Shown one piece after another: positions 1 through 64,000 of a stretch of 64,000 bases of DNA. A program made the translations under genes and the position numbers. The stretch comes from Aequorivita sp. CIP111184 (lineage in GTDB: Bacteria; Bacteroidota; Bacteroidia; Flavobacteriales; Flavobacteriaceae). The first letter of the stretch is position 1, and each line of letters begins with the position of its first letter. The notes under the pieces are model-generated. The model saw only the letters and a program-made list of their open reading frames with translations. It was not told the origin of the DNA and ran no database searches. The DNA lies in the NCBI RefSeq assembly GCF_900489465.1, contig NZ_UEFQ01000029.1:1-64000 (forward strand), given 5' to 3'.

Positions 1-79
1 TCTTACCTTTCCGAACAGAGAAGTTAAGCCCGTTTGCGCCGATGGTACTGCATCCTGTGGGAGAGTAGGTCGCCGCCTT
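1..79 (+). rRNA. rrf: 5S ribosomal RNA, 3' part (5' end outside the window)
   Basis: The sequence carries the conserved 5S blocks CCGAACAGAGAAGTTAAG, GCGCCGATGGTACTGC and GGGAGAGTAGGTCGCCGCC, which are loop B/helix III and the helix IV-V/3' strand. The 5' strand of helix I is cut off by the window edge. A strong terminator follows, so this is the last gene of an rRNA operon. The exact 3' end is uncertain by a few bases. Confidence 0.95.
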
Positions 80-86
80 CCTTTAA

Positions 87-118
87 AACCCCCTCCATTA
101 AATGGAGGGGGTTTTTTT
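87..118 (+). terminator. Rho-independent terminator of the rRNA operon
   Basis: AACCCCCTCC pairs with GGAGGGGGTT across a short A/T loop, followed by a T7 run. It lies directly after the 5S gene. Confidence 0.9.
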
Positions 119-284
119 ATGTGAAAAAGTGAAATATTTTGTAAAATCTTATTCTTAAGGATTTTACACATAAAAATTTTATTAAGATTTTCTTTAATAT
201 TTACAATTTATAATGACAGACCAAATGTCTTTTTTTGTTTCCTAAGAGTAAATTTTATATATTAACTAAATAAAATTCATTATT

Positions 285-1625
285 ATGAAAAAAACTACTC
301 TTTTCAAAAATGCTGTCCTATTATTAATATTCTTTGTCGGGTCTTTGACCGCACAAGAAAGGATTGCTGTAATACAAAACGGACAAGTACTTTTGCTTGA
401 TTCTACTACCGGTGACATTATTGATCCAACATTTATTGCGCTTGATGCTGGAACCCCGAAAGCATTAATTCAAGTAGCGGACGAAATTTGGATTGCATAT
501 CAATTGGCAGACAAAATGGAACGATATGATCTTGATGGAAACCTAATTGCTACAATTGATACTGGAATGGACAATATTCGAGGTTTATCAGTAGTGAATG
601 GAACTGAAGTATGGGTTTGTAATTCTGGAACTAATAATGGTGCGCCTGGTGAAGCTATTATTCGTTTTGATTTTCAAGGTAATAATTTAGGATTTTTTCT
701 TACCACACCACAGTCAGACTCCCCATTTGATATTATAGATAATGGTGATGGAGAAGTATATATTTCATATAGCGGAACTAGTAATATTGAGAGACGGGAT
801 TATAGTGGTGCTTTTTTGGGAAATATTGTTGAGCAGGGTGTAGTTAATTTTGTCCAACAAATAGAAATTGAAGAGCCAGGTGTGATTTTGGCTGCCGTAT
901 TTAGTATTGTAAGTGGTGGAAATCAGAATGGATTATATCGTTTTTCTGAAACTGACGGTTCTATAATTGATTATTGGAGTTTGGGTAATTTAAGGGGAGT
1001 TGCCAAACTCGGGAATGGAGATATTTTGTGGTCTAGCGGTGCTGGAATAAATAAATTAAATCCAGATACAGGAGTGAGTGTTGTAATAAGTGGTGTTTCT
1101 GCGCAATATTTTGGAAAACTCAACTTGGATGGTTGTGTGACACCAGCTACTCCTACTGGAGATTCTATGCAAACTTTTGTGCAGGGAGCAACTTTGGCTG
1201 ATATAGTTATAGATCCAACAGATGTTACTTGGTTTGCTACTGAAGTAGATGCAATAAACAATACCAATCCATTACCTTCAAATACTCCTTTGCAGAACGG
1301 GGAAACTTATTACGCAGTAAATATTGTTAACGGATGTTTAAGCGATCCTTTTGCTGTAACTGTAACAGTTACTTTAAGCACTACCGAGTTTAACGATGCT
1401 AATTTTAGCTATTATCCAAATCCAACCCGCGATAAATTGATGCTAAAACATACTGCTACAATTACTGAAATTTCTATCAGTAATTTATTGGGACAGAATA
1501 TACTTGATTTGCACCCTCAAAATTCTGATGTAGAATTAGACTTATCCTTTTTGCCTAAAGGAATTTACTTACTAACCGTAAGTGCAAGTGAAAATAGGAA
1601 AACGATTAAGATTATTAAAGAGTAA
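285..1625 (+). CDS. T9SS type A sorting-domain protein with beta-propeller-like region
   Basis: A 446-residue exported protein. Residues 1-23 are a signal peptide ending in LTAQ. Residues 25-280 have repeated short segments with G-N-G-D-I and W patterns resembling an SMP-30/NHL-like propeller. Residues 285-370 resemble the Ig-like modules common in Bacteroidota surface proteins. The last ~75 residues start at FSYYPNPT and end KTIKIIKE, a type A C-terminal domain that directs export and surface attachment by the type IX system. The ATG sits in an A-rich leader (ATTATGAAAAAAAC). The gene stands alone between the rRNA operon and a convergent ZIP gene. The ligand or enzymatic role is not evident. 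Confidence 0.85.
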   Translation: MKKTTLFKNAVLLLIFFVGSLTAQERIAVIQNGQVLLLDSTTGDIIDPTFIALDAGTPKALIQVADEIWIAYQLADKMERYDLDGNLIATIDTGMDNIRGLSVVNGTEVWVCNSGTNNGAPGEAIIRFDFQGNNLGFFLTTPQSDSPFDIIDNGDGEVYISYSGTSNIERRDYSGAFLGNIVEQGVVNFVQQIEIEEPGVILAAVFSIVSGGNQNGLYRFSETDGSIIDYWSLGNLRGVAKLGNGDILWSSGAGINKLNPDTGVSVVISGVSAQYFGKLNLDGCVTPATPTGDSMQTFVQGATLADIVIDPTDVTWFATEVDAINNTNPLPSNTPLQNGETYYAVNIVNGCLSDPFAVTVTVTLSTTEFNDANFSYYPNPTRDKLMLKHTATITEISISNLLGQNILDLHPQNSDVELDLSFLPKGIYLLTVSASENRKTIKIIKE

Positions 1626-1645
1626 GCAATATATTGAGAACTAAA

Positions 1646-1677
1646 AAAGGCTGTCATTTACTGGCAGCTTTTTTTTA
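1646..1677 (+). terminator. Probable terminator after the T9SS cargo gene
   Basis: GCTGTCA pairs with TGGCAGC (one G-T pair) and is followed by T8. It lies about 25 nt past the stop codon. Confidence 0.7.
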
Positions 1678-1778
1678 TAAATATTTGTAGGCAAAAATAT
1701 TGAAGCAAATGCTCTTTTGTTTTAATTCTTAAACCATGAAATATTCTTAAGTTTCTAGTAAAGAATATAAAGGTTAAA

Positions 1779-2450
1779 TTATAAAAAATAAGCTATAAGA
1801 ACTGCCACTACCACAGCTGTCATTTTGGTAAGATTGAATTTATGATTTTTAGAGCTTTCAAAAAGAATTGTGGTTGAAACGTGTAGAAATATACCAATAA
1901 CAACGGCAGTTATTTCAGTTTCATAGTGGTGAACAATGTTGTAGTTTGTAGAAATAAAACTTCCTAATGGAGTCATCAATGCAAAAAAGAATAAAAAGAA
2001 TAAAGTTGTTGACCTACGATAGCCCGCTGTTATAAAAAAGAAAGATAAAATTATTGCTACCGGAATTTTATGAATTATAATAGCAAGTAATAAATTGTTT
2101 TCTTCCGAGATGGGAAAACCTTCCATAAAGGCGTGAATGCTGAGACTAATAAACAAAATCCAGGGAAAATGCTTTGTTTCGGAATGTAAATGAACATGCC
2201 CGTGTTCTGCGCCTTTTGAAAAGAATTCGAGGAATATCTGCAATAAAATACCGAGCATTATATATACGCCAATATTTTTCGAGGGTGTTTCAAAAACTTC
2301 CGGCAATAACTCAAATACAGTAATTGATAAAAGGAACGCCCCACTAAAAGCAAGGAAAACTTCCATATTGCGTAATTCTTTTTTCTTTAAAAATAACGCA
2401 ATCAGATAACCTACGGCCACGGCCAAAAAAAGAAATAAATAATTCATCAA
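1779..2450 (-). CDS. ZIP family metal transporter
   Basis: A 223-residue inner-membrane protein with about seven or eight hydrophobic segments. The His-rich loop GAEHGHVHLHSE near residue 82 and the membrane motifs HAFMEGFP and HKIPVA are the ZIP-family metal-binding signatures, in which His and Glu of helices IV-V line the metal site. Family members import Zn2+ or other divalent metals. The length is at the short end for ZIP proteins. Its start overlaps the stop of the upstream methyltransferase by 4 nt, so the two are probably co-translated. Metal preference cannot be read from the sequence. Confidence 0.85.
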   Translation of the reverse strand: MMNYLFLFLAVAVGYLIALFLKKKELRNMEVFLAFSGAFLLSITVFELLPEVFETPSKNIGVYIMLGILLQIFLEFFSKGAEHGHVHLHSETKHFPWILFISLSIHAFMEGFPISEENNLLLAIIIHKIPVAIILSFFFITAGYRRSTTLFFLFFFALMTPLGSFISTNYNIVHHYETEITAVVIGIFLHVSTTILFESSKNHKFNLTKMTAVVVAVLIAYFL

Positions 2451-3178
2451 TTGAAAATTAATATTAATCTTTCGGAAGTATTTCTATCAAAATTGTCCAG
2501 TTGATAATTTCCGAAAACATTTTTTAATTCAACATTTGCCTCATTAAAGTAGACTTTAAAATCTTCCAAAGTCAAAGCTTTTACACGCTCTGTATAAAAA
2601 TAGTCTTTTCCTTTGTCATTAAAACGTATGTTTTTTACGATATAATCATCTTCAACATATTTTTCGATGTGAAAAACAATATCACCCACTCTCTTTTTTT
2701 CTGAAGGAACTAACTTCTTAATTGCTAATTCAACATTTAAAAAATCAATCACGCCAAACCCAGTTGTTTTTAACTCAGTCTTTATAGATTTGATAGTTCG
2801 TAGATTATCAATTTCGTTTTCAAAATATCCAAAGCTTGTAAAAAGATTGAAAACTGCATCAAATTGCTGTGGATAGGGTAAACACATATCGTGCACTTCA
2901 AAATGAAGTTTTGGCTGTTCATATTGCTTGGCGTCTTTAATACTCTCTTCGGAAAGATCAACTCCAGTAACATTAAAACCTTGCTTATATAAATATTTGG
3001 AGTGCCGCCCTCGCCCACAGGCAAGGTCTAGAATAGTGTCATTTTTCTGTAAATTTAAAAAATTGGTGAGCGTATTCATAAATAGCGCAGCCTCCCTGTG
3101 GCCTCTATCTTTGTAAAGCAGATGATAGTAAGGCGTGTTAAACCACGAAGCGTACCAATTGTGTTTTTCTTTTTGCAT
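2447..3178 (-). CDS. Class I SAM-dependent methyltransferase
   Basis: A 243-residue soluble protein. LDLACGRGRHSKYL at about residues 49-62 is methyltransferase motif I (SAM-binding Gly-rich loop). VTGVDLSEESI carries the acidic residue that binds the ribose, and FDAVFNLFTSFGYF is motif IV. The C-terminal half resembles methyltransferase-type-25/11 proteins. The substrate is unknown and a small molecule is more likely than RNA. It is upstream of and overlaps the ZIP gene, and is divergent from the THUMP-domain methyltransferase. Confidence 0.8.
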   Translation of the reverse strand: MQKEKHNWYASWFNTPYYHLLYKDRGHREAALFMNTLTNFLNLQKNDTILDLACGRGRHSKYLYKQGFNVTGVDLSEESIKDAKQYEQPKLHFEVHDMCLPYPQQFDAVFNLFTSFGYFENEIDNLRTIKSIKTELKTTGFGVIDFLNVELAIKKLVPSEKKRVGDIVFHIEKYVEDDYIVKNIRFNDKGKDYFYTERVKALTLEDFKVYFNEANVELKNVFGNYQLDNFDRNTSERLILIFN

Positions 3179-3207
3179 AGTTTTCGTTTCGCCCTGCTAA
3201 AATACTG

Positions 3208-3215
3208 TATTTTTG
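3208..3215 (+). promoter_or_regulatory. -10 element (TATTTTTG) of the THUMP methyltransferase gene
   Basis: A perfect match to the Bacteroidota TAnnTTTG -10 element lies 21 nt before the ATG at 3237. A transcript starting just downstream would exclude the upstream TTG at 3213, which supports the ATG as the start. Confidence 0.6.
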
Positions 3216-3236
3216 CAGGAAATCTGTTTATATATT

Positions 3237-4394
3237 ATGGTAAAGAATTTTAAAATGGTAGCCAAAACCCTTTTTGGGATGGAAGAACTTCTTGCACAGG
3301 AACTTCGCCAATTGGGTGCTTCTTCTATTGAAATTGGTATACGAAATGTTTCTTTTGAAGGTGATACTGGGTTTATGTACAAAGCAAATCTATGTTGCAG
3401 AACCGCTATTAAAATACTGAAACCAATAACTGCATTCAATATTTTTACTGAAGAAGATCTTTACAAGAAAATTTACGAAATGCCTTGGGAAAATTATATG
3501 GATGTAAAAGGCTCATTGGCTGTAAACGCAACTGTTTTTTCTGATGTTTTTACCCATTCACAGTATATTGCTTTAAAAACAAAGGATGCAATCGTTGACC
3601 GTTTTCGCGATAGGGAAGGGGTACGTCCAGATGTAGATTTAGATCATCCCACACTTCGTATCAATATTCATATTGATAGAAATATTTGTACCGTTTCACT
3701 TGACAGTTCTGGAGAATCGTTACATAAACGTGGTTATAAAGTAGAAAGTACTCTTGCTCCAATTAACGAAGTTTTGGCCGCGGGCATTATAATGCTTTCA
3801 GGCTGGAGCGGACAGTGTAATTTTCTAGACCCAATGTGTGGTGGTGGAACAATGTTAACCGAAGCGGCGATGATAGCCTGCAATATTCCTCCAAATCTGA
3901 ACCGCGAGGAATTTGGATTTGAAAATTGGCCAGATTTTGATGTGGATCTTTATGAAAAAATTGAAGAAGCCGCACTTACGAAAGTTCGAGATTTTCCACA
4001 TAAAATTTATGGTTTTGATACTGATCCCGTAGCAATAAGTAAGGCTAAAGAAAACATTAAAAGTGCTAACCTGCAGGATTTCATTGAAGTGAAACAACAG
4101 GATTTTTTCGAAAGTGAAAAGGAAAGTGACAAACCACTATATATTGTTTTTAACCCGCCGTATGATGAACGTATTTCTTTAAGTGATGTTGAAAATTTTT
4201 ACAGTTCCATCGGTAACACTTTAAAACGAAGCTATTCCGGAACGCAGGCGTGGATGATCACTTCAAATATGGAAGCATTAAAATTTGTTGGACTTCGTCC
4301 TTCAAAAAAAATTAAGCTCTTCAATGGAAAATTGGAAGCGAAATTGGTGCGTTACGAAATGTATGAGGGTAGCAAAAAAGCGAGTAAACAATAA
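3237..4394 (+). CDS. THUMP domain-containing class I RNA methyltransferase (RlmL N-domain/YcbY-like)
   Basis: A 385-residue protein. Residues 1-160 contain the THUMP/ferredoxin-like RNA-binding module (KTLFGMEELLAQELRQLG at the N terminus). Residues 165-380 are the Rossmann catalytic domain, with LDPMCGGGTMLTEAA (SAM binding) and the catalytic motif FNPPYDERI typical of N2-guanine methyltransferases. Homologues methylate 23S rRNA. This matches the RlmL half without the RlmK domain, as usual in Bacteroidota. The ATG at 3237 is chosen because the -10 element at 3208-3215 overlaps an upstream TTG. The modified nucleotide is inferred from family only. Confidence 0.88.
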   Translation: MVKNFKMVAKTLFGMEELLAQELRQLGASSIEIGIRNVSFEGDTGFMYKANLCCRTAIKILKPITAFNIFTEEDLYKKIYEMPWENYMDVKGSLAVNATVFSDVFTHSQYIALKTKDAIVDRFRDREGVRPDVDLDHPTLRINIHIDRNICTVSLDSSGESLHKRGYKVESTLAPINEVLAAGIIMLSGWSGQCNFLDPMCGGGTMLTEAAMIACNIPPNLNREEFGFENWPDFDVDLYEKIEEAALTKVRDFPHKIYGFDTDPVAISKAKENIKSANLQDFIEVKQQDFFESEKESDKPLYIVFNPPYDERISLSDVENFYSSIGNTLKRSYSGTQAWMITSNMEALKFVGLRPSKKIKLFNGKLEAKLVRYEMYEGSKKASKQ

Positions 4395-4425
4395 GTAATT
4401 AGCTAATTAATAGTATTTACTTAGT

Positions 4426-5166
4426 TTAAGGGTTTTGGGTTTCTTCTTTTGGAGCTTCAGTTTTCTTAAAAATTGGAATTAGATAGGAAATTGAATATCC
4501 ATATCCTACTCCGAATTTACTATAATCATAGGTTCTGTTGAAACCGGGAATATATAAATTGGCGAAATTTTCCGGTTGGTCTTCTGTGATTCTTCTTTTA
4601 ATTTGAGCGTTTATTGAAAGATAAACATTGTTGAATATTTCGGTTTTTACGCCAATAATAACTTCGGCCCAATGTGCGGTCAAACCACTAAACTCTTGTG
4701 GCTCATTTATAACTTGAGATGGAAATGCAGGATTATCAGTATAGATTCTGTAACTTAAAAGTTCCTGTTTAAAAGTTGAAAAACCATAGCGGAGTCCAAG
4801 TGTAATTGCGTTTTCCATTCCCAACCAGTTTTCATAAGCATTGTAATCAAAACCTATTTTAGCATAGCTTCCACTGGTTTTTGATGTAACGTAAGGCTCT
4901 ATCCAATCTTTCTTTTCATTACCAAGTTCCAAAGCTGCATAGAACTTTTTTGTCACCCTGAAATCGCCCATAATTTCAAAGCCGGAATAACCATCTTCAA
5001 TCAGCGTTCTTATGGGTTTTGCTAAATCTACTCCCACACGTATCCCGTATTTTTCAATTTTAGGAACTGTATCGGTAGTTGTTTCATTTTTCTTTTGCGC
5101 CAAAGAAATTTGGGCGCTACAAAAAAGACTAATGAAGAATAGTAAGGTGAGCTTCGTTTTCATCAT
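4426..5166 (-). CDS. DUF6048-type outer-membrane beta-barrel protein
   Basis: A 246-residue exported protein. The signal peptide covers residues 1-23 (LLFFISLFCSAQISLAQ). Alternating aromatic and polar beta-strands follow (YGIRVGVDL, YAALELGNEKKDW, YAKIGFDYNAYE, GVGYGYSISYLIP), and a short charged tail. It looks like an 8-10-strand outer-membrane barrel of the PorT/OmpW-like fold. It overlaps the upstream DUF6452 gene by 38 nt. To my knowledge this pair behind rlmD is conserved in Flavobacteriaceae, suggesting a linked envelope role. The function is unknown. Confidence 0.7.
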   Translation of the reverse strand: MMKTKLTLLFFISLFCSAQISLAQKKNETTTDTVPKIEKYGIRVGVDLAKPIRTLIEDGYSGFEIMGDFRVTKKFYAALELGNEKKDWIEPYVTSKTSGSYAKIGFDYNAYENWLGMENAITLGLRYGFSTFKQELLSYRIYTDNPAFPSQVINEPQEFSGLTAHWAEVIIGVKTEIFNNVYLSINAQIKRRITEDQPENFANLYIPGFNRTYDYSKFGVGYGYSISYLIPIFKKTEAPKEETQNP

Positions 5167-5626
5167 TAATAGTGTCTCTAATTGTTATAATATCTTGAAT
5201 CCAGTTTTCGGTTCCTTCTTCCTCCAAAGTTGTATCCAGATTGTCAAATTCCGTTTTAAAACCACAGGCACGGGTTACATAGCTATTGTTACGTTGGTAA
5301 ACAAAAACAATACTATCTACATTTCTAATAGTATCTGTAGTTGTTATTGTGGTTCGAATAAACTTGTATTTTGTGGTGTCAGAATTTATGTTAAGCGGAA
5401 TAGCAATGGAATCTGTAGTAGTCCGAGCCAAAACCTCCAATGTGTCAGCATAATTTGTTACAATACTTAAACCTTCCACTTGCTTGCGGTTTGCAGGATT
5501 CACAATATCATTAAAGGTAATTATCAAATTAGGAGTAGTGGCAGTTCCTTCCGGACAGATATCATCCTTTGTACAGCCCTTGAAGGCAAATATTATAAGG
5601 ATGAGTACAATTATTCTTTTGATCAT
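5129..5626 (-). CDS. DUF6452-type lipoprotein
   Basis: A 165-residue protein. The lipoprotein signal ends FAFKGC with the lipidated Cys at residue 18, followed by TKDDICPEG. The remainder is beta-rich with no catalytic motif. It lies 26 nt downstream of rlmD on the same strand, and its 3' end overlaps the DUF6048 gene by 38 nt in a different frame, so an operon rlmD-DUF6452-DUF6048 is likely. The family name is from memory of this synteny. The role is unknown, possibly a partner of the barrel protein. Confidence 0.7.
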   Translation of the reverse strand: MIKRIIVLILIIFAFKGCTKDDICPEGTATTPNLIITFNDIVNPANRKQVEGLSIVTNYADTLEVLARTTTDSIAIPLNINSDTTKYKFIRTTITTTDTIRNVDSIVFVYQRNNSYVTRACGFKTEFDNLDTTLEEEGTENWIQDIITIRDTINDENEAHLTILH

Positions 5627-5652
5627 ATTTTAATTTTCATTTTCAGAAAAAA

Positions 5653-7062
5653 TCAGCGCTTCTCCAAAAGTACAACATTTTCCACGTGATGCGTCTGTGG
5701 AAACATATCTACTGGTTGCACCTTTGTCACTTTATATTTTGAATCTAATAGCGCCAAGTCACGTGCTTGGGTGGCGCTGTTGCAACTTACATACACAATT
5801 TTTTCGGCACCCAAATTCAATAATTGCCCAACAACATCGGCGTGCATGCCGTCTCGCGGGGGATCTGTAATAACTACGTCTGGTTTTCCGTGTGTATTTA
5901 TGAATTCTTCATTGAAAACTTTTTTCATATCGCCTACAAAGAACTCAACGTTTTCAATATTATTTAATTGCGCGTTTTGTTTTGCAGCTTCAATTGCGTC
6001 TGGCACAGCTTCTACACCAATTACTTTCTTCGCTTTTTTAGCGATGAATTGTGCAATAGTTCCTGTTCCTGTGTAAAGATCATAAACTAGTTCATTTCCG
6101 CTCAAACCTGCAAAATCACGGGTTATTTTATAAAGCTCATACGCTTGCTCGCTGTTGGTTTGGTAAAAAGACTTAGCATTTATCTTAAACTGTAAACCTT
6201 CCATTTCTTCAAAAATATGATCCCTTCCAAAGAAAAGTTCAATTTCCTGATCATACAGCGTATCGTTTCCTTTGGAATTGATTACATATAAAAGAGATGT
6301 AATCTGTGGAAATTCTTCAGCAACAGCTTCCAACAATAACTTTCTATTTGCTTCGTCTTCGTGAAAAAACTGCACCAAAACCATTACTTCGCCAATAGAA
6401 GTAGTGCGGATCATCAAAGTCCGCAAAAATCCCTCCTGATTTCTAGTATTGAAGAAAGATAGCTTTAGTTCTTCTGCTTTGGCTTTAATAAAATCGCGGA
6501 TTGCATTACTCGGGTCTGCTTGCAGATAGCAGATTTCTAAATCCAAAATTTTGTCCCACATTCCAGGAATATGAAAACCTAGTGCATTTCGATTTCCTAT
6601 TATTTTGTCGCTTTTAATCTGTTCCAGCGTTAGCCACTTGTTGTCGCTAAAACTGAACTCCATCTTGTTGCGATAGAAATATTGCTTTTCGGAACCGAGG
6701 ATTGGTTGAAAATCCGGCAATTCTACTTTCCCAATACGCTGTAGGTTTTGTTCAATTTCTTTTTGCTTATAAAAAAGTTGATGCTCATAGCCAAGATTTT
6801 GCCATTTACAGCCGCCACAAGTCCCGAAGTGTGGACAAACGGGTTCCACTCTTTTTTCGGAATATTTTGAAATTGAAAGTACGTTAGCTTCGTAAAAAGC
6901 TTTTTTCTTTTTAAAAGTTTGTACCGTAACCACATCGCCCGGAACTGCATTATTTATGAAAACCACGCGGCCATCCGGCGCTTTGGCAACGGCTTTTCCT
7001 TTTGCCCCAGCATCAATCACTTCAAGGTTCTCAAAAATCACTCTATTGTTTTTTCTAGCCAT
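5653..7062 (-). CDS. rlmD: 23S rRNA (uracil-5-)-methyltransferase RlmD
   Basis: A 469-residue protein. It has an N-terminal TRAM domain (about residues 1-65), a 4Fe-4S cluster site starting CPHFGTCGGCKW near residue 80, and a C-terminal SAM domain with VYDLYTGTGTIAQFIA, DPPRDGMH and the nucleophilic Cys in YVSCNSATQARDL. Members methylate U1939 of 23S rRNA; the closely related RumB/TrmA-type paralogues are the alternatives. It is the first gene of a probable three-gene operon with the DUF6452 and DUF6048 genes, and is divergent from rocD. Confidence 0.9.
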   Translation of the reverse strand: MARKNNRVIFENLEVIDAGAKGKAVAKAPDGRVVFINNAVPGDVVTVQTFKKKKAFYEANVLSISKYSEKRVEPVCPHFGTCGGCKWQNLGYEHQLFYKQKEIEQNLQRIGKVELPDFQPILGSEKQYFYRNKMEFSFSDNKWLTLEQIKSDKIIGNRNALGFHIPGMWDKILDLEICYLQADPSNAIRDFIKAKAEELKLSFFNTRNQEGFLRTLMIRTTSIGEVMVLVQFFHEDEANRKLLLEAVAEEFPQITSLLYVINSKGNDTLYDQEIELFFGRDHIFEEMEGLQFKINAKSFYQTNSEQAYELYKITRDFAGLSGNELVYDLYTGTGTIAQFIAKKAKKVIGVEAVPDAIEAAKQNAQLNNIENVEFFVGDMKKVFNEEFINTHGKPDVVITDPPRDGMHADVVGQLLNLGAEKIVYVSCNSATQARDLALLDSKYKVTKVQPVDMFPQTHHVENVVLLEKR

Positions 7063-7146
7063 AGGCGCAAAAATAGTATAAATGGAACTTTTAAAACCTT
7101 TTGAAGCTTCAAAAATTGTGGGATTAATTTAGTAATTTGCAAGCCA

Positions 7147-7163
7147 CGGAGGATTCCGCTCCG
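7147..7163 (+). promoter_or_regulatory. Small leader hairpin upstream of rocD
   Basis: CGGAG pairs with CTCCG around a 7-nt loop, 46 nt before the rocD ATG. No T-run follows, so it is not a terminator. A similar GGAG/CTCC hairpin precedes the cysteine desulfurase gene at 12418-12434. The significance is uncertain. Confidence 0.3.
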
Positions 7164-7208
7164 AAAAGCAGGAATCAATTATATTTTACTTTAAATTATT
7201 ACAATCTT

Positions 7209-8489
7209 ATGTCAGTTTTAGAGCAAACAGCTTCTCAAAAAGCTATCGAATTGGAAAACAAATACGGAGCCCACAACTATCATCCGTTACCCGTGGTTTT
7301 GAACAGGGGAGAAGGTGTGCACGTTTGGGATGTTGACGGCAAGAAATATTACGATTTTCTCTCGGCATATTCTGCGGTAAATCAAGGGCATTGCCACCCA
7401 AAAATTGTGGATGCGATGAATGAACAAGCAAAAACGCTTACATTAACTTCTCGTGCATTTTATAATGATATGCTAGGAAAGTATGAAAAATTTGCTTGCG
7501 ACTTTTTCAATTATGATAAATTACTTCCAATGAATACTGGTGCCGAAGCAGTGGAAACTGCTTTGAAAATTTGTAGAAAGTGGGCGTATGAAAAGAAAGG
7601 CATCAATGAAAATGAAGCCGAAATTATTGTTTGTGAAAACAACTTCCACGGAAGAACTACTACTATTATATCTTTTAGTAACGATCCTATAGCGAGAAAG
7701 CATTTTGGTCCATATACCAAAGGATTTATAAAAATAGAATACGACAATATAGAACAGCTACAACAACATTTGGAAAGCAATAAAAACATTGCTGGTTTTC
7801 TTGTGGAACCTATTCAAGGGGAAGCGGGTGTGTTCGTTCCTTCCGAAGGATATTTAAAAAAGGCCAAGGCACTATGCGAAAAGCACAACGTACTTTTTAT
7901 TGCAGATGAAGTGCAAACAGGAATTGCCCGAACAGGTAGACTATTGGCCACTTGCGGAGATTGTAGTTGTCCAGATAAAAATTGTAGCGGCACACCAGAT
8001 GTAAAAGCCGATATTTTAATTCTTGGAAAGGCGATGAGCGGTGGCGCGTATCCAGTTTCTGCCGTTCTTGCGAATGATAATGTAATGAGTGTTATAGAGC
8101 CTGGAACACACGGTTCTACTTTTGGAGGAAATCCTGTGGCTGCTGCCGTAGCTATTGCCGCACTCAGCGTTGTTCGTGATGAAAATCTCGCTGAAAATGC
8201 GGAACGCCTTGGAAAAATTTTCCGAAGTGAATTGAACAATTACATAGAAATTAGTAACATTGCAAAATCTGTCCGCGGAAAAGGTCTGCTGAATGCGGTT
8301 TTAATTAATGATTCTGAAGACAGCGACACAGCTTGGAACATTTGCTTAAAACTTCGCGATAATGGTTTACTTGCAAAACCAACCCACGGAAATATTATTC
8401 GTTTTGCACCACCGTTGGTTATGAACGAAGAACAGTTGAGGGATTGTGTTTCTATAATTATTAAAACTTTAAAGGAGTTTGAAAAATAA
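7209..8489 (+). CDS. rocD: Ornithine--oxo-acid (ornithine delta-) aminotransferase
   Basis: A 426-residue PLP enzyme that converts ornithine plus 2-oxoglutarate to glutamate semialdehyde plus glutamate, feeding arginine/ornithine breakdown into proline and glutamate. The Schiff-base Lys is K274 in ILGKAMSGGAYP. FIADEVQTGIARTG holds the PLP-binding Asp, and HGSTFGGNP is the class III aminotransferase phosphate-binding region. A Cys-rich insertion (CGDCSCPDKNCSG) is present around residue 255. The ATG at 7209 starts MSVLEQ; an upstream in-frame TTG would add a poorly protein-like stretch. A bidirectional terminator follows. Confidence 0.92.
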   Translation: MSVLEQTASQKAIELENKYGAHNYHPLPVVLNRGEGVHVWDVDGKKYYDFLSAYSAVNQGHCHPKIVDAMNEQAKTLTLTSRAFYNDMLGKYEKFACDFFNYDKLLPMNTGAEAVETALKICRKWAYEKKGINENEAEIIVCENNFHGRTTTIISFSNDPIARKHFGPYTKGFIKIEYDNIEQLQQHLESNKNIAGFLVEPIQGEAGVFVPSEGYLKKAKALCEKHNVLFIADEVQTGIARTGRLLATCGDCSCPDKNCSGTPDVKADILILGKAMSGGAYPVSAVLANDNVMSVIEPGTHGSTFGGNPVAAAVAIAALSVVRDENLAENAERLGKIFRSELNNYIEISNIAKSVRGKGLLNAVLINDSEDSDTAWNICLKLRDNGLLAKPTHGNIIRFAPPLVMNEEQLRDCVSIIIKTLKEFEK

Positions 8490-8539
8490 AACACTTTTCA
8501 TATACGAAGTTTGATATGTTCAAACAGAGTTACAAATAA

Positions 8540-8574
8540 AAACGGCCCCGAGAATATCGGGGCCGTTTCTTTTA
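8540..8574 (+). terminator. Bidirectional terminator between rocD and the T9SS cargo gene
   Basis: AAACGGCCCCGA pairs perfectly with TCGGGGCCGTTT around a 5-nt loop, with T-rich sequence on both sides. It sits between convergent genes. Confidence 0.9.
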
Positions 8575-8615
8575 TTATGGGAAATTTTAAACTCTCTGGT
8601 AGAAGAGCTTAATTC

Positions 8616-10523
8616 TTATTGATTGTGAACAATAGCTTTATAGTCTATTGCAATATCTTCCGAAGTCATTAGTTTCACTAAATAGACACCATCACTTAAG
8701 TTACCGGTGTAGAAACTGTATTTGTTATTATCACCCAAGTTTGATTCGGAGATCACCAATTTACCGCTCATATCATATACTAAAGCAGTTTTAATGGTAT
8801 AGCCTTCTGGGTTGCCAACTTCCAATTGTTGTTGTGGATTGTTTTGGAAAAAAGTTACGTTTTCACGAACAACCACTGTTCTTTCCAATTCAGTTTTAGG
8901 TATATCACTCTTAATATTCGGATTGCGGAAAACGATAAAGAATCTGTTGTCATAAGTACCCGCTGGCAGAGTTAGAGTAGGTCGAGTAGTAGCTGCTAAG
9001 CCTAACTCTTTATAAGTATTTTCTTGGTTGTCAAAAAGATAAGCATGTTGATATGGTTTTTTAATCTCTTCTTGAACGCGCAATGCTATATTCGTTTGTT
9101 TATTTAATTTAAAAGCGATTGGCACTTGTTTGTATTTATTATACTTTATTCCGTTTATAACATATGGTTTACGGTTATTGTCATTGCCTATAGGAAAATA
9201 CGCGTCCGTTTTTAAATCTTGTGCGCTTAACCCATCTAGACCGCGATCATAGCCATCTGTTGCTTGGTCATAAAACGCTAATACCATATCTCTGGTTACT
9301 GCATCATCAAAAACGGTCCATAAACGCATCATTGGCGTACGATAATCTACTGTTCCTGTTGTTTCTGAATCAGTTGATAAAGTTGGGGTTCCATTTAGGT
9401 TTTCTTCAGTTGCGGTATTATCAACAATGTTTGGCCTTTGAAAAACCGAACCATTTGCTAGACCTTCTCTTACAAATACTCTATGTAAGTTTTTAATGGT
9501 AATAAAACCAACAGCATCACCCACAAGCATAATACCTTGTCCGACTGGAGCAAACCGTTTACCTTGAACAGCGGACGGTGTACTTCCTGGAGGGGAAGTT
9601 CCTCCCCCTGAAGTGTATATTCTAAAAGGTGAGGAAGTATAAATACCCATATTGTTTCCATTAGAAGGATCGTTATCCGTATCTTCTGGGCCTACAGCAT
9701 ATACTCCATATCCAAAGGGCTTTCCACTATAATTATGGGACCCAACACTTCTGTCTTCATCATAATACCAAAACGTTTTAAGTTCAGTATTGTCTGAATC
9801 GTAAAAAAGTTTGTTAAGGTCTAAAGCAGAAGGATAAGGGTTTCCGGAAAGTGTCATTAAATCAATACCTACTGGAATATTAAAATCACCACTGTTGGGT
9901 CTTCCTCTAAAATCATAGTTAAAGTTGTCACCCGGTAAATAGTTGCCAACTCCTTTCATAGTATAGCCAAATCCTGGAGGTGCACTATTGCCTCCGTTAA
10001 TTCTTCTATAATGGCTTTCTATCTCCGTACCGGGAGTTTCAAAAGTATATAACCATCTCGTAGAAACGGTAAAGGGACTCAAAATGCCATCAGGTCCAGT
10101 TGTGGTTAGTGCCAATGTTGCAGATGTGGCAGATGTTGGTTGATATACGCTACCAATACCAAAATTCGTATTACCTATGCTCGACCCAATAACTGTGTTA
10201 CCAATTGGAGAACACCATAAATAATATCCCCATCTATTAGTCTCAAGCGTATTTTGCTGTACTGAAAGCTGACCATTACCAGTATTTGTAGACGCAACTC
10301 CAGACTGTATTAATTGTCCATTGTTGCGAAGGTAGATACTTGCTTCTGTATTACTTGGGCCACTAGGATTTCTGGTCAGATTTATTTCGTTCTTTACATA
10401 AAGTACTTGATCATTCACATAGACATATGAATCAGCACCAGCAGTAGTGGGCTTCACGGTTAATTGAGCAAAAGCGCCAAAAGATGTTAAAAGTAATGTA
10501 GAAAAGAGTAGTAGGTTTTTCAT
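8616..10523 (-). CDS. Large T9SS-exported surface protein with C-terminal sorting domain
   Basis: A 635-residue protein. It has a signal peptide (LLFSTLLLTSFGAFAQ, residues 1-19), a long Thr/Ser/Asn/Gly-rich beta region without recognisable catalytic motifs, and a C-terminal module (about residues 560-635: TFFQNNPQQQLEV, VYDMSGKLV, LSDGVYLVKLMT). The C-terminal module resembles the T9SS sorting domains of type A or type C; the latter may fit better because the YPNP box is missing. The protein is probably secreted and anchored or released at the surface. It is monocistronic, convergent with rocD and divergent from the Smr gene. Confidence 0.75.
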   Translation of the reverse strand: MKNLLLFSTLLLTSFGAFAQLTVKPTTAGADSYVYVNDQVLYVKNEINLTRNPSGPSNTEASIYLRNNGQLIQSGVASTNTGNGQLSVQQNTLETNRWGYYLWCSPIGNTVIGSSIGNTNFGIGSVYQPTSATSATLALTTTGPDGILSPFTVSTRWLYTFETPGTEIESHYRRINGGNSAPPGFGYTMKGVGNYLPGDNFNYDFRGRPNSGDFNIPVGIDLMTLSGNPYPSALDLNKLFYDSDNTELKTFWYYDEDRSVGSHNYSGKPFGYGVYAVGPEDTDNDPSNGNNMGIYTSSPFRIYTSGGGTSPPGSTPSAVQGKRFAPVGQGIMLVGDAVGFITIKNLHRVFVREGLANGSVFQRPNIVDNTATEENLNGTPTLSTDSETTGTVDYRTPMMRLWTVFDDAVTRDMVLAFYDQATDGYDRGLDGLSAQDLKTDAYFPIGNDNNRKPYVINGIKYNKYKQVPIAFKLNKQTNIALRVQEEIKKPYQHAYLFDNQENTYKELGLAATTRPTLTLPAGTYDNRFFIVFRNPNIKSDIPKTELERTVVVRENVTFFQNNPQQQLEVGNPEGYTIKTALVYDMSGKLVISESNLGDNNKYSFYTGNLSDGVYLVKLMTSEDIAIDYKAIVHNQ

Positions 10524-10717
10524 ATTTTTACGGTTTATAAAAGCATTTGATGTGGGGCAACAAACCTTTTTAGAAGGCTTAAATTTAAAAATAAAAAATT
10601 AATATGCATATTATAAGTTACAAAAATACGCAAATTTTTCGTTTTTAGAGGTTTAGCCCCTATAATTCGTGCCTAAGGAAGGATTTTTTTAATTATAAAA
10701 AATAAAGTAATTTTTTT

Positions 10718-11266
10718 ATGGAGAAAGGTGATAAGGTTTCAGTGCTTGATGATGCCATATCTGGCGTGGTTACTGCTGTGAAAGGTAATGATGTAACTAT
10801 ATTAACAACAGATGGTTTTGAGTTGGATTTCTTAAAAAATGAACTTATCATCATGGATGGTTCTCTTTCAAAAAGAGAACTGGCACAGATGGATGTTTCT
10901 TCTATAATTTCTGAAAAAGAGCAAAAAAAACCTGGAAAAACCCAACGTATAAAGCCAAAGGAGCGAAGCTTGCCGCCTATGGAGGTAGATTTGCACATAA
11001 ATCAATTAGTGCCAAAAACCCGCGGGCTGAACAATTATGAAATGCTCACCATTCAGCTTGATGCTGCAAAAGGGCAGTTAGATTTTGCTATTTCAAAACG
11101 TATTCAAAAAGTGGTTTTTATACACGGTGTGGGTGAAGGCGTTTTGCGCACGGAACTGGAATATCTTTTTAACCGCTACGACAATGTAAAGTTCTATGAT
11201 GCCGATTTTCAAAAATACGGTCGTGGTGCGACCGAAGTTTATATTTTTCAGAATAGTGGTAATTAG
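10718..11266 (+). CDS. Smr domain-containing protein
   Basis: A 182-residue cytoplasmic protein. Residues 1-50 form a small beta-barrel-like segment (GDKVSVLDDAISGVVTAV). Residues 85-180 are an Smr domain, with the DLH motif in EVDLHINQL and the HGVGEGVLR loop typical of MutS2/Smr nucleases. Smr domains cut nucleic acids or act on stalled ribosomes. This short form lacks the MutS ATPase core, so it is not a mismatch-repair MutS. The substrate is unknown. Degenerate 7-bp repeats follow the stop codon. Confidence 0.8.
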   Translation: MEKGDKVSVLDDAISGVVTAVKGNDVTILTTDGFELDFLKNELIIMDGSLSKRELAQMDVSSIISEKEQKKPGKTQRIKPKERSLPPMEVDLHINQLVPKTRGLNNYEMLTIQLDAAKGQLDFAISKRIQKVVFIHGVGEGVLRTELEYLFNRYDNVKFYDADFQKYGRGATEVYIFQNSGN

Positions 11267-11271
11267 AATTT

Positions 11272-11306
11272 AGTAGTTAGTAGTGAGAAGTGAGTATTTG
11301 GTAGTG
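11272..11306 (+). repeat. Degenerate heptamer repeat (consensus AGTAGTG)
   Basis: Five consecutive 7-nt units, AGTAGTT, AGTAGTG, AGAAGTG, AGTATTT and GGTAGTG, start 5 nt after the stop codon of the Smr gene. They resemble the perfect AGTATTG array after aroQ at 26187-26226. Confidence 0.55.
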
Positions 11307-11429
11307 TGGGAGCCTTTTGTTTTTAAGAAAACCAAATTAAATATAGACTCAAGTAGTTCTAATAATTTCTATAATTGTTTCTTTCAGTTTGTCCTATGCC
11401 AAACAAATTCCCACTAATTGATACTTAAT

Positions 11430-12317
11430 TTATAATTCCGGTCTAATTGTTTTGTCTTTAGTTTCCACGTTTTCAATAGTCCCCATAGTCAGTGTTTCCT
11501 GAGTAATTTCCTCTTCACCATTTATTAGCACCACATTTTTCAGGGTAATTTTAACGCTTTTAAAAATTTTATAAGTGTGAACGCGGTATTGGGTGATTTC
11601 ATACGTTTCAGACACAGCGGGATTCAAATAATCTGGCCCTACTGAAGTATCTGAAACATCATTGGTGGGGTCTAAGTCCATGTCTTTGTCTTCGTCACGG
11701 GTTAGTACATTGTCGTTGTCATCATCAGCGTCAAGATAATCGGGGATTCCATCGCCATCGGTATCTTTAGGGTTTGTAAAGGGATCGTTATCACCATCAG
11801 CATTTTCAGTGTCCAGCTCCCTTGCCGTAGGTACGTTATCTCCATCATCATCCAAATCATAAATATTTGGAAGTCCATCGCCATCGGTATCTCCATTAAA
11901 CTCTTTTTCTTCGGGCACGCCATCATTGTCATCATAAACAAAGGTTGTTGCAAATTCAGCTGTACCGGAGGCGGCGAGATAATCTACCGTTACGTTTGGC
12001 GATGTAGGCGGGATGCTACTGCAAAAATAGGTGGTGCCCAAAATACCGTCATAAGTTCTGTAGTTTACAAAATTTGTAGTGCCATTCAAAATATAGGATT
12101 TGGTTTCTGCGGTTTTATAAATGCTATCCGTAACACCCAATTTTAAGGAAAGGCTTTCCAGTGCTTCCGGGTTCACTTTATAAAAAACATAATTACCAAC
12201 ATTGCCGCACGATTTTAATTCGGCATCGTCAAAATTAAAAGTTGTTACAATAATATCGCCGTCATTGCAGCTATGCAAAATGAGGGAAACTATAAAAAGG
12301 AAAAGAATTTTTTTCAT
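11430..12317 (-). CDS. Lipoprotein with thrombospondin type 3-like Ca-binding repeats
   Basis: A 295-residue protein. The lipoprotein signal ends LILHSC with the Cys at residue 17. The central region (about residues 125-225) has repeated Asp-rich loops such as DTDGDGLPNIYDLDDDGD and DTDGDGIPDYLDADDD, the thrombospondin type 3/DxDxDG pattern that binds Ca2+ in extracellular proteins. Flanking parts are beta-rich and unassigned. It is probably anchored in the outer membrane. It is monocistronic and convergent with the Smr gene. Confidence 0.75.
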   Translation of the reverse strand: MKKILFLFIVSLILHSCNDGDIIVTTFNFDDAELKSCGNVGNYVFYKVNPEALESLSLKLGVTDSIYKTAETKSYILNGTTNFVNYRTYDGILGTTYFCSSIPPTSPNVTVDYLAASGTAEFATTFVYDDNDGVPEEKEFNGDTDGDGLPNIYDLDDDGDNVPTARELDTENADGDNDPFTNPKDTDGDGIPDYLDADDDNDNVLTRDEDKDMDLDPTNDVSDTSVGPDYLNPAVSETYEITQYRVHTYKIFKSVKITLKNVVLINGEEEITQETLTMGTIENVETKDKTIRPEL

Positions 12318-12395
12318 CGTAAATTAAAATCATCAACGGTTACAAAGTAACGCATTTCTTTTTAACTGAAACGCCGGCAAAACTGTTTTAATATG

Positions 12396-12403
12396 TATTT
12401 TTG
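12396..12403 (+). promoter_or_regulatory. -10 element (TATTTTTG) of the cysteine desulfurase gene
   Basis: A perfect TAnnTTTG lies about 80 nt before the ATG at 12485. The leader between them contains the small GGAG/CTCC hairpin at 12418-12434. Confidence 0.5.
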
Positions 12404-12484
12404 CCAACCATAATTACGGAGTAGAATTTGCTCCAAATGTAATAGAACTCGGATGCTACCCGTTTTTTATGAAAAATTTTGTCA

Positions 12485-13630
12485 ATGAAGAAAGTTTATT
12501 TTGATAGTGCGGCAACTACGCAACTTAGAAGTGAAGTAATCACTTGTATTACTGAAGTTTTAAAAACTGAATATGGAAATCCCTCATCTACACATTCTTA
12601 CGGTAGGTCTTCCAAATCATTACTTGAAAACGCCAGAAAGGATGTTGCAAAGATATTAAATGTAAGCGCAAGTGAAATTATTTTCACTTCTGGAGGCACT
12701 GAGGCTGATAATCTCATACTTATTAGCGCAGTTCGCGACTTGGGCGTAAAGCGTATTATTTCGAGTAAAATAGAGCATCATGCTGTGTTGCATACTTTAG
12801 AATTCCTTCAAAAAGAATACAATATTCAAGTAGATTTTGTAAAACTGAATGATTGTGGACACGTGGACCATGAAAATTTGGAAAGTTTATTGTCAGCTAC
12901 TTCGGAAAAAACATTAGTAAGCTTGATGCACGTGAACAATGAAGTGGGTAATGTATTAGATATAAAGGGAACGGCGTTGCTTTGTAAAAAATATAAAGCA
13001 CTATTCCATAGTGATACAGTTCAGTCCGTCGGCCATTTTGAACTTGATTTCAAGGAAATACCTATAGATTTTGCAGCTGCTGCGGGACATAAATTCCATG
13101 GGCCAAAGGGAGCGGGATTTGCTTTTATACGTAAGAATTCTGGGCTTCGGTCTCTAATTCATGGCGGAGAACAGGAAAGAGGTCTCCGTGCTGGAACTGA
13201 AGCTGTTTACGCAATAGCGGGGATGGTAGAAGCTTTAAAATTATCCTATCAAAATCTTGAAAACGAAAGAAAATATATAACTGAGCTGAAAAGTTATTTC
13301 AAGGAACAGCTTTCCAAAAATATTCTAGGTGTGAAATTTAACGGCAGCTGTGGTGATAATACAAGCAGCACGTATACCTTATTAAATGTTTGTTTGCCTA
13401 TTTCTCCAGAAAAAGCAACGTTACTTTTGTTTCAATTGGATTTAAAGGGTATTGCCTGTTCTAAAGGTAGTGCTTGCCAGAGTGGGGCTGAAGGAGGTTC
13501 GCATGTTTTGAGTGCTATCCTTTCCGAAGAAGATCTTCAAAAACCATCCATTCGTTTTTCATTTTCCAGTTTCAACAAAAAGGAAGAAGTTGATTATTTG
13601 GTGGAAGTACTGAAAGAGTTTATTGGTTAG
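12485..13630 (+). CDS. Cysteine desulfurase (NifS/IscS-like, class V aminotransferase)
   Basis: A 381-residue PLP enzyme that removes sulfur from cysteine as an enzyme persulfide for Fe-S cluster assembly or tRNA thiolation. YFDSAATTQLR is at the N terminus. The PLP Lys is K203 in AGHKFHGPKGAGF, and the persulfide Cys is C331 in GSACQSG, in the long loop typical of the IscS/NifS group. The annotated start is the ATG at 12485; a TTG two codons upstream is less likely. It is monocistronic and no other isc or suf genes are in the window, so its exact sulfur acceptor is open. Confidence 0.9.
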   Translation: MKKVYFDSAATTQLRSEVITCITEVLKTEYGNPSSTHSYGRSSKSLLENARKDVAKILNVSASEIIFTSGGTEADNLILISAVRDLGVKRIISSKIEHHAVLHTLEFLQKEYNIQVDFVKLNDCGHVDHENLESLLSATSEKTLVSLMHVNNEVGNVLDIKGTALLCKKYKALFHSDTVQSVGHFELDFKEIPIDFAAAAGHKFHGPKGAGFAFIRKNSGLRSLIHGGEQERGLRAGTEAVYAIAGMVEALKLSYQNLENERKYITELKSYFKEQLSKNILGVKFNGSCGDNTSSTYTLLNVCLPISPEKATLLLFQLDLKGIACSKGSACQSGAEGGSHVLSAILSEEDLQKPSIRFSFSSFNKKEEVDYLVEVLKEFIG

Positions 13631-13675
13631 TTTCTGTATTGAGTATTCATTTTACCAACTTAGAAACTAGAACCA

Positions 13676-16141
13676 TTAAAACCTGGAAGTAATTTTCACG
13701 TTGAAAACACGGGGCGATAAATAGTTTGGAATAGAGTATTGCACTTTGGTGTAAACGTCCCTTACAAATGTATTTGTAATAGAGTTCTGCACATCAAAAA
13801 TATTGAATATCTCTGCGCCAATAGTTAGTTCCTTAAACGGTTTTAACCAACCACTTTCCCTTAGTTTTGTGTCATCCACAATTACATAACTCACGCCAAG
13901 ATCGGCACGCTTGTAATCTGGCAAACGTACTTGATATTTGTACGGATCTGCATAACTGGGCGAACCACCGGGAAGACCCGTATTGTAGGTAAGGTTTAGG
14001 TACATTTTAAGAGAAGGAATAACTTTCACATAATCCTGAAAAAGCATTCCAAACTTCAAACGTTGATCTGTTGGGCGAAAGATGTAGCCTTGGTCTTCAA
14101 TATTTTCCTCAGTCTTTAAATATCCGAAACTCAACCAGCTTTCAGTGCCTGGAACAAATTCACCAGCCAAACGTAAATCAAGTCCGTACGCATAGGCAAC
14201 AGCATTGTTTGTGGCGCGGTAACGAATGCGGACGTTTTCTAAAGTATAAGGGTTTACATCGGTTAAATTCTTGTAATATATTTCAGAATTTAGTCGAAAC
14301 GCACGGTCCCACATTTTAAAACTGTAGTCGTTTCCGAAAACAATGTGAATTGATTTCTGCGCTTTTACACCCGGACGAACTGTTCCCGAGGAATCGCGTA
14401 ATTCCCTATAAAAAGGAGGTTGGTGATAAACCCCACCGGAAAGACGGAAAAGCATATCCATTTCCCAATCTGGTTTTAAGGATACCTGTGCTCTTGGGCT
14501 GAAAACAGTTTGTGTTGTACTTGTTATATCTTTTCCGCTTACGGTCCAGTTATGGGCACGAACACCTGCGTTTAGCCACAAATCACTACTGCCAAGACTT
14601 GTTTTTCTGCTCCATTGTGCGTAACCCGAAATTCGGTCTATTTGCGCATCGTTAATTGCGCGAACATTGGTATAGGGTTCAATGGGAGAAGAATATGGTT
14701 CGTAAGGTTGGTTGTTTGGTGAAAAGATAGGAGGGCGTATTGAAAATCCTGCCGAGTCAATTACTTCATACTCCTGCACACGATCACGAATATCTTCGCG
14801 TGTGTATTTAATGCCGTACTCAATATTATTTTCTTCAATATTCAAATTTCCTTTGTGTTCTAAATTCAGAATCAAGGCGTCTAAGTCATTTCTGGCGTGC
14901 GTAAGTTGTCCACCAATGCCTTCGGTAAATTCCACTTCGCCTAAATTTTCGTCACCAATACTGGTGTTTACTTGCCCCAAACGGTATTCGGCTAAAATAT
15001 CATAATATTCCTGTTCTGTGGTTTGGTATAAGGAAGCAATAAATTTTGCGGTATAATTGTCTGAAACTACCCAAGTAGATTTTAGTGCGCCAAAGTAGGT
15101 GTTGTATCGGTCTTCCTCCCGGCCTTCGTAAAATACGAGTAGTGCGATTGGATCAGTAATAGTCCCAAAATTTGTTTGACGGGTTAGTGGTCTATAATTG
15201 TATTCGTTTATTGAAACATTCCCCAAAAAGCTAAGCTCAAATTTATTTGTGAATTTATAAGTAAGATAAGTTTGCGCATCGGCAAATTTTGGTCTGTAGT
15301 TAGTTTCGGTCTCTTTGGCGTTTACCAAAAGACTATTGTCGCGATAGCGAAGACCAACAATTCCAGAAAAGCGTCCATTTTTAGAAATACCTTCCACAGA
15401 ACCGCTTGCGCCTAAAAGACTTAAATCTAAGGAAGCTCCAAAATCAACGGGCCGGCGATAGGTAATATCCAAAACGGAAGAAAGTTTGTCGCCATATTTT
15501 GCTTGAAATCCACCTGCGGAAAAATCAACATTGCTGGTCAGGTCACTATTTACAAAGCTTAAACCTTCCTGTTGTCCACTTCTAATAAGGAAAGGACGAT
15601 ATACTTCAATTTCATTTACATATACAAGATTTTCATCATAGTTTCCACCACGAACAGCATACTGTGTGCTCAACTCGTCATTCCCGTTAACCCCGGGAAG
15701 CGATTTCAGTAGGTTTTCTACACCCGCGTTTGCACCCACCATTTTTCGAATCACTTCCGGCTGAATACTAACTAGGCCCTCAATGCGTCTATTTTCCCTA
15801 CCAGATATTACTACTTCGGGAATTTGCTCAACATCAATTTTTAAAACTGGGTTTAGTTCATAATCCTCGTTTGGACTTAAGTTGAAACGCAGTTTTGCAA
15901 ACTTATGACCTACGTGTGAAAAGGTTACTATAACCTCTTGATTGGAAGGTATTTCCAGTAGATAATATCCGTTAAAGTCTGAAATTGTTCCAATGTCATC
16001 GTAAGTCACGTTTACTCCAGAAAGTGGCGTGTTGTTTTCGTCCAATATCACTCCTCGTATTGTAGCTTTTTGAGCAAATACAACGGTAGCGAAGAAAAAG
16101 AAAAGGAATGCAAGCGGTAGTTTAATTGTTTTCAAAAGCAA
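13676..16141 (-). CDS. TonB-dependent outer-membrane receptor with carboxypeptidase-like domain
   Basis: An 821-residue protein. It has a signal peptide (residues 1-23), a carboxypeptidase-like regulatory domain (about residues 25-110: IRGVILDENNTPLSGVNV), a plug domain (about 125-230: LLKSLPGVNGNDELSTQYAVRGGNYDENLVYVNEIEV) and a 22-strand barrel up to the terminal aromatic residue of KITSRF. It imports a ligand using TonB energy. There is no SusD partner, so a glycan utilisation locus is unlikely. It starts 3 nt after the stop of the M23 peptidase gene, so the two are co-transcribed. The ligand is unknown. Confidence 0.88.
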   Translation of the reverse strand: MLLKTIKLPLAFLFFFFATVVFAQKATIRGVILDENNTPLSGVNVTYDDIGTISDFNGYYLLEIPSNQEVIVTFSHVGHKFAKLRFNLSPNEDYELNPVLKIDVEQIPEVVISGRENRRIEGLVSIQPEVIRKMVGANAGVENLLKSLPGVNGNDELSTQYAVRGGNYDENLVYVNEIEVYRPFLIRSGQQEGLSFVNSDLTSNVDFSAGGFQAKYGDKLSSVLDITYRRPVDFGASLDLSLLGASGSVEGISKNGRFSGIVGLRYRDNSLLVNAKETETNYRPKFADAQTYLTYKFTNKFELSFLGNVSINEYNYRPLTRQTNFGTITDPIALLVFYEGREEDRYNTYFGALKSTWVVSDNYTAKFIASLYQTTEQEYYDILAEYRLGQVNTSIGDENLGEVEFTEGIGGQLTHARNDLDALILNLEHKGNLNIEENNIEYGIKYTREDIRDRVQEYEVIDSAGFSIRPPIFSPNNQPYEPYSSPIEPYTNVRAINDAQIDRISGYAQWSRKTSLGSSDLWLNAGVRAHNWTVSGKDITSTTQTVFSPRAQVSLKPDWEMDMLFRLSGGVYHQPPFYRELRDSSGTVRPGVKAQKSIHIVFGNDYSFKMWDRAFRLNSEIYYKNLTDVNPYTLENVRIRYRATNNAVAYAYGLDLRLAGEFVPGTESWLSFGYLKTEENIEDQGYIFRPTDQRLKFGMLFQDYVKVIPSLKMYLNLTYNTGLPGGSPSYADPYKYQVRLPDYKRADLGVSYVIVDDTKLRESGWLKPFKELTIGAEIFNIFDVQNSITNTFVRDVYTKVQYSIPNYLSPRVFNVKITSRF

Positions 16142-16144
16142 GGG

Positions 16145-17836
16145 TTAGGGTTGTTTTCTGAAAAATTTTGTTTCAAATGTAGCACTATTTCCAACATTAT
16201 CTATAACAATAAGTTTCAAATTATTTTCAGATTCAAGATTCACATTATCATTGAAATTATATGTTAGAACGTTTTTTTTGTAATCATATTCCATCAATAT
16301 AAATTTTCCGTTGATTGTTGCGCGATAGGAGCTTATACCACTTAGGTCATCAGTTATTTTTACTTCTAGAAAATTTTGGTTGCTGATCCATTTTCCCTCA
16401 GAAAAATTAACTGATTTTATTTTTGGCGGCGTGGTGTCTGCGGCAACTGTATAATCTCCAAAGGTTCTAGTTTTACCAGTTAGTTTGTCGCCATTGCGGG
16501 TAGTGGAGTTGTAATAGGGCACGCCTCTATAATTTAATCTCCCAATATAAAGTTTGTCTTTGTCAGCTTCATTATAAGCTGAAATATCTGCAGTGATTGA
16601 AATATTAGTATGGATAGGAATTACATCTTCATGAAATTTGAGGGTGTCACCTTTGGCTTCAATATTTAAATAGGTGTCTTCATATAAACTATTTGCAGAA
16701 ATATATATACTGAACTTTCCTTTTGTTATGGAAGTGGCGTGATCTGCATAAATATAGTCATCGGTCTTTTCTTCTTTTTTTGGATCCAATATTTCAAGGT
16801 TTTTTCCATCAATGGGGATGGAAACCAAAATACTATTTCCTTTAAAATCGTCAACTTCAATAGTGTAAATTGAATTGAGGCTATCTGCCACTGTGACAAA
16901 CCCATTTTCGTCCTCTTTAGTAATAATGCTCAACGGATTATTTTTTTCTCTGAAAAGCTTTTGAACCATACTTTTATTGGTTTCGTAATAGTTGTAATCT
17001 GTATAGCGGTTTAAATAGCGTGTTTCGGAGAAGGAGAATTTGTTAAATAATACTTCAAACTTTTCTGTGCCATTATAGGTTGTCTTTATTTTATAGGAAC
17101 CGTTTTTATTTGAAGCCCCATTTTGCTGGTCATACGTAGTGATTCCAAAACCAATTTTTCCAAAAGCAGTAAGACTTTCGGATTTATAACTGCCGTCTTT
17201 TTGTTTTGTAAGCCTTAATTTTGTTCTGTTTTGGCTTTGGTTTATTTGGGCATCCTCACTTATAGGATACGCAAATAACGCACTGATTATTGGTGTTTTT
17301 GTGTCTGGAATTTCTAATCCAAAAAGAAGTGGGTTCATTGGCCGCTGGGAAGAATCGCGAATTTCAAAATGCAAATGCGGGCCGCCACTGCCACCGGTAT
17401 TTCCGGAATAGGCAATTATATCTCCTTTTTTTACGGGCAAAAGTGTTTTATCTGGAAAAAGTTCCAATTCAAAAGTTTCTTTTTTGTATTGGGTGTCTTT
17501 TACATATTTTTCAATTTCGCCGGCATAACTGCGCAAGTGTCCATAAACAGTCGTGTAACCGTTTGGGTGAAGAATATAAAGAGCCTTACCATAACCATAA
17601 TGCTGTACTTGTATGCGGCTAACGTAACCATCGGCTGGAGCATATACAGGAAGTCCTTCTTTTTGCTGTGTTTTTAAATCGAGGCCACTGTGAAAATGAT
17701 TAGCGCGCATTTCGCCAAAATTACCCGCCAACACTAAATCAATATCTAGTGGGTTCGAAAAATAATCGGTTGGAATATCTGTCTGTGATTGTACAATACC
17801 TCCCCAAAAAAGGAGCAACATAAAAATTTTATTCAT
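16145..17836 (-). CDS. M23 family (LytM-type) metallopeptidase
   Basis: A 563-residue exported protein. The signal peptide is about residues 1-18 (MLLLFWGGIVQSQ). The M23 domain covers about residues 35-165, with zinc ligands H49 and D53 (HFHSGLD) and the motif GNTGGSGGPHLHFEIRD (H154, H156). It likely cleaves peptidoglycan cross-links or acts as an envelope peptidase. Residues 170-563 are a long beta-rich region ending in an Ig-like segment. The start is MNKIFML at 17836; upstream in-frame codons are not signal-peptide-like. It is the first gene of an operon with the TonB-dependent receptor. Confidence 0.85.
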   Translation of the reverse strand: MNKIFMLLLFWGGIVQSQTDIPTDYFSNPLDIDLVLAGNFGEMRANHFHSGLDLKTQQKEGLPVYAPADGYVSRIQVQHYGYGKALYILHPNGYTTVYGHLRSYAGEIEKYVKDTQYKKETFELELFPDKTLLPVKKGDIIAYSGNTGGSGGPHLHFEIRDSSQRPMNPLLFGLEIPDTKTPIISALFAYPISEDAQINQSQNRTKLRLTKQKDGSYKSESLTAFGKIGFGITTYDQQNGASNKNGSYKIKTTYNGTEKFEVLFNKFSFSETRYLNRYTDYNYYETNKSMVQKLFREKNNPLSIITKEDENGFVTVADSLNSIYTIEVDDFKGNSILVSIPIDGKNLEILDPKKEEKTDDYIYADHATSITKGKFSIYISANSLYEDTYLNIEAKGDTLKFHEDVIPIHTNISITADISAYNEADKDKLYIGRLNYRGVPYYNSTTRNGDKLTGKTRTFGDYTVAADTTPPKIKSVNFSEGKWISNQNFLEVKITDDLSGISSYRATINGKFILMEYDYKKNVLTYNFNDNVNLESENNLKLIVIDNVGNSATFETKFFRKQP

Positions 17837-17985
17837 AGGGCAAAAATAAGAATACACTATAACTAAATGGAGGGAGAGGCAATTTATTGTGTGTAAAATT
17901 CAATATTAAAAAAATAATGGAAAACTATTTGCTTATTAGGTATGGTATGCTAACTTTGTGAAAGAAGTATTGAATATAAAGTTTA

Positions 17986-18276
17986 ATGAGTAATCTTTCT
18001 GAAATAGTTGATTCTCTTGAAAATAGGATTAGCAAACTGCTCAACAGGCACGAAAAATTAAAAAAGGCTAATGCGGAATTGGAAGAAGAAGTCGCCGTTT
18101 TAAAAACGAACCAGCAAAAAATTCAAAAAGAAATTGAAATTTGGAGCGAAAAGTGCAATTCATTAAAGTTAGCAAATTCAATGCTTGGCAGCGACCAGCA
18201 TAAACGAGAAACTAAACTCAAGATAAACGCTCTCATTCGGGAAATTGACCAGTGCATTACCCAACTTTCCGAATAA
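17986..18276 (+). CDS. Short coiled-coil protein upstream of zapA
   Basis: A 96-residue protein with almost continuous coiled-coil heptads between residues 5 and 95 (VDSLENRISKLLNRHEKL, AELEEEVAVLKTNQQKI). It has no signal or membrane segment. It lies 10 nt before the zapA ATG. Its size, coiled coil and position suggest a ZapB-like divisome accessory partner of ZapA, but this rests on context. Confidence 0.65.
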   Translation: MSNLSEIVDSLENRISKLLNRHEKLKKANAELEEEVAVLKTNQQKIQKEIEIWSEKCNSLKLANSMLGSDQHKRETKLKINALIREIDQCITQLSE

Positions 18277-18286
18277 AAATATAACA

Positions 18287-18577
18287 ATGGCCGAATCATT
18301 AAAAATAAAGCTATCAATTGCAGACAGGGTTTATCCCTTAACCATTAACCCCTCGCAGGAAGAGGGATTGCGGTTGGCGACCAAAAAGATAGAACAAATG
18401 ATTAAGAAATTCGAGCAAAGTTATGCCGTACGTGACAAACAGGATGTATTGGCCATGTGTGCCCTCCAGTTTGCCGCCCAGGTAGAGCAAAAACAAATTG
18501 ATAAATCAAGCGATACGCATGAAACAGAGGCAAAGCTTAAGGCTTTGGACCGTTTATTGCAGGAGCAATTATCATAA
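18287..18577 (+). CDS. zapA: Cell division protein ZapA
   Basis: A 96-residue protein. It has the ZapA N-terminal beta-sheet (SLKIKLSIADRVYPLTI) and helical motif (RLATKKIEQMIKKF), followed by a C-terminal coiled coil (ALQFAAQVEQKQ). ZapA binds FtsZ and bundles protofilaments at the division ring. The start is MAESLKIKL; an in-frame upstream start would overlap the previous gene. It is co-transcribed with the coiled-coil gene and followed by a probable 6S RNA and rny. Confidence 0.85.
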   Translation: MAESLKIKLSIADRVYPLTINPSQEEGLRLATKKIEQMIKKFEQSYAVRDKQDVLAMCALQFAAQVEQKQIDKSSDTHETEAKLKALDRLLQEQLS

Positions 18578-18594
18578 ACGTTCTTTAAATTAAA

Positions 18595-18755
18595 TAAGGT
18601 TACTGCCTACATTAATATTCATTTTTGGTAAACTCAACACGAATTCTTTAAAAAGGGTGAGTTGAAGTTGTAAAAGCGAGCCGTCTTTGAGCGGATACTT
18701 GATCAGCTTGTTAGCCCTAAACATTCATTTTAAGGAGTTTATTCAAAATAAATAT
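18595..18755 (+). ncRNA. ssrS: Probable 6S RNA (ssrS)
   Basis: The 219-nt gap between zapA and rny has no ORF and is less AT-rich than neighbouring spacers. AACTCA at 18631-18636 pairs with TGAGTT at 18658-18663, and other short complementary segments occur. Known biology: ssrS lies next to zapA in proteobacteria, and I recall 6S RNA being annotated between zapA and rny in flavobacteria. I could not build a complete 6S fold with the central bubble by hand, so the ends are approximate and the call rests largely on synteny. Confidence 0.5.
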
Positions 18756-18796
18756 ATTGATGTAGGCTTTTTTTATACATATAATTCAACTAAAAA

Positions 18797-20359
18797 ATGG
18801 AAATAATAATACCTGTAATAGGCGTAGTCGTTGGAATTGCGGTTAGTTTTTTTATTGCAAAAATACTGGAGCGCAACAACGCGTCCCAACTTATAATAAG
18901 AGCAAAAAAGAGCGCATCTTCAATATTAAAAGAAGCAAAATCTGAAGCTGAAACGCTCAAAAAAGATAAAATACTTCAAGCCAAAGAGAAATTTTTGGAA
19001 CTAAAGTCAGAGCACGAAAAAGTTATATTGAATCGTGATAAAAAGATTACTGAAGCTGAAAAAAGAACCCGTGATAAAGAATCACAAGTATCAAGCGAGC
19101 TGGCGAAATCAAAAAAATTAAATTCAGAATTAGAGGAAAAACAAACCGATTATAGCGAAAGGATTTCTATACTGGAAAAGAAACAAAACGATGTGGATAA
19201 ACTTCACCGCAGCCAGATAGAACAATTAGAAGTGATAAGTAGTCTTTCCGCAGAAGAAGCCAAAAGGCAGTTGATGGAAAGTCTTAAAGACGAAGCCAAG
19301 ACCCAGGCAATGGCCTTTATTCAAACTTCTATGGAGGAGGCAAAAATGACTGCCCAGCAAGAAGCTAAAAAAATTATTATAAATACAATTCAACGTATTG
19401 GTACAGAAGAAGCGGTAGAAAACTGTGTTTCGGTCTTCAATCTTGAAAGCGATGATGTTAAAGGTAGAATAATAGGTCGCGAAGGTAGAAACATTCGGGC
19501 CATTGAAGCTGCTACAGGCGTTGAAATTATTGTTGATGATACTCCCGAAGCCATTATTCTTTCCTGCTTTGATTCGGTACGAAGGGAAATTGCACGTTTA
19601 TCACTTCACAAATTAGTGACAGATGGTCGTATCCATCCAGCTCGAATTGAAGAAGTGGTTCAAAAAACAACCAAACAGATAGAAGAGGAAATTATTGAAG
19701 TTGGAAAGCGTACGGTTATTGATTTAGGAATTCACGGCCTACACCCAGAGCTTATAAAAGCTGTGGGCCGTATGAAGTATCGTTCTTCTTACGGACAAAA
19801 TCTATTGCATCACTCGCGAGAGGTCGCACGACTTTGTGGGGTTATGGCAGCTGAATTGGGCTTAAATGCCAAATTAGCAAAACGCGCCGGATTGCTTCAC
19901 GATATTGGAAAGGTTCCAGAAATGGAAACCGAAATGCCTCACGCACTTTTAGGAATGCAATGGGCCGAAAAGTATGGTGAAAAACCTGAAGTGTGCAATG
20001 CAATTGGTGCTCACCACGACGAGATAGAGATGACTGGTTTGCTTTCTCCAATTATTCAAGTTTGTGATGCTATAAGTGGCGCAAGACCTGGAGCAAGACG
20101 TCAAGTATTGGATTCTTACATTCAGCGTTTGAAAGATTTAGAAGATATCGCCTTCGGTTTTGGAGGGGTTAACAAAGCTTATGCAATTCAGGCCGGACGT
20201 GAACTTAGAGTGATGGTTGAAAGTGAAAAAGTGAGTGATGAAAAAGCAGCACAACTTTCTTTTGAAATCTCTCAAAAAATACAAACTGATATGACCTATC
20301 CTGGGCAAGTAAAAGTTACCGTGATACGTGAAACACGTGCGGTTAACATAGCTAAATAA
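18797..20359 (+). CDS. rny: Ribonuclease Y
   Basis: A 520-residue endoribonuclease that starts mRNA decay. It has an N-terminal membrane anchor (about residues 3-24), a long coiled coil (about 30-200), a KH RNA-binding domain (about 215-280, [17 protein letters not shown]) and an HD domain with [11 protein letters not shown] and LLHDIGK (H368, D369 metal ligands). The length equals that of typical RNase Y. It has its own spacer after the probable 6S RNA and ends at a strong terminator. Confidence 0.93.
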
Positions 20360-20379
20360 TTTAAACAAGTATTTTATAC

Positions 20380-20414
20380 AAAAGCCGCAACAAATTATGT
20401 TGCGGCTTTTTATT
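20380..20414 (+). terminator. Terminator after rny
   Basis: AAAGCCGCAACA pairs with TGTTGCGGCTTT around a 5-nt loop, followed by a T-rich tract. It probably also serves the convergent aldo/keto reductase gene. Confidence 0.85.
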
Positions 20415-20452
20415 TTACTATCAACTAACTGTTGGATGTTGCTAGTTAAAAC

Positions 20453-21400
20453 CTATTCATCATAAATATTTTCATAACCTTTAGAAGGTTCTTCAAAAAA
20501 CTTACCGGTAATGTATCTAAAATGACGATCAAGTTTGGCTATTTTCTTCATATCAGAGTCTGTTAAAGAAACATCTGCCGATTTAAAGTTTGCGATAATA
20601 TGATCTTTGGTTGTAGATTTTGGAATTGCCGCACAACCTCTATGATTATGCCAAGCGATTAAGATTTGTGGCACTATGGCGCTTCGATCTCTGGCAATTT
20701 CCTTTAAAGTTTCAATGTCCATCATATTTGGTTCATCTTCAGCTTTCATAGAATCAGATCTATCTCCCGACCCAAGTGGGGAGTATGCGGTAACGTTGAT
20801 GTTTTCGCTTTTGCAATAAGCGAGTAAAGAATCTTGCTGAAGCAGTGGGTGAAGCTCCACTTGGTTCATTTCAGGTTTTATAGTCGCTTTTGAAATTAAA
20901 TCTTTTAATTTCTTTTCGCTGAAATTAGAAACACCTATGTGACGTGTAAGACCGTCATTTTTTGCCTTTTCCATTTGTTTCCAAGTTTCTATAATGGGTG
21001 CTTCTTCGGGAGTGAGATAATCTTCCGGTTTTTTGGGAGAGTCCACACCATTTCTAAAAGCAACTGGCCAATGGATAAGATAGAGGTCTAAATAATCAAG
21101 CTTTAATTTTTTTAAAGATTCTTCTAACGCTGGAATTACTTGTCCTTCGGCATGTGAATCGTTCCACAGTTTAGAAGTAATAAATACATCTTCACGGAAT
21201 ATTTCGCCTTCGGCAAAAACTTCCGCTAAAGCTTCACCTATTACATCTTCATTTCCATAGGCAGCGGCCGTGTCAATATGTCTGTATCCTGCTTGCAAGG
21301 CGTCTTTTACGGCTTGTTTTACATCGCCGCCGGTTGACTTCCAAGTACCTAGGCCAATGGCGTGCATAGTATCACCGTTACTGAATTTTAATGTTTTCAT
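20453..21400 (-). CDS. Aldo/keto reductase
   Basis: A 315-residue NADPH-dependent oxidoreductase of the (beta/alpha)8 AKR fold. The catalytic tetrad is visible as D43 and Y48 (HIDTAAAYGNE), K77 (FITSKLW) and H110 (YLIHWP). IPKSTTKDHI near the C terminus is the cofactor-binding signature. It resembles aldehyde/xylose reductase-type AKRs; the natural substrate is unknown. The ATG at 21400 gives MKTLKFSNGD; the longer frame upstream starts at a TTG and is hydrophobic, so it was rejected. A 25-codon ORF ends just upstream. Confidence 0.88.
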   Translation of the reverse strand: MKTLKFSNGDTMHAIGLGTWKSTGGDVKQAVKDALQAGYRHIDTAAAYGNEDVIGEALAEVFAEGEIFREDVFITSKLWNDSHAEGQVIPALEESLKKLKLDYLDLYLIHWPVAFRNGVDSPKKPEDYLTPEEAPIIETWKQMEKAKNDGLTRHIGVSNFSEKKLKDLISKATIKPEMNQVELHPLLQQDSLLAYCKSENINVTAYSPLGSGDRSDSMKAEDEPNMMDIETLKEIARDRSAIVPQILIAWHNHRGCAAIPKSTTKDHIIANFKSADVSLTDSDMKKIAKLDRHFRYITGKFFEEPSKGYENIYDE

Positions 21401-21405
21401 CTGTA

Positions 21406-21483
21406 TTATATATTTGATAAAGAAGATGGAATGCCCCAATATTCATCTTCTATTGATTTATAAATTTTTAGTGGGCATTTCAT
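21406..21483 (-). CDS. Possible 25-codon small ORF upstream of the aldo/keto reductase
   Basis: ATG-AAA-TGC-CCA opens a 25-residue frame (begins MKCPLKIY, ends PSSLSNI) that stops 5 nt before the aldo/keto reductase ATG. It is preceded by an A-rich leader like other starts in this genome. The composition is protein-like, but the length is short enough to occur by chance. It could be a leader peptide coupled to the reductase. Confidence 0.2.
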   Translation of the reverse strand: MKCPLKIYKSIEDEYWGIPSSLSNI

Positions 21484-21656
21484 AGTTTTTGAAATTTTTA
21501 TTTTCAAATTACAAAACTGTCTACTTACCAAGAAGGATTTAGGAAAGTTTAGGTTTTTTTTAACCGAAGTGAAATCTTAAAAAAGATCAATTTTAATATT
21601 GTATTCAACGTTCCGAGGATATAAAAGTTGAATTAATCGAATTCTGAACCCATCAA

Positions 21657-22553
21657 TTATTTTCTTGGATGGAAGCGATTTATAACTTCTGTGAGATGTT
21701 TGCGGTCTATGTGTGTATAGATTTCTGTAGTTGTGATACTTTCGTGCCCTAGCATTTGTTGTATGGCGCGTAGATCGGCGCCATTTTCAAGAAGATGGGT
21801 GGCGAAGGAATGACGAAACGTGTGCGGACTTATTGTTTTGCGAATACCTGCTTTTTCTGCTAAGCGTTTCACGATAGTAAATATCATTGCCCGGGTTAAT
21901 TGTCTGCCGTGTTGGTTTAAAAAGAGTGTGTCTTTTGCTGTGGCATTAATTTTTTGGTGCACGCGAATTTCCTTCCTATAAATAGTAATGTACTTTTCTG
22001 TGGTTGGGCCAATGGGCACCAAACGTTGTTTATCTCCTTTTCCTGTTACCTTTATAAAACCTTCATCAAAATATAGATCTGAAATCTTTAGATACGTAAG
22101 TTCTGAAACACGGAGTCCGCAGCCATATAAAGTTTCAAGAATGGCACGGTTTCGTTCTCCTTGTTTTGAACCTAAGTCTATAGCGTTTATAAGGGAGTCA
22201 ATTTCTTCAATAGCTAAAGTGTCCGGAAGCTTTCTTCCCAATTTTGGGGATTCAATTAGTTCCAAGGGGTTGGTTTTTCTGTAATCTTCAAAAATCAGGT
22301 AATTGAAAAAACCTTTTAACCCAGAAATTAGGCGACTCTGGGAACGCGGATTCACTGCTTTAGCAATTTCATAAATGAATTGTTGCAACGTCTCTTCAGA
22401 AATTTCAATTGGAGAAATCTGCATTTCATTGGTTTCCAGCCACCGCATTAGTTTCTTTACATCTAAAGAATAGTTTATAATAGAATTTTCAGAAAGGCCA
22501 CGTTCCAAACGTAGGTAATTTTGATAATCCTTTAAACTCTGTTGCCACTTCAT
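21657..22553 (-). CDS. xerD: Tyrosine recombinase XerD
   Basis: A 298-residue tyrosine recombinase. It has an N-terminal SAM-like core-binding domain (residues 1-95) and a catalytic domain with all active-site residues: R148, K172, H244, R247, H270 and nucleophile Y279 (HTFRHSFATHLL, MLGHESITTTEIYTH). The length and motifs match XerC/XerD of chromosome dimer resolution acting at dif with FtsK. There is no integrase-associated cargo, att duplication or tRNA nearby, so it is a housekeeping gene. XerD rather than XerC is a best guess. Confidence 0.88.
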   Translation of the reverse strand: MKWQQSLKDYQNYLRLERGLSENSIINYSLDVKKLMRWLETNEMQISPIEISEETLQQFIYEIAKAVNPRSQSRLISGLKGFFNYLIFEDYRKTNPLELIESPKLGRKLPDTLAIEEIDSLINAIDLGSKQGERNRAILETLYGCGLRVSELTYLKISDLYFDEGFIKVTGKGDKQRLVPIGPTTEKYITIYRKEIRVHQKINATAKDTLFLNQHGRQLTRAMIFTIVKRLAEKAGIRKTISPHTFRHSFATHLLENGADLRAIQQMLGHESITTTEIYTHIDRKHLTEVINRFHPRK

Positions 22554-22623
22554 ACTGCTATATTACTACTAAAAACAATAGTTAACAAAAAACTAAATAT
22601 ATATTAAAGCATAACATTAAAGG

Positions 22624-22631
22624 TATCTTTG
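22624..22631 (+). promoter_or_regulatory. -10 element (TATCTTTG) of the first beta-barrel gene
   Basis: A perfect TAnnTTTG lies 32 nt before the ATG at 22664. Confidence 0.5.
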
Positions 22632-22663
22632 CGTTTTAATTTTAAATAGAAAAATCACTAATT

Positions 22664-23215
22664 ATGAAAAAATTAATTGTAGCAGTTATTACTTTATTTC
22701 TAGGAACAACCGCTTTTTCGCAGGAGATCGATCTTGGTGTGAAAGCTGGGGCAAACTTTTCGAATATTACTGACGCATCTGGACTATCGAACAAAACAGG
22801 CTTTCAGGCAGGTATATTTGGTGGTATCAAGTTTACTGATAAAGTAGGGATTCAAGCAGATTTGCTTTACTCGCAGCAGGGAGCTGAATTTGATGGCGGA
22901 GAATTTGACTTAACGTATGTAAATGTACCCATAGTGCTTAAATATTATCTTGTTCAAGGCTTGAATATTCAAGCAGGACCGCAGTTTGGTTTTATTGTGG
23001 ACGATAATATAAAAACGGTATTTGGTGATATTGAGAACCAGATAGAAGCAGAAAAAACCGATGTTTCAGGTGTAGTAGGAGCTGGATATGATTTTCCATT
23101 TGGCGTAAGACTTGATGCCCGATATAATTTTGGATTAACAAATGTTTCCAAGGTAGAGGGTTCTGAAGGTAAAAACAGCGTATTTTCAATCGCTTTAGGT
23201 TATTCCTTCCTATAA
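22664..23215 (+). CDS. Porin-family outer-membrane beta-barrel protein, paralogue 1
   Basis: A 183-residue exported protein. Residues 1-19 are a signal peptide (VITLFLGTTAFSQ). The rest is a small barrel with alternating strands: DLGVKAGANFSNI, GFQAGIFGGIKF, VGIQADLLYSQQGAEF, YVNVPIVLKYYL, LNIQAGPQFGFIVDD. It ends SIALGYSFL. It matches the PorT/OmpA-barrel-like family usually annotated porin family protein. It is first of four tandem paralogues, each with its own promoter region and terminator. The transported substrate, if any, is unknown. Confidence 0.8.
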   Translation: MKKLIVAVITLFLGTTAFSQEIDLGVKAGANFSNITDASGLSNKTGFQAGIFGGIKFTDKVGIQADLLYSQQGAEFDGGEFDLTYVNVPIVLKYYLVQGLNIQAGPQFGFIVDDNIKTVFGDIENQIEAEKTDVSGVVGAGYDFPFGVRLDARYNFGLTNVSKVEGSEGKNSVFSIALGYSFL

Positions 23216-23236
23216 TAAAAAAACAATATTGATTAT

Positions 23237-23267
23237 AAAAGCCGTTCCATTGGGACGGCTTTTTTTA
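23237..23267 (+). terminator. Terminator after beta-barrel paralogue 1
   Basis: GCCGTTCC pairs with GGGACGGC around a 3-nt loop, followed by T7. Confidence 0.8.
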
Positions 23268-23438
23268 TTTAAAATAATGTATTAGAGTTTGTATTGAAAG
23301 TTGTTTTTCTAGCATAATGTCTAAAATTCTAATGTATAACGTTTTATAAATGTTGAATCCGAGATGATAGTTACATATAATCTAGGTTTTGTTACATAAG
23401 TGATATTTACAATTTAGAAGTTTTAATATTTTTATTGG

Positions 23439-23450
23439 GACAATATTGTC
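23439..23450 (+). promoter_or_regulatory. Palindrome GACAATATTGTC upstream of beta-barrel paralogue 2
   Basis: A perfect 12-bp palindrome, 29 nt before the ATG. The identical 12-mer is found at 24283-24294 before paralogue 3. Both are preceded by a TTTTGTNACAT-like motif about 50 nt upstream. It is probably an operator or a leader element. Confidence 0.5.
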
Positions 23451-23479
23451 AACCAAATTAATCATAAAACTTTTTTATT

Positions 23480-24067
23480 ATGAAAAAACTAATACTATTT
23501 ACTGCAGTAGCATTATTTGCATTAACGTCTGTGCAATCTCAAGAATTTCGCCTTGGAGCGAAAGCTGGTTTAAATGTTGCCTCTTTAGGAGGAGATAGTT
23601 ACGGAGTTGGTAGCTTAGGCTCCCGCACAAGTTTTCACGTTGGGGGTTTAGCGGAAATTCCATTAATGGGTAAATTTGCGCTTCAACCTGAATTATTATA
23701 TTCTTCGGAAGGCTCTGACTGGAGTTTTGGACTAGGCGATGATAATATTAATTTGGATTATATTAGAGTTCCTGTTTTGGCAAAGTACTATATTATTGAA
23801 GGTTTAAGCGCAGAAGCAGGTCCTGTATTTGGAGTTTTGGTCAATGCAAAAAATGATGATGGCGATGATATAAAAGATAGCTTTAAAACCTTTGATGCTG
23901 CATTTGGAATTGGTGCTTCATACCGTTTAAGTATGGGTGTTTTCTTTAGCCTGAGATATAATAAAGGTCTGCTAAATGTAAATGAGGATTATGAAGATGG
24001 TGGAATTACTTATAGTTATAAAAACCAAAGTAATGTTTTCCAAGTTTCAGCAGGGTATTCTTTCTAA
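23480..24067 (+). CDS. Porin-family outer-membrane beta-barrel protein, paralogue 2
   Basis: A 195-residue exported protein. The signal peptide is about residues 1-20 (ALFALTSVQSQ). Barrel strands include FRLGAKAGLNVASLGG, TSFHVGGLAEIPL, FALQPELLYSSEG, LDYIRVPVLAKYYI and AEAGPVFGVLV, ending VSAGYSF with the C-terminal Phe favoured by the BAM complex. It is closest to paralogue 3 (shared RTSFHxGGL, IPxxxKFAxQPELLYSS and GASYRL). Acidic loops (DDDGDD-like) alternate with strands. It shares a 12-bp palindrome with paralogue 3 in the leader. Confidence 0.8.
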   Translation: MKKLILFTAVALFALTSVQSQEFRLGAKAGLNVASLGGDSYGVGSLGSRTSFHVGGLAEIPLMGKFALQPELLYSSEGSDWSFGLGDDNINLDYIRVPVLAKYYIIEGLSAEAGPVFGVLVNAKNDDGDDIKDSFKTFDAAFGIGASYRLSMGVFFSLRYNKGLLNVNEDYEDGGITYSYKNQSNVFQVSAGYSF

Positions 24068-24090
24068 TAATAATGGATGTAACTAATATT

Positions 24091-24120
24091 AAAAGCAGGG
24101 ACTATGTTCCTGCTTTTTTT
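24091..24120 (+). terminator. Terminator after beta-barrel paralogue 2
   Basis: AAAAGCAGGGA pairs with TTCCTGCTTTT around a 5-nt loop, followed by T-rich sequence. Confidence 0.8.
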
Positions 24121-24282
24121 ATGAGCTTGTTTTTTCCCAATTATTTGCGGAACATTTAATATATTTTGTATTTAAACAAAATATAATTAGCTTATTGATA
24201 TATTGACGGAGTATTCTGTAATATTAACTTAAGTTTTTGTAACATTGGTTAATAACTATTGCGGGTGTTAAGACTTTGAAAT

Positions 24283-24294
24283 GACAATATTGTC
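24283..24294 (+). promoter_or_regulatory. Palindrome GACAATATTGTC upstream of beta-barrel paralogue 3
   Basis: Identical to the 12-mer at 23439-23450 and placed 24 nt before the ATG at 24319. The sequence TTTTTGTAACAT lies about 47 nt upstream of it, matching the arrangement before paralogue 2. Confidence 0.5.
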
Positions 24295-24318
24295 AACAAT
24301 CTTTAAACATAATTTATT

Positions 24319-24987
24319 ATGAAAAAAATATTACTTTTTGCCACTTTTGCAGCGTTCACCTTCACTACAGCAAATGCTCAAAGTGAATTTCGCATTGGAT
24401 TTAAAGGAGGTGTTAATTTTTCTTCAGTTGGTGGCGATTTCACAGATAATTATGATGGAAGAACAAGCTTTCACATAGGTGGTTTGGTTGAAATTCCAAT
24501 TTCTGAAAAATTTGCCATTCAGCCAGAGCTTTTATATTCCTCACAAGGTGCAAAATCAGAATATGATAATAGTTTTGGCGATAGTTTAGTTATTGGTAAA
24601 GAAAAACTGAAATTAGATTATATAAATATTCCCATTATGGCGAAATATTATATTATTAATGGACTAAGTGTTGAGGCAGGTCCGCAATTTGGGTTTTTAA
24701 TTTCTGCAAAAAACGAGTATGAGGTTTCTGGCTTTAGAGGAGATGAATCTGGAGATGATGATGTAAAAGATTTTTATAATTCCCTGGATATTGCAATAGG
24801 CATTGGCGCAAGTTATCGTTTAAATAATGGTGTGTTTTTCAGTTTGAGATTCAATAAAGGAATTACGAAAGTAAATGAGGATCTTGATTATTCTGTAATT
24901 GAAGAAGGTGATCCAATTCCTGGATTTGACTATTCTTATAAACAGCACAATAACGTATTCCAAATTTCAGCTGGATATTCGTTTTAA
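24319..24987 (+). CDS. Porin-family outer-membrane beta-barrel protein, paralogue 3
   Basis: A 222-residue exported protein. The signal peptide is about residues 1-20 (AAFTFTTANAQ). Barrel strands (FRIGFKGGVNFSSVGG, TSFHIGGLVEIPIS, FAIQPELLYSSQG, LDYINIPIMAKYYI, VEAGPQFGFLIS) are followed by longer acidic loops than in paralogues 1 and 2. It ends ISAGYSF. It is longest of the four owing to loop insertions around residues 92-104 and 140-160. Similarity and the common leader palindrome point to a recent duplication with paralogue 2. Confidence 0.8.
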   Translation: MKKILLFATFAAFTFTTANAQSEFRIGFKGGVNFSSVGGDFTDNYDGRTSFHIGGLVEIPISEKFAIQPELLYSSQGAKSEYDNSFGDSLVIGKEKLKLDYINIPIMAKYYIINGLSVEAGPQFGFLISAKNEYEVSGFRGDESGDDDVKDFYNSLDIAIGIGASYRLNNGVFFSLRFNKGITKVNEDLDYSVIEEGDPIPGFDYSYKQHNNVFQISAGYSF

Positions 24988-25016
24988 TTTAGGAATTGTA
25001 TAAACTATATATTATT

Positions 25017-25050
25017 AAGGCTACCTGATTGAGGGTGGTCTTTTTTTTAT
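25017..25050 (+). terminator. Probable terminator after beta-barrel paralogue 3
   Basis: GGCTACC pairs with GGGTGGTC using G-T pairs, followed by T8. It is weaker than the neighbouring terminators. Confidence 0.6.
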
Positions 25051-25130
25051 ATAAAGGAATATGATTTTATCATTGTAAAGGTTACAGGTTTATTGTTAAT
25101 TTGCGTCCTTTAACCCTAAAATTTATATAA

Positions 25131-25700
25131 ATGAAAAAATTATTACTTTTTGTTGCAGTAGCAACTTTATCCTTTACAGCAGCTCAATCACAAAATGTAC
25201 GTTTTGGAGCTAAGGCTGGGGTAAACTTTTCTTCCTTAAATGGAAGCGATATTGACAATGTTGATATGCTTACAGGTCTTCATGTAGGTGCCGTAGCACG
25301 TATTGGTATTTCTGAATTATTCGCCATTCAACCTGAAATTGTTTATTCATTACAAGGATATTCTCTTGACGATGATTTAAAAGTAAACCTTAATTATATT
25401 AATTTACCAATTATGGTTGATTTCACTTTAGCGGAAGGATTTAGCCTTCAAGCAGGCCCACAAGTAGGATTTAACTTAAGCAGTAAAGTGGACTTTGATG
25501 GTGAGAAAGAAGATGCAGAGGGAGTTCAAACTGTTGATATAGGAGCTGGTTTAGGCGCTCAATATATCCTTCCTATGAATTTATTTTTCCAAGCTCGATA
25601 TGTTACTGGGCTTACCTCAGTTTTTGAAGATTTTGATGGTGAAAGTTTCGATGCCAAAAATTCAGTAATTAGTCTTTCGGTTGGTTATTTCTTTAATTGA
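25131..25700 (+). CDS. Porin-family outer-membrane beta-barrel protein, paralogue 4
   Basis: A 189-residue exported protein. The signal peptide is about residues 1-20 (ATLSFTAAQSQ). Strands are VRFGAKAGVNFSSLNG, GLHVGAVARIGIS, FAIQPEIVYSLQG, NYINLPIMVDFTL and LQAGPQVGFNLSS, ending LSVGYFFN. It differs from paralogues 2 and 3 in the strand after YINLPIM (VDFTLAEGF instead of AKYYIIxGL) and lacks their leader palindrome, so it is an older duplicate. It is followed by its own terminator. Confidence 0.8.
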   Translation: MKKLLLFVAVATLSFTAAQSQNVRFGAKAGVNFSSLNGSDIDNVDMLTGLHVGAVARIGISELFAIQPEIVYSLQGYSLDDDLKVNLNYINLPIMVDFTLAEGFSLQAGPQVGFNLSSKVDFDGEKEDAEGVQTVDIGAGLGAQYILPMNLFFQARYVTGLTSVFEDFDGESFDAKNSVISLSVGYFFN

Positions 25701-25720
25701 AAGAAACATTATAATACTGT

Positions 25721-25755
25721 AGAAAAGCGGAAGATAAAACTTCTGCTTTTTTTAT
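25721..25755 (+). terminator. Terminator after beta-barrel paralogue 4
   Basis: AAAAGCGGAAG pairs with CTTCTGCTTTT (one mismatch/wobble), followed by T-rich sequence. It ends about 17 nt before the aroQ ATG. Confidence 0.75.
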
Positions 25756-25771
25756 TTTATATCTTTACGAA

Positions 25772-26188
25772 ATGAAAATAATAATAATCAACGGTCCAAA
25801 CCTAAACCTACTTGGCAGGCGGGAGAACAATATTTACGGAAACGAAACTTTCAACGATTTTTTTGAAAAATTACAGAAGAAGTATGCAAACCAAGAAGTT
25901 TCCTATTTTCAATCCAACATTGAAGGCGAACTGATTGATAAAATTCAGGAGGTTGGATACAAATATGATGGGGTTATTTTGAATGCCGCTGCATATACAC
26001 ATACTTCTGTAGGTATTGCAGATGCTGTGAAAGCAATAACCACGCCTGTAGTTGAAGTACATATTTCCAACACATTTTCAAGAGAAGATTTTAGGCATAA
26101 AAGCTATATATCACCCAATGTAAAAGGGGTAATTGTTGGTTTTGGACTGCAGAGTTACGAATTGGCTTTGCTGAGTTTTTTGAAGTAG
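25772..26188 (+). CDS. aroQ: Type II 3-dehydroquinate dehydratase
   Basis: A 138-residue enzyme of the shikimate pathway that converts 3-dehydroquinate to 3-dehydroshikimate. IIINGPNLNLLGRRENNIYG carries the active-site Arg and Tyr (Y22). NAAAYTHTSVGIADA and VEVHISNTFSREDFRHKS carry the substrate-binding and catalytic His segments of the type II (dodecameric) enzyme. The length is slightly shorter than the usual 145-150. The TAG stop is fused to a heptamer repeat array. aroB lies 20 kb away. Confidence 0.93.
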   Translation: MKIIIINGPNLNLLGRRENNIYGNETFNDFFEKLQKKYANQEVSYFQSNIEGELIDKIQEVGYKYDGVILNAAAYTHTSVGIADAVKAITTPVVEVHISNTFSREDFRHKSYISPNVKGVIVGFGLQSYELALLSFLK

Positions 26189-26226
26189 TATTGAGTATTG
26201 AGTATTGAGTATTGAGTATTGAGTAT
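26187..26226. repeat. Heptamer tandem repeat AGTATTG, about 5.7 copies
   Basis: Perfect 7-bp units run from the last two bases of the aroQ stop codon to 26226. No unit deviates. The array lies in the convergent gap between aroQ and lpdA. Confidence 0.95.
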
Positions 26227-26257
26227 AAAAAAACCGCAAAAATTGCGGTTTTTTTAT
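26227..26257. terminator. Bidirectional terminator between aroQ and lpdA
   Basis: AAACCGCAA pairs with TTGCGGTTT around AAA, with an A-run on one side and a T-run on the other. It serves both convergent genes. Confidence 0.85.
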
Positions 26258-26261
26258 TTTT

Positions 26262-26296
26262 GCCTAAAGCCTAAAGCCTAAAGCCTAAAGCCTAAA
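26262..26296. repeat. Heptamer tandem repeat GCCTAAA, 5 copies
   Basis: Five perfect 7-bp units lie 3 nt before the lpdA stop codon, so the bidirectional terminator is flanked by two different heptamer arrays of nearly equal copy number. Confidence 0.95.
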
Positions 26297-26299
26297 CTA

Positions 26300-27676
26300 T
26301 TATAAGTGAATTACTTCTCCATAAGCATCGGCCGTGGCTTCCATAACCGCTTCGCTCATTGTTGGGTGTGGGTGAATTGCTTTTAGTACTTCGTGTCCTG
26401 TTGTTTCAAGTTTTCTTCCTAAAACGGCTTCAGCAATCATATCGGTTACGCCGGCGCCAATCATGTGACAGCCTAGCCATTCGCCATATTTGGCATCGAA
26501 AATTACTTTTACAAATCCATCCTTTTCACCAGAAGCACTTGCTTTTCCGCTGGCAGAGAAAGGGAATTTTCCAACTTTCAATTCATAACCAGCCTCCTTG
26601 GCTTGCTTTTCAGTCATACCAACGCTTGCAATTTCTGGCGAAGCATACGTACAGCCCGGAATGTTTCCATAATCGATTGGCTCTACGTGAAGTCCTGCAA
26701 TTTTTTCAACGCAAGTTATTCCTTCAGCTGAAGCAACGTGGGCTAGGGCAGGACCGGGAGTTATATCGCCAATAGCGTAATATCCGGGAATATTGGTTTG
26801 GTACCAATCGTTCACCATCACTTTTCCTTTGTCGGTTACAATACCCACATCTTCCAATCCGATGTTTTCAATATTTGTAGCAATTCCCACAGCGGAAAGT
26901 ACAATTTCAGCTTCAATTGTTTCTTCGCCTTTAGCAGTTTTTACTGTGGCTTTTACTAGTTTTCCTGAAGTGTCTAATTTTTCTACAGAAGAATTAGTCA
27001 TCACTTTTATTCCCGCTTTTTTGAAGGAACGCTCAAATTGTTTTGAAACGTCTTCATCTTCCAAAGGAACAAGATTGGGTAAAAATTCAACGATTGTAAC
27101 GTCAGTTCCCATAGAATTATAGAAGTGTGCGAACTCAACGCCAATGGCGCCACTGCCCACTACAATCATACTTTTGGGTTGTTTTTTTAAGGTCATTGCT
27201 TCGCGGTAACCAATAACTTTTTTGCCGTCCTGTATCAGGTTTGGCAATTCACGTGAACGTGCTCCCGTTGCAATAATTATATGGTCTGCGGAATATTCCT
27301 TTCCGTCAACGTCAATTTTCTTTCCAGGTTTAATTTTTCCGAAACCATTGATAACGTCAATTTTATTTTTCTTCATTAAAAACTGAACGCCTTTACTCAT
27401 TCCGTCGGCAACGCCGCGACTACGTTCAACAACTTTCCCAAAGTCTTTATCAAAATCTTTTACGATAAGGCCGTAACTGTCTGCGTGTTTAAGATAGTCA
27501 AAAACCTGCGCGCTCTTTAAAAGTGCTTTTGTAGGGATACATCCCCAGTTTAAACAAACGCCTCCAAGGCTTTCCTTTTCAATAATGGCGGTCTTTAACC
27601 CTAACTGTGAAGCCCTTATGGCAGTAACATAGCCGCCGGGACCGCTTCCTAATACTATTACGTCGTATTTACTCAT
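26300..27676 (-). CDS. lpdA: Dihydrolipoyl dehydrogenase
   Basis: A 458-residue flavoprotein, the E3 of 2-oxoacid dehydrogenase complexes and glycine cleavage. The FAD-binding VLGSGPGGYVTA is at residues 8-19. The redox disulfide is C41/C46 (GGVCLNWGCIPTK), the NAD-binding motif is VVGSGAIGVEFA, and the active-site His-Glu is in HPHPTMSEAVMEA near the C terminus. All are intact and the length is typical. It is monocistronic here; the E1/E2 genes are not in the window. Confidence 0.95.
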   Translation of the reverse strand: MSKYDVIVLGSGPGGYVTAIRASQLGLKTAIIEKESLGGVCLNWGCIPTKALLKSAQVFDYLKHADSYGLIVKDFDKDFGKVVERSRGVADGMSKGVQFLMKKNKIDVINGFGKIKPGKKIDVDGKEYSADHIIIATGARSRELPNLIQDGKKVIGYREAMTLKKQPKSMIVVGSGAIGVEFAHFYNSMGTDVTIVEFLPNLVPLEDEDVSKQFERSFKKAGIKVMTNSSVEKLDTSGKLVKATVKTAKGEETIEAEIVLSAVGIATNIENIGLEDVGIVTDKGKVMVNDWYQTNIPGYYAIGDITPGPALAHVASAEGITCVEKIAGLHVEPIDYGNIPGCTYASPEIASVGMTEKQAKEAGYELKVGKFPFSASGKASASGEKDGFVKVIFDAKYGEWLGCHMIGAGVTDMIAEAVLGRKLETTGHEVLKAIHPHPTMSEAVMEATADAYGEVIHL

Positions 27677-27770
27677 TTTGTGTGTTTAAGTCTGAATTTT
27701 TAAGGTAACGAAATTACGAAATTCAAAAGGAAAAATCCCAAAACAGAAAACCCAAATTCCAAATAATGAA

Positions 27771-27813
27771 AAAAGCACCAAATTCCAATCTTGTTTTTGG
27801 ACTGTGGTGCTTT
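27771..27813 (-). terminator. Probable terminator downstream of msrB
   Basis: On the minus strand AAAGCACCA pairs with TGGTGCTTT around an interior partly paired region, followed by a T-run (A-run before 27771 on the plus strand). It is located about 30-70 nt past the msrB stop. Confidence 0.6.
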
Positions 27814-27841
27814 AATTCAATTCTTGATTTTTCAAACAGAT

Positions 27842-28321
27842 TTATTCTTTCGGAATAAAGTTTAATGCAACTCCATTAATGCAGTGTCTTTTTCCAGTGG
27901 TTTCTGGGCCATCGTTAAAAACGTGACCCAAATGTCCGCCGCAAGTAGCGCAGTGTTCTTCGGTTCTGGTATAACCTAGATTTCTGTCAGTAGAATAAGC
28001 TACATTTCCTTCAATAGCCCTATCAAAGCTTGGCCAACCTGTGCCACTATCAAATTTGTGTTTACTTTCAAAAACGTGAGTTCCGCAGCCAGCACAAAGG
28101 TAGGTTCCCACTTTGTGATTGTCATTTAAATCACTGGTAAAAGCACGCTCTGTTCCTTCGTGGCGCATCACATTATATGCTGATGGAGATAGTTGTGACT
28201 TCCATTCAGCATCAGTTTTGGTAACCTTAAAAGCTTCTTGCTTTGTATCCTTTTTCTGAGCTGGGGAATTACAGCTAAAAAGCAGAGTACTTAAAATTAT
28301 AAATGCACTTAAAAATTTCAT
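27842..28321 (-). CDS. msrB: Exported peptide-methionine (R)-S-oxide reductase MsrB
   Basis: A 159-residue lipoprotein. The signal ends TLLFSC with the Cys at residue 17. The MsrB domain covers about residues 35-158. The zinc site is C76/C79 and C124/C127, and the catalytic Cys is C147 in GKRHCINGVAL; the SxGTGWPSF motif is present. It reduces methionine-R-sulfoxide in periplasmic or surface proteins. The start at 28321 gives a clean lipoprotein signal; the longer frame starts inside the upstream gene. It begins 1 nt after the stop of the upstream lipoprotein gene, so the two form an operon. Confidence 0.92.
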   Translation of the reverse strand: MKFLSAFIILSTLLFSCNSPAQKKDTKQEAFKVTKTDAEWKSQLSPSAYNVMRHEGTERAFTSDLNDNHKVGTYLCAGCGTHVFESKHKFDSGTGWPSFDRAIEGNVAYSTDRNLGYTRTEEHCATCGGHLGHVFNDGPETTGKRHCINGVALNFIPKE

Positions 28322-28322
28322 T

Positions 28323-28853
28323 TTAAAGCTCAATTTTTTCAATTTGCGATCCATCAGTCTGCATCACTTCCAAAATATCTCCCATTGATGGGTTTGTTTT
28401 CGCAAATTCTGCAGGAACTACAGCAATACGGAATGTTTGACCATTCAAATCAAAAGGATCTATATTAGTTAAATCGAAATTTCCCTCAATGGTGAATTGC
28501 ACACTTATAAATGTGCTATTATAATTGTATTGTATAAAGTCGCCTGTTCCATCTTGATAGAATTTATTTTGAGGAAGTTGCGTCCAAATATCGGCAGGGG
28601 GCGATGTTGTATCATCCAGACCTGATAAACGATACACTAATACAACGTCGCTTTCATACACTTCAAAAGGATAATTATAAACCGATGTAAAATATTGGTT
28701 ATCAGGATAGTCGCTATAACTGAAAGTGGGGCTAACCTCAAAAACGTTAGCATAAACCAATCCACCCGGCTCTCCCGGAGGTCCTGGATCTCCTTCGCAA
28801 GAGGTGAATAAAATAGTTGATGAAAGTGCTAAAAATAGAAGTATGTTTTTCAT
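28323..28853 (-). CDS. Hypothetical lipoprotein with short collagen-like Gly-Pro segment
   Basis: A 176-residue protein. The lipoprotein signal ends LFTSC (Cys 19). The next residues are EGDPGPPGEPGG, a collagen-like tether seen after the lipidated Cys in many Bacteroidota surface lipoproteins. Residues 32-176 are beta-rich (VFEVSPTFSYSD, VLVYRLSGLDD, FTIEGNFDLTN) with no known catalytic motif. It is first gene of the operon with exported msrB. The role is unknown. Confidence 0.7.
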   Translation of the reverse strand: MKNILLFLALSSTILFTSCEGDPGPPGEPGGLVYANVFEVSPTFSYSDYPDNQYFTSVYNYPFEVYESDVVLVYRLSGLDDTTSPPADIWTQLPQNKFYQDGTGDFIQYNYNSTFISVQFTIEGNFDLTNIDPFDLNGQTFRIAVVPAEFAKTNPSMGDILEVMQTDGSQIEKIEL

Positions 28854-29065
28854 AATAGATATTTTAAATGTTTAATGAAAGTTTACAAAAGTCGTTCCAA
28901 CTTTTAAAAGGCTATAAATTTAAAGGCTTCGGAAGCTATTTTATACTAAAAAAACACTAAAGTTTAAATTTTATGGAACAATAATTGAAAATTAATTTTA
29001 GAATAATTTTAATACAATAGTAAATTTATATCTCTAATTTTAACAATTCAAAAAACCATCTTCTT

Positions 29066-29887
29066 ATGAAATTCAAAAAATCTTTAGCTATATTATTAAT
29101 GGGAATATTTGTTGTTGCATGCAGCACCAATCCATTTACTGGGAAACAGACTTTAGCATTGGTTCCTAATTCGCAAATATTACCAATGGCATTTCAGCAA
29201 TACAATGAGTTTTTATCTGAAAATAAAGTTGTAAAGGGAACATCCGATGCAAACATGGTAAAGAATGTAGGCCAAAAAATAGCTTCAGCCGCTGAAAGAT
29301 ATCTTACAGCCAACGGCTATGCGGGTTATTTAACTGATTATCGTTGGGAGTATAATCTTGTGCAAAGTCCAGATGTAAATGCTTGGTGTATGCCCGGCGG
29401 AAAGATTGTAGTTTACACTGGTATTTTACCAATAACCAAAGATGAAGCTGGTTTAGCGGCAGTTATGGGGCACGAAGTTGCTCACGCACTTGCAAATCAT
29501 GGTCAGCAGCGTATGAGTGCCGGCCAATTACAACAATTGGGAGCCGTTGCAGGAAATGTTGCATTGAGTGGTAGCGCTGAAAACCAACAGATTTTTAATA
29601 CAGCTTACGGCTTAGGTTCAAATTTAGGGGTTATGCTTCCTTTCAGCCGAAGTCATGAAACCGAGGCAGATCATATTGGACTAATTTTGATGGCTATAGC
29701 TGGTTATGACCCAATAGTTTCAGCAGAATTATGGCAACGTATGCAAGCACAGGAAAATGGAAGCGCGCCGCCAGAATTTTTGAGCACACACCCTTCTAGC
29801 ACCACAAGAATACAAAATATTCAAGCGTGGGCTCCTGAAGCTAAAGCTGAAGCCAGAAAATTTGGTGTAACTTCATTCAAAAGATAA
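29066..29887 (+). CDS. M48 family metallopeptidase, lipoprotein
   Basis: A 273-residue protein. The lipoprotein signal ends FVVAC (Cys 19). The peptidase domain follows, with zinc ligands H136 and H140 and catalytic E137 in GHEVAHALANH, and third ligand E198 in HETEADHIG. It resembles Oma1/BepA/LoiP-type periplasmic M48 peptidases involved in outer-membrane protein quality control, but without the TPR domain of BepA. It is monocistronic and followed by a terminator. Confidence 0.9.
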   Translation: MKFKKSLAILLMGIFVVACSTNPFTGKQTLALVPNSQILPMAFQQYNEFLSENKVVKGTSDANMVKNVGQKIASAAERYLTANGYAGYLTDYRWEYNLVQSPDVNAWCMPGGKIVVYTGILPITKDEAGLAAVMGHEVAHALANHGQQRMSAGQLQQLGAVAGNVALSGSAENQQIFNTAYGLGSNLGVMLPFSRSHETEADHIGLILMAIAGYDPIVSAELWQRMQAQENGSAPPEFLSTHPSSTTRIQNIQAWAPEAKAEARKFGVTSFKR

Positions 29888-29921
29888 AATAATAGTAATA
29901 AATATTTTATTGAATATTTTT

Positions 29922-29950
29922 AAAATCCCACTTCAAGTGGGATTTTTTAT
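29922..29950 (+). terminator. Terminator after the M48 peptidase gene
   Basis: AAATCCCACTT pairs with AAGTGGGATTT with a very short loop, followed by T-rich sequence. Confidence 0.8.
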
Positions 29951-29982
29951 TAGTTTAGTAATCTCAAAATTGAACCTTCAAT

Positions 29983-31302
29983 ATGCCCAACTTACTTAAA
30001 GGAAGTAAAAAATTGCTAAATGCTTGGGCTTTTTACGATTGGGCAAATTCGGTTTACAGTCTTGTAATTGCTTCAGCAATTTTCCCCATTTATTATCAGG
30101 CACTTTTTAAATCGGAAAATATAACTACAGTTTATTTATTTGGTGGAACTATTCGTAGCACTCCTTTGATTAGTTATACCACGGCAGCTGCTTTTTTGCT
30201 TGTGGCAGTTATCTCGCCTTTGCTTTCGGGAATTGCAGATTATGTGGGTAATAAGAAGAATTTTATGAAATTTTTCTGCTACCTGGGGGCGCTTTCGTGT
30301 ATGGGGCTTTATTTTTTCAGTATTGAAAATATTAAAATAAGTTTACTATTTTATTTTTTTGGATTGATAGGTTTCTGGGGAAGTTTGGTTTTCTACAATT
30401 CATATTTACCAGATGTGGCATTTCCAGAACAACAGGACAGAGTTAGCGCTCGTGGTTATTCTTTAGGATATATAGGTAGCGTAATATTGTTGTTGTTTAA
30501 TTTGGGAATGGTTATGTTTCCCCAATATTTTGGATTCGGAGAAGGAGGGGAGGCTAGTATGCAAGGCATGCGTTGGTCTTTTGTAACCGTTGGTATTTGG
30601 TGGATTCTCTTCAGCCAGTATTCTTTTTATTTTCTTCCGAAGGGAAATAAAAGTGGAAAAAAAGTTAGTACTAAAATAGTACTAAACGGTTTTAGGGAAT
30701 TAAAAAGTGTTTACAATTCGCTTTCCGAAAACATACAGTTAAAAAGATATTTGGCCGCATTTTTTGTTTACAGTATGGCCGTACAAACGGTGATGCTTGT
30801 TGCAACTTATTTTGGGGAACAGGAAATTGCTTGGGGCGGTGATGACTCAAAAACCATGGGTTTAATTGTTAGCATATTGATTATCCAATTAGTTGCAGTT
30901 GGTGGGGCGATTTTAACGTCGCGTGCTTCAGAGAAATTCGGAAACATCCCCGTTCTTATAGTTATTAATATAATTTGGGTGCTAATTTGTATAGTTGCGT
31001 TTTTTATAGAATCACCAATTCAATTTTATGCTACCGCTGGTGTAGTAGGTTTAGTGATGGGTGGAATACAGTCACTTTCGCGTTCTACATATTCAAAGTT
31101 TTTACCAGAAACAAAGGATACTACGTCATATTTTAGTTTTTATGACGTTGCCGAAAAAATAGGAATTGTAATAGGAATGTTAATCTATGGTTTTATAGAC
31201 CAAATAACAGGGAGTATGCGAAACTCCATATTGTTTCTTGTGGTATTTTTTATAACGGGCGTATTTTTGTTACTAAGAGTGCCACGAAATAAAACCAATT
31301 AA
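29983..31302 (+). CDS. MFS transporter of the UMF1/Atg22 type
   Basis: A 439-residue inner-membrane protein with about 11-12 hydrophobic segments. The N-terminal AWAFYDWANSVYSLVIASAIFPIYY is the UMF1 (Atg22-like) signature, and DYVGNKKNFM and SRSTYSKFLPE are loop motifs of this group. Homologues export amino acids or have unknown substrates. The ATG at 29983 is right after a terminator, so it has its own promoter. A lipoprotein gene follows at 50 nt. Confidence 0.85.
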   Translation: MPNLLKGSKKLLNAWAFYDWANSVYSLVIASAIFPIYYQALFKSENITTVYLFGGTIRSTPLISYTTAAAFLLVAVISPLLSGIADYVGNKKNFMKFFCYLGALSCMGLYFFSIENIKISLLFYFFGLIGFWGSLVFYNSYLPDVAFPEQQDRVSARGYSLGYIGSVILLLFNLGMVMFPQYFGFGEGGEASMQGMRWSFVTVGIWWILFSQYSFYFLPKGNKSGKKVSTKIVLNGFRELKSVYNSLSENIQLKRYLAAFFVYSMAVQTVMLVATYFGEQEIAWGGDDSKTMGLIVSILIIQLVAVGGAILTSRASEKFGNIPVLIVINIIWVLICIVAFFIESPIQFYATAGVVGLVMGGIQSLSRSTYSKFLPETKDTTSYFSFYDVAEKIGIVIGMLIYGFIDQITGSMRNSILFLVVFFITGVFLLLRVPRNKTN

Positions 31303-31351
31303 ACAATTTTTGATTATGTTTGCGTTTATTACCTACAAACTACTTAATAAT

Positions 31352-32755
31352 ATGAAGAAAATGTATTTTATAAAGGGAGTGCTTTTGGCATTTCTGGCAT
31401 TTCAATTTTTTTCCTGTGAAAATGAGCCTCTTACAGGCGAATTTATTCAAGAAGAGCAGAATAATGCAAATGAAGGACAATTCATAGCCCAAATTGAAGG
31501 TCAAGAATTTATTGCAAATTCTGTTACCGCAACACTTTACACTACAGATAACAAGTTGATAATTAGCGGCTTAAAACCCGGAGGAGAAGAAATAACCCTG
31601 AAGGTTGATAATCCAGAAGTTGGTTCTTTTAATTTGTCACACGGGGGAGCTAATAATAATGGGGGATATTATTTTGACGGTTCAACCAATTTAAGTCCTT
31701 ATGTTTCTGCAGACTCTTTAGGTGGCTATGGCCTTATGAATATAACGGCTTTGGATGCCAGTGCATTAACAATTACAGGAACTTTTAGTTTTGTAGGATC
31801 ACGTGAAAAAGTTGATGGAGACGGAAACCCAATTCTCGATGGAAATGGAGATCCAGTTATAGAAGATATAGCAATTTCAAATGGGGCGTTTAATGCAATA
31901 CCTTACATAGTTGACGACACGAACGGCGGTGGTGGTGGCGGAACCGGCGATCCCAACAATGAATTTTTCGCAAAAGTTGAGGGTGTTGATTTTGTTGCAG
32001 ATAGTATATACGTTAGCGAACCAATGGTGGGGGACGTACATATGATAAAAATTGAAGCCAAATCTAATACAGGTGAACTTATACGTATTGATATTCCACG
32101 TTCTCTAGGGATTGGTACTTTTAATATGGTAAACATTTCAGATGGAACAAAATTAATTGCGCTTTACAATGCTGGAAATGGAGCCGAAAACCTTACTTCA
32201 AATCCAGGAATGATTACTATTTCTGAGTTTGACCTTGAATTGGGTATTTTAAAAGCTGCTTTTTCATTTACAGGAAATGATCCATTAAGTCAGGTTCCCG
32301 ATACTGTTGAAGTTACAGAAGGAAGCTTTACTGTATATTTTGAAGGTGTTCCCGGGGCAAATAATGCATTTACGGCAAATGTGGATGGCGCTTCTTATAC
32401 TCCGGATGAAATTGTTATAACAACTTCTATTGTTAACCAATATCCTAGAATTACTATATCAACAACAATAGGAGACCAAAGAATGGAGCTAACTTTCCCA
32501 GCAACAGTTACTATAGGCACTTTTGATATGGGGACCGAAGTTATTGATGGAGATGAAATTGTTGCATATTACACACCACAGGTTGGAACTTCTATTACGT
32601 ACGTTTCAAGTCCAGGAAGTTTGGTTATTACTAATTATGATATACCAAGCGGGTTAATAGAAGGAACCTTTAACTTTACCGGAAGAGATGGTTCAGGTCA
32701 AGATCCTTCAATTTATCAAATAACCGGAGGGGAATTTTTGATAGTTTTACCGTAA
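31352..32755 (+). CDS. Surface lipoprotein with three tandem DUF6252-like domains
   Basis: A 467-residue protein. The lipoprotein signal ends FQFFSC (Cys 22). It has three similar beta-rich modules, at about residues 45-170 (FIAQIEGQEFIANSVTATL), 195-325 (FFAKVEGVDFVADSIYVSE) and 330-467 (FTANVDGASYTPDEIVITT), each with an xxIGTFNM/VGSFNLS-type segment. A Gly-rich linker (DTNGGGGGGTGD) separates modules 1 and 2. The module resembles DUF6252 as I remember it. The start is MKKMYFIKG at 31352; earlier in-frame codons (a TTG at 31310, an ATG at 31316) extend it without a signal peptide. The function is unknown. Confidence 0.7.
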   Translation: MKKMYFIKGVLLAFLAFQFFSCENEPLTGEFIQEEQNNANEGQFIAQIEGQEFIANSVTATLYTTDNKLIISGLKPGGEEITLKVDNPEVGSFNLSHGGANNNGGYYFDGSTNLSPYVSADSLGGYGLMNITALDASALTITGTFSFVGSREKVDGDGNPILDGNGDPVIEDIAISNGAFNAIPYIVDDTNGGGGGGTGDPNNEFFAKVEGVDFVADSIYVSEPMVGDVHMIKIEAKSNTGELIRIDIPRSLGIGTFNMVNISDGTKLIALYNAGNGAENLTSNPGMITISEFDLELGILKAAFSFTGNDPLSQVPDTVEVTEGSFTVYFEGVPGANNAFTANVDGASYTPDEIVITTSIVNQYPRITISTTIGDQRMELTFPATVTIGTFDMGTEVIDGDEIVAYYTPQVGTSITYVSSPGSLVITNYDIPSGLIEGTFNFTGRDGSGQDPSIYQITGGEFLIVLP

Positions 32756-32773
32756 ATAGAAATTATAAACCAT

Positions 32774-32811
32774 AAAAAAGCCGCTTTTAGTTTTCTAAAA
32801 GCGGCTTTTTT
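32774..32811. terminator. Bidirectional terminator between convergent lipoprotein and DUF2807 genes
   Basis: AAAAAGCCGCTTTTAG pairs with CTAAAAGCGGCTTTTT around a short loop, with A- and T-runs in both orientations. Confidence 0.85.
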
Positions 32812-32830
32812 AATTCAGAAAAATGTTCAA

Positions 32831-33565
32831 TTAAATAGATTTTACCTTTCCGGAACCCATTACTTTTACGTCGTTGGAAGAAGGATTTCCCGCACAAAAA
32901 ATAGAACCCGATCCTTGAATACGAGCCTTTAGACTGTTTTTTGCAAATATTGTTGAATCTCCCGAACCAGAAATATAAATTTGTGCATTTTCAGAAATAA
33001 GTTCTTTTCCTTCAAAGTTTCCACTTCCAGTAGTTTTCACTTCAACATCTGTGGCTTTTCCAGAAAGTTTCATATCGCCTGAGCCATTTAACTTTGCATC
33101 TAAAGAAGTAGCATCAATGGAGATTTTTATACCGCCCGAACCTTGAAGGTTTAAGGTAAGTGTATTATTTTTCAATATATCTTTTCCTTCAACATTTCCA
33201 GATCCACGAAGGGAGATCTCTGAAATATCCTCAAAAGGTACAGTAATCTTAATTTTTTCTGTATTTCGAAGGGATGTATTGTTTTTCATTGAGATTGTAA
33301 GTGTAGTTCCATCAGATTCCACCACAATCTTATCCTGTACATTATCTTCAGCGGTTATACTTATGTTTCCTTCAGTACCTTTTTCAAGATAAACGTCCAT
33401 TGACCCTGAAACATTAATAGCGTTGTATGATTGGGTGTTTAAAGTTTTCGTTATTATATTCCCACTTCCTTTTATGGAATTATTATTTCTGTTTTGTGCA
33501 TCTACTTGAAGATTCCCTATAATTAAAAACATCAAAGCGAAAGAGAATTTAGTCAGTCTGGCCAT
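32831..33565 (-). CDS. Head GIN domain/DUF2807 protein
   Basis: A 244-residue exported protein. The signal peptide is about residues 1-24. The remainder is a right-handed beta-helix-like repeat in which GSG recurs every 20-22 residues (SLRGSGNVEGKD, NLQGSGGIKIS, KLNGSGDMKLS, KTTGSGNFEGKE, ISGSGDSTIF, RIQGSGSIFC), ending VMGSGKVKSI. This is the head GIN domain of Bacteroidota, called putative auto-transporter adhesin in databases, without demonstrated function. It is monocistronic. Confidence 0.88.
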   Translation of the reverse strand: MARLTKFSFALMFLIIGNLQVDAQNRNNNSIKGSGNIITKTLNTQSYNAINVSGSMDVYLEKGTEGNISITAEDNVQDKIVVESDGTTLTISMKNNTSLRNTEKIKITVPFEDISEISLRGSGNVEGKDILKNNTLTLNLQGSGGIKISIDATSLDAKLNGSGDMKLSGKATDVEVKTTGSGNFEGKELISENAQIYISGSGDSTIFAKNSLKARIQGSGSIFCAGNPSSNDVKVMGSGKVKSI

Positions 33566-33766
33566 AATTTTGATTTTTTGATTTAGTATAGTTATTTCCT
33601 TTATAGACAGCTTTTTTATAAAGATGTTACACTTTCACTGAATAAAAAATTATATAACTGGCATAACTCTTGAAATATAGTATAAAGGAACAGGCAAAAC
33701 GTTTGATAGCCAGTGTTCTTTCATAAATTAATCATAAACAATTTATTAATAAGACATTACCTGTGT

Positions 33767-33774
33767 TACCTTTG
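33767..33774 (+). promoter_or_regulatory. -10 element (TACCTTTG) of lon
   Basis: A perfect TAnnTTTG lies 24 nt before the lon ATG. No CIRCE-like heat-shock repeat was seen next to it. Confidence 0.5.
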
Positions 33775-33798
33775 TGACACAATGTCCTAAACAAATAT

Positions 33799-36249
33799 AT
33801 GGCCAATTCAAAAGTTACATTATTAGACAAGTTGTCATTTCAGGATTTAAAGGAAGATGCAGAATTCATTCCTTTAATGTCAGCAGAAGACGAAGATGCA
33901 ATGCATAAAGAGGAACTTCCCGAAATACTCCCCATTTTGCCTTTGCGGAATACAGTTTTATTTCCAGGAGTTGTAATCCCTATAACAGCTGGAAGAGATA
34001 AATCTATTAAACTTATAAATGAAACCAATAAGGGAAACAAAGTAATTGGTGTTGTTTCGCAAAAAGACGAATATGAAGAGGAACCAGGAATAGGCGATAT
34101 AAACACTATTGGAACTGTGGCAAAGATTCTTCGTGTATTGAAAATGCCCGATGGCAATACTACAGTTATCATTCAAGGAAAAAAACGCTTTGAGGTTTCG
34201 GAAGTGATTACCACCGAACCTTACATGACCGCAACCATTCGTGAAGTTGCAGAAGCGCGTCCCGAAAAGGAAAGTGAGGAATTCAATGCGATTATAGAAT
34301 CCATAAAGGAAATGGCGCTTAAAATAATTAAGGAAAGCCCAAATATTCCTTCGGAAGCTGCCTTTGCCATTAAAAATATTGAAAGCTCTAGTTTCCTTAT
34401 CAATTTTGTTTCTTCAAACCTAAATATAGATGTTGAAGAGAAGCAGACACTACTGGAAATAAACAATCTGAAAGATCGTGCGCTGGAAACGCTTCGGTAT
34501 ATGAATATGGAAATTCAAAAGCTTTCGCTTCGAAATGATATTCAGTCTAAAGTTCAGAGTGATATTAATCAACAACAAAGAGAGTATTTTCTTCACCAGC
34601 AAATGAAAACCATTCAAGAGGAATTGGGCGGTTCATCTTCTGAAGAAGAAATTGAGGATATGCGCGAACGTGCAAAAGCCAAGAAATGGAGTAAGGAAGT
34701 GGAAAAACATTTCTTAAAAGAACTTACAAAAATGCAACGTATGAATCCGCAGGTCGCGGAATACAGCATTCAACGTAATTATTTGGATTTACTTTTAGAG
34801 CTTCCGTGGAATAAATACAGTAAAGATAAATTCGATTTAAAACGCGCAAGAAAAATCTTGGATCGTGATCATTATGGACTTGATGACGTAAAAAAACGAA
34901 TCATTGAATATTTGGCCGTTTTGAAATTGCGAAACGATATGAAATCTCCAATACTTTGTCTCTATGGCCCTCCTGGAGTTGGAAAGACTTCTCTGGGAAA
35001 ATCTATTGCTGAAGCATTGGGCAGAAAATATGTACGTATGAGTTTGGGCGGACTTCGCGATGAAGCCGAAATCCGTGGACACCGAAAAACATATATTGGG
35101 GCAATGCCTGGTAGAATTATACAGAGTATAAAGAAAGCAGAAACTAGCAATCCTGTTTTTGTTTTGGATGAGATAGATAAGATTTCGGCGGGCAATCAAG
35201 GAGATCCTTCTTCAGCAATGCTTGAAGTTCTTGATCCAGAACAAAATAATTCTTTTTACGATAACTTTTTGGAGCTTGGTTACGACCTTTCAAAAGTTAT
35301 GTTTATCGCTACTTCAAATAGTTTAAGCACCATTCAGCCTGCGTTGCTAGACAGAATGGAGATTATAAATGTTACTGGTTATACGGTTGAAGAAAAGGTT
35401 GAAATTGCAAAACGCCATTTGCTTCCAAAGCAATTGAAAGAACATGGAATGAATCCTGACGCACTGAAAATTGCCAAACCACAGCTTGAAAAAATTGTGG
35501 AAGGCTATACGCGCGAAAGTGGGGTGCGTTCTTTGGAAAAGCAAATAGCGAAAATGGTTCGCTATGCTGCAATGAAAATTGCAATGGAAGAAGAATATGA
35601 AGTGAAAGTAACCAACAAAGTTATTATTGAAGTTCTTGGCGCTCCTAAAATGGAACGTGATAAATATGAAAATAATGATGTTGCTGGTGTGGTTACAGGG
35701 CTTGCTTGGACAAGGGTTGGCGGAGATATATTGTTTATAGAATCTACACTTTCTAAAGGGAAAGGCACTTTAAACATGACCGGAAATCTTGGAAAAGTGA
35801 TGAAGGAATCTGCAACTATTGCACTTGAGTATATTAAATCTAACGCGGAGAAACTTGGAATTAATCCGGATATTTTTGAAAACTATAATGTTCACATCCA
35901 TGTGCCTGAAGGTGCGACACCAAAAGATGGACCGAGTGCGGGAATAACGATGCTTACCTCGTTGGTTTCTCTTTTCACACAAAGAAAAGTAAAAAAATCT
36001 ATGGCGATGACCGGTGAAATTACACTTCGTGGAAAAGTATTGCCGGTAGGCGGAATTAAAGAGAAAATTCTTGCAGCAAAACGCGCCCGAATTAAGGAAA
36101 TACTTCTTTGTGAAGATAACAAACGTGATATAGAAGAGATAAATGCCGAATATTTGAAAGGACTCACTTTTCATTATGTAAAAGATATGAGTGATGTTTT
36201 AGATTTAGCGCTTACCAAAGAAAAAGTGAAAAATGCTAAAAAGCTTTAG
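33799..36249 (+). CDS. lon: ATP-dependent protease La
   Basis: An 816-residue protease that degrades misfolded and regulatory proteins in the cytoplasm. It has an N-terminal substrate domain (about residues 45-245, [14 protein letters not shown]) and an AAA+ domain with Walker A GPPGVGKT (390-397, K396) and Walker B FVLDEIDK. The C-terminal serine-lysine protease domain has S713 in DGPSAGITM and K756 in GGIKEK, 43 residues apart as in E. coli Lon. All key residues are intact and the length is typical. It is monocistronic, followed by a long perfect inverted repeat. Confidence 0.95.
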
Positions 36250-36272
36250 CCTTTTTTAATTGATGATTTTTT

Positions 36273-36312
36273 AATTGGTGCTTAAAGTTTAATTATACTT
36301 TAAGCACCAATT
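36273..36312 (+). terminator. Long inverted repeat after lon (probable terminator)
   Basis: AATTGGTGCTTAAAGT (36273-36288) pairs perfectly with ACTTTAAGCACCAATT (36297-36312) across an 8-nt loop. Only a short A/T tract follows, so it may instead stabilise the lon 3' end or be a binding site. Confidence 0.6.
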
Positions 36313-36467
36313 ATTTTCTATCATTCAGTATTTGTTTTTCATTGAATAGATGGAACTTCATGCAGATTTTGATATGTTCTTAAAAATTAATCATCGATGT
36401 TTCTTTCCTTTGCAAAAATAAATTATACTTGCATTCGTTTAGTTTTTAGTTACGGTAACTCGCGTCT

Positions 36468-37487
36468 ATGACCCAAAAGGTTTTCTTAGTTGTTTCACTT
36501 TTTTTATCTCACCTTATAACGGCCCAGATAGGGGGTAAAGCAACTTATCAATTTCTGAATTTGGTAAATAGCCCCCGAATGGCAGCCTTGGGCGGGAAGG
36601 TTGTTACAAATTACGATTATGACCCCACACAGCCGTTGTTCAATCCGGCAACTATAAATCCGGCGATGGACAATCAATTATCCCTAAACTACACTAATTA
36701 CATAGGCGACGTAAATTACGGCACAGCTGCATACGCCTACCTTTGGGACAGAAGGACACAGGTTTTGCATGCGGGTGTTACTTATGTTAATTACGGAAAG
36801 TTTGACGGTTATGACGAAGCAGGAAATCCCACAAGTAGTTTTAGTGGGGGAGAAGTGGCATTGTCTATTGGCCATGCCAGAAACATTGCATTTACAAATT
36901 TTCACGTAGGTGTAAATTTAAAACTTATTTCCTCTAAACTTGAAAACTATTCCTCCTTCGGTGGAGCTTTAGATATAGGCTTAATGTATGTTTATGAAGA
37001 TTGGGATCTTCAAATTACCGGTGTAGCCAGAAACATTGGAACCCAGTTTACTCCTTATTTTGAAACATATGAACCACTACCTTTCGAACTAATTTTTGGA
37101 ATTTCACAAACTTTGGAGAATGTTCCTATCCGTTGGCATTTCACCTTAGAAAATATGCAGCAGTGGAATGTTGCCTTTTCAAACCCATCAAGAGAACAAA
37201 CAGATCTTGAGGGTAATACTCAAAAAGAAAACATTAATTTTATCGATAACTCTTTTCGGCATATGATTGCTGGAATAGAACTTTTCCCCGAAAGCGGTTT
37301 TAACATCCGTTTGGGCTATAATTTTAGAAGAGGAGAAGAATTGCGGATTGCTGAAAAACGTGCTTTTGCGGGTTTAAGCGCGGGATTTGGCATAAAACTA
37401 AATAAACTTCGGTTGAGTTATTCCTATTCAAAATATAGCACAGCCGCATCATCGAGCTTTTTTGGGCTTAACATAGACCTTCAGTAA
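36468..37487 (+). CDS. porQ: Type IX secretion system protein PorQ
   Basis: A 339-residue exported protein. The signal peptide is about residues 1-19. IGGKATYQFLNLVNSPRMAALGGK is the conserved PorQ start of the mature protein, followed by a FadL/PorV-like barrel (YAYLWDRRTQVLHAGVTYVNYG, GFNIRLGYNFRRGEEL) ending in GLNIDLQ. PorQ belongs to the T9SS attachment complex with PorU, PorV and PorZ. The stop TAA overlaps the ATG of cmk by 1 nt, giving tight coupling. This linkage is common in Bacteroidota as far as I recall. Confidence 0.9.
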   Translation: MTQKVFLVVSLFLSHLITAQIGGKATYQFLNLVNSPRMAALGGKVVTNYDYDPTQPLFNPATINPAMDNQLSLNYTNYIGDVNYGTAAYAYLWDRRTQVLHAGVTYVNYGKFDGYDEAGNPTSSFSGGEVALSIGHARNIAFTNFHVGVNLKLISSKLENYSSFGGALDIGLMYVYEDWDLQITGVARNIGTQFTPYFETYEPLPFELIFGISQTLENVPIRWHFTLENMQQWNVAFSNPSREQTDLEGNTQKENINFIDNSFRHMIAGIELFPESGFNIRLGYNFRRGEELRIAEKRAFAGLSAGFGIKLNKLRLSYSYSKYSTAASSSFFGLNIDLQ

Positions 37488-38182
37488 TGAAAAAAATTAC
37501 CATAGCCATAGACGGATATTCTTCCACTGGAAAAAGCACGGTTGCTAAACAACTTGCAGATTATTTAGGCTATTTATATGTGGATAGTGGGGCAATGTAC
37601 CGAGCTGTAACGTTTTATGCAATGCAAAACGACATTATTTCCAAAGGATATTTTAATGTTGAAAAACTAATAGAATCTCTTCCTCTAATCAATCTGAAAT
37701 TTGTTAAAAATGACGATTGGAACAAAGCGCATATTTATCTTAACGGAAATGATATAGAAAAAAAAATTCGGAATCTTGAAGTTTCCGAATTTGTTAGTCC
37801 AATAGCTACTATTCACGAAGTACGTGTAAAGCTTGTTGCCCAGCAGCAACAGATGGGTTTTGAAAAAGGAGTTGTTATGGATGGTCGAGATATTGGGACC
37901 GTGGTTTTTCCAAAAGCTGAATTAAAAATTTTCATGAATGCTTCCGCACAAGAGCGTGCCCAAAGGCGCTATAAAGAACTTTTAGAACGGGGAGAAGCTA
38001 TTAATTTTAATGATGTTTTAAAAAATATTGAGGAGCGTGACCATATTGATACAACTCGTCAAGATTCACCATTAGTAAAAGCTACGGATGCCATTGAAAT
38101 AGATAATTCTGAAATGAACCTTGAAGATCAATTTCACACAGTGTTGCAATTGGCAAAAGACCGAATTGCTGGCCGCGTTTAA
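37487..38182 (+). CDS. cmk: (d)CMP kinase
   Basis: A 231-residue nucleotide kinase. The P-loop GYSSTGKS is at residues 10-17. LYVDSGAMYRA is the nucleotide-binding segment, and MDGRDIGTVVFP with the later RRYKEL and RDHIDTTRQDSPL are typical CMK motifs. It phosphorylates CMP/dCMP for nucleic-acid and lipid precursor supply. It is translationally coupled with porQ (TAATG). The length is near the usual 225. Confidence 0.93.
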   Translation: MKKITIAIDGYSSTGKSTVAKQLADYLGYLYVDSGAMYRAVTFYAMQNDIISKGYFNVEKLIESLPLINLKFVKNDDWNKAHIYLNGNDIEKKIRNLEVSEFVSPIATIHEVRVKLVAQQQQMGFEKGVVMDGRDIGTVVFPKAELKIFMNASAQERAQRRYKELLERGEAINFNDVLKNIEERDHIDTTRQDSPLVKATDAIEIDNSEMNLEDQFHTVLQLAKDRIAGRV

Positions 38183-38264
38183 AGTCGATACTTTTTATAA
38201 AAAATCCTTTCCTCTTTTTGAAATCTTTTCTATACTTGAATCTTCAAAAATTTATAATATTATA

Positions 38265-38705
38265 ATGGGTTCATTTCTACAAGAATTTAAAAACTTCGCC
38301 ATAAAGGGCAATATGATCGATATGGCGGTGGGTATTGTTATTGGTACCGCCTTCAACAATGTTATTAGTACGATTGTAAAGAAAATAGTTATGCCGCCGC
38401 TATCTTTGCTTACTGATGATGTAAACCTATCAAACAAAAAATACATACTTCGTGCTGCAACAGATTCTGCTGAAGAAGTTGCAATTGGTTATGGTGAGTT
38501 TATGGAGGTTTTAATTGATTTCTTTATTGTTGCCTTCACTATTTTTCTTGTAATAAAAGTTATAAATCGTTTTAAGAAAAAGTCAGAAGACCCGCACGAC
38601 AAAACCGTAGAAACTCCAAAAGATATTCAGCTTTTATCAAATATTGAAAGATTGATGGAAGAGCAAAATTCTTTTTTAAAGTCCAAGAGCACTACTTCAA
38701 AATAG
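38265..38705 (+). CDS. mscL: Large-conductance mechanosensitive channel MscL
   Basis: A 146-residue inner-membrane protein. FLQEFKNFAIKGNMIDMAVGIVIGTAFNNVI is the N-terminal helix plus TM1 of MscL. The periplasmic loop with DDVNLSNKKYILRAA and TM2 (LIDFFIVAFTIFLVIKVINRF) follow. The cytoplasmic tail (residues 105-146) is charged. It opens under membrane tension to release osmolytes. The start at MGSFLQ is chosen; the long frame upstream overlaps cmk and is not protein-like. Confidence 0.93.
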   Translation: MGSFLQEFKNFAIKGNMIDMAVGIVIGTAFNNVISTIVKKIVMPPLSLLTDDVNLSNKKYILRAATDSAEEVAIGYGEFMEVLIDFFIVAFTIFLVIKVINRFKKKSEDPHDKTVETPKDIQLLSNIERLMEEQNSFLKSKSTTSK

Positions 38706-38773
38706 ATTTTTTTAAAGTTTCTTAAAAACAAATCTTTATAATAATAAAAGACAATCTTTTAGTAACTTTAAAG

Positions 38774-40831
38774 ATGTTCCCAAAAAAGATTATAGCTAGT
38801 TTCCGGAAATGCAAATTTGCGTTGCTTTCTATAATTTTGTTTGTATTCATGTCTGCATTATGTGTTCTAAGTTATTATAGAACAGTTATTGATCAAAAGC
38901 AAGCTAAGCTCAGGCAATTGGAAATTGCTGGCATATTGACCTATCAGGATTTTAAAAAAATAATTAGTCACAATATTATTTCTCTGGAAGATATGCGTGA
39001 CCGTATAGTTGAGAGCAATGGCAAATTCAAAACCTACTTGAAGTCTGATACGGAAAGGATTATAAAACAAAACCAGTCCATTAAATTTATAGAGTACATA
39101 GATAGCACTGGAGTTATAAACTTTGTAGCTCCTTATTATCCAAATAGAGAAGTCCTAAATTTAGACATAAAATCGGTAGGCTATCGTTACCAAAGTTGGA
39201 TTGAAAATTCTAAAGATACTTTAGTAAATATAACTTCTTGGGTCAATCTCACCCAGCACGGCAAGGCTTTTTTGGTAGATGTTCCTATTTATTATAACAG
39301 CAGTTTTCAGGGAACAATATCCGCAGGCATGGATTTTAAAAGCCAATTTGATAATATAAGTTCAAAGCAAAATCTTTTCAGTGTCCTGATTAAAGATGAT
39401 GTGGGAAATATTTTTTACAGTTATAATAATCCAAAAACTGAAGATTTCAAAACCGATCAAATATTTACACAAAGAATAAATCCAATTGTGGGTAGGACTG
39501 TTGGTGATTGGAAATTTGAATTTATGTTTTATTCCAATCAAGAGTTAAGAGCGACTACATTGCAGAATTACATATTGGCACTGGGTATTTTTTTATCATT
39601 TCTTATTGGGTTATTAGCCTATTTCTTTTTACTGGCAAAAAGGCAATCTCATCGGTATAAACTCATGAATCAGAAACTCCAGATGCTTAATGAAGAAATT
39701 GAAAAAGAACGACGCAGGGCGGAAGATGCTTCAGTGGCAAAAACACAGTTTCTTTCAAACATGAGCCATGAAATTAGAACTCCATTAAGTGCGATCTTAA
39801 GTATTTCTGAAATATTAGAAGGCAAACAACTTTCAACGAGTGAAAAAGAATTTTTAAAATTAATGCAAAATTCATCAAGAATATTATTGAATCTGGTCAA
39901 TAATATTCTTCATATAGATAAAATTGAATCTGGCACTGTAGAGCTGTCAAAGGAAGTTTTCAGTCCCTTTATTACACTCCAAAGAATTGTGGATATTTAC
40001 GCTCCAACCGCAAAAATTAAAGGCATTGAAGTAAAAACAAATTTTGCGAGTATTATAAATCCAAAAAACGTACTCGGTGACGTTTCGCGTACCGAACAGA
40101 TTTTTACTAATCTTATAAGTAATGCTACGAAATTTACGGAAGAAGGGAGTATCGAAGTTTTTTACGAGGAAAAGTTACAAAATGGTAGGCTGAAAATAAA
40201 TTTGAAAGTGGCTGATTCGGGTATAGGAATTGACCCTTCCAAAATTGATGCTATTTTTGAAAGATTTAAGCAACTGGATTTTGGAATCACCAAAAAACAT
40301 CAAGGCAGCGGCCTAGGTTTAGCTATAACAAAAACTTTGGTAGAGTTGATGGGAGGAAAAATTGGAGTACAAAGTAAAGAGGGGGAAGGATCTACTTTTA
40401 CGGTTTCACTAGATTTCCACAAAGTTAAGAATCGAGGTGAAAATAAAAAATTAAGGCAATACAGGAATTTAAGTCATTTAAATGTTTTAATTGTTGATGA
40501 TAATCTTTTGAACCAAAAAATCTTGGCAAAGATACTTTCAAAAAACCAAATTTCTCCTGATCTGTCATCGGACGGGGACGATGCTTTACTTAAATGCGCT
40601 TCCCGCCATTACGATCTTATTTTTATGGACGTTCACATGCCTGGAAAGGATGGATTTGAAATTGTACAACATTTGCGAAAGATTGATAATACTTCAGTAA
40701 TACTTGGGTTTTCTGCAGATGTAACCAAAGAAGCCATTGAACGTGGGATTAAAGCAGGCATGAACGACTATCTTACTAAACCAGTTGAACAGGAAACGTT
40801 ATTCAATATTATGAACAAATACTTTTCTTGA
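38774..40831 (+). CDS. Hybrid sensor histidine kinase/response regulator
   Basis: A 685-residue membrane kinase. TM1 is about residues 15-35, followed by a periplasmic Cache-like sensor (about 36-255) and TM2 (about 262-285). HisKA has the phospho-His H332 in MSHEIRTPLSAI. The HATPase domain has DSGIGIDPSKI and GSGLGLAI. The receiver domain (about 570-685) has phospho-acceptor D619 in LIFMDVHMPGKDG and Lys in YLTKPVEQ. There is no adjacent output regulator, so it probably signals to an unlinked phosphotransfer or regulator protein. The ligand is unknown. Confidence 0.9.
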   Translation: MFPKKIIASFRKCKFALLSIILFVFMSALCVLSYYRTVIDQKQAKLRQLEIAGILTYQDFKKIISHNIISLEDMRDRIVESNGKFKTYLKSDTERIIKQNQSIKFIEYIDSTGVINFVAPYYPNREVLNLDIKSVGYRYQSWIENSKDTLVNITSWVNLTQHGKAFLVDVPIYYNSSFQGTISAGMDFKSQFDNISSKQNLFSVLIKDDVGNIFYSYNNPKTEDFKTDQIFTQRINPIVGRTVGDWKFEFMFYSNQELRATTLQNYILALGIFLSFLIGLLAYFFLLAKRQSHRYKLMNQKLQMLNEEIEKERRRAEDASVAKTQFLSNMSHEIRTPLSAILSISEILEGKQLSTSEKEFLKLMQNSSRILLNLVNNILHIDKIESGTVELSKEVFSPFITLQRIVDIYAPTAKIKGIEVKTNFASIINPKNVLGDVSRTEQIFTNLISNATKFTEEGSIEVFYEEKLQNGRLKINLKVADSGIGIDPSKIDAIFERFKQLDFGITKKHQGSGLGLAITKTLVELMGGKIGVQSKEGEGSTFTVSLDFHKVKNRGENKKLRQYRNLSHLNVLIVDDNLLNQKILAKILSKNQISPDLSSDGDDALLKCASRHYDLIFMDVHMPGKDGFEIVQHLRKIDNTSVILGFSADVTKEAIERGIKAGMNDYLTKPVEQETLFNIMNKYFS

Positions 40832-40942
40832 AGCAGTTATAAAATCACTACAGACAGGTTTTTTATTCATTCCATACATTTAGAATTCATAGGAACAAAA
40901 TCAATGAAAACAATGCCTAATATTGTTATAGGGCATAAAACC

Positions 40943-41314
40943 TTACTCAATCTTCTTGGCAGTTGCTTTACTCGTTTTGATTTTGCCAACCTCACTGAAT
41001 TCAAAGGTGTACTTATTCTTGTTAGTTGTTAGAATTTTGATGAGAATCGCTTTCTTTTCAGCCTGATTTTTTGGGTTTATTTTTTTCAAGACATATTCGC
41101 AGTCATTGATCCATCTAATAGTTGATGAGTCAGTTTTGCCTTGATAGAAATCTATTTCAAGAGAGTCATTCCTAATAATGGTGGTTTTGAAAACTTCTGT
41201 ACCTGAAAGCGCTTCAAATTCAAATGTTCCTGTCTTAAAATCTGAGCAATCTCGATCGGTCTCATAACAGCTACTTAAAAAAAGGCAAGAAAAAATTATT
41301 ATAAAAAAGCGCAT
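40943..41314 (-). CDS. Small hypothetical lipoprotein downstream of the XRE gene
   Basis: A 123-residue protein. The lipoprotein signal ends LFLSSC (Cys 16). The mature part is beta-rich: GTFEFEALSGTEVFKTTI, SLEIDFYQGKTDSSTIRW and CEYVLKKINPKNQAEKKAI, ending KATAKKIE. Homologues are sometimes labelled DNA topoisomerase IV in databases, which the sequence does not support. The start MRFFIIIF at 41314 gives the signal peptide. It begins 42 nt after the XRE gene on the same strand, suggesting an operon. The function is unknown. Confidence 0.7.
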   Translation of the reverse strand: MRFFIIIFSCLFLSSCYETDRDCSDFKTGTFEFEALSGTEVFKTTIIRNDSLEIDFYQGKTDSSTIRWINDCEYVLKKINPKNQAEKKAILIKILTTNKNKYTFEFSEVGKIKTSKATAKKIE

Positions 41315-41356
41315 CGTTTGATTTTTGGCAAATTTCAGAAAAATTAGCGAAACCAC

Positions 41357-41764
41357 TCAATTTTCGTATACATTAAAACTGCCATCCTTGTAAAAAATAA
41401 CAATCTTTTCAATTTGCTTTGTAGTTTGATTAAGTTGTGCAGTTTTCTTTTCAATTATATTATTTTCCTCAGAAAAAAGGTCCTTTGGTTTTTCTGTCTC
41501 AATAGCCATCTTTTGTTTTGAAGACACGGTGGTTGTTTTATTTTCCGAAGTAGAAGGGAAGTTTCCCTTTCCAAATAATAGCCAATTCATTTCTACATCT
41601 GGAAATTTTTGTAAAAGTTTCATTACAAATTCAAGACTTGGTTTATTTCTTCCAGATAATAAATGTGAAATAGTGGAGCGGTTAAAAGCTATTTCTTCCG
41701 CAAAAGCAGCAGCTGTTAGATTGTAATAATCTAATATTTTCTCAAGCCTTTTTACAAAATCCAT
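41357..41764 (-). CDS. XRE-family helix-turn-helix transcriptional regulator
   Basis: A 135-residue protein. HTH_3 covers about residues 5-62 (LTAAAFAEEIAFNRSTISHLLSGRNKPSLEFV). A polar linker follows, and the C-terminal motif IEKIVIFYKDGSFNVYEN recurs in Bacteroidota XRE proteins. The start MDFVKRL at 41764 is preferred; an in-frame ATG four codons upstream (41776) is also possible. The divergent spacer to the M14 peptidase holds several copies of a 16-bp palindrome and one overlaps this gene's start, so autoregulation and control of the peptidase gene are inferred. Confidence 0.85.
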   Translation of the reverse strand: MDFVKRLEKILDYYNLTAAAFAEEIAFNRSTISHLLSGRNKPSLEFVMKLLQKFPDVEMNWLLFGKGNFPSTSENKTTTVSSKQKMAIETEKPKDLFSEENNIIEKKTAQLNQTTKQIEKIVIFYKDGSFNVYEN

Positions 41765-41767
41765 ACT

Positions 41768-41818
41768 GTTTACCATTGTAGCGTCATTCTATTTTCAAGA
41801 ACGGTTACAAATGTAAAA
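41768..41818 (-). promoter_or_regulatory. Two operator-like sites near the XRE start
   Basis: GGTTACAAATGTAAAA at 41803-41818 matches GTTTACAnnTGTAAAC at 12 of the 14 defined positions. A weaker copy, GTTTACCATTGTAGCG at 41768-41783, overlaps the possible upstream start codon. The position fits repression of the XRE gene by its own product. Confidence 0.45.
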
Positions 41819-41979
41819 TATTATTAAATAGCAAGCAATAAGTTTATGAAAAGAAATAATAATCTTTAAAATTTAACTTCATATAAAATATTATAAATAT
41901 CTAATAATAAGTATTTTAAACTTAAATATATAGAAATTATTATTTCTAGTGTTATTATTACTATAAATGAAAGATATCT

Positions 41980-42054
41980 GTTTACTAATGTAACCTTGAT
42001 TGATTAATTTACCTGTTTACATCTGTAAACTATTCAATGTTTAACTTTGTAAAC
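41980..42054 (+). promoter_or_regulatory. Three operator-like palindromes upstream of the M14 peptidase
   Basis: GTTTACTAATGTAACC (41980-41995), the perfect palindrome GTTTACATCTGTAAAC (42015-42030) and GTTTAACTTTGTAAAC (42039-42054) lie within 87 nt of the ATG at 42067. The whole 41765-42066 spacer is otherwise very AT-rich, with no ORF, RNA or terminator that I can see. Confidence 0.55.
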
Positions 42055-42066
42055 TTTAATTAGAAT

Positions 42067-43212
42067 ATGAAAATAGAAAGCTGGTACACTAATAATTTTG
42101 AATTTCAATTGACTGGAAGATATATCACGCTGCAAAGCATTTTTCCATTGTTAGATATGTATAAATTAAATTATGAGATTTCAATACCTGGGATTTCAGA
42201 AAGTGGAAAAGACATCCCTTTAATCAAAATTGGAAAAGGTCCTAAAATTGTTTTGGGTTGGTCGCAGATGCACGGAAATGAATCGACAACAACGAAGGCT
42301 GTTTTTGATTTTTTGAAGTTTATAAGTCAAAAAAATGTTTTCCAATCTGAAATCCAACTTTTTTTAAAAAACTATACATTCTATATATTTCCTATTCTGA
42401 ACCCAGATGGCGCTCAACTTTATACACGTGAAAATGCAAATGGGATAGATCTTAATCGCGATGCGCAAAATTTATCGCAAAGAGAGAGTAGGTGTTTGAG
42501 AGATATTTTTGAAAGCTTATCTCCCTCATTATGTTTAAATCTACACGATCAGCGTTCAATTTATGGTTTAAAAAACGGTAAGCCTGCAACGGTTTCTTTT
42601 TTGGCACCTTCTGCAGATAAAGAAAGAAGTGTAACCAGCTCAAGAAAGACGGCTATGCAGTTTATTGTTAAAATGAGCAATACACTACAAAATTACATTC
42701 CTGGACAGGTGGGCAGATATGATGATGGCTTTAATAAAGATTGTGTTGGAGATACATTTCAGATGGCAGGGGTGCCTACCATACTTTTTGAAGCAGGTCA
42801 CTACGAACAAGACTATCAGCGGGATAAAACAAGAGCGTATATATTCTATTCTCTACTTTCACTTTTTGATATTATTGAAGAAGATGCTACTCAAATAGAG
42901 TATAAAGATTATTTTAAAATACCTGAAAACCTTAAAAATTATAATGATTTCGTACTTAGAGATGTAAAATTACCGGATTATTCTGAAGTAGTTTCTATTG
43001 CGGTTCAATATAAAGAAGTATTAAAAAATAATAAAATAGCCTTTATTCCAGTAATTGAAGAAATAGGAAAATTGGATAATACATTTGGTCACAAGGAAGA
43101 AAATGTAAATGGCAGAGAAATTTTAACAAATTCGCAAGAAAATTTAACAGTAGGTCAAAATATTTCAAAAATTTTTGATAAATCTGACAATTCAACAATA
43201 TATTTTCAATAA
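42067..43212 (+). CDS. M14 family zinc carboxypeptidase-like protein
   Basis: A 381-residue protein without a signal peptide. Zinc ligands are H69 and E72 (MHGNEST) and H160 (NLHDQR). The catalytic Glu is E242 (ILFEAGHYEQD), and NPDGAQ and GIDLNRDAQ are further M14 motifs. Residues 290-381 form an extra C-terminal segment with charged and beta character (KLPDYSEVVSIAVQYKE). Members cleave C-terminal residues or deacylate small peptide or amino-acid conjugates. The intracellular location suggests peptide or murein-peptide processing. It is divergent from the XRE gene and 53 nt upstream of an Lrp gene. Confidence 0.85.
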   Translation: MKIESWYTNNFEFQLTGRYITLQSIFPLLDMYKLNYEISIPGISESGKDIPLIKIGKGPKIVLGWSQMHGNESTTTKAVFDFLKFISQKNVFQSEIQLFLKNYTFYIFPILNPDGAQLYTRENANGIDLNRDAQNLSQRESRCLRDIFESLSPSLCLNLHDQRSIYGLKNGKPATVSFLAPSADKERSVTSSRKTAMQFIVKMSNTLQNYIPGQVGRYDDGFNKDCVGDTFQMAGVPTILFEAGHYEQDYQRDKTRAYIFYSLLSLFDIIEEDATQIEYKDYFKIPENLKNYNDFVLRDVKLPDYSEVVSIAVQYKEVLKNNKIAFIPVIEEIGKLDNTFGHKEENVNGREILTNSQENLTVGQNISKIFDKSDNSTIYFQ

Positions 43213-43265
43213 ATCGGTTTCATTATACCATAAAACTTACTAATATTGCACAAAAATTAAATGTT

Positions 43266-43745
43266 ATGCCAAAGTTTAAATTAGACGATACCGATCACAA
43301 AATACTTGACCTGTTAATCGATAATACCCGAATTCCTTTCACAGATATTGCAAAAAAATTAGAAATTTCTGCTGGTACTATTCATGTTCGAGTAAAAAAA
43401 ATGGAAGAGGCTGGTATTATTACAGGTTCTTCCCTACAAGTTGATTATCAAAAATTGGGATATTCCTTTATTGCATATGTAGGTGTATTTATCTTTAAAA
43501 CCTCACAGACTCAATTTGTGTTAGAACGTATTAGTGAAATACCATTTGTTACCGTTGCGAGTGTCACTACCGGAAAATTCAATATTTTTTGCAAAATTAG
43601 AGCCAAAAACACGTCTCATGCAAAAGATATTATCTATCAAATAGATGATATAGAGGGCGTTAGTAGAACTGAAACCATGATATCCATGGAAGAAAGTATC
43701 AACGATAAAAAACGTTTGCTTCATTCCATATTTAAGGAAATATAA
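43266..43745 (+). CDS. Lrp/AsnC family transcriptional regulator
   Basis: A 159-residue protein. It has an N-terminal winged HTH (LLIDNTRIPFTDIAKKLEISAGTIHVRVKKMEEAGIIT, about residues 14-52) and a C-terminal RAM ligand domain (SFIAYVGVFIFK, VASVTTGKFNIFCKI, GVSRTETMISME). It probably senses an amino acid and regulates amino-acid metabolism. It follows the M14 peptidase on the same strand and has a terminator after it. Confidence 0.88.
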   Translation: MPKFKLDDTDHKILDLLIDNTRIPFTDIAKKLEISAGTIHVRVKKMEEAGIITGSSLQVDYQKLGYSFIAYVGVFIFKTSQTQFVLERISEIPFVTVASVTTGKFNIFCKIRAKNTSHAKDIIYQIDDIEGVSRTETMISMEESINDKKRLLHSIFKEI

Positions 43746-43763
43746 TTTTAGATGTATTTTAGA

Positions 43764-43797
43764 AAAAGCCTTTGTTATTCAGCAAAGGTTTTTTTTA
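43764..43797 (+). terminator. Terminator after the Lrp gene
   Basis: AGCCTTTG pairs with CAAAGGTT around an 8-nt loop, followed by T8. It ends about 17 nt before the next ATG. Confidence 0.75.
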
Positions 43798-43813
43798 TCT
43801 TTATAGGAAAACT

Positions 43814-44332
43814 ATGGCTTCTTCTGAAATTCAAACTACTGAATATAATCACTTTTATAAACGCTACATAGATTTGGTTGAAGATATTCCCCTGCTTGAT
43901 GCGTTGGAAAATGGGCTAAGAACTACCCAATCATTTTATGATAACCTGCAAAATGAGATATGGGATTACCGTTATGCAGAAGGAAAATGGACGCCAAAAG
44001 ATATTTTACAGCATATTATAGATACCGAAAGAATCTTCGCGTACAGAGCTTTATATTTCTCAAGAAGCTTGAAGGCCGAACTTAAAGGTTTTGATGAAAA
44101 TGTTTTTGCAGCTAATTCTTTGGCAAATAACAGGGCAGTAGATGAACTTCTGAAGGAACACTTGGCTGTTCGCAATTCAACGATTTGTCTTTTTAAGAGT
44201 TTTAATACAATTCAATTAAAACAAATAGGCATGGCCAGTGGAAGTAATATGTCTGTAGCTGCTGCTGGTTTTATAATTTGCGGACATGAAATTCACCATT
44301 GTAATATTATAAATGAACGTTATCTATTATGA
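43814..44332 (+). CDS. DinB family protein
   Basis: A 172-residue protein of the DinB/YfiT four-helix fold. WDYRYAEGKWTPKDILQHIIDTERIFAYRAL carries the first metal-binding His (in LQHI), and ICGHEIHHCNII carries the second His cluster. Members are metal-dependent transferases, mostly of unknown substrate (bacillithiol/mycothiol-S-transferase-like). The start is MASSEIQ at 43814. Its stop overlaps the YihY gene by 4 nt (ATGA). Confidence 0.8.
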   Translation: MASSEIQTTEYNHFYKRYIDLVEDIPLLDALENGLRTTQSFYDNLQNEIWDYRYAEGKWTPKDILQHIIDTERIFAYRALYFSRSLKAELKGFDENVFAANSLANNRAVDELLKEHLAVRNSTICLFKSFNTIQLKQIGMASGSNMSVAAAGFIICGHEIHHCNIINERYLL

Positions 44333-45276
44333 AATTCTTTAAACTTTTAAAGGACACTTATTTAAGTTGGGACAAAAATGATCCTTGGGCAAAAAGCGCT
44401 ATAATTGCATATTACGCTCTTTTTTCATTACCCTCTTTGCTTATTATAACAGTTCATTTTGCGGGGGTCTTCTTTGGTAAGGAAGCAGTAGAGGGGAGAA
44501 TTACGGGTGAAATTAGTGGATTAATTGGGCAAGGTAGTGCAGAATTAATTCAAGCAATGATAATCAATTCAGCCCTTTCAGAAAGTTCACTTTTGTTTAT
44601 CATTTTTGGTATTGGAATGTTGATATTTGGAGCTACGGGTGTCTTCTTCCAACTTCAGAAATCATTAAACGATATTTGGAGCGTTCGATCAAAAAAGAAT
44701 ACCATAATAGACACTTTGAAGCGAAGAGTAGTCTCCTTCGGGATGGTCTTAATCATTGGGCTGCTAATGCTCATTTCATTAGTATTGAGCACTGCAATCA
44801 ATGCGCTCAGTGATTTTATTGGAAATTATTATACCGAATTTTCTTCTGGGTTTATACATTTTATCAATTTCTTGTTTTCACAAATTATAGTCACTGCTCT
44901 TTTTGCAGCTATTTTTACAATTCTTCCAGATGTGAAAATAAAGTGGAAAACAAATCTTATTGGTGCTTTTATGACCTCTCTACTTTTTTTGGCAGGAAAA
45001 TACCTAATAGGTTTTTATTTTGCGAAATCAGATCCGGCTTCCGTTTATGGAGCTGCGGGAAGCGTGGTTTTAGTTTTACTGTGGGTTTATTATACGTGCC
45101 TCATACTTTTTTTTGGTGCGGAGTTTACCGTAAACTGGGCGCTGCTCAGAAATATTAAAATTGAGCCCACCAGCAATGCTACCCTTTCATACGAACTTGA
45201 AATGAAAGAACTTCGCGAATACAAACGTAAAGTTGAAGAAGATAAAAAAAAAGCTCAAAAATTAGAGAATAATTAA
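44329..45276 (+). CDS. YihY/BrkB family inner-membrane protein
   Basis: A 315-residue protein with six hydrophobic segments (for example SAIIAYYALFSLPSLLIITVHFAGVFF, VVSFGMVLIIGLLMLISLVL and GSVVLVLLWVYYTCLILFFGAEFTVNW). The N-terminal AYYALFSLPSLL and the C-terminal LWVYYTxLILFFGAEFT are YihY/BrkB signatures. The C-terminal 45 residues are charged. The function is poorly defined in the family; the RNase BN name once given to it was withdrawn. It is translationally coupled to the DinB gene. Confidence 0.87.
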   Translation: MKFFKLLKDTYLSWDKNDPWAKSAIIAYYALFSLPSLLIITVHFAGVFFGKEAVEGRITGEISGLIGQGSAELIQAMIINSALSESSLLFIIFGIGMLIFGATGVFFQLQKSLNDIWSVRSKKNTIIDTLKRRVVSFGMVLIIGLLMLISLVLSTAINALSDFIGNYYTEFSSGFIHFINFLFSQIIVTALFAAIFTILPDVKIKWKTNLIGAFMTSLLFLAGKYLIGFYFAKSDPASVYGAAGSVVLVLLWVYYTCLILFFGAEFTVNWALLRNIKIEPTSNATLSYELEMKELREYKRKVEEDKKKAQKLENN

Positions 45277-45392
45277 CTCTCTTAAGATTTCTTAACAAAG
45301 ATTAGTAAAAAATTAATATCAGAAAATTGATAAGCCCCTTCTTGCTTATTATCTTCATTCTAAATTAATTGTTTAACTAAAAAAGAAATATT

Positions 45393-45941
45393 ATGAATAA
45401 GAGAATAGCAATTTTAGCCACAAACGGATTTGAAGAATCTGAATTGAAATCACCTAAAGAGGCGATGGAAAAAGAAGGCTTTACCGTTGAAATTATTAGC
45501 GAGAATGAAGGAACTATAAAAGCTTGGGCAGATGGAAACTGGAGTAATGAATATAAAGTTGACAAGACTATAGAAAATGCAAATGCAAGTGACTATAATG
45601 CTTTGGTCCTTCCTGGGGGAGTTATTAACCCAGATAAATTAAGAAGAAACAAAAATGCTTTAAAATTTGTACAACATTTTTTTGAACAAAAGAAGCCTGT
45701 TGCTTCAATTTGTCATGGACCACAAACTTTAATTTCTGCAGGAGTTGTTAAAGGAAGGAAAATGACATCATTCAACTCTATTAAAGACGACTTAATTAAT
45801 GCAGGAGCTAATTGGGTAGATGAAGAAGTTGTTGTTGATGAAGGATTTGTAACAAGTAGAAATCCAGATGATTTGCCTGCCTTCAATTCAAAATTGATTG
45901 AAGAAATTAAAGAAGGTAAGCATACACTTCAGCACGCTTAA
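45393..45941 (+). CDS. PfpI/DJ-1 family (YhbO-like) protein
   Basis: A 182-residue class I glutamine amidotransferase-like protein. RIAILATNGFEESELKSPKEAMEKEGF is the N-terminal signature and the nucleophile elbow is SICHGPQTL with C107-H108. Family members act as deglycase/glyoxalase-type or general stress proteins; older annotations say intracellular protease PfpI. It is monocistronic with its own terminator. Confidence 0.88.
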   Translation: MNKRIAILATNGFEESELKSPKEAMEKEGFTVEIISENEGTIKAWADGNWSNEYKVDKTIENANASDYNALVLPGGVINPDKLRRNKNALKFVQHFFEQKKPVASICHGPQTLISAGVVKGRKMTSFNSIKDDLINAGANWVDEEVVVDEGFVTSRNPDDLPAFNSKLIEEIKEGKHTLQHA

Positions 45942-45963
45942 TATAATAGCTGAGCAAATTTCA

Positions 45964-45999
45964 TAAAAAAAGAGGCTAATACAAGCCTCTTTTTTTTAT
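45964..45999. terminator. Bidirectional terminator between the PfpI gene and the acidic-tail gene
   Basis: AGAGGCT pairs with AGCCTCT around a 6-nt loop, with an A-run before and a T-run after. It lies between convergent genes. Confidence 0.85.
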
Positions 46000-46014
46000 G
46001 AAATGGAATTTAAA

Positions 46015-46308
46015 TTATTCCTCTTCTTCTAATTTCTTCTTATCTGGGATTTCGCTTATTGGTTCATTGAAGTCTGCATCATCGTAATCATCTTCATCAA
46101 AATTGGCCATAGTTATTTCCAAGCGGGAGCTTACTTTGACCAAATAAATAGTATCATCTGTTCTTACTTCAACAGCTTCCACTGTTTCATTTTTAGCATT
46201 CTTAAAGGTGATAACATGGTCATCATCATACCCATCGGGATATTTTTCAACTAATAGAGAAAGTATCTCGGGGGTTAACTTTCGGTAATCTACTATGATT
46301 CGCTTCAT
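46015..46308 (-). CDS. Small conserved acidic-tail protein
   Basis: A 97-residue protein. It starts MKRIIVDYRKLTPEILSLLV and ends with a strongly acidic tail (FDEDDYDDADFNEPIS, KKKLEEEE). It has no signal, membrane segment or known domain that I recognise. I recall similar flavobacterial genes being labelled DNA primase, which nothing in the sequence supports. It is 78 nt downstream of nothing on its strand and has its own terminator, so it is probably monocistronic. Confidence 0.6.
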   Translation of the reverse strand: MKRIIVDYRKLTPEILSLLVEKYPDGYDDDHVITFKNAKNETVEAVEVRTDDTIYLVKVSSRLEITMANFDEDDYDDADFNEPISEIPDKKKLEEEE

Positions 46309-46385
46309 TTAATATTCAATCTTTTGGTTTGTGGTTATAAAACTATTCAAAAATTGATGACATAAAAATATTTTAAAGAAAATTT

Positions 46386-47456
46386 TTATAAATTTTTATA
46401 ATACTCGAAAGCACTATATATCAGCTTGTTATTAACTTCGCAATTGTATTTGTGGCTGCCAATGTCTTCTAAAAGTACAAACAATACCTTTCCATTTCTA
46501 TTTTTTTTGTCAAATGCCAACAAATTTATAATGGCTGCAATATCATTTTCAGTAAAATATTGTTTTGGAAAATATTTTAAAATGCTTTGTGAAACATCTT
46601 TCAAAGTATCTTTTGGAAAACTGAAAGTCTCCGTTGAAATATAGGTAGCCAAAATTAATCCAACAGCAACAGCTTCTCCATGAAGTAAGCTTTTTTTATC
46701 AGAACTCTCTAGAAAATAGGATTCTATGGCATGGCCCAGGGTGTGTCCATAGTTTAAGGTTTTTCGAAGATTCTTTTCTAAAGGATCTTTAGTCACGATC
46801 CCTTTTTTTATTTCAACTGAATCCCAAATCAGTTTTTCAAACTCTATTTTTTTTGAATAATCGGCATTTTTCACGCGTTCCCAATATTCTTTATTATAGA
46901 TAAGTCCGTGTTTCAACATTTCGGCAAGACCAGAAATAATGTGTTCCTGCGGCAAAGTTTTTAAAAATTCTGTGTCCAGGATTACCATCTCTGGAAGATT
47001 AATAATGCCAATTTGATTTTTTTTGTGGCCAAGATCAACACCGTTTTTACCGCCAACTGAAGCATCAACCATTGCGAGTAGGGAAGTGGGAATGTTTATG
47101 AATGAAATTCCCCGCATAAATGTTGAAGCTACAAAGCCTCCCAAATCTGTGACTACACCGCCACCCAAGTTGATAATTAAACTTTTTCGGTCGGCACCTT
47201 TTTCTGAAAGTGTTTCCCAAACTTTTAAACAAGTTTCAATATTTTTATGAGCTTCACCTACGGAAATAGTTATTATTTCAGGAGTAGTTTCAAACTGGTG
47301 CTTTTTAAAAAGATATGATAAACAATACTGTTTCGTGTTTTCATCAACGATTATGAAAATTTTTGAAAATTTTAAATTGAGTATGCTATCTGATAATAAT
47401 TCCCACGCGATTTCATCTTTATAAACTACACCTTTTTCTTTTAGTTTTTTTTCCAT
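46386..47456 (-). CDS. aroB: 3-dehydroquinate synthase
   Basis: A 356-residue NAD- and metal-dependent enzyme that cyclises DAHP to 3-dehydroquinate, step 2 of the shikimate pathway. NLGGGVVTDLGGFVASTFMRGI is the NAD-binding region, and VGGKNGVDLGHKKNQIG plus NYGHTLGHAIES (metal His residues) are catalytic signatures. All are intact and the length is typical. It is divergent from the proline dehydrogenase gene. Confidence 0.93.
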   Translation of the reverse strand: MEKKLKEKGVVYKDEIAWELLSDSILNLKFSKIFIIVDENTKQYCLSYLFKKHQFETTPEIITISVGEAHKNIETCLKVWETLSEKGADRKSLIINLGGGVVTDLGGFVASTFMRGISFINIPTSLLAMVDASVGGKNGVDLGHKKNQIGIINLPEMVILDTEFLKTLPQEHIISGLAEMLKHGLIYNKEYWERVKNADYSKKIEFEKLIWDSVEIKKGIVTKDPLEKNLRKTLNYGHTLGHAIESYFLESSDKKSLLHGEAVAVGLILATYISTETFSFPKDTLKDVSQSILKYFPKQYFTENDIAAIINLLAFDKKNRNGKVLFVLLEDIGSHKYNCEVNNKLIYSAFEYYKNL

Positions 47457-47480
47457 GAATTAGTTGCTTTTTCCGATATA

Positions 47481-47507
47481 TTGAGAGTTCAAATCTAACT
47501 ATATTTG
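47481..47507 (+). promoter_or_regulatory. Promoter of the proline dehydrogenase gene
   Basis: TTG at 47481-47483 and a perfect TATATTTG at 47500-47507 are separated by 16 nt, close to the Bacteroidota -33/-10 spacing. The ATG lies 20 nt downstream of the -10 element. Confidence 0.6.
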
Positions 47508-47527
47508 CACACTTTATTTTAAATTTT

Positions 47528-48700
47528 ATGACATCAAATTCCCTTTTTGATAATACAGAAACAGCTTTTAAACTTAAAAGCGACTCTGAATTGGAAAGAG
47601 CCTATTTTCTTTTTAAAATGATATCCAAGGAACCATTGGTAAAAATTGGAACGGCCGTAACAAAATTCGCTTTAAATATAAATCTTCCCGTAGAAGGAAT
47701 TATACGCTTTACTGTGTTTGATCATTTTTGTGGTGGGGTTAATGAAAGGGATTGCATGTCCACAGTTGATAAGCTTTTTGATGTGGGCGTTTCATCAGTT
47801 TTGGATTTTTCGGTTGAGGGAAAGGAAGAAGATGCTCAGTTTGATGCTACTGCAAATAAGGTAATTGAATTAACGAAATTTGCAAAAAATAAAGAAGCAA
47901 TGCCCTTTTCAGTCTTTAAGCCTACAGGTTTTGGTAGGTTTAAAATTTGGCAGAAAATAACTGAAAAACAACCATTAACAGAATCTGAAGAAGAAGAATG
48001 GAAAAGAATTGAAGAACGTTATGAAAAGGTTTCAAAAGAGGCATATGAAAGTAAAATTAGTCTTTTGATTGATGGTGAAGAATCTTGGATGCAAGACGCA
48101 GCAGACGATCTTTGCGAAAAGATGATGGAAAAATACAACAAGGAAAGCCCTATTGTATTTAATACATTGCAGTGTTATAGGTGGGATAGATTGGAGTATT
48201 TAAAAAAAATACACCAACGCTCTAAAACTAAAGGCTACAAGCTAGGTTTTAAAATTGTTCGTGGTGCTTATATGGAAAAAGAAAATGAGCGAGCAGTTGA
48301 AAAAGGTTACAAAACTCCAATTTGCGTAAGTAAAAAAGCTACAGATGATAATTTTAATCAAATAATGGAATATATAATGGACAATCTTGATGATATTGAG
48401 TTGTTCGTTGGTACCCATAACGAATCCAGTACGTATTTAACTATGGATTTAATGAATGAAAAAGGTATTTCAAAGAGTGATGGACGGGTTTGGTTCGGTC
48501 AACTTTTTGGGATGAGTGATCACATTACTTTTAATCTTGGTGATGAGGGGTATAATGTTGCAAAGTATATTCCTTTTGGCCCTGTAAAAGATGTGATGCC
48601 TTATCTAATTAGGCGTGCAGAAGAAAATACTTCTGTTGCTGGTCAAACCAGTAGGGAGCTTACTCTTTTGAAAAAGGAGAGAGAGCGAAGGAAAATGTAA
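47528..48700 (+). CDS. Proline dehydrogenase (monofunctional)
   Basis: A 390-residue FAD enzyme that oxidises proline to pyrroline-5-carboxylate. It has the (beta/alpha)8 PRODH barrel, with LGFKIVRGAYMEKEN (FAD/substrate-binding) and YIPFGPVKDVMPYLIRRAEENTS, the conserved RR motif that binds the proline carboxylate. There is no P5C dehydrogenase or DNA-binding domain as in long PutA. It pairs functionally with the ornithine aminotransferase at 7.2-8.5 kb, as both produce P5C/glutamate semialdehyde. Confidence 0.92.
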   Translation: MTSNSLFDNTETAFKLKSDSELERAYFLFKMISKEPLVKIGTAVTKFALNINLPVEGIIRFTVFDHFCGGVNERDCMSTVDKLFDVGVSSVLDFSVEGKEEDAQFDATANKVIELTKFAKNKEAMPFSVFKPTGFGRFKIWQKITEKQPLTESEEEEWKRIEERYEKVSKEAYESKISLLIDGEESWMQDAADDLCEKMMEKYNKESPIVFNTLQCYRWDRLEYLKKIHQRSKTKGYKLGFKIVRGAYMEKENERAVEKGYKTPICVSKKATDDNFNQIMEYIMDNLDDIELFVGTHNESSTYLTMDLMNEKGISKSDGRVWFGQLFGMSDHITFNLGDEGYNVAKYIPFGPVKDVMPYLIRRAEENTSVAGQTSRELTLLKKERERRKM

Positions 48701-48713
48701 TTGTTTTTTAAAG

Positions 48714-49091
48714 TTATTCTTTATTGACTTTGGCCTTCATGATGGTAGCTGTTTTCTCACAATTTTCAACTGTAATCTTTAATTTTTTTTCTGAAATTAT
48801 TCCTTCAATAACATAAATGTTGCAAGAATCAAGTTTGGTATTGCTTTCAGAAAATAATACATCACCATCTTCAAGTAAGGCTGAAACTGCGGCTGTGTCC
48901 ATTTGATTTTCACGCAAAACGTTCAGCGACTCTTCAGAAAAAGCCCGTTGTTTTAACTTGATATTTTTAAGTGTTCTAGACTCGGGGCCATAGGCGCAAG
49001 ATGTTTTTTTTCCGCTGAGAATAAAAAATAAAAGGGCTATTCCTATTATAAATCCACCTGAAAAATAGACCAATCGGTATGCTAACTTCAT
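48714..49091 (-). CDS. Membrane-anchored small protein (DUF4258-like)
   Basis: A 125-residue protein. The single N-terminal TM helix is about residues 6-26 (YFSGGFIIGIALLFFILSG). The rest is soluble and has two Cys residues (SCAYGP and LDSCNIY). I recall flavobacterial homologues labelled DUF4258. The gene starts 37 nt downstream of alanine dehydrogenase, so it is likely co-transcribed. The function is unknown. Confidence 0.65.
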   Translation of the reverse strand: MKLAYRLVYFSGGFIIGIALLFFILSGKKTSCAYGPESRTLKNIKLKQRAFSEESLNVLRENQMDTAAVSALLEDGDVLFSESNTKLDSCNIYVIEGIISEKKLKITVENCEKTATIMKAKVNKE

Positions 49092-49128
49092 TAATTTGTT
49101 ATTAGGGTATTGATTTTTGGAATAATTT

Positions 49129-50328
49129 TTAAAAAATCAAAAGGTTGATTTCGCTGTATGACATATTAAACCAATCTGCAACGGCTTTATTAGTAAGAAT
49201 TCCGCGGTAAAAGTACAAACCATTTTTTAAACCATTATCAAAACGGATAGCATTTTCAAGACCGCCACTTTCGGCTATTTCCAATATATAAGGTGTAAAA
49301 ATGTTGCTTATTGAAATCGAAGCTGTTTTTGGGTATCGTGCGGGAATATTGGGTACGCCATAATGTATAACTTCATGTTTTATAAATGTTGGGTTATCGT
49401 GGCTTGTCATTTCGGTAGTTTCAAAACAACCGCCCATATCTACGCATACATCAATTATTACGGCGCCTTTTTTCATATTTCGCACCATTTCTTCAGTAAC
49501 TATAATTGGTGCCCGATTATGGCCGCGTACAGCACCAATGGCAACGTCGCAACGTAAAAGTGCTTTCATCAAATTTTTTGGCTGTACTGTTGATGTATAT
49601 AGAATACGGCCCACATTTGTTTGAATAGTTCTTAGTTTTGTAATGGAACTATCAAAAACCTTTACATTGGCGCCTAGGCCAAGTGCGGAACGAACTGCAA
49701 ATTCGCCAACTGTTCCAGCGCCAATTACAACAACTTCAATAGGAGGGACGCCACTAATGTTTCCAAATAGAAGCCCATTACCTTTTTTTGCATTTACCAT
49801 TAACTCGGCAGCAATAAGTACAGATGCAGTGCCGGCAATTTCACTCAGGGCTTTAACGGCGGGATAACTGTGGTCTTCATCTTTTATAAACTCAAATGCG
49901 AGGGCAGTAATTTTCTTTTTGGCAAGCGCGTCAAAATAAGATTTTTGACGTGTTTTTAATTGTAATGCTGAAATGAGTACTGTTTTTGGTTTAATCAATT
50001 CCAGTTCTTCAAGGGTAGGGGGCTCTACCTTTAAAACCATGGGGCAACCAAATACTTTTTTTGTATCATTGGTTAACTGCGCTCCCGCTTCAGAATAATC
50101 TTTATCAGAAAAGCCAGCTTCATCTCCTGCGCCATTTTCAATCAAAACCCTATGACCGTTGCTAACGATAGCGTTTACAGCATCTGGGGTAAGGCAAATT
50201 CTTTTTTCTTGGAAATACGCTTCTTTTGGAATACCTATGTAAAGTTCTCCTTTTTGTCTTGATATTTCAAGAGTTTCTTCCTGCGGAAGTAATTGCGCTC
50301 TGGTGAAGGGTGATTTTGGTTGTGGCAT
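49129..50328 (-). CDS. ald: Alanine dehydrogenase
   Basis: A 399-residue NAD-dependent enzyme that interconverts alanine and pyruvate plus ammonia. IGIPKEAYFQEKRICLTPDAV is the N-terminal substrate-domain motif, and VVIGAGTVGEFAVRSALGLGANVKVFD the NAD-binding Rossmann motif. The C-terminal NIPARYPKTASISISN is typical. It is slightly longer than classical Ald (370) at the N terminus. It is followed on its strand by the DUF4258-like gene. Confidence 0.9.
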   Translation of the reverse strand: MPQPKSPFTRAQLLPQEETLEISRQKGELYIGIPKEAYFQEKRICLTPDAVNAIVSNGHRVLIENGAGDEAGFSDKDYSEAGAQLTNDTKKVFGCPMVLKVEPPTLEELELIKPKTVLISALQLKTRQKSYFDALAKKKITALAFEFIKDEDHSYPAVKALSEIAGTASVLIAAELMVNAKKGNGLLFGNISGVPPIEVVVIGAGTVGEFAVRSALGLGANVKVFDSSITKLRTIQTNVGRILYTSTVQPKNLMKALLRCDVAIGAVRGHNRAPIIVTEEMVRNMKKGAVIIDVCVDMGGCFETTEMTSHDNPTFIKHEVIHYGVPNIPARYPKTASISISNIFTPYILEIAESGGLENAIRFDNGLKNGLYFYRGILTNKAVADWFNMSYSEINLLIF

Positions 50329-50386
50329 AGTTCAATCTTGCAATTTCAATTTACGGAATAATTCCCACTTTATTATAAGGTAAATA

Positions 50387-50920
50387 TTACCGAAATAAAT
50401 CTTTTATCTGTTCCCAGAAAGATCGTTTGTGCAAAAGTTCTTCCTCAAAAGACTTTAAATCATTCTGACGCATTTGGCTAAAAAGTTTGGCGCGTATTAA
50501 ATAGACAAATGGAACCAATACCATCATTATTGGTATTACGTAAATGATCTCAACCTCGTCAGCATTTAAATTTTGTTTAAGTATGTTGAACAATTGAAAA
50601 ACATACATAGATAAGGGAACCAATATTATCCAATGCCACCAGTGTTTACAAGTGAAAAACCAAATAAGCAGTAAAATTACTGGAATTACTTTACCTGCAA
50701 GAAACCAAGCATAATGATATAAAGATGTGTATTCAGTAGTGAATGTAAAAAAAGGAGTTTCCCAAACTTGGGTGTTGCTTGGGAAACTCTCATATGCATA
50801 ATATATAAAAGGAGTACACGCCATTATAAAAACGATAATGCCTCCCTGTATAAGGCTTTTTTTATCCGGCTGGCGGAACTTGAACCGTTCTAACGTCGAT
50901 TTGTTGTGGGGTGTTTTCAT
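50387..50920 (-). CDS. Multi-pass membrane protein of a duplicated module, copy A
   Basis: A 177-residue protein with a charged N terminus (MKTPHNKSTLERFKFRQPDKKS) and four probable TM helices (about residues 24-43, 65-90, 92-110, 125-148: GGIIVFIMACTPFIYYAYE, VIPVILLLIWFFTC, HWWHWIILVPLSMYVFQLFNIL, VIPIMMVLVPFVYLI). The tail is DLKSFEEELLHKRSFWEQIKDLFR. The start at 50920 is inside the 46-residue lipoprotein gene, overlapping by 59 nt. No known domain was recognised. A paralogue lies at 51379-51891. The function is unknown. Confidence 0.75.
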   Translation of the reverse strand: MKTPHNKSTLERFKFRQPDKKSLIQGGIIVFIMACTPFIYYAYESFPSNTQVWETPFFTFTTEYTSLYHYAWFLAGKVIPVILLLIWFFTCKHWWHWIILVPLSMYVFQLFNILKQNLNADEVEIIYVIPIMMVLVPFVYLIRAKLFSQMRQNDLKSFEEELLHKRSFWEQIKDLFR

Positions 50921-51002
50921 CTTGAATTCCTTCTGGGGTACAAGAAGCAAAAAGTCCTGCTGCGAAAATAGCTGCTACGATAATCAATTTTAAGTTTTTC
51001 AT
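50862..51002 (-). CDS. 46-residue lipoprotein of the duplicated module, copy A
   Basis: A 46-codon gene. The lipoprotein signal LIIVAAIFAAGLFASC has the Cys at residue 21, followed by TPEGIQDENTPQQIDV. The start ATG sits 32 nt downstream of a perfect -10 element. It overlaps the membrane-protein start by 59 nt in another frame. It is nearly identical in organisation, and similar in sequence, to copy B at 51833-51973 (shared CTPE-IQ-E-TPQQI). The conservation of both the frame and the overlap supports a real gene. Confidence 0.8.
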   Translation of the reverse strand: MKNLKLIIVAAIFAAGLFASCTPEGIQDENTPQQIDVRTVQVPPAG

Positions 51003-51378
51003 AATGTAAGTGTTTGTGAGGTTAATACTGGGTCAAACTTACACTCAAAAAACTTAAGTCTACTAATTATGTTAATTGTATCTTTACAGGTTATAATGCA
51101 ATTAAATACTTTGAAATACACTTTTAATGATATTTTAAAGTTAATTTTTTAATATTCCTATAAACGCTATGCTATTATTTCATATTTGTCTGCAGTATCT
51201 TAAAGATTCACTTCAGTACTTTATTTGTTTTATTAGTTCGATTTGAGATTGGATTGTTTCTATATTTTTTTGATTTCACATAAAAATAAGAAAATGTGTT
51301 TAATCATCCAAAAGGTAAAACTTTTACTTAGACGAACGAATGTACGTATTTAATTTATCATTTTAAAAATTAAGAAAA
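51003..51378. other. 376-nt spacer between the two modules
   Basis: It holds the copy A promoter at its left end. The rest is AT-rich, with only chance-length frames (the longest I noticed is 27 codons) and no clear terminator, RNA or repeat. Confidence 0.5.
51034..51041 (-). promoter_or_regulatory. -10 element (TAAGTTTG) of module copy A
   Basis: On the minus strand a perfect TAnnTTTG. The same octamer precedes copy B at nearly the same distance. The leader carries the shared sequence TTAACCTCACAAA. Confidence 0.55.
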
Positions 51379-51891
51379 TCAGAAAAGATCCTTAATCTGT
51401 TGCCAGAAGTTTTTTTGTGTGCCTAATTCCTCTTCAAAACTTTTCAGATCCTTGCCTATTAACTTGTTTGAAAGTTTAGCTTTTATTAGGTAAACCAAGG
51501 GCACGATTACCAACATTATAGGAAAAAGCCACCATATTTCAACTTCATCTGTAATACCTACATCATCATTTATCACACTGAATAATTGGAATGCGAACAT
51601 TCCAATTGGAATAAGAATAACGTGATACCACCAGTGCTTACATGTAATAAACCAAATAACTAAAAGAAGCATGGGAACAAACTTGCCCATCATTGTCCAG
51701 ACAGAGACGTATACTTCTTGGTACCAATTTGCATGGTATGTAAACAAAAAAGTTTCCCACGATTTTGTTTGTGGGAAACTTTCATATGAATAAAATAAAT
51801 ATGGACTAGCCGCTATTATTAGGGCTATAATACTACCCGTTACTAGGTACGATGATTTTGCTCTTGTGGATTTGTTGGGGTGTTTGTTCAT
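51379..51891 (-). CDS. Multi-pass membrane protein of a duplicated module, copy B
   Basis: A 170-residue protein, paralogue of copy A. The N terminus is MNKHPNKSTRAKS, followed by four probable TM helices (about residues 20-38, 58-82, 84-102, 118-142: LVTGSIIALIIAASPYLFYSYE, FVPMLLLVIWFITC, HWWYHVILIPIGMFAFQLF, LFPIMLVIVPLVYLI). Shared blocks with copy A include YSYESFP, WFxTCKHWW, FPIMLVIVP/PIMMVLVP and DLKSFEEEL with the tail FWxQIKDLF. Its start is inside the lipoprotein gene, with the same 59-nt overlap as copy A. The function is unknown. Confidence 0.75.
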   Translation of the reverse strand: MNKHPNKSTRAKSSYLVTGSIIALIIAASPYLFYSYESFPQTKSWETFLFTYHANWYQEVYVSVWTMMGKFVPMLLLVIWFITCKHWWYHVILIPIGMFAFQLFSVINDDVGITDEVEIWWLFPIMLVIVPLVYLIKAKLSNKLIGKDLKSFEEELGTQKNFWQQIKDLF

Positions 51892-51973
51892 TCTGGATGC
51901 TTTCTGGGGTGCAAGAAGCAAAGGTTCCTAATGAAAAAATTGCTACGATAAAAAGGTACTTTAGAGTTTTCAT
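51833..51973 (-). CDS. 46-residue lipoprotein of the duplicated module, copy B
   Basis: A 46-codon gene. The lipoprotein signal FIVAIFSLGTFASC has the Cys at residue 21, followed by TPESIQNEQTPQQIHK. It has the same length, Cys position, CTPE-IQ-E-TPQQI motif and 59-nt overlap with its downstream membrane-protein gene as copy A. The leader has the -10 element and TTAACCTCACAAA sequence in common with copy A. Confidence 0.8.
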   Translation of the reverse strand: MKTLKYLFIVAIFSLGTFASCTPESIQNEQTPQQIHKSKIIVPSNG

Positions 51974-52003
51974 AATATATAAGTTTTTGTGAGGTTAATA
52001 GGC

Positions 52004-52011
52004 CAAACTTA
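52004..52011 (-). promoter_or_regulatory. -10 element (TAAGTTTG) of module copy B
   Basis: A perfect minus-strand TAnnTTTG, 31 nt upstream of the lipoprotein ATG, in the same context as copy A (TAAGTTTG then GCC/ACCC and TTAACCTCACAAA). Confidence 0.55.
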
Positions 52012-52156
52012 ATACGAAAAAATAAAAGTACGTTAACTATTTTTAATATACATTTATAAGTTTTTTTAAAAAATAATATCCCTGCTCTATAATTTTTGCG
52101 ATTTGGGGCAAACGATTAAAAAGAATTTTATAAACATTATATTTCACGTTGCAACT

Positions 52157-52570
52157 TTATTTCACTAGCTTTAATTTTAAGGTTCTGCTTCCGTTATTAT
52201 TTTTTGTAATGTATATCTTGTCTGTATTGTTAGGCAATAGTTTATCAATCTTTTCTGGCCACTCTATAAAAACATAATGCCCGCTATATAGATAATCTTC
52301 TACTCCAATATCATAAGCCTCAACAATATTATTAATTCTGTAAAAATCAAAATGATATATAGTATCTTTTGAAGTATGATACTCATTTACAATCGAAAAT
52401 GATGGACTATTTGATATTTCATCAATACCAAGTTGTTTAACAATCTCTTTAATCAATGTAGTTTTTCCCACTCCCATATCACCATAGAAAAGTAATATTT
52501 TGGAGACGGATGAGACTAAGATCTGTTCAGCAACTTTGGGAATTTCGGTCTGGGTATAAGTAAGTTCCAT
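52157..52570 (-). CDS. tsaE: tRNA threonylcarbamoyladenosine biosynthesis ATPase TsaE
   Basis: A 137-residue P-loop ATPase. Walker A is GDMGVGKTT at about residues 30-38 (K36), NSPSFSIVNEY is the family switch segment, and FIEWPEKI is the conserved C-terminal motif. It supports TsaB/TsaD in making t6A37 in ANN-decoding tRNAs. It is downstream of porX on the same strand with an 86-nt gap. The length is near the typical 135-160. Confidence 0.92.
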   Translation of the reverse strand: MELTYTQTEIPKVAEQILVSSVSKILLFYGDMGVGKTTLIKEIVKQLGIDEISNSPSFSIVNEYHTSKDTIYHFDFYRINNIVEAYDIGVEDYLYSGHYVFIEWPEKIDKLLPNNTDKIYITKNNNGSRTLKLKLVK

Positions 52571-52656
52571 GGTAAAAACGGAACGAATATAGAAAATTTA
52601 TAAATTAAAACCGAAATTATCTATCAATTCGCAAACCTTTAAAGCTTTAAAAAAAA

Positions 52657-54207
52657 TTATTTTGGTGTTAAGACTGCAAAAGGAATTATCATTTCCTCTA
52701 AAGAGACACCTCCATGTTGATACGTATTACGATAATAACTTACATAGTGATTGTAATTGTTCGGATAAGCAAAAAAGTAGTCTCCTTTGGCAAAAATAAA
52801 GGAACTGCTCATGTTAATTGTTGGCAGATTGATTGACTTAGGGTCCTTGGCAGCGAGCACTTCTTTGTCCTCATAGGTCAAACTTTTTCCTGTCTTGTAT
52901 CGAAGGTTTAGACTGGTATTTTTATCTCCAATCACCTTTGAAGGGTTTTTCACATTAATTGTTCCGTGATCTGTAGTAATTATTAATTTGAAGCCCAATC
53001 GTGCCGCCTGTTGAATAATTTCCAGCAATGGAGAATTTTTAAACCAACTCTGCGTCAATGAACGATACGATTTATCATTGGATGCCAATTCTTTAATAAC
53101 CTCCATTTCTGTCTTGGAGTGAGATAGCATATCCACAAAATTATAAACCACTACGGTTAAATCTTCATCCTTATGGCTTTTAAAATTTTCTACTAGTTTT
53201 TTCCCCTGCTTCAAACTTGAAATTTTATGATAACTCCAATTAAGATTTAATCCAAGTCGTTTTAATTGTGCTGCAAGAAATTGTTCTTCTTTCATATTTT
53301 TCCCACCATCTTCGGTATCGTTCAACCATAAGTCTGGATGAAGTTTTTCCATATCGCTGGGCATCAATCCAGAAAAAATTGCATTACGGGCGTATTGGGT
53401 TGCAGTGGGCAGGATACTGCAAAAAAGATCTTCTGATGTTTTTTTGTAAATATTTGCAACCGTGGGTTCAAATGCTTTCCATTGGTCAAACCTTAAATTG
53501 TCAACAATTACTAAAAGAGTAGGGGTGCCAGTTTGCAATTGCGGCTGTATTTTTTCTTTAAAAAGAGTGTGGGACATAATAGGAGCCTCACTTGGATCAC
53601 TAAACCATTTTGGATAATTTTTATCGATGAATTTACAAAACTGGCTGTTGGCCTCAGTTTTTTGTGACTCCAAAATTTCGAACATTCCAGAATCTTCAAT
53701 ATCTTCAAGTTCCAGTTCCCAATAAATCAATTTTTGATACAGATCTTTCCACTCCTCAAAGCTGTTTACCATAGAAAGATCCATTGCTATCTTTCTGAAT
53801 TCTTGTTGATAATTTGAAGTAGTCTTTTCTGAAACCAGCCTACTGTGATCCAGATTTTTTTTCAAACTCAAAAGAATTTGATGTGGATTTACAGGCTTTA
53901 TAAGATAATCGGCAATTTTTGAGCCGATGGCCTCTTCCATTATATATTCCTCTTCACTTTTGGTAATCATAACTACGGGAATGGAAGCTTGATGTTCCTT
54001 TATTTCCGCTAGAGTTTCTAGTCCTGTTAAACCAGGCATGTTTTCGTCTAAAAAAACAATATCAAAAGTTTCCTTTTTAATTTCTTCTAAAGCCTCTGTA
54101 CCGCTCTGTGCAGTAGTTACTTTATAATTTTTATTCTCAAGAAATATAATGTGTGGTTTAAGCAAATCAATCTCGTCATCTACCCATAGTACTTTTATCT
54201 CGCTCAT
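52657..54207 (-). CDS. porX: T9SS response regulator PorX (receiver plus PglZ domain)
   Basis: A 516-residue protein. The receiver domain is residues 1-120 with phospho-acceptor D54 (FLDENMPGLTG) and Lys in ITKSEEEY. A helical linker follows, and then an alkaline-phosphatase-like PglZ domain (about 220-516) with LLVIVDNLRFDQ and IITTDHGTINV metal-binding motifs. PorX with the sensor PorY controls T9SS genes, and the PglZ domain has been reported to act on oligonucleotides. There is no NtrC-type AAA+ or DNA-binding domain. The sensor kinase gene is not in the window. It is divergent from the HD-domain gene. Confidence 0.92.
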   Translation of the reverse strand: MSEIKVLWVDDEIDLLKPHIIFLENKNYKVTTAQSGTEALEEIKKETFDIVFLDENMPGLTGLETLAEIKEHQASIPVVMITKSEEEYIMEEAIGSKIADYLIKPVNPHQILLSLKKNLDHSRLVSEKTTSNYQQEFRKIAMDLSMVNSFEEWKDLYQKLIYWELELEDIEDSGMFEILESQKTEANSQFCKFIDKNYPKWFSDPSEAPIMSHTLFKEKIQPQLQTGTPTLLVIVDNLRFDQWKAFEPTVANIYKKTSEDLFCSILPTATQYARNAIFSGLMPSDMEKLHPDLWLNDTEDGGKNMKEEQFLAAQLKRLGLNLNWSYHKISSLKQGKKLVENFKSHKDEDLTVVVYNFVDMLSHSKTEMEVIKELASNDKSYRSLTQSWFKNSPLLEIIQQAARLGFKLIITTDHGTINVKNPSKVIGDKNTSLNLRYKTGKSLTYEDKEVLAAKDPKSINLPTINMSSSFIFAKGDYFFAYPNNYNHYVSYYRNTYQHGGVSLEEMIIPFAVLTPK

Positions 54208-54362
54208 ATATGTATATTTGTCTTCATACTCCGAAGCTTTAGCAAAGGAGTATTGTTAAATTTAATTTATAAATAATTCTGCACTGTAGCGAAGAATTTT
54301 CTTCAAAAATAGGCTTGAATTATTCCGAAAAATTTTTGAAGCTATTAATTTAAAGTTAAAGT

Positions 54363-55607
54363 TTGAAAACCCTTCCCAAGCTTAAAATTATTAACGATCC
54401 CATCTATGGTTTTATTACCATACCCAATAGGTTGGTTTTTGATTTAATGGAGCACAAGTATTTCCAAAGGCTACGCCGCATTTCACAAATGGGCTTTTCA
54501 TATATCGTTTACCCTGGAGCTCACCACACTCGTTTTCATCATGCGTTAGGCGCCATGTTTTTAATGCAGAAAGCTGTGCAAGTGCTTCATTCTAAAGGAG
54601 TAGTGATTTCTGAAAAGGAAGAAAATGCGCTGTACATTGCAATTCTTTTACACGATATTGGGCACGGTCCTTTTTCCCATGCTATGGAAAATAGTATTGT
54701 TGAAAACATAAGCCACGAGCAAATATCCTTGCTTTTTATGGAAGCGTTAAACAGAAAGTTTAACATGGGATTAACGCTAGCTATTCAAATTTTCAAAAAT
54801 GAATATCCACGAAAATTTCTGCATCAATTAGTTTCTGGTCAGCTGGACATGGATCGTTTAGATTACTTAAAACGCGACAGTTTTTACACTGGTGTTCCAG
54901 AAGGAACAGTAAATGCGCAGCGTTTAATAGCAATGCTGAATGTGAAAAATGACGCATTGGTTGTTGAGGAAAAAGGAATTTATTCCGTTGAAAGTTTTAT
55001 AATTGCTCGAAGATTGATGTATTGGCAAGTATACCTTCATAAAACGGGGATTGTGGCAGAACAGCTTTTGGTGAGAGTTCTAAAACGTGCAAAGCAATTG
55101 ACCGCCAAAGGAGTGGATCTTCCGGCTAGTGAAGGATTACGGTTTTTTCTGAAAAACAATATTAGCTTGAAAGATTTTTCTGAAGAAGTGCTGAACACCT
55201 TTTCAAAATTAGACGATTACGATATTATATCAGCAATGAAAATATGGGTAGGAAATGATGATTTTGTTTTGAAAAACCTTTCAAAAATGCTACTTAATAG
55301 AGATTTGCTAAAAGTGAAAGTAAAACCGGAGCCATTTTCTTTACTAAAATTAGATGAAAAAAGAAGTACTTTGATTGAAACTTTTAAAATTTCCGAAGAA
55401 GAGGCGTCCTTTTTTGTTTTTACAGGCAAATTGGAAAACCAAGCTTACAGCATGAAAAAGGATACCATTAATTTATTGAAGAAAAACGGAAAGATTATTG
55501 ACGTTGCAAAAGCTAGCGACCAACTGAATTTGGAGGCGCTTTCAAAGTCTGTGGTCAAATACTATATGTGCTATCCAAAAAACAATAAGGATAGCTATCG
55601 AGGCTAA
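54363..55607 (+). CDS. HD domain-containing phosphohydrolase (dNTPase-like)
   Basis: A 414-residue protein. KLKIINDPIYGFI, HEHKYFQRLRRI-type segment, AHHTRFHHALG (H60) and LLHDIGHGPFSHAME (H97, D98, H101) are HD metal and active-site signatures of the dGTPase/SAMHD1-like group, with MDRLDYLKRDSFYTG following. It probably hydrolyses a nucleotide. The start codon is TTG at 54363, chosen because the conserved KIINDPIYGF sits close to it and the next ATG is inside the domain. It is divergent from porX. Confidence 0.85.
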   Translation: MKTLPKLKIINDPIYGFITIPNRLVFDLMEHKYFQRLRRISQMGFSYIVYPGAHHTRFHHALGAMFLMQKAVQVLHSKGVVISEKEENALYIAILLHDIGHGPFSHAMENSIVENISHEQISLLFMEALNRKFNMGLTLAIQIFKNEYPRKFLHQLVSGQLDMDRLDYLKRDSFYTGVPEGTVNAQRLIAMLNVKNDALVVEEKGIYSVESFIIARRLMYWQVYLHKTGIVAEQLLVRVLKRAKQLTAKGVDLPASEGLRFFLKNNISLKDFSEEVLNTFSKLDDYDIISAMKIWVGNDDFVLKNLSKMLLNRDLLKVKVKPEPFSLLKLDEKRSTLIETFKISEEEASFFVFTGKLENQAYSMKKDTINLLKKNGKIIDVAKASDQLNLEALSKSVVKYYMCYPKNNKDSYRG

Positions 55608-55619
55608 ATCCTTTTTTTC

Positions 55620-55627
55620 TATTTTTG
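55620..55627 (+). promoter_or_regulatory. -10-like element (TATTTTTG) upstream of lpxD
   Basis: A perfect TAnnTTTG, 100 nt before the lpxD ATG and 5 nt before the small ORF at 55633. If it is active, the transcript starts at or near the small ORF ATG (leaderless) with lpxD downstream. Confidence 0.4.
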
Positions 55628-55632
55628 CAAGA

Positions 55633-55731
55633 ATGAAAACTTTCGACCGATATCTAATTCATTTAAAAAACACTGTTTTGTGGGTGACCATAATTTGCAG
55701 TTCGGTTACTAAAACCCAACACGCTCGATGA
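55633..55731 (+). CDS. Possible 32-codon ORF coupled to lpxD
   Basis: The frame starts [13 protein letters not shown], contains a short hydrophobic stretch ([11 protein letters not shown]) and ends TQHAR. Its TGA overlaps the lpxD ATG as ATGA, typical of translational coupling. It could be a leader peptide or a chance frame. Confidence 0.25.
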
Positions 55732-56753
55732 AATTTACAGCAGCCCAAATAGCAGGAATTCTAAACGGTACGGTAGAAGGCGATGAAGGAGTAGAAGTTT
55801 CGAAACTTGCAAAAATTGAAGAAGGTAGCAAAGGCAGTCTAACCTTTCTTGCTAACCCAAAATACACCCATTATATATATTCCACCCAAGCTTCAATTAC
55901 AATAGTAAATAATGATTTTGTGGCATCGAATGATTTGTCCACTACACTTATTCGAGTAGAAAATGCTTATAAGGCCTTTTCACAATTGCTAGAATATTAC
56001 AACCAGGTAAAAATGAATAAAACCGGAATTGAAAATCCAGTTTTCATTTCAGAAAGTGCCAAGTACGGTGAAAACTTGTATTTAGGCGCTTTTTCATATA
56101 TAGGAGAAAATGTAAAAATTGGTGATAATGTAAAAATTTATCCCAATGTATATATAGGTGATAATGTTAGTGTCGGAAATAATACCATTTTATTTACAGG
56201 CGCCAAAATATATTCCGAAACGCTAATAGGTGAATCTTGTGTAATAAACAGTGGGGTTGTTATTGGTGCGGATGGTTTTGGGTTTACTCCTAATGAAAAA
56301 GGAGAATATAATAAAGTTCCGCAAACCGGCAATGTAGTTATTGAAGATAACGTTGATATTGGTCCAGGTACAACTATTGACCGTGCTACTTTGGGGTCAA
56401 CGGTAATTAAAAAGGGTGTAAAATTGGATAATCAAATTCAGATAGCGCACAATGTTACTATTGGAGAAAATACTGTGATTGCTGCTCAAACTGGTATTGC
56501 TGGCTCTACCAAAATTGGAAAAAATTGTATTATTGGTGGTCAAGTAGGTATTGCCGGTCATATTATAATTGGTAACAATGTGAAAATTCAAGCACAGAGT
56601 GGTATAGGAAGAAATGTGAAAGATGATGAAACGTTGCAGGGTTCTCCCGCTTTAAATTATGGCGATTTTAATAAAAGTTATGTATATTTTAAAAACCTTC
56701 CTAAAATAATGGAAAGGTTCAATATAGTTGAAAAAAAGCTCGATAATGAATGA
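55728..56753 (+). CDS. lpxD: UDP-3-O-(3-hydroxyacyl)glucosamine N-acyltransferase LpxD
   Basis: A 341-residue acyltransferase, step 3 of lipid A synthesis. The N-terminal uridine-binding domain is about residues 1-100. The left-handed beta-helix of hexapeptide repeats ([LIV]-G-x4) spans about 105-315 ([33 protein letters not shown] with the catalytic-type His, [15 protein letters not shown]), with a C-terminal helix. The length fits E. coli LpxD (341). It ends inside the lpxC/fabZ start (8-nt overlap). Confidence 0.93.
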
Positions 56754-58152
56754 AAGTGTTGTAAAACAGCGCACAATTGGTAAGGAGATTTCACTTACTG
56801 GAGTCGGTTTGCATACAGGCAAAGAGGTAACGATAACCTTTAAGCCTGCGCCCGAAAATCACGGATATACTTTTGTGAGAACAGACTTGGAGGGACATCC
56901 TGTAGTTGAAGCAGACGCAAATTATGTAGTTAATACCCAGCGTGGAACCAATTTGGAAAAACGTGGGGTTAAAATTCAAACATCTGAACATGTTCTAGCA
57001 GCACTGGTTGGACTTGAAGTGGATAACTGCATTATGGAGCTTAATGCTTCCGAGCCACCTATTATGGACGGTTCTTCAAAGTTTTTTGTTGAAGCAGTGG
57101 AAATGGCAGGAGTAGTGCAACAGGAAGCGCCAAGAGAAGAATATGTTGTAAAAGAAGTTATTTCCTATTTGGATGAAGAAACTGGAAGCGAAATAATCGT
57201 AATGCCATCTGATGAATACCAAGTAACCACTATGGTAGATTTTGGCACAAAGGTTTTAGGTACACAGAATGCTTCATTAAAACATATATCAGATTTTAAG
57301 GATGAAATTGCCAATGCAAGAACCTTCAGTTTTCTTCACGAAATTGAAATGTTGCTTGAAAATGGTTTAATAAAAGGAGGCGATCTAAACAATGCTATTG
57401 TTTATGTGGACAAAGAACTTTCCCCGAGCACAATGGATAAGCTTCGAACTGCTTTCGGAAAAGATTCAATCTCCGTTAAGCCCAATGGAATCTTAGACAA
57501 TCTAACACTTCATTATCCAAATGAGGCTGCAAGACATAAACTTTTGGATGTTGTGGGCGATTTGGCTTTGGTAGGTACACGCATACGCGGAAAAGTAATT
57601 GCTAACAAACCTGGGCATTTCGTAAACACTCAGTTTGCTAAAAAGCTTTCAAAAATTATAAAGTTGGAAGCCCGAAATAATATTCCAAAATTTGACATCA
57701 GCAAAACACCCGTAAAAGACGTAAACCAAATTATGGCAATGCTTCCGCACAGACCGCCATTTTTATTGGTTGATAAAATTATGGAAATGAGCGATACTCA
57801 CGTTGTAGGTCTCAAAAATGTAACAATGAATGAACCATTCTTTGTCGGTCATTTTCCGGGAGCACCAGTAATGCCCGGTGTTTTGATTGTTGAGGCAATG
57901 GCACAGACAGGAGGAATTTTAGCATTAAGTACCGTTCCAGATCCAGAAAACTATCTTACGTTTTTTATGAAAATAAACAATGTGAAGTTTAAGCAACAAG
58001 TAAATCCTGGTGATACCTTAATTTTTGTATTGAAATTAATCTCTCCTATTCGTCGTGGAATAGTGCATATGCAAGGTAACGCGTATGCAAATGATAAATT
58101 GGTAACCGAGGCTGAGTTGATGGCCCAAATGGTAAAAACAAAGAACTTATAG
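56746..58152 (+). CDS. lpxC/fabZ: LpxC-FabZ fusion: UDP-3-O-acyl-GlcNAc deacetylase / 3-hydroxyacyl-ACP dehydratase
   Basis: A 468-residue bifunctional protein. Residues 1-300 are LpxC ([12 protein letters not shown], the zinc-binding [15 protein letters not shown] and [14 protein letters not shown]), which deacetylates UDP-3-O-acyl-GlcNAc. Residues 320-468 are FabZ, with [11 protein letters not shown] and [20 protein letters not shown] carrying the catalytic His and Glu, the dehydratase of fatty-acid elongation. The fusion is the usual Bacteroidota form and couples the fate of 3-hydroxyacyl-ACP to lipid A or fatty acids. The start is MNESVV at 56746. Confidence 0.94.
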
Positions 58153-58245
58153 ATGAATGTAGCATTTGTGAAAAACTGTTTCGAAAAGAATATGATAATG
58201 CGTAAACACATTTCACCTATAAAAAACAATAAACAAGAGAAATGA
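58153..58245 (+). CDS. Possible 30-codon ORF between lpxC/fabZ and lpxA
   Basis: The frame begins at the ATG directly after the lpxC/fabZ stop (MNVAFVKNCF) and ends KNNKQEK with a TGA that overlaps the lpxA ATG (ATGA). It fills the 89-nt gap almost exactly. It may be a coupling ORF or a chance frame. Confidence 0.25.
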   Translation: MNVAFVKNCFEKNMIMRKHISPIKNNKQEK

Positions 58246-59027
58246 ATCAGCCACTTGCATACGTCCATCCGGGCGCAAAAATAGCTAAAAATGTTGTAAT
58301 TGAACCTTTTACAACCATACATAACAATGTAATAATTGGTGAAGGAACATGGATTGGAAGTAACGTAACCATTATGGAAGGTGCGCGAATTGGAAAAAAT
58401 TGTAATATTTTTCCAGGAGCGGTAATTTCGGCAATTCCGCAAGATTTAAAATTTAAGGATGAAGATACCACTGCTGAAATTGGAGACGGTACAACCATTC
58501 GTGAATACGTAACTATTAACCGCGGAACCACAGATCGTGGGAAAACCGTTGTAGGTAAAAATTGTTGGATTATGGCCTATTGCCACATTGCGCACGACTG
58601 TATTGTGGGTGATAATTGTATTTTCAGCAATAACAGTACGTTGGCTGGACACGTAACGGTAGGCGATTATGTGATTTTGGCAGGAATGACTGCTGTTCAC
58701 CAATTTTGTATGATTGGTAATCACGCCTTCGTTACTGGAGGTTCCTTAGTACGAAAAGATGTGCCGCCTTTTGTAAAAGCCGCTCGCGAGCCACTTAGTT
58801 ATGTTGGTATTAACTCTATTGGTTTACGAAGAAGAGGTTTTACATCACAGAAAATTACCGAAGTACAGAATATTTACAGACTACTCTATCAAAAAAATTA
58901 TAATACCACGCAAGCAACGGAAATCATTGAGGCCGAAATGGAAGCCACTCCAGAGAGAGACGAAATTCTTCAATTTATAAAAAACTCTAAAAGAGGAATT
59001 ATGAAAGGTTATTTCAATTCAAACTAA
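58242..59027 (+). CDS. lpxA: Acyl-ACP--UDP-N-acetylglucosamine O-acyltransferase LpxA
   Basis: A 261-residue left-handed beta-helix enzyme, first step of lipid A synthesis. Residues 1-190 are hexapeptide repeats (ITVEPF-type IEPFTTIHNNVIIGEGTWIGSN, AYCHIAHDCIVGDN with the catalytic His), with the helical C-terminal domain following (SIGLRRRGFTSQKITEVQNIYRLLY). The length is typical (262 in E. coli). It is co-oriented with lpxD and lpxC/fabZ. An efp gene follows at 44 nt. Confidence 0.93.
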   Translation: MNQPLAYVHPGAKIAKNVVIEPFTTIHNNVIIGEGTWIGSNVTIMEGARIGKNCNIFPGAVISAIPQDLKFKDEDTTAEIGDGTTIREYVTINRGTTDRGKTVVGKNCWIMAYCHIAHDCIVGDNCIFSNNSTLAGHVTVGDYVILAGMTAVHQFCMIGNHAFVTGGSLVRKDVPPFVKAAREPLSYVGINSIGLRRRGFTSQKITEVQNIYRLLYQKNYNTTQATEIIEAEMEATPERDEILQFIKNSKRGIMKGYFNSN

Positions 59028-59071
59028 ATAGATATTTCAAAAATATAAAATCATAAATAACAAACCAACTA

Positions 59072-59638
59072 ATGGCAACATCATCAGATATTAGAAAAGG
59101 ACTTTGTATCCGCTATAACAACGACATTTATAAAATTATTGAATTTCTTCACGTAAAACCTGGGAAGGGACCTGCATTTGTTCGTACTAAAATGAAAAGT
59201 GTTACCTCTGGAAAAGTTTTAGATAATACCTTTTCAGCAGGTCATAAAATAGATGATGTTAGAGTTGAAACCCACAAGTTTCAATATCTTTATGCTGAAG
59301 GAGAATTCTATCATTTTATGAACACGGAAGATTATTCGCAAATTCGTTTAATGAGAGAAATTTTAGATACTCCAGAACTGATGAAGGAAGGAGAAATAGT
59401 TACCGTGCTTATAAATACCGAAGACGGAGCACCGCTTTCTGTTGATATGCCTGCGCACGTAGTTTTAGAAGTTACTTCAACTGAACCAGGGGTAAAAGGA
59501 AACACTGCTACAAATGCTACAAAACCAGCAATTGTTGAAACAGGTGCCGAAATTAATGTTCCTCTTTTCATAAATGAAGGTGACAAAATTAGAATTGATA
59601 CAGAAAAAGGTCAGTATCAAGAGCGAATGAAGGAATAA
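59072..59638 (+). CDS. efp: Translation elongation factor P
   Basis: A 188-residue ribosome-binding factor that relieves stalling at polyproline. The KOW-like N domain carries the modified-lysine loop HVKPGKGPAFVRTK. The central OB domain and C-terminal OB domain contain VEVTSTEPGVKGNTATNATKPAIVETG and VPLFINEGDKIRIDTEKGQY. The length is typical. It is in a lipid A-rich gene run between lpxA and the second LpxD-like gene. Confidence 0.93.
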   Translation: MATSSDIRKGLCIRYNNDIYKIIEFLHVKPGKGPAFVRTKMKSVTSGKVLDNTFSAGHKIDDVRVETHKFQYLYAEGEFYHFMNTEDYSQIRLMREILDTPELMKEGEIVTVLINTEDGAPLSVDMPAHVVLEVTSTEPGVKGNTATNATKPAIVETGAEINVPLFINEGDKIRIDTEKGQYQERMKE

Positions 59639-59679
59639 TTTGATATTAGGATTATAATAAACTTAAAAACAATAAACCC

Positions 59680-60618
59680 TTGAAATTTCCAACTCCCCAA
59701 ACTCTTGAAAATATTGCAGTTATAATTGGCTCTGACTATGTTGGAGAAGCAAATTTTCCAGTTTTTGGAATGAATGAAATTCATGTAGTGCAACCCGGTG
59801 ATATTGTTTTTGTGGATCATCCTAAATATTATGATAAAGCTTTGCAATCTCAGGCGACAGTAATTCTTATTAATAAAAAAGTTGATTGTCCCGCGGGAAA
59901 GGCATTGCTTATTTCCGATGATCCGTTTCGCGATTTTAATAAATTAACACATCATTTTAAGCCCTTCCAAAACGCTAATAGCGCCATTTCAGAATCTGCA
60001 GAAATTGGAGAGGGCACTGTAATTCAACCTAATGTTTTTGTCGGAAATAACGTTAAAATAGGCCGCGATTGTCTTATTCATTCTAACGTTTGTATATACG
60101 ACAATACGGTTATAGGTAATAATGTAACAATACACGCAGGAACGGTATTAGGTGGAGATGCTTTTTACTATAAAAATCGTCCCGAAAAATTTGATAAGCT
60201 TTTAAGCGGAGGAAACGTAGTAATTGAAGACAATGTTGACCTTGGTGCACTTTGCACTATTGACAAAGGTGTAACGGCTTCAACAACCATTGGCGAAGGT
60301 TCAAAATTGGACAACCAGGTTCAGGTGGGGCACGATACAATCATCGGCAAACGTTGTTTGATTGCTTCGCAAGTAGGTATTGCAGGCTGTGTGTTGATTG
60401 AGGATTTTGTAACAATTTGGGGTCAAGTAGGTATCACTAGCGGCATTACGATTGGTGAGAAAGCAGTTATTTCCGCACAAAGCGGAGTGAGTAAATCATT
60501 GCCAGGAAACAAGGCGTATTTTGGAACCCCTGCGGATGATTTTAGAACTAAATACAAAGAATTAGCTTCCATAAAGCTTATTCCCGATATAATAAAAAAA
60601 TTGGATGAATTATCATGA
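59680..60618 (+). CDS. Second LpxD-like acyltransferase
   Basis: A 312-residue hexapeptide-repeat protein. The N-terminal LpxD-like domain is about residues 1-105 (EIHVVQPGDIVFVDHPKYY), followed by a beta-helix with FVGNNVKIGRDCLIHSNVCI, LDNQVQVGHDTIIG and IAGCVLIEDFVTIWGQ. It differs from the lpxD at 55.7 kb: shorter, with VGHDT in place of IAHNV around the active-site His. It may be a paralogue with altered acyl or sugar specificity. The TTG start at 59680 fits the conserved MKFP start as I remember it. Its stop overlaps the next start (ATGA). Confidence 0.8.
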   Translation: MKFPTPQTLENIAVIIGSDYVGEANFPVFGMNEIHVVQPGDIVFVDHPKYYDKALQSQATVILINKKVDCPAGKALLISDDPFRDFNKLTHHFKPFQNANSAISESAEIGEGTVIQPNVFVGNNVKIGRDCLIHSNVCIYDNTVIGNNVTIHAGTVLGGDAFYYKNRPEKFDKLLSGGNVVIEDNVDLGALCTIDKGVTASTTIGEGSKLDNQVQVGHDTIIGKRCLIASQVGIAGCVLIEDFVTIWGQVGITSGITIGEKAVISAQSGVSKSLPGNKAYFGTPADDFRTKYKELASIKLIPDIIKKLDELS

Positions 60619-61028
60619 GTAAAAAGGCAAAAGAAATAGTAAAGGATTTTTATAAGTCAGATATATTAAGAGATGAAACAGTCTTGGAGCGTTTCTTTCA
60701 TCCAGATTTGGTACTTATTTGGAACAGCGCAAATGGCATGTCTATTATGCATTATGACGATATTGTAAACTTTTTTGGAGAGGTTAGGCGTTCTTATAAC
60801 GACTTGAGGGTAGAGATAAGTCATTTATTGGCAGACGGTCCCCACGTTACCATTCGCTATAAATATTACATTCGCACTATGGAAAATCCAGATGAAGAAT
60901 TAGGAATAGCACACTTTATCGCCATTTGGGAAATAAAGGACGATAAAATTTACAGAGGTTATCAAGTGAGTCAACCGGTAACTGATAAAGACGATACTCA
61001 CGAAAGCTATCATAGAGTTAAGGTTTAA
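60615..61028 (+). CDS. NTF2-like (SnoaL-type) protein
   Basis: A 137-residue protein of the cystatin/NTF2 cone fold. It has N-terminal helices (AKEIVKDFYKSDILRDETVLERFFHPD), then beta-strands (VRRSYNDLRVEISHLLADGPHVTIRYKYYIRT, LGIAHFIAIWEIKDDKIYRGYQVSQPV). No catalytic residues are evident. It is translationally coupled to the LpxD-like gene (ATGA). The function is unknown. Confidence 0.75.
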   Translation: MSKKAKEIVKDFYKSDILRDETVLERFFHPDLVLIWNSANGMSIMHYDDIVNFFGEVRRSYNDLRVEISHLLADGPHVTIRYKYYIRTMENPDEELGIAHFIAIWEIKDDKIYRGYQVSQPVTDKDDTHESYHRVKV

Positions 61029-61056
61029 TATCTTTTAAATCCGTCAACAAAAGCCG

Positions 61057-61064
61057 TATCTTTG
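61057..61064 (+). promoter_or_regulatory. -10 element (TATCTTTG) of sucD
   Basis: A perfect TAnnTTTG, 75 nt before the sucD ATG. Confidence 0.5.
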
Positions 61065-61139
61065 CCGCAATTATTAAAAATTCCAGAAAAGGTTTTGCTT
61101 CAATAATAAATAAAAATAATCATAAGAAAATAATTAAAA

Positions 61140-62012
61140 ATGAGCGTTTTAGTAAATAAAAATTCAAAGATAATTGTTCAAGGATTTACTGGTAGTGAAG
61201 GTACTTTTCACGCCGAACAAATGATTGAGTACGGTACCAATGTTGTCGGAGGGGTAACCCCAGGAAAAGGTGGTCAAAAACATCTTGATAGACCTGTTTT
61301 CAATACCGTTTCAGAGGCTGTTGAAAAAACGGGTGCTGATACGACTATAATTTTTGTTCCGCCGGCATTTGCCGCAGATGCCATTATGGAGGCAGCAGAC
61401 GCTGGTATAAAAGTGATTATTACAATTACTGAAGGAATTCCCGTAAAGGATATGATTACTGCTTCAGATTATATAAAAGATAGAGATTGTCGTCTTATTG
61501 GCCCTAACTGTCCTGGAGTTATTACACCCGGCGAAGCTAAAGTAGGTATTATGCCAGGTTTTGTTTTCAAAAAAGGAACAGTAGGTATTGTTTCAAAATC
61601 TGGAACGCTTACCTATGAAGCTGCAGATCAGGTTGTGAAGCAGGGTCTGGGAATTACAACAGCCATTGGAATTGGTGGTGATCCAATTATTGGAACCACA
61701 ACAAAAGAAGCTTTGGAAATGTTGATTATGGATCCCGAAAGCGAAGCTGTTGTAATGATAGGTGAAATTGGTGGGCAACTTGAAATTGACGCTGCCAATT
61801 GGTATAAAAATAGCGGTATTAAAAAACCTGTAATCGGTTTTATTGCTGGAGAAACTGCGCCTGCTGGACGTACTATGGGGCACGCGGGAGCAATTGTAGG
61901 TGGAAGTGATGACACTGCGCAGGCTAAGAAAAAAGTAATGCGCGAATGTGGTATTCATGTTGTTGAATCCCCAGCAGAAATAGGAAAAAAGGTAAAGGAA
62001 GTATTAGGCTAA
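61140..62012 (+). CDS. sucD: Succinate--CoA ligase [ADP-forming] subunit alpha
   Basis: A 290-residue TCA-cycle enzyme. FTGSEGTFHAEQMIEYGTNVVGG is the CoA-binding Rossmann part, GPNCPGVITPGEAKVGIMPG the conserved core, and TMGHAGAIVGGSDDTAQAKK carries the phosphorylated His. The length equals that of the usual subunit (about 290). sucC is not adjacent, as is often seen in Flavobacteriaceae. It is monocistronic with a terminator. Confidence 0.95.
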   Translation: MSVLVNKNSKIIVQGFTGSEGTFHAEQMIEYGTNVVGGVTPGKGGQKHLDRPVFNTVSEAVEKTGADTTIIFVPPAFAADAIMEAADAGIKVIITITEGIPVKDMITASDYIKDRDCRLIGPNCPGVITPGEAKVGIMPGFVFKKGTVGIVSKSGTLTYEAADQVVKQGLGITTAIGIGGDPIIGTTTKEALEMLIMDPESEAVVMIGEIGGQLEIDAANWYKNSGIKKPVIGFIAGETAPAGRTMGHAGAIVGGSDDTAQAKKKVMRECGIHVVESPAEIGKKVKEVLG

Positions 62013-62030
62013 CACTATAATATATTTAAT

Positions 62031-62061
62031 AAAAGCTCTGTGAAATTCACAGGGCTTTTTT
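62031..62061 (+). terminator. Terminator after sucD
   Basis: AAAGCTCTGTGA pairs with TCACAGGGCTTT (one G-T) around AAT, followed by T7. Confidence 0.8.
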
Positions 62062-62128
62062 TATGGAGAACCCGCAACCTTTTGTTATATTTGAATCCCC
62101 GCCTTTTGCGGTTTTTTAATTAATAAAT

Positions 62129-62157
62129 GTCTGGTCGAGCAGAGTCGAGACCTTTTT
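62129..62157. repeat. Interspersed-repeat-like palindromic element
   Basis: TGTCTGGTCGAGCAGAGTCGAGACCTTTTT contains GGTC and GACC ends around two TCGA units (an imperfect inverted repeat) plus a T-run. I recall similar GGTCGAGCGGAGTCGAGACC-type sequences scattered through flavobacterial genomes, so it may be a dispersed repeat or a small terminator. Confidence 0.35.
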
Positions 62158-62180
62158 AGTTTAAATCGAAATATATTAAT

Positions 62181-62927
62181 ATGAAATTACTGGAAGGAAA
62201 AACAGCAATTATCACAGGCGGTAGCCGCGGAATTGGAAAAGGAATCGTTGAAACATTTGCCCAACATGGCGCCAATGTGGCTTTTACTTATAGCTCCTCG
62301 GCGGAAGCAGCAAATGCTTTAGCAGATGAAGTTTCAAAAACTGGCGTAAAAGCAAAAGCATATAAAAGTGATGCAGCTTCTTATGACGAATCCCAAAAAT
62401 TGGCTGAAGAGGTTTTAAAAGACTTCGGGAGCATCGATATTCTTGTAAACAACGCCGGAATAACGAAGGACAATCTGTTGATGCGTATTTCCGAAGCAGA
62501 TTTTGATAAAGTAATTGAAGTAAATCTAAAGTCGGTTTTTAATATGACCAAAGCTGTGCAGCGGGCAATGCTGAAACAACGCAAAGGCTCCATCATCAAT
62601 ATGAGTTCTGTTGTGGGAGTAAAAGGAAATGCTGGACAAACAAATTACGCAGCTTCAAAAGCAGGTATTATAGGTTTTACGAAATCCGTTGCTTTGGAAT
62701 TAGGTTCCCGAGATATACGTTGTAACGCCATTGCACCTGGTTTCATTGAAACTGAAATGACGGGAAAACTGGATGAAGCCACGGTACAAGGCTGGCGCGA
62801 AGCCATCCCGTTAAAACGCGGTGGCTCTCCCGAAGATATTGCGAATGCTTGTGTTTTCTTTGCAAGCGACCTTTCCGCTTATGTTACTGGCCAAGTATTG
62901 AATGTAGATGGTGGAATGCTTACTTAA
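62181..62927 (+). CDS. fabG: 3-oxoacyl-[acyl-carrier-protein] reductase
   Basis: A 248-residue short-chain dehydrogenase that reduces 3-oxoacyl-ACP with NADPH in fatty-acid elongation. TGGSRGIGKG at residues 12-21 is the cofactor loop, NNAG is present, and the triad is S143, Y156 and K160 (SSVVGVKGNAGQTNYAASK). The end VLNVDGGMLT is typical. The match is strong and the length canonical. It is near the lpxC/fabZ and lpxA genes. Confidence 0.93.
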   Translation: MKLLEGKTAIITGGSRGIGKGIVETFAQHGANVAFTYSSSAEAANALADEVSKTGVKAKAYKSDAASYDESQKLAEEVLKDFGSIDILVNNAGITKDNLLMRISEADFDKVIEVNLKSVFNMTKAVQRAMLKQRKGSIINMSSVVGVKGNAGQTNYAASKAGIIGFTKSVALELGSRDIRCNAIAPGFIETEMTGKLDEATVQGWREAIPLKRGGSPEDIANACVFFASDLSAYVTGQVLNVDGGMLT

Positions 62928-62995
62928 AAAAGTGTTCAGTGGCATTAATCAGTAGCTTATAAACCCTTCAACTTTTAAACTTATAAAATTTTTAA

Positions 62996-64000
62996 GTGAC
63001 CACAGAAACCATACTTTATATAATTATCGCCGGAGTAATCTCAATTGCTCTGGCGGTTTTTATGTATGGTTATAAGTCAAAGCAAAAAGGCTCATTACGG
63101 TGGATTTTTGGGATACTTCGTTTCATCACGCTTTTTTCAATCCTACTTTTAATTATTAATCCAAAATTTAAAAGTGAAACATATACCATTGAAAAGCCGA
63201 AACTACCTGTTCTTATTGATAATTCCGCGTCAGTAGGGGAGTTGAACCAAAAGAAAAATGTTTCAACTTTACTTCAAAAAATTAAAGATAATAACGAACT
63301 TAACGATAAATTTGATGTTTCCTATTATTCCTTCGGAAATGATTTTCGTGAAACCGATTCTCTTTCTTTTGACGAAAAAAACACCAATATTTCCAAAGCA
63401 CTATCTTCTGTAAACGAACTTTTCAAAAACCAAACGGCTCCAACCATCCTAATTACAGATGGCAATCAAACCCTGGGCAACGATTACGAATTTTCTTCAG
63501 CAATCATCAAAAATCAAATCTATCCCGTCATTCTTGGCGATTCAATAAAATATACCGATCTAAAAATTGAACAGCTAAACACTAATCGTTACGCTTTTTT
63601 AAAAAATCAATTTCCGATAGAAGTTATTCTAAATTATAGCGGAACAAACCCTGTAAATTCAGAGTTTATAGTTACACAGGGCGCTGCAATCGTATATCGT
63701 TCAAATATTTCGTTCAGCGAAAATGAAAACTCAAAAACGTTAAATTTCACACTTCCCGCAAACTCAGTAGGGCTCCAAAAATATAATACTCAAATTCTTC
63801 CGCTTGCGGATGAAAAGAACAAAAAGAATAATAACAAACAATTCGCTGTTGAAGTAATTGATCAAGCTACAAATGTTTTGGTAGTAAGTAAAATTACCCA
63901 TCCAGATTTGGGTGCGCTAAAAAAGGCTATTACTAAAAATGAGCGACGCACCGTTACTTTTAAAAAACCTACTGAAGCGGTAAATATTCTCAATGATTTT
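62996..64000 (+). CDS. Membrane protein with VWA-like domain, 3' end outside the window
   Basis: An open frame of 335 codons from a GTG start at 62996 to the window edge with no stop. There are two N-terminal TM segments (about residues 6-24 and 36-55: ILYIIIAGVISIALAVFMYG, WIFGILRFITLFSILLLII). A soluble part follows with LPVLIDNSASVGE (MIDAS-like DxSxS) and TILITDGNQTLGN, the pattern of VWA domains fused to membrane proteins in Bacteroidota. The start is GTG because no ATG precedes TM1 in frame. Such proteins are usually about 650-700 residues long, so roughly half is missing here. Confidence 0.7.
   Translation, partial: MTTETILYIIIAGVISIALAVFMYGYKSKQKGSLRWIFGILRFITLFSILLLIINPKFKSETYTIEKPKLPVLIDNSASVGELNQKKNVSTLLQKIKDNNELNDKFDVSYYSFGNDFRETDSLSFDEKNTNISKALSSVNELFKNQTAPTILITDGNQTLGNDYEFSSAIIKNQIYPVILGDSIKYTDLKIEQLNTNRYAFLKNQFPIEVILNYSGTNPVNSEFIVTQGAAIVYRSNISFSENENSKTLNFTLPANSVGLQKYNTQILPLADEKNKKNNNKQFAVEVIDQATNVLVVSKITHPDLGALKKAITKNERRTVTFKKPTEAVNILNDF

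Follow-up and report, generated by a model that had tools for sequence, protein, structure and literature searches.

What does a lipoprotein gene of only 46 codons do when it partly lies on top of the gene for a membrane protein, and is this arrangement more than a local accident? The question is raised by the window, i.e. the whole 64-kb stretch of Aequorivita DNA analysed here, where the minus strand between tsaE and ald carries two successive lipoprotein/membrane-protein pairs in head-to-tail order. On balance, we give a probability of about one half to the reading that each pair is a two-gene cassette, in which a short secreted peptide would be the ligand or a regulatory subunit of the membrane protein encoded with it.

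Two overlapping gene pairs between tsaE and ald

The features of the locus are the following:

52157..52570, minus strand: tsaE, the conserved upstream neighbour of the cassette (Pfam TsaE)
51986..52011, minus strand: copy 1 -7 box TAAGTTTG with leader TTAACCTCACAAA, a combination seen at the two cassettes and nowhere else in this genome
51833..51973, minus strand: copy 1 small lipoprotein P0003 with Cys21 and tail QQIHKSKIIVPSNG, an ORF of 46 codons plus stop
51833..51891, minus strand: copy 1 two-frame overlap of 59 nt, the membrane ORF being read from an internal ATG
51379..51891, minus strand: copy 1 multi-helix membrane protein P0001, 170 aa, inferred start codon
51013..51041, minus strand: copy 2 -7 box TAAGTTTG with leader TTAACCTCACAAA, the second of the two occurrences in this genome
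50862..51002, minus strand: copy 2 small lipoprotein P0004 with Cys21 and tail QQIDVRTVQVPPAG, an ORF of 46 codons plus stop
50862..50920, minus strand: copy 2 two-frame overlap of 59 nt, the membrane ORF being read from an internal ATG
50387..50920, minus strand: copy 2 membrane protein P0002 of 177 aa, predicted to form four long helices, inferred start codon
49129..50328, minus strand: ald (alanine dehydrogenase, Pfam), the usual downstream neighbour

The ORF coordinates confirmed what had originally been described for this locus, namely two head-to-tail pairs, 46-codon lipoproteins with a cysteine at position 21 and a common tail motif, and an overlap of 59 nt in both copies (51833-51891 and 50862-50920). 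The two lipoproteins share the motif CTPE[SG]IQ[ND]E[QN]TPQQI, and in both of them Cys21 follows the residues FAS, in agreement with the substrate pattern of signal peptidase II. In both pairs the ATG of the membrane protein is located inside the lipoprotein gene, 59 nt before its end. Since both membrane frames stay open further upstream to a TTG, this start remains a predicted one; it is supported by the conservation of a methionine at the same place, which was found in 74 of the 83 projectable relatives from a first set of 90 membrane ORFs, most of the others having a Met a few residues away.

The promoter box and leader reported before each copy were also recovered, as the pattern TAAGTTTG-N4-8-TTAACCTCACAAA occurred twice in the window, at these genes (spacers of 8 and 5), with 0.00 occurrences expected by shuffling. 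Downstream of ald, a 125-aa protein (48714-49091, minus strand), found near ald in most loci, showed only sub-cut-off similarity to DUF4258 in Pfam.

The locus had been called tandemly duplicated, suggesting a recent copy. The two membrane proteins of the window are 50% identical to each other. In a midpoint-rooted tree of 125 rows, from which short frames had been dropped and in which 18 Aequorivita loci had been thinned to 3, copy 1 grouped with locus L135 and copy 2 with a 55-row clade including other genera, both nodes being starred (well supported). As the copies fall into different supported clades, a recent tandem duplication was rejected and the pairs are old paralogues, or one of them is an old acquisition; the 13-nt leaders of both copies are nevertheless identical. 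The cassette itself, located downstream of tsaE and usually before ald, is likewise old.

Pairing, genomic place and joint absence

The membrane protein was detected in 277 of the 397 genomes of a Flavobacteriaceae family sample and in 23 of 28 Aequorivita genomes, 20 of these 23 showing at least two matches, one of these a weak extra. Outside the family it is rare: all 8 positive genomes in a phylum sample of 296 belong to the family, and 3 of the 14 positive genomes in an order sample of 246 lie outside it. The DNA was read at 70 loci from the genus search and at 60 places chosen by hand among the family matches listed, with more weight on distant ones; 56 loci (L008-L063) overlapping this set were left out of the count. 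Peptide pairing was counted over family loci, with the three order-sample genomes outside the family set aside. Removal of duplicates and of frames longer than 250 aa (two-domain paralogues) gave 156 distinct membrane homologues, including the two of the window.

A small ORF with a signal-peptide-like start was located directly upstream of 152 of these 156 homologues. The original prediction would have been refuted by membrane homologues lacking such an ORF, and the four exceptions found are additional paralogues at L178 and L187, where the loci's own cassettes do have one. A comparable lenient rule fired at 42 of 545 large control ORFs, in many cases because the membrane gene itself precedes ald, and the comparison with 152/156 indicates that the small ORF is not there by chance. 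Under a strict lipobox rule, 109 of the 152 cassette peptides were recognised against 1 of 596 control ORFs. A narrower first lipobox pattern had returned no peptide at nine loci (L047, L051, L053, L062, L093, L097, L101, L109 and L123); the later rule found it in all five of those that entered the count.

Some loci carry additional copies of the membrane domain. The paralogues without a peptide ORF lie as two single-domain genes in tandem (L178:2190-3414 and L187:5225-6446), near an HTH-like gene (assigned by eye) that gave only sub-cut-off Pfam matches. Proteins of about 400-440 aa with further membrane-domain copies occur near the cassette in L138, L163, L165, L171, L173 and L189, and an HTH-like gene, also assigned by eye, adjoins some of them.

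The genomic place of the cassette is nearly constant, with TsaE encoded upstream in 126 of 130 loci and ald downstream on the same strand in 121. The distance from the membrane gene to ald was below 200 nt in 83 loci, 200-2600 nt in 15 and 2.6-3.9 kb in 23, whereas the nine loci without a downstream ald comprised six short loci and three that are not short. The 23 loci with a spacing of about 2.6 kb (2.6-3.9 kb; e.g. L134, L140 and L156) belong mostly to the group without a lipid anchor described below. No kinase, regulator or protease was seen within the cassette in the neighbourhoods of the loci examined.

Both genes are also absent together. In the 5 of 28 Aequorivita genomes lacking the membrane protein, the best peptide-profile matches among those listed had values of 3.4e-5 to 8.2e-4 and fell in frames of 161-339 aa, and a weaker one (0.0057), in a 55-aa frame of genome G005, covered profile positions 1-30 only; among the matches listed for four cassette-bearing genomes of the genus the values were 6e-24 to 6e-19. 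At four of the five cassette-less Aequorivita sites (L256-L259) tsaE is directly followed by ald, both cassette genes being gone, and no signal-peptide ORF was listed between them. Two of four further cassette-less sites (L262 and L263) also showed tsaE followed by ald. The other two, L260 and L261, from two genomes of one genus, carry between tsaE and ald a GNAT-like gene, as judged by eye, instead of the cassette. The earlier proposals that the small gene is conserved as a protein, that both genes are kept together and that they have their own promoter are supported.

A small secreted peptide adjoining a membrane protein might also be a toxic peptide or bacteriocin with its immunity protein, and cassettes can indeed be absent or multiply. 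The fixed place across the loci examined, the limited diversification of the peptide within Aequorivita and the anchor signal present in most peptides make this explanation highly improbable.

The overlap of the two genes had been described as exactly 59 nt in both copies and taken as a sign of selection for coupled synthesis. With the last Met ahead of the first helix taken as the membrane start, an overlap was seen in 130 of the 152 cassettes (59 nt in 79 of them) and none in 16, and 6 could not be assigned; reading from the first Met gave 132, 14 and 6 respectively. The overlap is therefore usual but not required, and coupling by exactly 59 nt was rejected as a general rule. The selection test suggested for the overlap gave a divided answer. 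In Aequorivita the second codon position of the peptide was the least variable and the peptide frame was favoured over the membrane frame, with identities of 0.81 vs 0.75 (n=17; third frame 0.60) and, in a second set, 0.87 vs 0.78 (n=21; third frame 0.75). In 15 sequences from other genera the difference was weak (0.44 vs 0.37, third frame 0.38), and this comparison of frame identities alone does not settle which frame of the overlap is constrained.

Leader, anchor and tail of the peptide

A box TANNTTTG was found within 150 nt upstream of 143 of the 152 peptide starts, against 15.3 expected by base shuffling, and at -36 to -40 in 123 cassettes. In Flavobacterium psychrophilum, TAnnTTTG is the consensus of the -7 element used by the primary sigma factor (PMC9723704). 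The leader AACCTCACAAA was present without mismatch in 75 of 87 cassettes, namely in 34 of the 38 Aequorivita-like and 41 of the 49 related ones, and in none of the 65 others. The clade without a lipid anchor has a leader of its own, the 20-nt TTAATTAATTAAATCCCTTA. Of 20 genomes, 11 contain this leader a single time, each at the cassette, and no further occurrence was found in the 20; seven of the nine genomes without it have a cassette and two do not. Because this pattern was chosen from such cassettes, its uniqueness and not its presence is the result.

In the genome under study, GTTTG-N4-10-WAACCTCACAAA occurred at two places, both in this locus, and it was absent from four cassette-less genomes of the genus (G005, G022, G024 and G027). 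A genome-wide regulon was not seen either: a scan of 39 genomes, 24 of the genus and 15 from other families of the order, with none from other genera of the family, returned 35 matches, all within the genus and, as judged by coordinates, all at cassettes except one (G013:C8). A private and conserved leader argues for a dedicated control of the cassette transcript.

Such strong conservation, together with the location of the membrane start codon inside the small ORF in most cassettes, would also suit a cis-regulatory device, with the small ORF and its leader serving as a leader peptide or 5'-UTR element for translation of the membrane protein. However, the signal peptide and tail are kept even where the genes do not overlap, and the repeated tails described below would have no obvious use in a leader. 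A search for an RNA element with stable structure gave nothing (z-scores of 1.70, 0.45, 1.39 and -0.18, and no Rfam match near the gathering score). We therefore consider this explanation very unlikely, while the leader may regulate in addition to the role of the peptide.

The lipid anchor noted in the original prediction did not hold up as the key feature. The lipobox cysteine is absent from one tree clade of about 40 rows and from the pair L159/L164, and the signal peptides of this clade resemble signal peptidase I types (AQA, AYA); the tree rows L164 and L186, labelled as carrying Cys, have it only in the hydrophobic core. The lasting features are the signal peptide, a variable [IV][DE]Kxx[IV]xxPxxG-like tail, the partner and the private leader.

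The tail is kept even in cassettes whose genes do not overlap and in those lacking the Cys. Peptides ended in Gly in 129 of 152 cases and in another residue in 23. Of 151 unique peptides, 37 contained the strict motif [IV][DE][KR]xx[IVL]x(1-3)P, compared with a mean of 0.2 and a maximum of 3 after shuffling, so that most peptides have only a looser form of the tail. Five precursors repeat it two to six times: the L159 precursor (4557-4889) contains six copies of the unit IDKFQKPPKHG, L164 three, one of them degenerate, and L169, L170 and L173 two each. The last 14 residues of 114 peptides not of the Aequorivita type had a mean charge of +1.4.

When P0001-P0004 and other small peptides were scanned against Pfam and NCBIfam, only matches below the curated cut-offs were obtained. 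Among them, the PG1828-family lipoprotein (NF050142) resembles the peptide in its short lipoprotein signal peptide (weak matches, E 0.03 and 0.028), but the match covers residues 1-31 only, at about 15 bits against a cut-off of 50.

Since it is the tail that is repeated and retained, all partners read are membrane proteins, and both overlap and anchor are dispensable, the peptide may act at the outer face of its partner, either as a ligand or as a regulatory subunit. In the proposed mechanism, the signal peptide would direct export of the peptide, which in this genome is a predicted lipopeptide of 26 residues; the C-terminal tail would act on the periplasmic side of the membrane protein, and the latter would then pass on, or be gated by, this contact. 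The pairing, joint absence, secretion signal, recurring and repeated tail, private promoter and leader and fixed place after tsaE are shown at sequence level; lipidation, direct contact, the periplasmic side and the ligand or regulatory role are putative. In these marine flavobacteria the peptide and membrane genes are retained or lost as a pair, and some peptides have gained repeated units, which suggests that the peptide works on the membrane protein it is encoded with; the earlier proposal that lipoprotein and membrane protein form a complex is plausible. Points against the proposed mechanism are the loose tail, the weak structural model described below and the lack of a kinase, regulator or protease in the cassette.

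The main rival is a constitutive two-subunit membrane complex, in which the small (lipo)protein would be a structural accessory subunit with no part in signalling. Near-constant pairing and joint absence, the fixed place and the small change of the peptide within Aequorivita agree with it, and a slowly changing gene pair at a constant place among housekeeping genes could equally be a constitutive subunit or a signal. Up to six tail copies in one precursor and the loss of the anchor in a whole clade would instead be odd for a 1:1 structural subunit, and small lipopeptide ORFs also occur beside sensor kinases, as reported below; we regard this explanation as doubtful, though it deserves serious consideration.

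Membrane partner, related pairs and known systems

The AlphaFold model of P0002 showed four long helices and is a weak one (pLDDT 69.6, pTM 0.50); a search of the PDB with it gave no match at E<=0.001. The loops placed in the periplasm by the analysis have net charges of -3 and -2, the N-terminus +5; with the mean tail charge of +1.4, these values speak for the proposed mechanism. Cys91 and His93 were present throughout an alignment of 51 sequences, two from the window and 49 from the 70 genus-search loci, and His93 is lost in two of the three L175 cassettes (CRDWW, CSKWW).

Such invariant residues would fit a membrane protein that processes or exports the peptide, as in the AgrBD system, which consists of the AgrD precursor and the membrane endopeptidase AgrB. 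The cassette resembles it in combining a precursor of similar size with a small multi-helix membrane protein. It differs in having no AgrB match for P0001 or P0002 in Pfam or NCBIfam, no strictly kept Cys/His and no kinase or regulator, its neighbours being tsaE and ald, and in its precursors, which already have signal-peptide-like starts. These differences make a processing role unlikely. Enterococcal pheromones are likewise derived from lipoproteins, and the cassette lipoprotein would similarly be a possible source of an extracellular peptide; the enterococcal signal, however, is cut from the signal peptide, whereas the recurring and repeated part of the cassette peptide is its C-terminal tail.

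The peptide profile also matched, among the matches listed, small lipoproteins with other partners. A second membrane family was identified in 14 of 299 genomes, including this one. At 13 of its 15 loci a small Cys-bearing signal-peptide ORF lies upstream, and all 13 pairs overlap when the membrane frame is read from the first Met; the remaining two loci, L306 and L307, are weak matches with no small ORF upstream. The strict tail motif was present in 7 of 11 second-family peptides (shuffled 0.0, largest 1), the L295 peptide repeating that of L294, while a twelfth, L299, lacks the motif and the L308 peptide contains the unit twice. Comparison of the two membrane families by HHalign returned a probability of 7.5% and a single-pair E of 0.0047, values that do not establish homology between them. 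The genome under study carries one such unlinked pair (L296; G000:C14:143369-143965), a 51-residue lipoprotein (CTPENQISDEQAIEKPKVCPPGDRNCNGILDSQE) overlapping a different membrane protein.

Small lipoprotein ORFs were also found upstream of genes of the TPR-histidine-kinase type. Of the 33 kinase matches, 30 were read, in six genomes, and 15 of these loci contain an ORF of 500 aa or more and enough sequence ahead of it; a small lipoprotein ORF preceded 8 of the 15, or 7 of 14 once the query is set aside. Among 596 control ORFs there was a single such case, the query's own locus; the controls come mostly from around tsaE and are not a random genome sample. A domain scan covering six of these eight proteins and the query, with the seven kinase-type ORFs lacking the lipoprotein ORF left out, gave TPR and kinase-type matches, some below the cut-off. 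The tail motif was present in none of the eight kinase-linked peptides, which share mainly the signal and a CTP-like start, so that a common descent of the peptides does not follow. The tails are acidic in second-family peptides (-3.0) and in those beside kinases (-3.75), and charge pairing between tail and partner is therefore not a general rule.

The step from pairing to signalling, which we infer, is helped by these sensor-kinase neighbours. RRNPP receptors are intracellular TPR proteins of 250-500 aa (PMC10075063). RRNPP quorum-sensing pairs of Firmicutes, a propeptide with its TPR receptor, are like the cassette in that the gene of a small secreted propeptide lies directly beside that of its partner; at the kinase-linked loci the partner is also a TPR protein, with kinase domains. 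They differ from it in that the cassette partner is a multi-helix membrane protein of 170 or 177 aa, and no TPR match was found in Pfam for P0001 or P0002.

A wider reading may tentatively be entertained, though we think it less likely than not: a family-wide peptide language in Flavobacteriaceae. Its words would be small propeptides that are exported, in many cases with a lipid anchor, and end in a short code at the C-terminus; the gene of each would overlap or immediately precede that of a dedicated membrane receptor, and some lineages would make multi-copy precursors. The code would be [IV]DKxxIxxPxxG-like in two families of membrane partners, with other tails beside TPR sensor kinases. If true, it would be a periplasmic counterpart of Gram-positive peptide-receptor pairs.

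To our knowledge, peptide communication and peptide control of membrane sensors are little described in Bacteroidota, and a full-text literature search found no description of such a peptide/membrane pair, which is not proof; in our opinion, genes this small may escape routine annotation. The near-strict pairing, the recurring tail, natural multi-copy precursors, clade-wide removal of the anchor and joint absence make the system directly testable.

Two genes of the TPR-histidine-kinase type were noted in the genome under study. One of them (L270) has no small lipoprotein ORF upstream, and the other (L268; G000:C38:51648-53084) follows a small lipoprotein ORF (CTPQTMSEEVKSAQACCGDDGDFPPPPPPIGGTGGG).
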